A stretch of DNA of 15,850 nt from positions 1 through 15,850 of the forward strand of contig JAFGKQ010000105.1 of NCBI GenBank assembly GCA_016928495.1. Direction: 5' to 3'. Positions 1-15,850 of this stretch are shown here, in pieces. Numbering within the stretch: the first letter of the stretch is position 1; each line of letters starts with the position of its first letter. Below the pieces are notes generated by a model. The model made no database searches. It was not told where the DNA came from and worked only from the letters and a program-made list of their open reading frames with translations. This DNA comes from Candidatus Fermentibacterales bacterium (GTDB lineage: Bacteria; Fermentibacterota; Fermentibacteria; Fermentibacterales; JAFGKQ01). Made by a program: the position numbers and the translations under genes.

Positions 1-106
1 GTCTCAGAATGCTGTCGTGCAGCTCCAGCGCCGCCCGCATCTCGTGGGGATGATCCTGCCAGCGTCTCGTGGAGCCCTCGATGTCCGTGAAGAGGAACAG
101 GGGCAT
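1..106 (-). CDS. Class III adenylate/guanylate cyclase, N-terminal fragment (gene leaves the window)
   Basis: Reading leftward from the ATG at 106-104 gives 35 open codons up to the window edge. They begin MPLFLFTDIEGSTRRWQDHP. The segment LFTDIEGST is the classic first strand of class III nucleotide cyclase domains, and its Asp (residue 8) is the first metal-binding residue. Cyclases of this kind make cAMP or cGMP. When the cyclase domain sits at the extreme N-terminus, as here, it is very often followed by an AAA/NB-ARC ATPase and TPR repeats, but none of that is visible. An AGGAGG lies 12 nt upstream of the ATG, slightly far but convincing. The gene diverges from the TIR gene at 406. Family recognition rests on a short stretch, but that stretch is highly characteristic. 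Confidence 0.8.
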   Translation of the reverse strand, partial: MPLFLFTDIEGSTRRWQDHPHEMRAALELHDSILR

Positions 107-118
107 GACCTGCAGCAA

Positions 119-124
119 CCTCCT
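119..124 (-). promoter_or_regulatory. Ribosome binding site of the minus-strand cyclase
   Basis: On the minus strand this reads AGGAGG, a full anti-16S match, 12 nt before the ATG at 106. It supports that start although the fragment is only 35 codons long. An in-frame TTG immediately after the AGGAGG has no room for ribosome binding. Confidence 0.6.
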
Positions 125-318
125 GTGCGGGCGTAGGTGCACGGACCGGAGCAGGTAATCTAGGCAGAACCGGGCAGCATGATAAGGCCACGCTTGCGGT
201 CGTGCCCCAGGCTGTCCCCGATCCGGGAGGGCGTCACGGTCAGCCCCCGGCAGGAAGAAAATGGTGCGTGTCCCCATTTGGCGCTTGCCTGAGGGGGCCG
301 GGCCCGGGTAGTTTCCAC

Positions 319-344
319 GGGTCAGCGGGTGTTCCCGCTGATCC
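319..344. repeat. Inverted repeat upstream of the TIR gene
   Basis: TCAGCGGG (322-329) and CCCGCTGA (334-341) are perfect complements separated by TGTT. The stem extends outward through one G-T pair to two more G-C pairs, giving 11 pairs around a four-base loop. It lies 62 nt before the ATG at 406. No T-tract follows on either strand, so an intrinsic terminator is unlikely. It could be an operator for a dimeric regulator, or a hairpin in the 5' leader of the TIR mRNA. The structure is seen directly; the role is inferred. Confidence 0.55.
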
Positions 345-405
345 ACGATCAGGAATCTCGGACATATCCCCGCGACGGGGCTTCCGGGCAGGGAACGGGG
401 CGGAG

Positions 406-3400
406 ATGAGCAGGGCCGTCTTCATCAGCCATTCGAGTCGGGACAGGGAAGCCGCGGGGCTGATCTGCGAGTACCTGGAGTCCAGAGGACAGGCCTGCTG
501 GATTGCCCCCAGAGACATACCGACGGGCTCGGACTGGGTAGAGTCGATCATAGACGGAATCGACTCCGCATCGGCAATGGTGCTCGTAGTGTCCAGCGAC
601 TCCAACCGCTCGCCACAGGTCAGGAGGGAGATCGAGCGTGCCGTCAGCCGGGGACTGGCGCTGGTTTCCGTGGTCATAGAGCGCGTCGACTTCTCCAAAT
701 GGATGCAGTACTACATCTCGACCAGGCAGTGGTACGACGCCACCAGGGGAGATCTCGAGAGGCACCTGCCCGCGATACTCGAGGCGCTCGGGCCCGGCGA
801 AGAAGAGGTCAAGGCCGGGATGTCGAATCTGGCCACCCTGCTCGAGAGCGATATCTCCAGGCTCGCTTCCGAGATCGAGTACGAGGAAGGGGCCAGCACC
901 GCGAGGCTCGAGGAGGGCGAGCGGAGGAAGGCCGCGGTGCTCTCGATAGAGGTGAGAAGACCCGCCGGGGCACACATGTCGAGGCGTGCCCTGTCGAGGA
1001 TAGCGGAGACCATCTCGGGCATGGTAGGCAAGGTCGTTCAGGCCTACGGCGGCTTCCTCGAGCGGGACGAAGCCTTCTCCTTCAGGTGCGTCTTCGGCGT
1101 CGAGCGTGCGCTCGAGGACGACAGCCAGAGAGCCGTCAGCAGCGCCATCAGGGTGTTCAACGGCCTCGGGCAGATCAACGGCGTTCTCAGGGCGCAGGAC
1201 ATCGTGCTCGACTTCATGATGGGCGCGTCCGCAGGGGTCCTGGAAGTGTCCAGGGACGTCATCGGCGGGCAGAAGGTATCCGGTAGCGCGCTCGACGAGG
1301 CCGACTCTCTGGCGGAGAGGGAGCCCCGCAACGTTCTCCTGGTCACCAAGGACGTCTTCAGGGACTGCAGGGGCAGGTATCCGTTCGAGCCCTGCGGTGA
1401 GCTCTACGGACAGCCGACCTACGAGCTCACGGAGTACACGATGCAGCCTCCCGCGGACGAGCCCTCCCAGCAGGAGATGACCCCCTTCGTCGGAAGGAAG
1501 CGTGAGCTCGACGAGCTGCGCAGCCTTGCCGCCAGGCAGGTCGGCGGGACCGAGCCGAACAGGCGCGGGGGCTGCAAACACCTGGTGATCGGCATCAGGG
1601 GAGAGGCCGGGGCCGGCAAGACCAGGCTGGTCAGGGAGCTTCGCAGGGAGCTCGAGGCGGATCACCGCGATCCGCCACTGATCCTGTGCTCGAGGACCAT
1701 GGCCTACGCGCAACCTCCCTACTGGCTCTGGACGTCGATGCTCAGACAGCTCCTCGGCCTGGGTCACGACGAACGCCCCGGGTACGGGGAGTTCAGGGCG
1801 AGGCTCTCCGGCCTGTCGGGGGACGAGGCTCTGACGGATTCGGCGCCCTTCCTGGCCGAGCTCCTCTCGATAGACCCGGGAGACTCGGGCTCCTCGTCCA
1901 TGGACGAAGCGGCCAGGTCCCTCGAGATCAGGGCTGCTCTCAGGAACGTCTTCAGAGCCGTGGCGGCCACTCGCAGGCTCGTCCTGGTCCTGGACGACCT
2001 GCACAGGACAGGCAGCACCTGCAGGAGCGCCCTCGAGTTCATCATCGCCGAGTGTGACTCGAAGAGGCCCATCCTCATGATCATGCTCTACAGGTCCGAG
2101 CGAGAGGACGGCTCGGCGGTCGAGTTCGCCATCCTCCCGGGGTATGCCGAGGCATCGGAGCTGTGCCTGGAACCTCTGTCCACCCGTGAATCAGAGGAGC
2201 TGATGCAGGAGGTGCTGACATCCATGGGCGGGTCGGGGGAGGCCTCCGACAGACTGAGGACCCTTCTGCTCGGATGCTCCAGAGGCAATCCCTTCTTCAT
2301 GGAGGAGATGATCAGAGAGCTCGTCGAGTCGGGCACTGCCACCGAGACCGGGCAGGGATGGGATCTTCCGGATCGCCCGGGCGACTCGCTGGTTCCGTCG
2401 ACTCTCTCGGGACTGCTCCAGTCCCGCCTGGATCGGCTCCCGGGAGACCAGAAGGCCGTTCTCCAGGGTTCCTCGGTCCTGGGAATGGAGTTCCTGATGG
2501 GCCTGTTCAGATCCCTTGCAGCCAGGGTCTACGGCAGCGAGGACGAAGCCAGGTTGCTGGACGACCTGGAGCGGAGGCAGTTCCTGAGCTGCGAGAGGAG
2601 CGCCTTCGAGCGGAGGTACGCCTTCCCCAGCAAGCTGATACACGATGTTGCCTATGACAGCATGCTCGAGAGCAACAGACGGCTCCTGCACAGGGCTGCA
2701 GCCGAGTCCATCGAGGAGTTCTTCCCTGAGGACCAGGATGGCGTTGCCTCCGCTCTGGCCTACCACTGGGACAGGGCGGGGGATCCCCGCAGAGCGGTAC
2801 GTTGGGGGTTGAGGGCCCTCGTCGGGGCAGCCGCCAGCTACCAGAACGAAGACGCGCTCATGCTCGCCGAGAGGCTGATCGAGCTCCTGGACAGCCTGCC
2901 GCCGGGGGACGAGGCCGACGGCTGGATGCTCGACGTCCTGCTCCAGAAGGCCAGGGTCGAGGGAGTGCTCGGGCTGAAGGAGCAGGAGCTGGCGACCATC
3001 CGTCGCTCCATGGAGATGACCGCGGACGGCCGCTACCCCCGGAGGGAATGCGAGATAGCCATCGAGATGGCCCACTACCTGGAGATGGACGGCAAGCCAG
3101 GGGAGTCGAGGAGCCTGTACGAGAAGGCACTGGCTATCGCCAGGGAGATAGGCGATACCGGACTGCAGTCGATAGCTCTGATGAACCTGGCAGGGGCTGA
3201 GCACAGGGCGGCCAGACCCGATGAGGCCATGTCCCTCTACGAGCAGGCGAGGAAGCTCGCCGTGGAAGGGGGAACCCTGCTCATGGAGGCGCAGGTGGTG
3301 CTCAACATCGGCGTGCTCCACCACAGGCTGGGCAGGATGGACCAGGCGATGGAGAGCTACGACGAGACGATCGGCCTGCTCGAGCGAATCGGAGACAGGA

Positions 3401-4143
3401 AGGCCCTCGCCACAGTCCTCGTGAACCAGGGCATACTCCACAGCAACCAGGACAGGACCGAGAAAGCCCTGGAGCACTACGGAAGGGCGATGAGACTCTT
3501 CAGGGAGATCGGATTCAGGCGGGGAGAGGCCGCTACCGGGATCAACATGGGGATAGTCTACCGGGAGCTTGGCAACTACCCGGAGGCTCGCGAGCTCTTC
3601 AGCCAGGCCATCCAGCTCAACGACGAGATAGGCGACAGGCAGGCCTCGGTGGTCGCCATGCTGAACCTCGGAGCCCTCCACCAGGACCAGGGCGAGCTGG
3701 ACGAGGCCGAGGAGTGCTTTCGAAAGAGCCTCGAGACCGGGCTGGAATCGGACAGCATAAGGCTCGAGGGTCACGCCAGGTTCGGCCTCGGGTCGGTTCA
3801 CAGGCTGAAAGGCCGATTGCATCAGGCGAGGGAGGAGCTCGAGACCGCGCTGGGGATCCTGCGAGAGATCGGCGAGAGGAAGTCCGAGAGCGCTGCTCTC
3901 AGCACTCTTGGCCTTCTCTGCTGCGACGAGGGACAGCCTGAGGAGGGCCTCGCCCGCTATTCCGAAGCGCTGGAGATCCTCGAGGACCTCGAGCTTGGAG
4001 TTCTCGACTCGGAGGATTTCACGGGACTGCGTGACAGGTTGATGGAGATGGGCTGCGAGAGCGACAGAGTACCTCTTCCCTCGCAGTGGGAGTCGGCCTC
4101 CTCACCCGCCGGTGGGGCTGCACCGGGCGACACCTCCGGATAG
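406..4143 (+). CDS. TIR / degenerate nucleotide cyclase / AAA ATPase / TPR sensor protein
   Basis: This is a 1245-residue, four-module, presumably cytoplasmic protein. Residues 1-130 are a TIR_2 domain (VFISHSSRD near the start, CWIAPRDI at 31-38). E75 in VRREIERA matches the position of the catalytic Glu in NAD-cleaving TIR domains. Residues 172-345 follow the class III cyclase fold pattern (GERRKAAVLS, then VVQAYGGFLERDEAF, then SRDVIGGQKV). The first metal Asp is replaced by E182 and the catalytic Asn/Arg pair is absent, so this domain is probably inactive. Residues 359 to about 760 are an AAA_16-type ATPase, opening FVGRKRELDEL, with Walker A GEAGAGKT (399-406) and Walker B LVLVLDDLH (D530-D531). 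Residues from about 880 to 1195 are TPRs in an exact 40-residue register. I chose the ATG at 406 because the TIR fold starts there and AGGGAA lies 10 nt upstream. The gene is followed after 96 nt by the GGDEF gene. An NADase or cyclic-ADP-ribose output is inferred from the family; the ligand is unknown. Confidence 0.9.
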   Translation: MSRAVFISHSSRDREAAGLICEYLESRGQACWIAPRDIPTGSDWVESIIDGIDSASAMVLVVSSDSNRSPQVRREIERAVSRGLALVSVVIERVDFSKWMQYYISTRQWYDATRGDLERHLPAILEALGPGEEEVKAGMSNLATLLESDISRLASEIEYEEGASTARLEEGERRKAAVLSIEVRRPAGAHMSRRALSRIAETISGMVGKVVQAYGGFLERDEAFSFRCVFGVERALEDDSQRAVSSAIRVFNGLGQINGVLRAQDIVLDFMMGASAGVLEVSRDVIGGQKVSGSALDEADSLAEREPRNVLLVTKDVFRDCRGRYPFEPCGELYGQPTYELTEYTMQPPADEPSQQEMTPFVGRKRELDELRSLAARQVGGTEPNRRGGCKHLVIGIRGEAGAGKTRLVRELRRELEADHRDPPLILCSRTMAYAQPPYWLWTSMLRQLLGLGHDERPGYGEFRARLSGLSGDEALTDSAPFLAELLSIDPGDSGSSSMDEAARSLEIRAALRNVFRAVAATRRLVLVLDDLHRTGSTCRSALEFIIAECDSKRPILMIMLYRSEREDGSAVEFAILPGYAEASELCLEPLSTRESEELMQEVLTSMGGSGEASDRLRTLLLGCSRGNPFFMEEMIRELVESGTATETGQGWDLPDRPGDSLVPSTLSGLLQSRLDRLPGDQKAVLQGSSVLGMEFLMGLFRSLAARVYGSEDEARLLDDLERRQFLSCERSAFERRYAFPSKLIHDVAYDSMLESNRRLLHRAAAESIEEFFPEDQDGVASALAYHWDRAGDPRRAVRWGLRALVGAAASYQNEDALMLAERLIELLDSLPPGDEADGWMLDVLLQKARVEGVLGLKEQELATIRRSMEMTADGRYPRRECEIAIEMAHYLEMDGKPGESRSLYEKALAIAREIGDTGLQSIALMNLAGAEHRAARPDEAMSLYEQARKLAVEGGTLLMEAQVVLNIGVLHHRLGRMDQAMESYDETIGLLERIGDRKALATVLVNQGILHSNQDRTEKALEHYGRAMRLFREIGFRRGEAATGINMGIVYRELGNYPEARELFSQAIQLNDEIGDRQASVVAMLNLGALHQDQGELDEAEECFRKSLETGLESDSIRLEGHARFGLGSVHRLKGRLHQAREELETALGILREIGERKSESAALSTLGLLCCDEGQPEEGLARYSEALEILEDLELGVLDSEDFTGLRDRLMEMGCESDRVPLPSQWESASSPAGGAAPGDTSG

Positions 4144-4239
4144 AGCGCGTGGCGTCACGGCCTGCCCGCGCCCCCGGAAAAGACTTGTACGAAGCCGCCG
4201 GGGACACGATAGTAAGCCATACCGGCTTGTCACCATGAG

Positions 4240-7200
4240 ATGCTGTGCCAACATCGAGGGACGGAGCGCAGGGTGCAGGAAGACACTCCGCGGGACGAGC
4301 TGACTGGACTACCGGGCAGAGAGGCGCTGGAGTCTCTCGGCGGGGACTTCCTTGCGAGAGACCAGGGCACCAGATGGTCCGTGATGGTGGTCGACATAGA
4401 CCACTTCAAGCTGATAAACGACGTCTACGGTCACCTCTGCGGAGACGACGTGCTGAAGCAGATCGGGGCCGTGATCCAGCGAAACGCCCGTCGCGGTGAC
4501 ACGGCGATCAGGTTCGGCGACGACGAGTTCATCGTTGTCATGCCGGGAACAGACCACCTTCAGGCAGCGAACGCCGCGCAGAGAGTCCTGGAAGAGCTGC
4601 GGGAGGAGTCCTTCCCCAACAACCTCGAGGTGAGCCTCTCGCTCGGCGTCGCCGACAGCAGCGATTCCGATCAGGCTCTCTCGAGCGTGGTCGAGAGGGC
4701 GGACAGGGCTCTCTACCAGGCCAAGGAGGGCGGCAGGGGGAGAGTCTCCTTCTACTCGGAGTCCCCGGGCGAGTCCCAGGGCTTTCCTGCCGGCATCTCC
4801 TTCGATCACTTCGTGGACAGGCAGAGGGAGCTCAAGGTCCTCAGAACAGCCCTGGACGAGACCATCCTCCATGGAGGAAGGACCGTCGTGATCTCCGGGT
4901 CGCCGGGCACCGGGAAGACCAGGCTGGGGCACGAGCTGATGCACTACTGCCGCTTCAAGGGCTGCTACTTCCTGGAGGCCCGCTGTGAGGAGCTGGGCTC
5001 CAGGAAGCCCTATACGCTTCTCACTCGTCCCATAGCGCATCGCCTGTCCGAGTTCGAGGACAGGCTGCTCGACAGGCTGAGGGAGGAAATCGGGGAGGTC
5101 GATGCCCGTACCTCGAGCCTCTTCCCCGCCCTGGGCCTGACCGGCTCCATCGTTCAGGCGGACGATCCGGAGTCAACCAGGTTCAGGGTCATGTCGGAGA
5201 TCGCCCGGGTCCTCGGGGCTATGACCTCCATAAGCCCGACCGTTCTCATGGTCGACGACATCCAGTGGATGTCCAGGGCCGATCTCGAGCTGTTCTGTCA
5301 GCTCGCCCGGTCTCTGAGAGAGTCCCCTGTGCTGCTGCTCGCGACCCTCCGCTCTCCTACCCGTGACTACCCGCTCGTGGAGAGCCAGCTTCACTCGCTC
5401 TCCAGGTTCGCGAGGATCAGCGAGCTGGAGCTGAGAGACCTGGAGGCGGAGTATGCCGGGCACATGGTGATGTTCGCTCTCAGGGACCCGCAGGTACCGA
5501 GACAGGTCCTCTCGGTGCTGATCCGGCAGAGCGGCGGCAATCCTCTCTATCTCAGGGAGATCCTGAGATCGCTCCATGAGAGCGGGGCAATCTGCAGGGG
5601 AGAGGACGGATCCTGGCGCTACAGGCTGGAAGAGGGGCCGGCAGTTCCCGACTCCTTGTCCGGGGTGATCGAGGGCAGGCTGGACAAGCTGGAGGGGGAT
5701 GGCAGAGAGGTCGTGCGCGCAGCGGCCCACGCGGTCGGATGCTTCACCCTCGAGCTCATTGCAGCGGTGACCGACAGGCTGGAGCCGGACATCGAACGCT
5801 CGTTCGAGAAGCCTCTGCAGATGGATCTGCTGCGCGAGGAGCCAGGTCCGGGAGAATCGTCCTCCTACTGCTTCCATCACGATACCCTGAGGGAGTTCCT
5901 GCTCCGGGAGACGACCCCGGAGGACCATGTGAGCATCAACGGCAGGATCGCCCGTTTCTACGAGGCACGTCTCGATGACGAAGGCGATTCCGAGCTGCTG
6001 CACAGGATAGCGTTCCACTACGGCGAGAGCGGTGACGAACCCAGGCTCAGCCGGTTCGCCCTTCTCACGGCGCGCGCCTGTCTCGACGACCAGGCCAGGC
6101 TCGAGGCGCTCCCCTGGCTGGAGCGATTCCTCGAGACAGCCGACCGCACGAAGACGGACAGGTCCGACCTGTTCTTCGCCGCGCTCGAGCTCGGTCGTCT
6201 CTATACCCTCACCGGAAGGGACTCCGAAGGTCAGGTTCTCGTGAAGGAGCTCATGCGAGTTGCCGCGGACGAGGAGGAAGTAGGCAGGGTCCACCTGCTC
6301 TCAGGTCAGCTCCTCTTCAACCAGGGGGATATGAAGCTGGCCATGGGCCAACTGAACAACGCTCTCGACAGACTGATCGACCTGTCCGAGAGGGCGGCGG
6401 CAGTCCGCCTCCTGGCGATGGTCCTCTTCAGCATGGGACGCGGAGATCAGGGCATAGAGCTGCTGAGCAGATGCATAAGGGAAGTGGAGAACTCGGACGT
6501 GGGCGGCCGGAGCCACATTCTCGCTCACCTTCACAACGCGCTCGGGGGCATACTCGCGAGCGTGGGCCACTCTCCCGCTGGAGCGGAGCACTGCCTCGAG
6601 GCCGTCTCGCTCTTCTCCGAGGCCGGAGACAGAGCCGGCGAGGCTGCCGCCAGCATGAGCGCCGCCTCGGCGCTGGACTACGAGCTGGACTGGGAGAAGC
6701 GCCTGTCGCTCATGAAGTCGGCGGTCGGCACCTTCAGGGAGATGGGGCTCGTCGATTCCCTGATGCCGGCATACGTCAGCATGGCAAGGCTTTACAACCT
6801 GATCGGGCAGTACGATCTCACGGAGGAGTATGCCTCGCTGGCGAGGTCGCTGGCAGAGGATACCGGAGCCAGGGACGACCTGATGTGGGCCGAGGCCTAC
6901 CTCGGTTTCGCGGCTTCCGGCAAGGGCGACCCGGGCAGTGCCGAGAGCCATTTCGGTACCGCCATAAGGCTGGCGGTGGAGTGTGGCTCACCCTCGCTCG
7001 CTTCCAGATTCAGGCTCGATCTGGCCGAGTTCTACATCGACCGCAACCAGCTGGACCGCGCTGAGGAGCTCGTGGCCGAGGTCGAGAAGACCAAAGGTCT
7101 CGATCAGATGGGCGATAAGCTCGCCAACTCCCTCTCCTGGGCAAGGGGCAGGCTCTTCCTGGCTGGAGCCATGGGGGACAGGGACAAGCTCGGCAAGGCG

Positions 7201-7470
7201 GAGGAGCTGCTCAGGGCGAGAAGGGACTCACACCAGATGTTCGGCTTCGTCGAGGACATGGAGACAGCCTACGTTCTGGCGAGATGCCTGCTCCAGAAGG
7301 GAAAGATCTCCGAGGCCGCCGAACTGGTGAGAGAGGCCTTCGCGAAGCTCCAGGAGTGCCTGGAGAACTTCCGCAGCAGCACGCTCAGGAACAGCTTCTC
7401 GAGAACGGAGCTCGCCTCCGGTCTCACAAGGCTTCACGACAGCCTTCTCGGCAGGAGCACCTCGGACTGA
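4240..7470 (+). CDS. GGDEF (variant GDDEF) / AAA ATPase / TPR sensor protein
   Basis: This is a 1076-residue protein. Residues 18-175 are a GGDEF domain: DELTGLPGREAL, then VVDIDHFKLINDVYGH, then an RxxD inhibitory-site motif (R84-D87), then the signature. The signature reads GDDEF (93-97) instead of GGDEF, so diguanylate cyclase activity is doubtful. A conserved linker (FDHFVDRQREL) leads into a P-loop ATPase with Walker A GSPGTGKT (220-227) and Walker B TVLMVDD (D339-D340). A winged-helix-like segment follows, with the typical RQSGGNPLYLREIL. Residues from about 600 to 1050 are degenerate TPR-like helices. The ATG at 4240 has only a weak ribosome site. A GTG at 4273 has GGAG 6 nt upstream and would give an N-terminus the same length as in the paralogue at 13483, so it is a serious alternative start. 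The downstream lipoprotein gene overlaps this stop codon. Confidence 0.9.
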   Translation: MLCQHRGTERRVQEDTPRDELTGLPGREALESLGGDFLARDQGTRWSVMVVDIDHFKLINDVYGHLCGDDVLKQIGAVIQRNARRGDTAIRFGDDEFIVVMPGTDHLQAANAAQRVLEELREESFPNNLEVSLSLGVADSSDSDQALSSVVERADRALYQAKEGGRGRVSFYSESPGESQGFPAGISFDHFVDRQRELKVLRTALDETILHGGRTVVISGSPGTGKTRLGHELMHYCRFKGCYFLEARCEELGSRKPYTLLTRPIAHRLSEFEDRLLDRLREEIGEVDARTSSLFPALGLTGSIVQADDPESTRFRVMSEIARVLGAMTSISPTVLMVDDIQWMSRADLELFCQLARSLRESPVLLLATLRSPTRDYPLVESQLHSLSRFARISELELRDLEAEYAGHMVMFALRDPQVPRQVLSVLIRQSGGNPLYLREILRSLHESGAICRGEDGSWRYRLEEGPAVPDSLSGVIEGRLDKLEGDGREVVRAAAHAVGCFTLELIAAVTDRLEPDIERSFEKPLQMDLLREEPGPGESSSYCFHHDTLREFLLRETTPEDHVSINGRIARFYEARLDDEGDSELLHRIAFHYGESGDEPRLSRFALLTARACLDDQARLEALPWLERFLETADRTKTDRSDLFFAALELGRLYTLTGRDSEGQVLVKELMRVAADEEEVGRVHLLSGQLLFNQGDMKLAMGQLNNALDRLIDLSERAAAVRLLAMVLFSMGRGDQGIELLSRCIREVENSDVGGRSHILAHLHNALGGILASVGHSPAGAEHCLEAVSLFSEAGDRAGEAAASMSAASALDYELDWEKRLSLMKSAVGTFREMGLVDSLMPAYVSMARLYNLIGQYDLTEEYASLARSLAEDTGARDDLMWAEAYLGFAASGKGDPGSAESHFGTAIRLAVECGSPSLASRFRLDLAEFYIDRNQLDRAEELVAEVEKTKGLDQMGDKLANSLSWARGRLFLAGAMGDRDKLGKAEELLRARRDSHQMFGFVEDMETAYVLARCLLQKGKISEAAELVREAFAKLQECLENFRSSTLRNSFSRTELASGLTRLHDSLLGRSTSD
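7453..7457 (+). promoter_or_regulatory. Ribosome binding site that points to a CTG start
   Basis: AGGAG lies inside the last codons of the GGDEF gene and ends 9 nt before the CTG at 7467. That CTG is the first codon of a textbook lipoprotein signal peptide. No ATG, GTG or TTG in that frame lies at a usable distance. This site is the main reason for choosing the unusual start. Confidence 0.55.
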
Positions 7471-8576
7471 AGCGGTACCGCCTGCTACTGCCTCTCCTCC
7501 TCGCCTGCGGCTCTGAGGCCGGAGCAGGGCTCGAGCCTCTTCTGGACGACGTCCGCTACTTCTCCCCGATGCCGGGCGGCATGGTTCTGTGCGAGCTCGG
7601 CCCGGACTCAGTGGCAGTTCTCGACCCCTCGACCCTCGAGCTGACCGCGTGGAGGCCGGACTGGACCCCGGAGGCCGATGGATGGTCGACCGGGGGCCTC
7701 TGGGCCCTGGACGTCAGCTCCGACGGCGAGTGGGTGCTGCTCGCCCCGACGATCTGGGTAAGCGAGGAGTTCGAGCATGGATGGTCGGGCAGCGATGCCA
7801 TCGCCCTGGTGCTGTGCCGATCCGACGGATCGGAGGCAAGAGGGCTTCTGATCTGCCCCCACCCCATGGGCGGAGAGCAGCCCGTCTTCGGCCTCGTCCC
7901 GGGAGAAACGCTCATCTACGGCAACTGCATTGCCTGCCGCTACATGCCTGCCGACGAGTACGCGGGCCACATCAGGCGAACCAGGGGGCTGCTGCCCCTG
8001 GAGCCTGACGGGGGCTGGTTCGACTTCGAGGAGATGGCCTTCCCGGAGACAGGATGCGGTGGTGACGGCATCGTCTGGTTCGGGCAGCTTCTGGAGTCGC
8101 CTTCGGGGGCTCTCCTAGCCTGCGCCGACGACGCGGGAGAAGGTGCCTTCGGAGGGCTGACGGTCTTCGACCAGCATACACTCGAGCCCGTCCTGGACTT
8201 CATGCTCGCCGAGGAGGACCAGGGCTACCTGCGGTCGTGGGTGGACGAGGAGCACCTGCTGGTCAGCATCAACGGCAGGTCCGGCCTGCTGAGCGTTCCG
8301 AACGGGGTGCTCACCGAGATTCCGGAGGGCCAGGACTGGAAGGTCTACTGCTCTCTCCCCAGCGAAGGGATGCTCCTCACCAGGGATGGTGGCTCCACCG
8401 CCGAGCTGGTGCGGTCCATGGACTGGGAGGCGCTCCGACCCACGGATGCCGAGACCCTTCACCTGGACCCCGCTGAGCTCTCGGAGCTGATCCTCCCGCT
8501 CGAGCGGGGGACGGCCCTCATCGGACCTTCCTGGGGAAGGGGCGGCCTCCGGCTGCTGGATCTTCGCGGACCCTGA
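7467..8576 (+). CDS. Predicted lipoprotein, possibly beta-propeller-like, unknown function
   Basis: Read from the CTG at 7467, the protein has 369 residues and begins with a compact lipoprotein signal: KRYR, then a leucine-rich core, then LLAC with the modified Cys at residue 14. The next residue is Gly, which gives no inner-membrane retention signal. The CTG shares bases with the TGA of the GGDEF gene (CTGA), so translational coupling is likely. The frame is open back to an ATG at 7284, but that start would bury the signal peptide about 60 residues in. The mature protein has recurring short beta-strand-like units ending in D-x-x-T/S-L-E-L and SSDGEWVLL-like turns, reminiscent of WD40 or propeller repeats. 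It contains nine or so cysteines, including a CIAC pair, but no CxxCH heme motif. I do not recognise the family. It probably sits on the periplasmic side of a membrane and shares a transcript with its neighbours. Confidence 0.75.
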   Translation: MKRYRLLLPLLLACGSEAGAGLEPLLDDVRYFSPMPGGMVLCELGPDSVAVLDPSTLELTAWRPDWTPEADGWSTGGLWALDVSSDGEWVLLAPTIWVSEEFEHGWSGSDAIALVLCRSDGSEARGLLICPHPMGGEQPVFGLVPGETLIYGNCIACRYMPADEYAGHIRRTRGLLPLEPDGGWFDFEEMAFPETGCGGDGIVWFGQLLESPSGALLACADDAGEGAFGGLTVFDQHTLEPVLDFMLAEEDQGYLRSWVDEEHLLVSINGRSGLLSVPNGVLTEIPEGQDWKVYCSLPSEGMLLTRDGGSTAELVRSMDWEALRPTDAETLHLDPAELSELILPLERGTALIGPSWGRGGLRLLDLRGP

Positions 8577-8578
8577 CC

Positions 8579-11149
8579 ATGGCCGGTCTGCCACGGCAGG
8601 GCGGTCACCATTGCCTCATGGGCCTCGAGGAGCTTGCGGACATGCTGCAGGTTCCGGCCTGCTTCGGCGGCAAGGCCGCTGGGCTGGCCCGCCTGATCGG
8701 TGCAGGAGCCAGAGTCCCCGCGGGCTTTGCGGTATGCGCCTGCGCCGGCAGGCCCTCCTCATGGGACGACTCTCTGATGCTCGAGTTCCGGAGGGAAGCG
8801 GCCGCTGTTCTGGATTCCGGTCCCGTGATAGCCAGATCATCGGCTATCGGAGAGGACTCCCGCGACAGGTCCTTTGCCGGCCTGTTCCGCTCGGTCCCCG
8901 ACCTGCCGGACATCGAGTCGGCAATGGCCGCGGCCGTAACCTGCATGGACCCGGCAGCATGCGTCCGGGTCCCGGGCTACGCGCCCGGAGGCGTGGATGA
9001 CGTCCGGATCGGGCTGGTCGTGCAGCGCATGATCAGCACGCCCCCGCTCTCCGGAGTCTGCTTCGCCGAGGGTCCGCCCGGCATGGACGTGGTCACCGTG
9101 GAAATGGTCCGGGGATGCGGTGCCTCGGTCGTGGGCGGGGAGGTCGTCCCGGAACGATGGGTGGTCAGGACGGGAGACGGGGCGGACACCGATGGGCAGG
9201 CCGCGCCGGGAGTGGCTCGCCTGGCTGCCGAGCTGCGAGTCTCGATGGGCGATGCGCGGCCCCAGGACTTCGAGTGGGCGATCGACCGGGAAGGGCTGCT
9301 CTGGTGGCTGCAGGCCAGGCCCGTTACCATGCCTGCCCGGCCTGTGGTCGAATGGGTCGTCCAGCGCGCCTTCGCGGGAGCAAGGGACCATCCGGTCCCG
9401 GTCTGGTCCAACTGGAACATCTCCGAGACCCTGCCCGATCCACTGACTCCCCTTGCCTGGTCACTCTGGCGGGACGAGATCCTGCCCCCGGTGACGAGGC
9501 GGCTGTTCGGCATCCCGGAAGGCTCGCCCCTGGAGGCTCACATGAGGCCCATCGATCTCGTCAACGGACGCGCCTACTTCAACCTCAACTGCATGCTCTC
9601 ACTTCCCGGCGTTGGCCGCCTGGTGCCTTCCATGGTCGCGCTAATGGACAGGAGAGCGGCGGACTCCATAGGCAGGGCCATCGAGGAAGGCCTGGTGCAG
9701 CCCAGGCAGCTCCCCGGCAACCGCCTCGTCAGGTCCGCCCGAATGATCGCCGCCGGGGCGAGGTCGCTCTCGAGGCTCTCGAGGGGAGTTCTGCCTGCGA
9801 GGGCCATGATGACGCTCGAGCGCGGCTCGAAGAGGGTCAGGTCGAGGCCTCCGGTTGCGACGCTCAGCGACGGGGAGTTGCTGAAGGAGCTGGAGCTCCT
9901 GGGAGCCGACGAGACAAGGGATCTCAGGGATGGGCTACAGATGGAGATAGTGGCGATACTGGTCTACCGGATCGCGCTGAGGTTGTACGCGAGGACGCCC
10001 TGGGCGGCGGAGCTCCTTGCGGCAGGCATTCCGGGCAATCCGACGACGGAGATATCGCTCTCGCTCGAGGACCTGACGCAGAAGGCGAAGGGACTCGGGC
10101 AGCTTCTGGAGGCCGATGGTGCAGGCCTGGCCGGGTTCCGCGACAGGCTTGGCTCCACGAGCCACGGTAGGGAGTGGCTGGCGGAGCTGGACGGGTTCCT
10201 GGACGCGTTCGGGCACAGAGGGCCGGGTGAGTTCGACCCCGGTGTCCCAAGATGGGAGGACGAGCCGGAACGCATCGTCGAGCTGGTCGTTGCGGGGCTG
10301 CGGTCACCCCTCGCGGGCGGAGCGCTCCGGACGAGGATGGAGCGGCTCTACGCAGACAGGAGGTCGACCCTGGAGAGGGCGGTGCGGGAGCGCTGCTGGC
10401 TGGTCCGCCCGCTGCTGAGAGCCGCCGCCAGGATGGTGGAGCGCTATATGCCGCTGCGAGAGGCCCCGAAGCACCACGCTCTGAGGGTGTTCCAGCGGAT
10501 AAGAAAGGCCGCGCTCGAGCTGGGCGGGAGGCTCGAGGACAGGAGCCTGCTAGGGCGAGCGGACGATATCTTCTACCTGGAGAAGCCAGAGATCGCTGAG
10601 GTGATCAGGACCGGAAGCCTCCCCGGGGGGCTGGGGCACGAGATCGCGGTCCGAAGGCTGAGGCACGAGTACTTCGCAAGGAACGGGGCCCCACCGCTGG
10701 TGCGCGGTTCTGGCAGCCCGATGGAAGGCTGCACGCCAGGCACGGCGGTTAGCGCCCGGGAGCCTGAGGAGCCGCGACCGCACGCTCTCCCGGCAGGCGT
10801 GGAGCTGAAGGGGACCCCCGTCTCGGGAGGATGCGTCCAGGGCCGTGTCTGCATCATGTCAGAGCCCGACGCCGGCAGGCTGCAGGTCGGCGGGATTCTC
10901 GTGGCCGTCTACGCGGATCCGGGCTGGACCCCTCTCTTCCCCAGGGCAGCGGCTGTGGTCATGGAGGGCGGCGGCATGCTGTGCCACGCAGCCGTCGTGG
11001 CAAGGGAGATGGGCGTTCCCGCTGTCTTCGGGCTGAAGGACGCCACTTCGCTGTTGCACGACGGTGCCCTGGTCAGGGTCGATGGCTCGGCCGGGACCGT
11101 AACGCTTCTTACTCCGGGAGACCGGGCACCTTCCGGACCTAGAAGCTGA
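8579..11149 (+). CDS. Rifampin-phosphotransferase-like PEP-synthase-family dikinase
   Basis: The 856-residue protein has the order ATP-binding domain, helical middle domain, C-terminal swivelling His domain. That order is typical of rifampin phosphotransferases (about 865 residues), not of PEP synthase or PPDK, which end in a PEP-binding barrel that is absent here. ATP-site residues are visible: GGKAAGL (K32), IARSSAIGEDS (R86), FEWAIDREG (E232) and LQARPVT (Q245, R247). The phosphate-carrying His is H803 in MLCHAAVVAREMGVPAVFG. The stretch between K32 and R86 looks shorter than usual. Such enzymes split ATP into AMP and phosphate and move the beta-phosphate to an acceptor; the acceptor here cannot be predicted from the sequence. 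The ATG at 8579 follows the previous stop by 2 nt but has no clear ribosome site. ATG 8618 is an alternative that fits the usual N-terminus. The 3' end overlaps the convergent lipoprotein gene by 11 bp. Confidence 0.85.
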   Translation: MAGLPRQGGHHCLMGLEELADMLQVPACFGGKAAGLARLIGAGARVPAGFAVCACAGRPSSWDDSLMLEFRREAAAVLDSGPVIARSSAIGEDSRDRSFAGLFRSVPDLPDIESAMAAAVTCMDPAACVRVPGYAPGGVDDVRIGLVVQRMISTPPLSGVCFAEGPPGMDVVTVEMVRGCGASVVGGEVVPERWVVRTGDGADTDGQAAPGVARLAAELRVSMGDARPQDFEWAIDREGLLWWLQARPVTMPARPVVEWVVQRAFAGARDHPVPVWSNWNISETLPDPLTPLAWSLWRDEILPPVTRRLFGIPEGSPLEAHMRPIDLVNGRAYFNLNCMLSLPGVGRLVPSMVALMDRRAADSIGRAIEEGLVQPRQLPGNRLVRSARMIAAGARSLSRLSRGVLPARAMMTLERGSKRVRSRPPVATLSDGELLKELELLGADETRDLRDGLQMEIVAILVYRIALRLYARTPWAAELLAAGIPGNPTTEISLSLEDLTQKAKGLGQLLEADGAGLAGFRDRLGSTSHGREWLAELDGFLDAFGHRGPGEFDPGVPRWEDEPERIVELVVAGLRSPLAGGALRTRMERLYADRRSTLERAVRERCWLVRPLLRAAARMVERYMPLREAPKHHALRVFQRIRKAALELGGRLEDRSLLGRADDIFYLEKPEIAEVIRTGSLPGGLGHEIAVRRLRHEYFARNGAPPLVRGSGSPMEGCTPGTAVSAREPEEPRPHALPAGVELKGTPVSGGCVQGRVCIMSEPDAGRLQVGGILVAVYADPGWTPLFPRAAAVVMEGGGMLCHAAVVAREMGVPAVFGLKDATSLLHDGALVRVDGSAGTVTLLTPGDRAPSGPRS

Positions 11150-11645
11150 ACCCGAACTCCCCATCGATCTTCCAGGATCCACCCTCGAGTACCAGAGGAA
11201 CCTCCTGGACGCTTTCGTCCCCTCCGAACCGCACGGTGACATCCACCGTGGCCTGGTCTCCGTCGACCAGCGCCTCGCCGATCGTCACCTCCGCGGCGGA
11301 CATCACACCCGCCACGGCGTCGGACGACATGATGCGTGCCGCGAACTCCCCGGGCGAAATCGTGGCAAGCTCGTTGTCCTCTATCTCGATGCCGTAGGAG
11401 CGCAGCTGAGCAGCCATGGCGGGATTGGCTCTCAGCTCGTCGAGACCCTCGGCTATCTCCTCTATCACGTTCTGGGACAGGTAGGACACCGCCCTCTGCC
11501 CGTCACCGTTGCAGAAGGCCTCGAACAGCCCGGAGACTGCGTCCTCCGGCCTGCCAGGCTGCGAGCCGCCCCCACAGCCTGCACTCATCACGAGCACGGC
11601 GAGGAGCAATGATGCTACTCCCCTGACGTCGACAGAATCCTTCAT
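11139..11645 (-). CDS. Small lipoprotein with a DUF4878/NTF2-like domain
   Basis: From the ATG at 11645 this is a 168-residue protein. It starts MKDSVDVRG, followed by a hydrophobic stretch and the lipobox SAGC (Cys24), then a Gly-rich tether GGGSQPGRPEDAV. The rest resembles DUF4878/SnoaL-type small cone folds: an N-terminal helix (AVSGLFEAFCNGDGQRAVSY) and paired strands ending VPLVLEGGSWKIDGEFGF, the usual closing motif of that group. Function is unknown; such domains bind small ligands or other proteins in the envelope. The start is supported by AAAGGGG 7 nt upstream. The frame stays open for 70 more codons upstream without signal-peptide features, so I rejected that extension. The gene lies 82 nt downstream of the glycosyltransferase on the same strand, probably one transcript. 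Confidence 0.85.
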   Translation of the reverse strand: MKDSVDVRGVASLLLAVLVMSAGCGGGSQPGRPEDAVSGLFEAFCNGDGQRAVSYLSQNVIEEIAEGLDELRANPAMAAQLRSYGIEIEDNELATISPGEFAARIMSSDAVAGVMSAAEVTIGEALVDGDQATVDVTVRFGGDESVQEVPLVLEGGSWKIDGEFGFSF

Positions 11646-11652
11646 AGCTTTA

Positions 11653-11659
11653 CCCCTTT
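11653..11659 (-). promoter_or_regulatory. Ribosome binding site of the small lipoprotein
   Basis: AAAGGGG on the minus strand, 7 nt before the ATG at 11645. It settles the start in favour of the lipoprotein signal peptide over the 70-codon longer open frame. Confidence 0.6.
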
Positions 11660-11727
11660 CGAGCTTGCTGCAGCACACGGGCATCGAATCCAGGAATGGC
11701 CATCGTGAGCGTACCGCCGGACGGATG

Positions 11728-13338
11728 TCAGCGCGACTCCTGTCTCCCGTAGACGTAGAAGGTCCGGATGCCCTCGGAGCAGTAGCCCCGGGTCGTGGGA
11801 GAGAGCGTGAATCTGGTGGTCTGCGAACCGACTGTGTCGGATTCCTCGAACACAAGGTCCCAGCCGCCGAACGCTTCTATCATTTCCCGCTTCTCGAGGT
11901 AGTAGTCCAGATTCGCGATATGGGTAACGCCCGCCGAGTCCAGGTAGTGGCCCAGACCAGAGGTCCGGATGGCATCCAGATAATCATAGCTGTTCACCAG
12001 ACCGTCCAGGTTGACCACGGGATGTCTGCAGAAGTAACCCAGGAAACCGGCATCCCAGCTCGCTATCAGGCTCCCGTCCGGCAGGGCGTCGAGGAACCGG
12101 ATACCGGCCGTCTCGGGCCTACTGTCCATCGGGATCCGGAAGGCATAGCTCCCCAGGAGGTCCGCCCCGTAGATCAGGTCGAAGCCGAGCGTGAGGGCGA
12201 GCATCAGCACCAGCACGACCCTGGCCGCCCACGCGCCTCCCGCGGTCCAGAAGAGCGCCGGAAGCAGCAGGATCCAGCCCAGGATCACCGGGAACCAGTA
12301 ATAGGTGTAGGTGTCGAGGAGGGAGCCGTAGGCCAGGGAGTAGAACACCAGCAGGCCGATCGAGTAGGCAAGGTGCGAGAGGGTAAGAACGCGCAGCGCC
12401 CTCCCGGATCTCCGCAGGCCCAGGACCGCGAGGGCACCCAGAATCAGGACCCCGCAGAGCAGGATGATCGGACTGAGTCGTCCGCCGAGGGTCAGGAACT
12501 CCAGGGCATTGGTCACCCCGTGCCCGATCAGGGCCATGTTCCCCGTGCCGAACAGGCGCCTGAGCATCATCCTTCCCGGCTCGGACTTCACGAAGGCCGA
12601 GACGGGCGCGAGACGGCCCGTCGTCAGCAGGTTGACCGAAGCGTAGAGGACAGTGAAGAGGCCAGCGGGGGCGACGAGCAGAACGGAGTCCCGCAACCTC
12701 CGGGTAAAGATCAGGATAGCCAGCCCGACCAGCAGAACCAGCAGGATCGTGTCGAGCCTGCTCGCAACCAGCAGGGCCAGCAACAGCGAGGCCCTGACCG
12801 GACTCCTGCCCCGCGACAGGTACTCCACCAGAGACAGCAGGCTCATCCCGTGCAGCAGAACGGCCAGTCCGGTCTCCATGCAGGACATGCCGCCCTTGGT
12901 GAGTAGCCAGAGGTTGGCGAGCCAGAGGGCCGAGACGGCGGGAGCGGCCCACCGGACCGGAGGGTCCAGCCTTCCGGCCGTGGCGAAGAGAGCAAGGCCG
13001 CCGGCCGCGAACAGCACGAGCTGGACCAGAGAAGCCAGCCAGAGCGCGGGCACCCCTCCTCCGGAGACCGCCATCACGGGAACCAGCAGGAGCTGCCACA
13101 GAGGATGGAACCCGTTGGTAGGGTTGATCCCGTCGAAGGAAAAGCCCCTGCCCTCAGCGAGATTGGAGGCGATCCCGAGGTAGTAGTATCCGTCATCCAC
13201 AGGGATGGGGCCGAACAGGGCCAGGACCAGAACGCCCACCGCCAGACTCAGAAGACACAGACCCGCCGCGAAGAACCGCCCACGGTCGAGCGGTCCCTTC
13301 GGGACAGCTGTTCCGATGCGTGAATCGTCAGGCTTCAT
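11728..13338 (-). CDS. GT-C family membrane glycosyltransferase
   Basis: The 536-residue integral membrane protein has about ten or eleven hydrophobic segments, the first near residues 22-44. The first periplasmic loop carries the acidic pair of GT-C enzymes (D48-D49 in PVDDGYYYLGIASNLAEG), followed by GINPTNGFHPLW (70-81). This signature recurs in ArnT/PMT-related proteins annotated as glycosyltransferase family 39 or GT-C. The C-terminal 125 or so residues look soluble and periplasmic (SWDAGFLGYF, then NLDGLVNS), as in relatives. Such enzymes transfer a sugar from a polyprenyl-phosphate donor to an envelope glycan or protein; donor and acceptor cannot be told. A strong ribosome site (GGAGGA) precedes the ATG by 8 nt. 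It diverges from the second GGDEF gene and is followed by the small lipoprotein. It has no obvious link to the sensor genes. Confidence 0.85.
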   Translation of the reverse strand: MKPDDSRIGTAVPKGPLDRGRFFAAGLCLLSLAVGVLVLALFGPIPVDDGYYYLGIASNLAEGRGFSFDGINPTNGFHPLWQLLLVPVMAVSGGGVPALWLASLVQLVLFAAGGLALFATAGRLDPPVRWAAPAVSALWLANLWLLTKGGMSCMETGLAVLLHGMSLLSLVEYLSRGRSPVRASLLLALLVASRLDTILLVLLVGLAILIFTRRLRDSVLLVAPAGLFTVLYASVNLLTTGRLAPVSAFVKSEPGRMMLRRLFGTGNMALIGHGVTNALEFLTLGGRLSPIILLCGVLILGALAVLGLRRSGRALRVLTLSHLAYSIGLLVFYSLAYGSLLDTYTYYWFPVILGWILLLPALFWTAGGAWAARVVLVLMLALTLGFDLIYGADLLGSYAFRIPMDSRPETAGIRFLDALPDGSLIASWDAGFLGYFCRHPVVNLDGLVNSYDYLDAIRTSGLGHYLDSAGVTHIANLDYYLEKREMIEAFGGWDLVFEESDTVGSQTTRFTLSPTTRGYCSEGIRTFYVYGRQESR

Positions 13339-13482
13339 GCAGGATATCCTCCGACATTACTGACGCGGCATCAAGTCCCGACACGGGCAACAGGCCGACT
13401 TCCCCGCGCAGACGGCTCTGCTTAGGTTCACTCTGGAGCAGAGGAGCCGGCATCCACGGCACAGGCAGTGGGCGGAAGGGGA
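13339..13482. other. Divergent intergenic region between the glycosyltransferase and the second GGDEF gene
   Basis: These 144 bases must carry both promoters if the two genes are independently transcribed. I find no convincing -35/-10 pair. GCAGA (13408) can pair with TCTGC (13417-13421), and TCTGCT (13417-13422) can instead pair with AGCAGA (13437-13442). The two hairpins are short and mutually exclusive, which is at most a hint of leader control. On the plus strand GGCGGAAGGGGA leads directly to the ATG at 13483. Confidence 0.5.
13347..13352 (-). promoter_or_regulatory. Ribosome binding site of the glycosyltransferase
   Basis: GGAGGA on the minus strand, 8 nt before the ATG at 13338, an ideal spacing. 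It is the best ribosome site seen in the window. Confidence 0.7.
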
Positions 13483-15850
13483 ATGACCCAGTCTGGCGAG
13501 CACCGCGACGGCCTTACCGGCCTGCCCGGAAGGGAAGCCCTGGAGAGCCTGGATCACGGGTTCTCGTCCAGGCCCGAGGGCGAGACCTGGTCAGTCATGG
13601 TGGCCGATGTGGACCACTTCAAGCTCATCAACGACGTCTACGGCCACCTCAAGGGGGACAGGGTCCTGCGGCAGGTTGCCGATGTCCTGGCGAGGAACGT
13701 CCGGCGGACCGATCATGTCCTGCGCTACGGGGGTGACGAGTTCGTCGTGGTGATGCCCGCCACCAGCCACCTGCAGGCCGCGAACCAGGCACAGAGGATC
13801 CTCGAGGATCTCGAGACCGAGATCTTCCCGGAGAACGTCAGGGTGAGTCTGTCCCTGGGAGTAGCAGACAGCGCGGCGGACGACAGCAAGCTCTCCGAGG
13901 TCATGGAGAAGGCTGACAAAGCGCTCTACCAGGCCAAGGACGGCGGCAGGGGAAGGGTCTCCTTCTACCGGGATCCGGGGGCAGGGCCCCCGCAGGCAGC
14001 GATGAGTTTCGACCACTTCGTGGACAGGCACAGGGAACTCAGGTCCCTTCGGGCCACCCTCGACGAGGTCGTCGAGCAGGGCAGCAGGTTCGCGCTGGTC
14101 AGCGGCGAGCCGGGAGTCGGGAAGAGCAGGCTTGTGGCGGAGCTGAGACACTACTGCAGCTTCAGGGGGTGTCTCTTCCTCGAGACGAAATGCGACGAGC
14201 TCGGATCCTCGGCCCCCTACGTGCAGCTCACCGGCCCGATCAGGGACCACCTGCTCGAGTCTCCACCGGCCCCCTTGCGCGAGATGCTCTTGGAGGTGGG
14301 TCCGCTCCACCCTCAGACCGCAGAACTGCTCAGGGGGGTGGATGTGGCCGAGGACGACTCGCAGGAAGCCGTCTCGGGCTCGGAGGGAGCCGTCAGGCAC
14401 AGGGTCTTCTGCGATGCGTCATCCCTGCTGAGGCAGATCGCCAGGAGGCGACCGGTCGTCTTCCTGATAGACGATCTCCAGTGGATCTCGGGGCACGACC
14501 TCGAGATGCTCTGCTATCTCGTTCGCACCTCCGCCTCGGCGAGGATCTTTTTCGTCGCAACCATGCGCAGCCCCGTCGACGGCTACCCGGAGGTTCACCG
14601 GCAGGTGATAGTGCTGTCGAAGCTAGTACCGTTCCTCACTGTCGAGCTCAGCGAGCTTCCGGAGGAGTACGCGGGCCACCTCGTGATGTTCGCGCTCCGT
14701 GACCCGCACGTGCCAAGACCGGTCCTGCAGCGGCTGGTGCGTCAGAGCGGCGGCAACCCCTTCTACCTCAGGGAGCTCCTGAAGTCCCTCACGGAGAAGG
14801 GGTCGATATCTCCCGGGGCGGCTGGAAGCTGGGACTACGAGGTCGCTGACGATCTGGAGCTTCCGGAGAGCATCTCTCAGGTCATATCCGAGCGATTGGA
14901 GGGTCTCGACGACTTCACCAGAGAGCTGCTGAGGACCGCCTCGGCGGTCGTTGGCGGCTTCACCATCGAGCTTCTCGCTTTCGTGCTGGACGAGCCTGGC
15001 ATCAGGATCGCAAGGTCTCTGCAGAAGCCCCTGGAAATGGAGTTGATGGTCGAAGATGCTGGCCTCGTCGGATCTCCCGAGTATCGCTTCACCCACGATA
15101 CCGTGCGCAGCTACCTCCACTCGCAGCTGACACTCGGCCTGAGGAAGGCGGTAAACTCCAGACTGGGGCTCTTCTTCGAGCAACGGCTGGATCGAGGGCC
15201 GGACGAGCTTCTGGCGACGGTCGCTCACTACTACTGCGACAGCCTCGACGAAGAGCGGGCAAGGAAATACAGCCTGATGGCCGCAAGGCAGGCCATGGGC
15301 CGGCAGGCAACCCGCGAGGCGATACGATGGCTCGAGTGCTACAGAGGAGTCAGCTTCGCCGGTTCCGCAGAGCACGAGGAGGATGAGTTCTTCGCCGAAT
15401 CGACGCTGGGCGACCTCTACACTCTCGTTGCCGACCACGACAGAGCCGAAGAGTGCTTCCGGAGGGCGCTGGCCATGGCCCGATCGCCCGGGGAGAGGGG
15501 CCTGGTGTTGGCGGGACTGGGGCAGATGCTCTACAACAGGGGCGACTACGACCAGGCGAGGATGGAGTTAGAGGCCTCCCTCGAGCTTCTTCCCGTGTGC
15601 GAGACCTACCTGAGAGCGGGAATGAGACTTGCCTTCATGTGGCACCTCCGCGGCGACAGCGAGCAGGCGACAAGGAGCTTCCTGGCCATGCGCGAGACGT
15701 TTCCCCAGATCGAAGATGCGACCATCAGGAAGCGTCTGGAGGCAACGTACTGCAGCGGAGCCGGCTTCGTCATGGCCCACTCCGTGTCCCCGCGAGAGGG
15801 CCTGGAACTCTGCAGGAAGGCAGTGGACCTCTACCGCGAGCTGGCTGACA
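13483..15850 (+). CDS. GGDEF / AAA ATPase / TPR sensor protein, second copy, 3' end outside the window
   Basis: The frame is open from the ATG at 13483 to the window edge, giving 789 visible residues. The protein is co-linear with the one encoded at 4240-7470. A GGDEF domain (residues 10-163) has VADVDHFKLINDVYGH, an RxxD inhibitory site (R74-D77) and an intact GGDEF signature (83-87), so diguanylate cyclase activity is plausible. The shared linker FDHFVDRHREL follows. The P-loop ATPase has Walker A GEPGVGKS (208-215) and Walker B VVFLIDD (D330-D331), and then RQSGGNPFYLREL. TPR-like helices begin near residue 600 (TLGDLYTLVADHDRAEECF) and continue to the edge. By family this would make c-di-GMP in response to ATPase/TPR-sensed input; the ligand is unknown. 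The ATG is preceded by GGCGGAAGGGG. The gene diverges from the glycosyltransferase. Confidence 0.9.
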   Translation, partial: MTQSGEHRDGLTGLPGREALESLDHGFSSRPEGETWSVMVADVDHFKLINDVYGHLKGDRVLRQVADVLARNVRRTDHVLRYGGDEFVVVMPATSHLQAANQAQRILEDLETEIFPENVRVSLSLGVADSAADDSKLSEVMEKADKALYQAKDGGRGRVSFYRDPGAGPPQAAMSFDHFVDRHRELRSLRATLDEVVEQGSRFALVSGEPGVGKSRLVAELRHYCSFRGCLFLETKCDELGSSAPYVQLTGPIRDHLLESPPAPLREMLLEVGPLHPQTAELLRGVDVAEDDSQEAVSGSEGAVRHRVFCDASSLLRQIARRRPVVFLIDDLQWISGHDLEMLCYLVRTSASARIFFVATMRSPVDGYPEVHRQVIVLSKLVPFLTVELSELPEEYAGHLVMFALRDPHVPRPVLQRLVRQSGGNPFYLRELLKSLTEKGSISPGAAGSWDYEVADDLELPESISQVISERLEGLDDFTRELLRTASAVVGGFTIELLAFVLDEPGIRIARSLQKPLEMELMVEDAGLVGSPEYRFTHDTVRSYLHSQLTLGLRKAVNSRLGLFFEQRLDRGPDELLATVAHYYCDSLDEERARKYSLMAARQAMGRQATREAIRWLECYRGVSFAGSAEHEEDEFFAESTLGDLYTLVADHDRAEECFRRALAMARSPGERGLVLAGLGQMLYNRGDYDQARMELEASLELLPVCETYLRAGMRLAFMWHLRGDSEQATRSFLAMRETFPQIEDATIRKRLEATYCSGAGFVMAHSVSPREGLELCRKAVDLYRELAD

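Follow-up and report, generated by a model that had tools for sequence, protein, structure and literature searches.

The window analysed here, the whole stretch of 15,850 bp, comprises the entire contig C194 of a fragmented 2.3 Mb genome, which shares its order with the 41 compared genomes and sits in a separate family. Three of the encoded proteins, P0001, P0002 and P0003, follow a single plan, consisting of an N-terminal head, an AAA_16/STAND-like ATPase and a TPR solenoid. This plan, proposed in a first-pass annotation, was confirmed by the open reading frames and domains, while domain matches and cyclase homology confirmed the heads it had named, a TIR with a degenerate cyclase domain in the first protein and GGDEF domains in the other two. 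The features are as follows:

2..106, minus strand: first 35 aa of a class III cyclase, MPLFLFTDIEGST, with the FTDIEGST motif; divergently transcribed, with the remainder past the contig end
406..4143, plus strand: P0001, TIR - pseudo-cyclase - STAND NTPase - TPR protein of 1245 aa (ORF and domain checks)
418..750, plus strand: P0001 TIR_2 domain, aa 5-115 (E 1.4e-21), with the catalytic-position Glu conserved in SPQVRREIERA
916..1419, plus strand: P0001 degenerate class III cyclase, about aa 171-338, with both metal-binding Asp positions altered
1483..2082, plus strand: P0001 AAA_16 / STAND NBD, aa 360-559 (E 1.5e-13), with P-loop GEAGAGKT and Walker B DD
2971..3993, plus strand: P0001 TPR solenoid, about aa 856-1196 (TPR_12, E 1.9e-44)
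4240..7470, plus strand: P0002, GGDEF - STAND NTPase - TPR protein of 1076 aa (ORF and domain checks)
4291..4740, plus strand: P0002 GGDEF domain, aa 18-167 (E 1.9e-37), with an I-site-like RRGD upstream of the signature
4516-4530, plus strand: P0002 GGDEF-domain signature, which reads GDDEF in the sequence
4810..5337, plus strand: P0002 AAA_16 / STAND NBD, aa 191-366 (AAA_16, E 2.8e-22), with TPR further on
13483..15850, plus strand: P0003, GGDEF - STAND NTPase - TPR protein of at least 789 aa, the gene being cut by the contig end
13501..13953, plus strand: P0003 GGDEF domain, aa 7-157 (E 2.8e-38), with an intact GGDEF signature and an RRTD I-site
14017..14556, plus strand: P0003 AAA_16 / STAND NBD, aa 179-358 (AAA_16, E 5.3e-26), with P-loop GEPGVGKS and a TPR match also

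The 35 residues at the left edge are best matched by a cyclase-NB-ARC protein of the relative G005 (contig C5; 53% over 34 aa, E 2e-8). The cyclase head noted for this gene at first pass thus stands, but its body is predicted to be of the AfsR/NB-ARC type, related to, yet different from, the chassis of the three window proteins. The other window genes include one coding for a protein without a family match and one for a small protein that matches DUF4878 at a borderline level. A PEP-synthase-like protein with PPDK_N and PEP-utilizers domains is encoded at 8579-11149 on the plus strand; its layout recalls rifampicin phosphotransferase and prodigiosin ligase, although it falls under every curated NCBIfam cut-off. 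The 536 aa protein encoded at 11728-13338 on the minus strand has no Pfam or NCBIfam match. Domain searches of the window proteins revealed no defence genes among these neighbours.

BLAST shows the bodies of the three window proteins to be homologous, with the lowest E value, 1e-20, for the TIR protein against the 4240 GGDEF protein. The alternative of unrelated bodies, which would have undone the first-pass scheme, can be set aside, as the bodies align at 24-46%, have the STAND motifs in common and, on the tree described below, place the TIR heads within the cyclase clade. All-against-all BLAST extends the homology of the ATPase-TPR bodies across heads, with E values between 1e-15 and 1e-26 for most pairs of complete bodies that differ in head. 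The sequence hallmarks of STAND NTPases are present, with the P-loop, the acidic Walker B (Asp), the sensor Arg and a GxP-like motif (GNP) forming invariant columns across the bodies (alignment A1). In an AF2 model of the 4240-7470 protein (pLDDT 77.5, pTM 0.60), built from an input alignment of 6 sequences only and with low confidence in the inter-domain arrangement, a GGDEF fold (VIA Z 24.9 against the GGDEF structure 3ign) is followed by a STAND core and a TPR arm, with a winged-helix domain and a helical-repeat sensor behind the NBD. The top Foldseek match of the model is PH0952 (6mfv), a STAND protein with a TPR sensor (E 1.5e-14); the VIA Z against this structure is 24.4 over model residues 187-970, but with a large rmsd (13). 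Together with MalT (8bob; Z 24.1, 366 residues, rmsd 4.8) and Apaf-1 (3sfz; Z 22.0), it heads the non-GGDEF matches for the STAND/TPR part. One headless chassis member (L139; G016, contig C41, 1831-5271, plus strand) has a C-terminal BTAD domain instead, which suggests an output domain at the opposite end of the chassis.

The sample from the order comprised 129 chassis genes, bearing cyclase, double-cyclase, TIR-cyclase and GGDEF heads, with three headless; heads were called with HMMs built in this analysis, on loci fetched from sampled, partly fragmented genomes. GGDEF-chassis genes are found in 37/42 genomes of the order (combined counts) and in about 10/343 genomes outside it, where the two best candidates per genome were scored, while TIR-cyclase genes are patchy (8/42 genomes of the order). 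Among the matches listed in a contig scan, mostly ordinary GGDEF proteins, GGDEF-AAA proteins occur in records titled Aegiribacteria, Stahlbacteria, WOR-3 and Deltaproteobacteria. The GGDEF-AAA-TPR protein of G016 (L137) shares 77% identity over 1066 aa with a protein in a record titled Candidatus Aegiribacteria, a taxon of the FCB group according to the NCBI taxonomy; the window comes from a relative of this taxon, in the phylum Fermentibacterota. The GGDEF signature is canonical in 44 of the 46 family heads in which it is readable. It is retained by the 13483 protein, which should, going by its sequence, be a regulator with c-di-GMP synthase activity. The 4240 protein, with a clear GGDEF fold in the model, has GDDEF, one residue off, and is a paralogue of uncertain activity owing to this substitution, with a head that may be inactive.

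On a tree of 125 bodies, 47 GGDEF bodies fall in a single block of 48 and two more stand apart as a pair, giving the GGDEF heads two origins, and the TIR bodies are nested inside the cyclase clade. On this tree the head labels show strong clustering (12 changes vs 64 in shuffles). Several independent gains of TIR, suggested by a quick tree, were dropped, as the TIR/cyclase clade, in a careful tree, requires 2 changes and one TIR clade is not rejected (AU p 0.19). The family proposed at first pass, in which one homologous ATPase-TPR chassis carries differing nucleotide-signalling heads, is thus upheld order-wide, but to call the heads interchangeable is too strong, because swaps are rare.

The first-pass annotation had further expected such genes to cluster beyond chance. 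In four well-assembled relatives unselected for clusters (G003, G005, G011 and G016), 3 chassis pairs occur within 12.5 kb against 2.03 expected (P 0.32), and the expectation was not borne out; G014, G006 and the source genome have more close pairs, but were picked because of these pairs and lie outside the test. Tandem GGDEF-GGDEF copies are present in G005, G014 and G037, while adjacency of a TIR and a GGDEF gene occurs, of all the TIR loci examined, in this window alone. The lack of a pair excess and the tandem copies together indicate that proximity mostly reflects local duplication or chance, and the adjacency of the three window genes is likely to be incidental, the genes being scattered paralogues of a big family. 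This concerns the grouping only and is compatible with the STAND-switch explanation given below. There are two observations to the contrary: two genomes from a single genus (G004 and G006; L095 and L096) retain a convergent cyclase-GGDEF pair, and P0002 starts only 96 bp after P0001 on the same strand, with no terminator-like site found in the gap.

The middle region of P0001 is homologous to real cyclase domains, without a Pfam cyclase match. P0001 aligns with a cyclase-AAA-TPR protein on contig C291 at 30.6% identity over 1116 aa, the alignment beginning before the cyclase, and its pseudo-cyclase matches the intact family cyclases with an HHalign probability of 99.7%. Both metal-binding Asp residues are kept in 37/39 single-cyclase heads and in 0/14 TIR-linked cyclase domains (from the 14 TIR proteins whose cyclase domain is recognisable; Fisher p 5e-11, for sequences that are related and hence not independent). 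The pseudo-cyclase nucleotide-contact motifs (G-D, VN.A.R) are eroded too. The 406 protein thus lacks the two Asp residues of an active class III cyclase, and a joint output of TIR plus cyclase does not apply to it, because this cyclase is without catalytic metal ligands. Its TIR_2 fold retains the Glu conserved in the family alignment and against Cat1. As the metal Asp residues are lost from a domain that is still recognisable, the most likely ancestor of the TIR proteins is a cyclase switch that lost its catalytic output. A TIR head common to other bodies was considered and rejected, the TIR-array proteins forming their own branch. An unusual array of this kind (L088; G017, contig C156, 2575-17332, plus strand) consists of six consecutive same-strand genes, each coding for a protein of 592-891 aa with an N-terminal TIR; four of the TIR domains are near-identical, and no Pfam domains were found past the TIR in 3/3 proteins tested.

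It is possible, though doubtful, that the TIR-pseudo-cyclase protein acts as a scaffold or nucleotide-binding regulator, with the dead cyclase binding ATP or cNMP made by its active paralogues and gating the TIR. All 14 TIR proteins in which the domain is recognisable have kept the pseudo-cyclase, which would be expected if a role persists, and the intact paralogue on C291 is encoded in the same genome, but with the nucleotide-contact motifs eroded, nucleotide binding is not evident.

Whether the family serves immunity or regulation had been left open at first pass. Upstream of the GGDEF-chassis gene, a CAP_ED (cNMP-binding) gene occurs in 10 genomes (nine at 3-90 bp on the same strand, one at 1.1 kb) and a PAS-HD-GYP gene (c-di-GMP phosphodiesterase type) at 148 bp in two genomes. 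Downstream, an RCK/Castor-Pollux-like channel gene was found at four inspected loci, and an RCK channel occupies the matching position in 9/9 genomes of genus g8 carrying that ortholog. In G011, the single RCK gene found adjoins a cyclase-chassis gene, and the same partner is thus paired with two head types, the GGDEF chassis in one genus and the cyclase chassis in G011. The RCK/Castor-Pollux-type loci are L106, L145, L038, L039 and L128. Furthermore, the source genome has PilZ, HD-GYP and 14 GGDEF matches. Given the conserved c-di-GMP, cNMP and RCK pairs, together with PilZ and HD-GYP, regulation is the favoured role of the GGDEF arm, while for the TIR arm both immunity and regulation remain open.

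TIR copies that are 80-87% identical have almost no flanking DNA in common, whereas GGDEF orthologs have kilobases in common. In G013 the slot behind the TIR gene is occupied by AbiE and in G031 by a PDC-S01-type ATPase; AbiE adjoins the TIR gene in G003 too. Defence-island enrichment at the TIR loci was considered, with AbiE near two of them and an unlocated third AbiEii match counted as well, but is not claimed because AbiE also lies next to control GGDEF loci. Comparison against PADLOC-DB 2.0 gave no full-length system match, with weak partial TIR, TPR or P-loop matches for the three window proteins. That the TIR and GGDEF STANDs are anti-phage sensors (Avs/NLR-like), whose heads would use up NAD or produce alarm nucleotides, with the window as a defence cluster, is unlikely: STAND combined with TIR is the layout seen in plant TIR-NLRs and in some defence proteins of bacteria, and the patchy occurrence, dissimilar flanks and AbiE and ATPase neighbours of the TIR genes agree with it, but the PADLOC matches, the AbiE at control loci, the non-defence neighbours in the window and the GGDEF members, which are near-universal in the order and show both kb-scale synteny and conserved regulatory operons, argue against it.

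Enzymes of the GGDEF, class III cyclase and TIR types are active only as dimers or larger assemblies, which would explain their exchange on one chassis. The window proteins and their relatives are probably ligand-triggered STAND switches whose multimerisation turns on proximity-activated enzyme heads. The core would consist of the P-loop NTPase, helical and winged-helix domains and the TPR sensor, with N-terminal heads that work only when at least two copies meet. From a closed, ADP-bound monomer at rest, reading of a ligand by the TPR arm would lead to ATP binding and multimerisation, and the heads would be brought together; we infer this ligand sensing and ATP-driven assembly, as well as the products, which would be c-di-GMP for the GGDEF heads and cAMP or cGMP for intact cyclase heads, while TIR heads would cleave NAD or a related nucleotide. 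The old cyclase of the TIR proteins, now dead, would stay as a linker or regulatory domain, making the 406 protein a TIR effector switch. STAND proteins with TPR sensors are closed ADP-bound monomers at rest and multimers when ATP-bound (PMC6468293). Double-cyclase members keep the Asp residues in the first domain and the Asn/Arg site mostly in the second; with both halves of the cyclase site on one chain, oligomerisation need not be the activating step in these proteins.

Only tentatively can it be proposed that one STAND-TPR chassis was rewired among three second-messenger chemistries within one order, with at least one replacement of the cyclase by GGDEF and more than one addition of TIR, each addition followed by cyclase death, owing to a single activation logic of induced proximity. 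The family offers a natural series of one switch with differing enzymes, so that the idea of STAND as a generic proximity switch can be tested on paralogues from one genome. It also leaves a clear trace of output change, with the TIR present and the cyclase metal ligands gone, and links NLR/STAND switches to predicted c-di-GMP production, a link found in no paper searched. STAND, cyclase-AAA-TPR (sAC-like) and TIR-STAND proteins are already known kinds. No description of a GGDEF-STAND-TPR protein (GGDEF with STAND/AAA_16/TPR) was found in the literature searched, most subscription papers lying outside it, and no paper on TIR-linked cyclase decay was found in this incomplete set.

Among known systems, TIGR03903, a family of TOMM kinase/cyclase fusions, matches the window proteins along their NTPase or cyclase-NTPase stretch, but with scores of 193, 131 and 160 bits against a curated cut-off of 706, and in the absence of a kinase head, they fall outside it. 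Human ADCY10 has cyclases, NTPase and TPR from N to C terminus, with a composite active site, as do the CYC-CYC relatives in the source genome, for which it is the best PDB match. These relatives resemble ADCY10 and the bacterial cyclase-AAA_16-TPR proteins in their complementary halves, with the metal Asp in C1 and the Asn/Arg in C2. Two complementary cyclases ahead of the NTPase-TPR part occur in the proteins on C261, C310 and C119 and in none of the window proteins, which, unlike ADCY10, have GGDEF or TIR in place of the cyclase or overlaid on it. The 406 type is like the TIR-STAND proteins (plant TNLs and bacterial TIR-STANDs) in its TIR head, STAND NTPase and repeat sensor and in the catalytic-position Glu, but differs in the dead cyclase between TIR and NTPase (14/14 clear cases) and in a body that belongs to the cyclase clade. 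With PH0952 and MalT-type proteins (6mfv, 8bob; PMC6468293) the window proteins share the NBD-HD-WHD core, the GxP-like motif, the TPR-type C-terminal arm and an effector domain at one end; the effectors of PH0952 and MalT are DNA-binding domains, whereas those of the present chassis are GGDEF, cyclase or TIR enzymes. In the vWA-MoxR/VMAP ternary systems, cNMP cyclase, GGDEF and TIR/SLOG heads are reported to interchange on a common chassis (PMC7159879), but that chassis is built from multiple vWA, MoxR and VMAP genes, while the chassis described here is a single STAND-TPR polypeptide.

Follow-up and report, generated by a model that had tools for sequence, protein, structure and literature searches.

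What does a cyclase domain that seems to have lost its catalytic residues do between a TIR domain and an ATPase, and how did such a protein arise? The question is raised by a gene at 406–4143 on the forward strand of the window, a 15,850-nt stretch that is one whole contig of a 2.3-Mb genome bin. Its reading frame runs uninterrupted from the ATG at 406 and, by ORF and Pfam analysis, encodes a 1,245-residue TIR/pseudo-cyclase/AAA_16 STAND ATPase/TPR protein, with all parts on the plus strand. The TIR domain (residues 1–118; 406–759) was delimited by Pfam TIR_2 (residues 5–115, E 1.4e-21) and a TIR-only model, and is followed by a linker (residues 119–168; 760–909) in which the structure model places a long helix at 133–156 with low confidence. 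Next come a class III cyclase domain (CHD) fold at residues 169–345 (910–1440), an AAA_16 NTPase core at residues about 358–560 (1477–2085; Pfam match over 360–559, E 1.5e-13), a helical/winged-helix STAND region assigned by motif and position (residues 561–860; 2086–2985), and a TPR region, the presumed sensor (residues 861–1210; 2986–4035; Pfam TPR_12, E 1.9e-44). The features of a STAND protein with TPRs are all present: intact Walker A (GEAGAGKT, 1600–1623) and Walker B (LVLVLDDLH, 1978–2004), a GxP-type motif (GNPFF, residues 627–631), and the C-terminal TPR.

The same TIR-CHD-ATPase-TPR architecture was found in 13 genes, patchily distributed over 8 of the 42 Fermentibacteria genomes of the order with up to three per genome; the window itself is assigned to Candidatus Fermentibacteria by relatives found by sequence (Sabulitectum, Aegiribacteria). 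Such a TIR-CHD head was encoded in none of the 343 other genomes searched outside the phylum, and a pattern-based scan of GTDB genomes, which reaches only proteins sharing two short motifs, returned no case of the architecture outside Fermentibacteria.

The TIR-only model (pLDDT 92) has as its closest folds the TIR domain of SARM1 (Z 18.5) and SPARTA TIR-APAZ (Z 18.1), both NADases. E75 (628–630), the candidate catalytic Glu within SPQVRREIE (residues 69–77), is invariant in 13/13 family members and aligns with E74 of Cat1, in agreement with the original prediction that a Glu is kept at the NADase position; S8 and S69 are likewise invariant and align with Cat1 S7 and S68. In Cat1 these three residues line the NADase site, which is built by two TIRs of stacked units, and the S68A and E74A mutants are defective in causing growth arrest (PMC12162218). 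No NADase assay of this TIR subfamily was found in the literature searched; the TIR head is probably able to cut NAD+. Under an alternative reading the TIR would be an assembly domain only, devoid of NADase activity, and the whole protein a regulatory scaffold. In the WxxxE motif Q71 takes the place of the Trp, and A34 stands where Cat1 has D33, both of which speak against activity; several of the TIR-CHD genes sit among ordinary metabolic or transport genes, as judged from ORF translations. With the three site residues invariant and the nearest folds being those of NADase TIRs, we nevertheless consider this alternative unlikely.

In a Pfam scan of the 1,245-aa protein, cyclase families were all below cut-off among the best 25 of 27 matches, the other two being weaker than E 0.0079. 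An AlphaFold2 model of residues 1–350, built on a 46-sequence alignment (pLDDT 86.6), identified the domain: residues 169–348 superpose on class III cyclases, with Pseudomonas aeruginosa CyaB (3r5g_A) as the top match (Z 23.4; 2.1 Å over 179 residues, 17% identity), and the best 50 structure matches are all cyclases. The CHD is thus a complete cyclase fold and not a fragment. Its metal and transition-state residues are replaced. The family alignment bears out the claims that E182 (949–951) occupies the position of the first metal Asp and that the transition-state Asn/Arg pair is absent (D297, 1294–1296, and S301, 1306–1308), and the loss proved wider than originally stated, as it includes the second metal Asp (F224, 1075–1077) and the purine-selecting Lys (R220, 1063–1065). 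Across the alignment the complete catalytic set occurs in none of the 13 TIR-fused proteins, nor do the two metal Asp residues occur together in any of them, with isolated chance matches in some (e.g., D in the second metal column in six). Since the first-Asp column holds E, S, R, H, I, N, V or K among these proteins, E182 was ruled out as a working Asp-to-Glu swap. A comparison set of 22 TIR-less CHD-ATPase-TPR proteins, mostly from Fermentibacteria, retains both Asp residues and the Arg in 22/22 cases, the Lys in 21 and the Asn in 20. Judged by its residues, the cyclase domain is catalytically dead, and the presence of a TIR head and a dead cyclase in one protein was thereby confirmed as a real observation.

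In mammalian cyclase heterodimers, C1 supplies the two Asp residues and C2 supplies the Lys, Asn and Arg. The possibility that the CHD remains active as half of such a heterodimer was weighed, as a divergent gene start carrying an FTDIEGST motif lies 300 bp away (2–106, minus strand). However, both residue sets are missing from the CHD, so it can complete neither a C1-type nor a C2-type site, and the other TIR-CHD loci show no conserved cyclase neighbor. We rejected this C1/C2-type arrangement, which is the least probable of the readings considered.

Whether the dead domain is still maintained was addressed by dN/dS in four close pairs of relatives, taken from pairs other than those of the window gene. 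Values were 0.085–0.176 for the dead CHD, against 0.19–0.23 for the ATPase core and 0.065–0.12 for the TIR, a comparison in which pair L061/L069, with saturated dS, carries little weight. The dead CHD of the tested pairs is under purifying selection, and the low ratio implies that it has some role. As catalytic loss is common to 13/13 proteins and accompanied by purifying selection in the tested pairs, it reflects neither chance nor pseudogene decay, the latter being ruled out by the CHD values in the close pairs. A decaying relic without any role might have been suspected from the disappearance of the catalytic residues and from shorter relatives at loci L052 and L143, whose CHD is degraded even further, but that reading is largely refuted by the selection test, and the complete fold and clade-specific conserved residues also speak against it; we regard it as very improbable.

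These new conserved positions include R227 and C228, each present in 11/12 sequences on the strand following the former metal site; M and V, A or I are found there in active relatives. They could form a new site, and together with the intact, constrained CHD fold they offer some ground for viewing the pseudo-cyclase as a ligand sensor, in which a nucleotide or other small molecule bound between two subunits would gate the TIR; inactive cyclases of other conflict proteins have also been suggested as nucleotide binders (PMC7159879). Yet the positions for metal, purine and transition state have been lost and differ freely from one relative to the next, and a sensor of this kind appears quite unlikely, less so than the relic but more so than the assembly-only TIR. 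The original prediction had the cyclase turned into either a nucleotide-sensing or a dimerization module. With none of the nucleotide-contacting positions conserved, sensing through the ancestral pocket is unlikely and finds no support, and the second option, dimerization or scaffolding, fits better.

Conservation is distributed unevenly along the chain. Identity of the window protein to its relatives is 56–71% in the TIR, its best-conserved part, 38–48% in the ATPase, 25–49% in the CHD and 26–39% in the TPR region, the last two being the least conserved. The contrast between TIR and TPR is the pattern expected for a conserved effector joined to a varying sensor; the TPR divergence may also be ordinary drift.

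As to origin, a match of NCBIfam TIGR03903 (a TOMM kinase/cyclase model) over residues 179–931, well below its own cut-off, hints at a cyclase-ATPase ancestry. In the CHD tree a single long branch (100/100) parts all TIR-fused from TIR-less sequences, and in the ATPase tree TIR-fused and TIR-less CHD proteins are grouped together (100/100). Some TIR-less sequences sit among the TIR-fused ones in the latter tree, which neither recovers nor rejects a single TIR-fused clade (p-AU 0.15), so that head swapping is possible. Both the phylum and the window's own genome contain TIR-less relatives in which the catalytic residues are complete or nearly so; in that genome, the TIR-less CHD-ATPase-TPR paralogue at L038 (1147–4740) keeps both metal Asp residues, the Lys and the Arg and has its transition-state Asn replaced by Ser. 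The trees and these relatives support the cyclase-ATPase-TPR ancestry that was originally proposed; the direction from live to dead cyclase would be the sensible one because catalytic loss is hard to reverse. The idea of a phage-borne gene was rejected, as a pattern search, which finds similar sequences only, yielded no relatives on viral contigs.

We lean, with somewhat better than even confidence, toward an NLR-like STAND receptor in which the TPR region would sense a ligand and the AAA_16 NTPase would act as an ADP/ATP switch. Activation would bring the N-terminal TIRs together, TIR pairs making NADase sites, for a presumed role in defence or regulated dormancy. The pseudo-cyclase, lying between TIR and NTPase with its fold kept and its ancestral metal and nucleotide binding lost, may dimerize or act as a spacer, setting the position of the TIRs; as the Cat1 NADase site needs two TIRs, a dimerizing insert would by analogy have an obvious use. 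On this account a cyclase-ATPase-TPR protein of Fermentibacteria would have acquired the TIR head, and a shift of output from cyclic nucleotide to NAD breakdown, as originally proposed, is plausible. More tentatively, and with a good deal less confidence, the dead cyclase could be a regulatory hub, in which cyclase-type dimerization or a new ligand at R227/C228 decides whether the TIRs assemble into active NADase sites. If so, one switch chassis would have exchanged its cyclic-nucleotide messenger for an NAD-derived signal, the change lying in which of its domains is active.

We compared the protein with known systems. TIGR03903-like class III cyclase-AAA_16-TPR proteins (LuxR/MalT-type STAND) share with it the CHD-ATPase-TPR order, sequence kinship, the phylum and in part the genomes, but they lack a TIR and keep the catalytic residues. 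With plant TNLs and bacterial TIR-STAND-TPR proteins it has in common a TIR effector, a STAND NTPase and C-terminal repeats; it differs by the pseudo-cyclase placed between TIR and NTPase and by an NTPase that matches AAA_16 and not NB-ARC. Cat1, SARM1 and SPARTA TIR-APAZ share the TIR fold, with the Glu aligned to that of Cat1, but sensing is done there by CARF, ARM or Argonaute, and Cat1 has the WxxxE Trp that this protein lacks. For ternary conflict systems, Kaur et al. 2020 (PMC7159879) reported cNMP cyclase domains that are inactive and joined to vWA proteins; there too a dead cyclase is kept within a multi-domain conflict-type protein, but the window protein lacks vWA, MoxR or VMAP partners and carries its TIR in the same chain. 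Dead cyclases in conflict proteins and TIR-STAND-TPR proteins are thus already known. No description of a TIR-cyclase-STAND fusion was found in the literature searched, whose coverage mostly lay outside subscription journals; within that coverage the TIR/pseudo-cyclase/STAND/TPR chain, its uniform catalytic loss and its constraint also went undescribed. What was once a messenger-producing enzyme has, it seems, become a structural component of an NLR-like receptor. The phylum offers a natural experiment, with the same ATPase-TPR chassis under either a live cyclase head or a TIR and dead cyclase head, and a comparison between them might reveal how a receptor switches from one output signal to another, and whether an enzyme fold stripped of catalysis can persist as an assembly module in NLR-like proteins.

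The gene shares the window with two GGDEF-AAA_16-TPR genes, one PEP-synthase-like gene and the divergent class III cyclase gene, whose start (MPLFLFTDIEGSTRRW...) includes the first metal Asp before the contig end truncates it. In the GGDEF genes (4240–7470 and 13468–15850, plus strand) a third type of head sits on this ATPase-TPR chassis, and the former gene reads GDDEF instead of GGDEF. Across the TIR-CHD loci there were a few pairwise matches and no conserved neighbor family, so the protein probably works alone. Nor were defense-type neighbors recognizable at these loci, and PADLOC gave no Avs match. A Pycsar-like operon, which would pair an active pyrimidine cyclase gene with a TIR or TM effector that binds cyclic nucleotides, was rejected: the relatives' loci have no conserved neighbor, the protein has no cNMP-binding domain, and a cyclase gene start stands beside the window gene only.

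Other TIR genes were also encountered. The shorter relatives L052 (4428–6647, minus) and L143 (2303–4435, plus) consist of TIR, a far more degraded CHD relic and AAA_16, without TPR (profile match 96.7%). At L052 a 1,044-aa TIR-remnant/AAA_16/TPR gene lies tail to tail with the first, an arrangement repeated at L148, where the first gene is truncated by the contig end; each couple is possibly a receptor pair. Locus L057 (2575–17000) contains six tandem TIR genes of about 590–890 aa each, two of which (2575–4350 and 12400–14919) were scanned and matched only TIR families in Pfam. Loci L134–L142 and L144–L147 encode TIR proteins of about 750 aa that form a widespread family; Pfam scans of three members (L137, L138, L144) gave no match at cut-off for the ~600 residues beyond the TIR. 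In the window's own genome, the gene at L036 (1914–3596) joins a TIR to an FGE-sulfatase-like (formylglycine-generating) domain.
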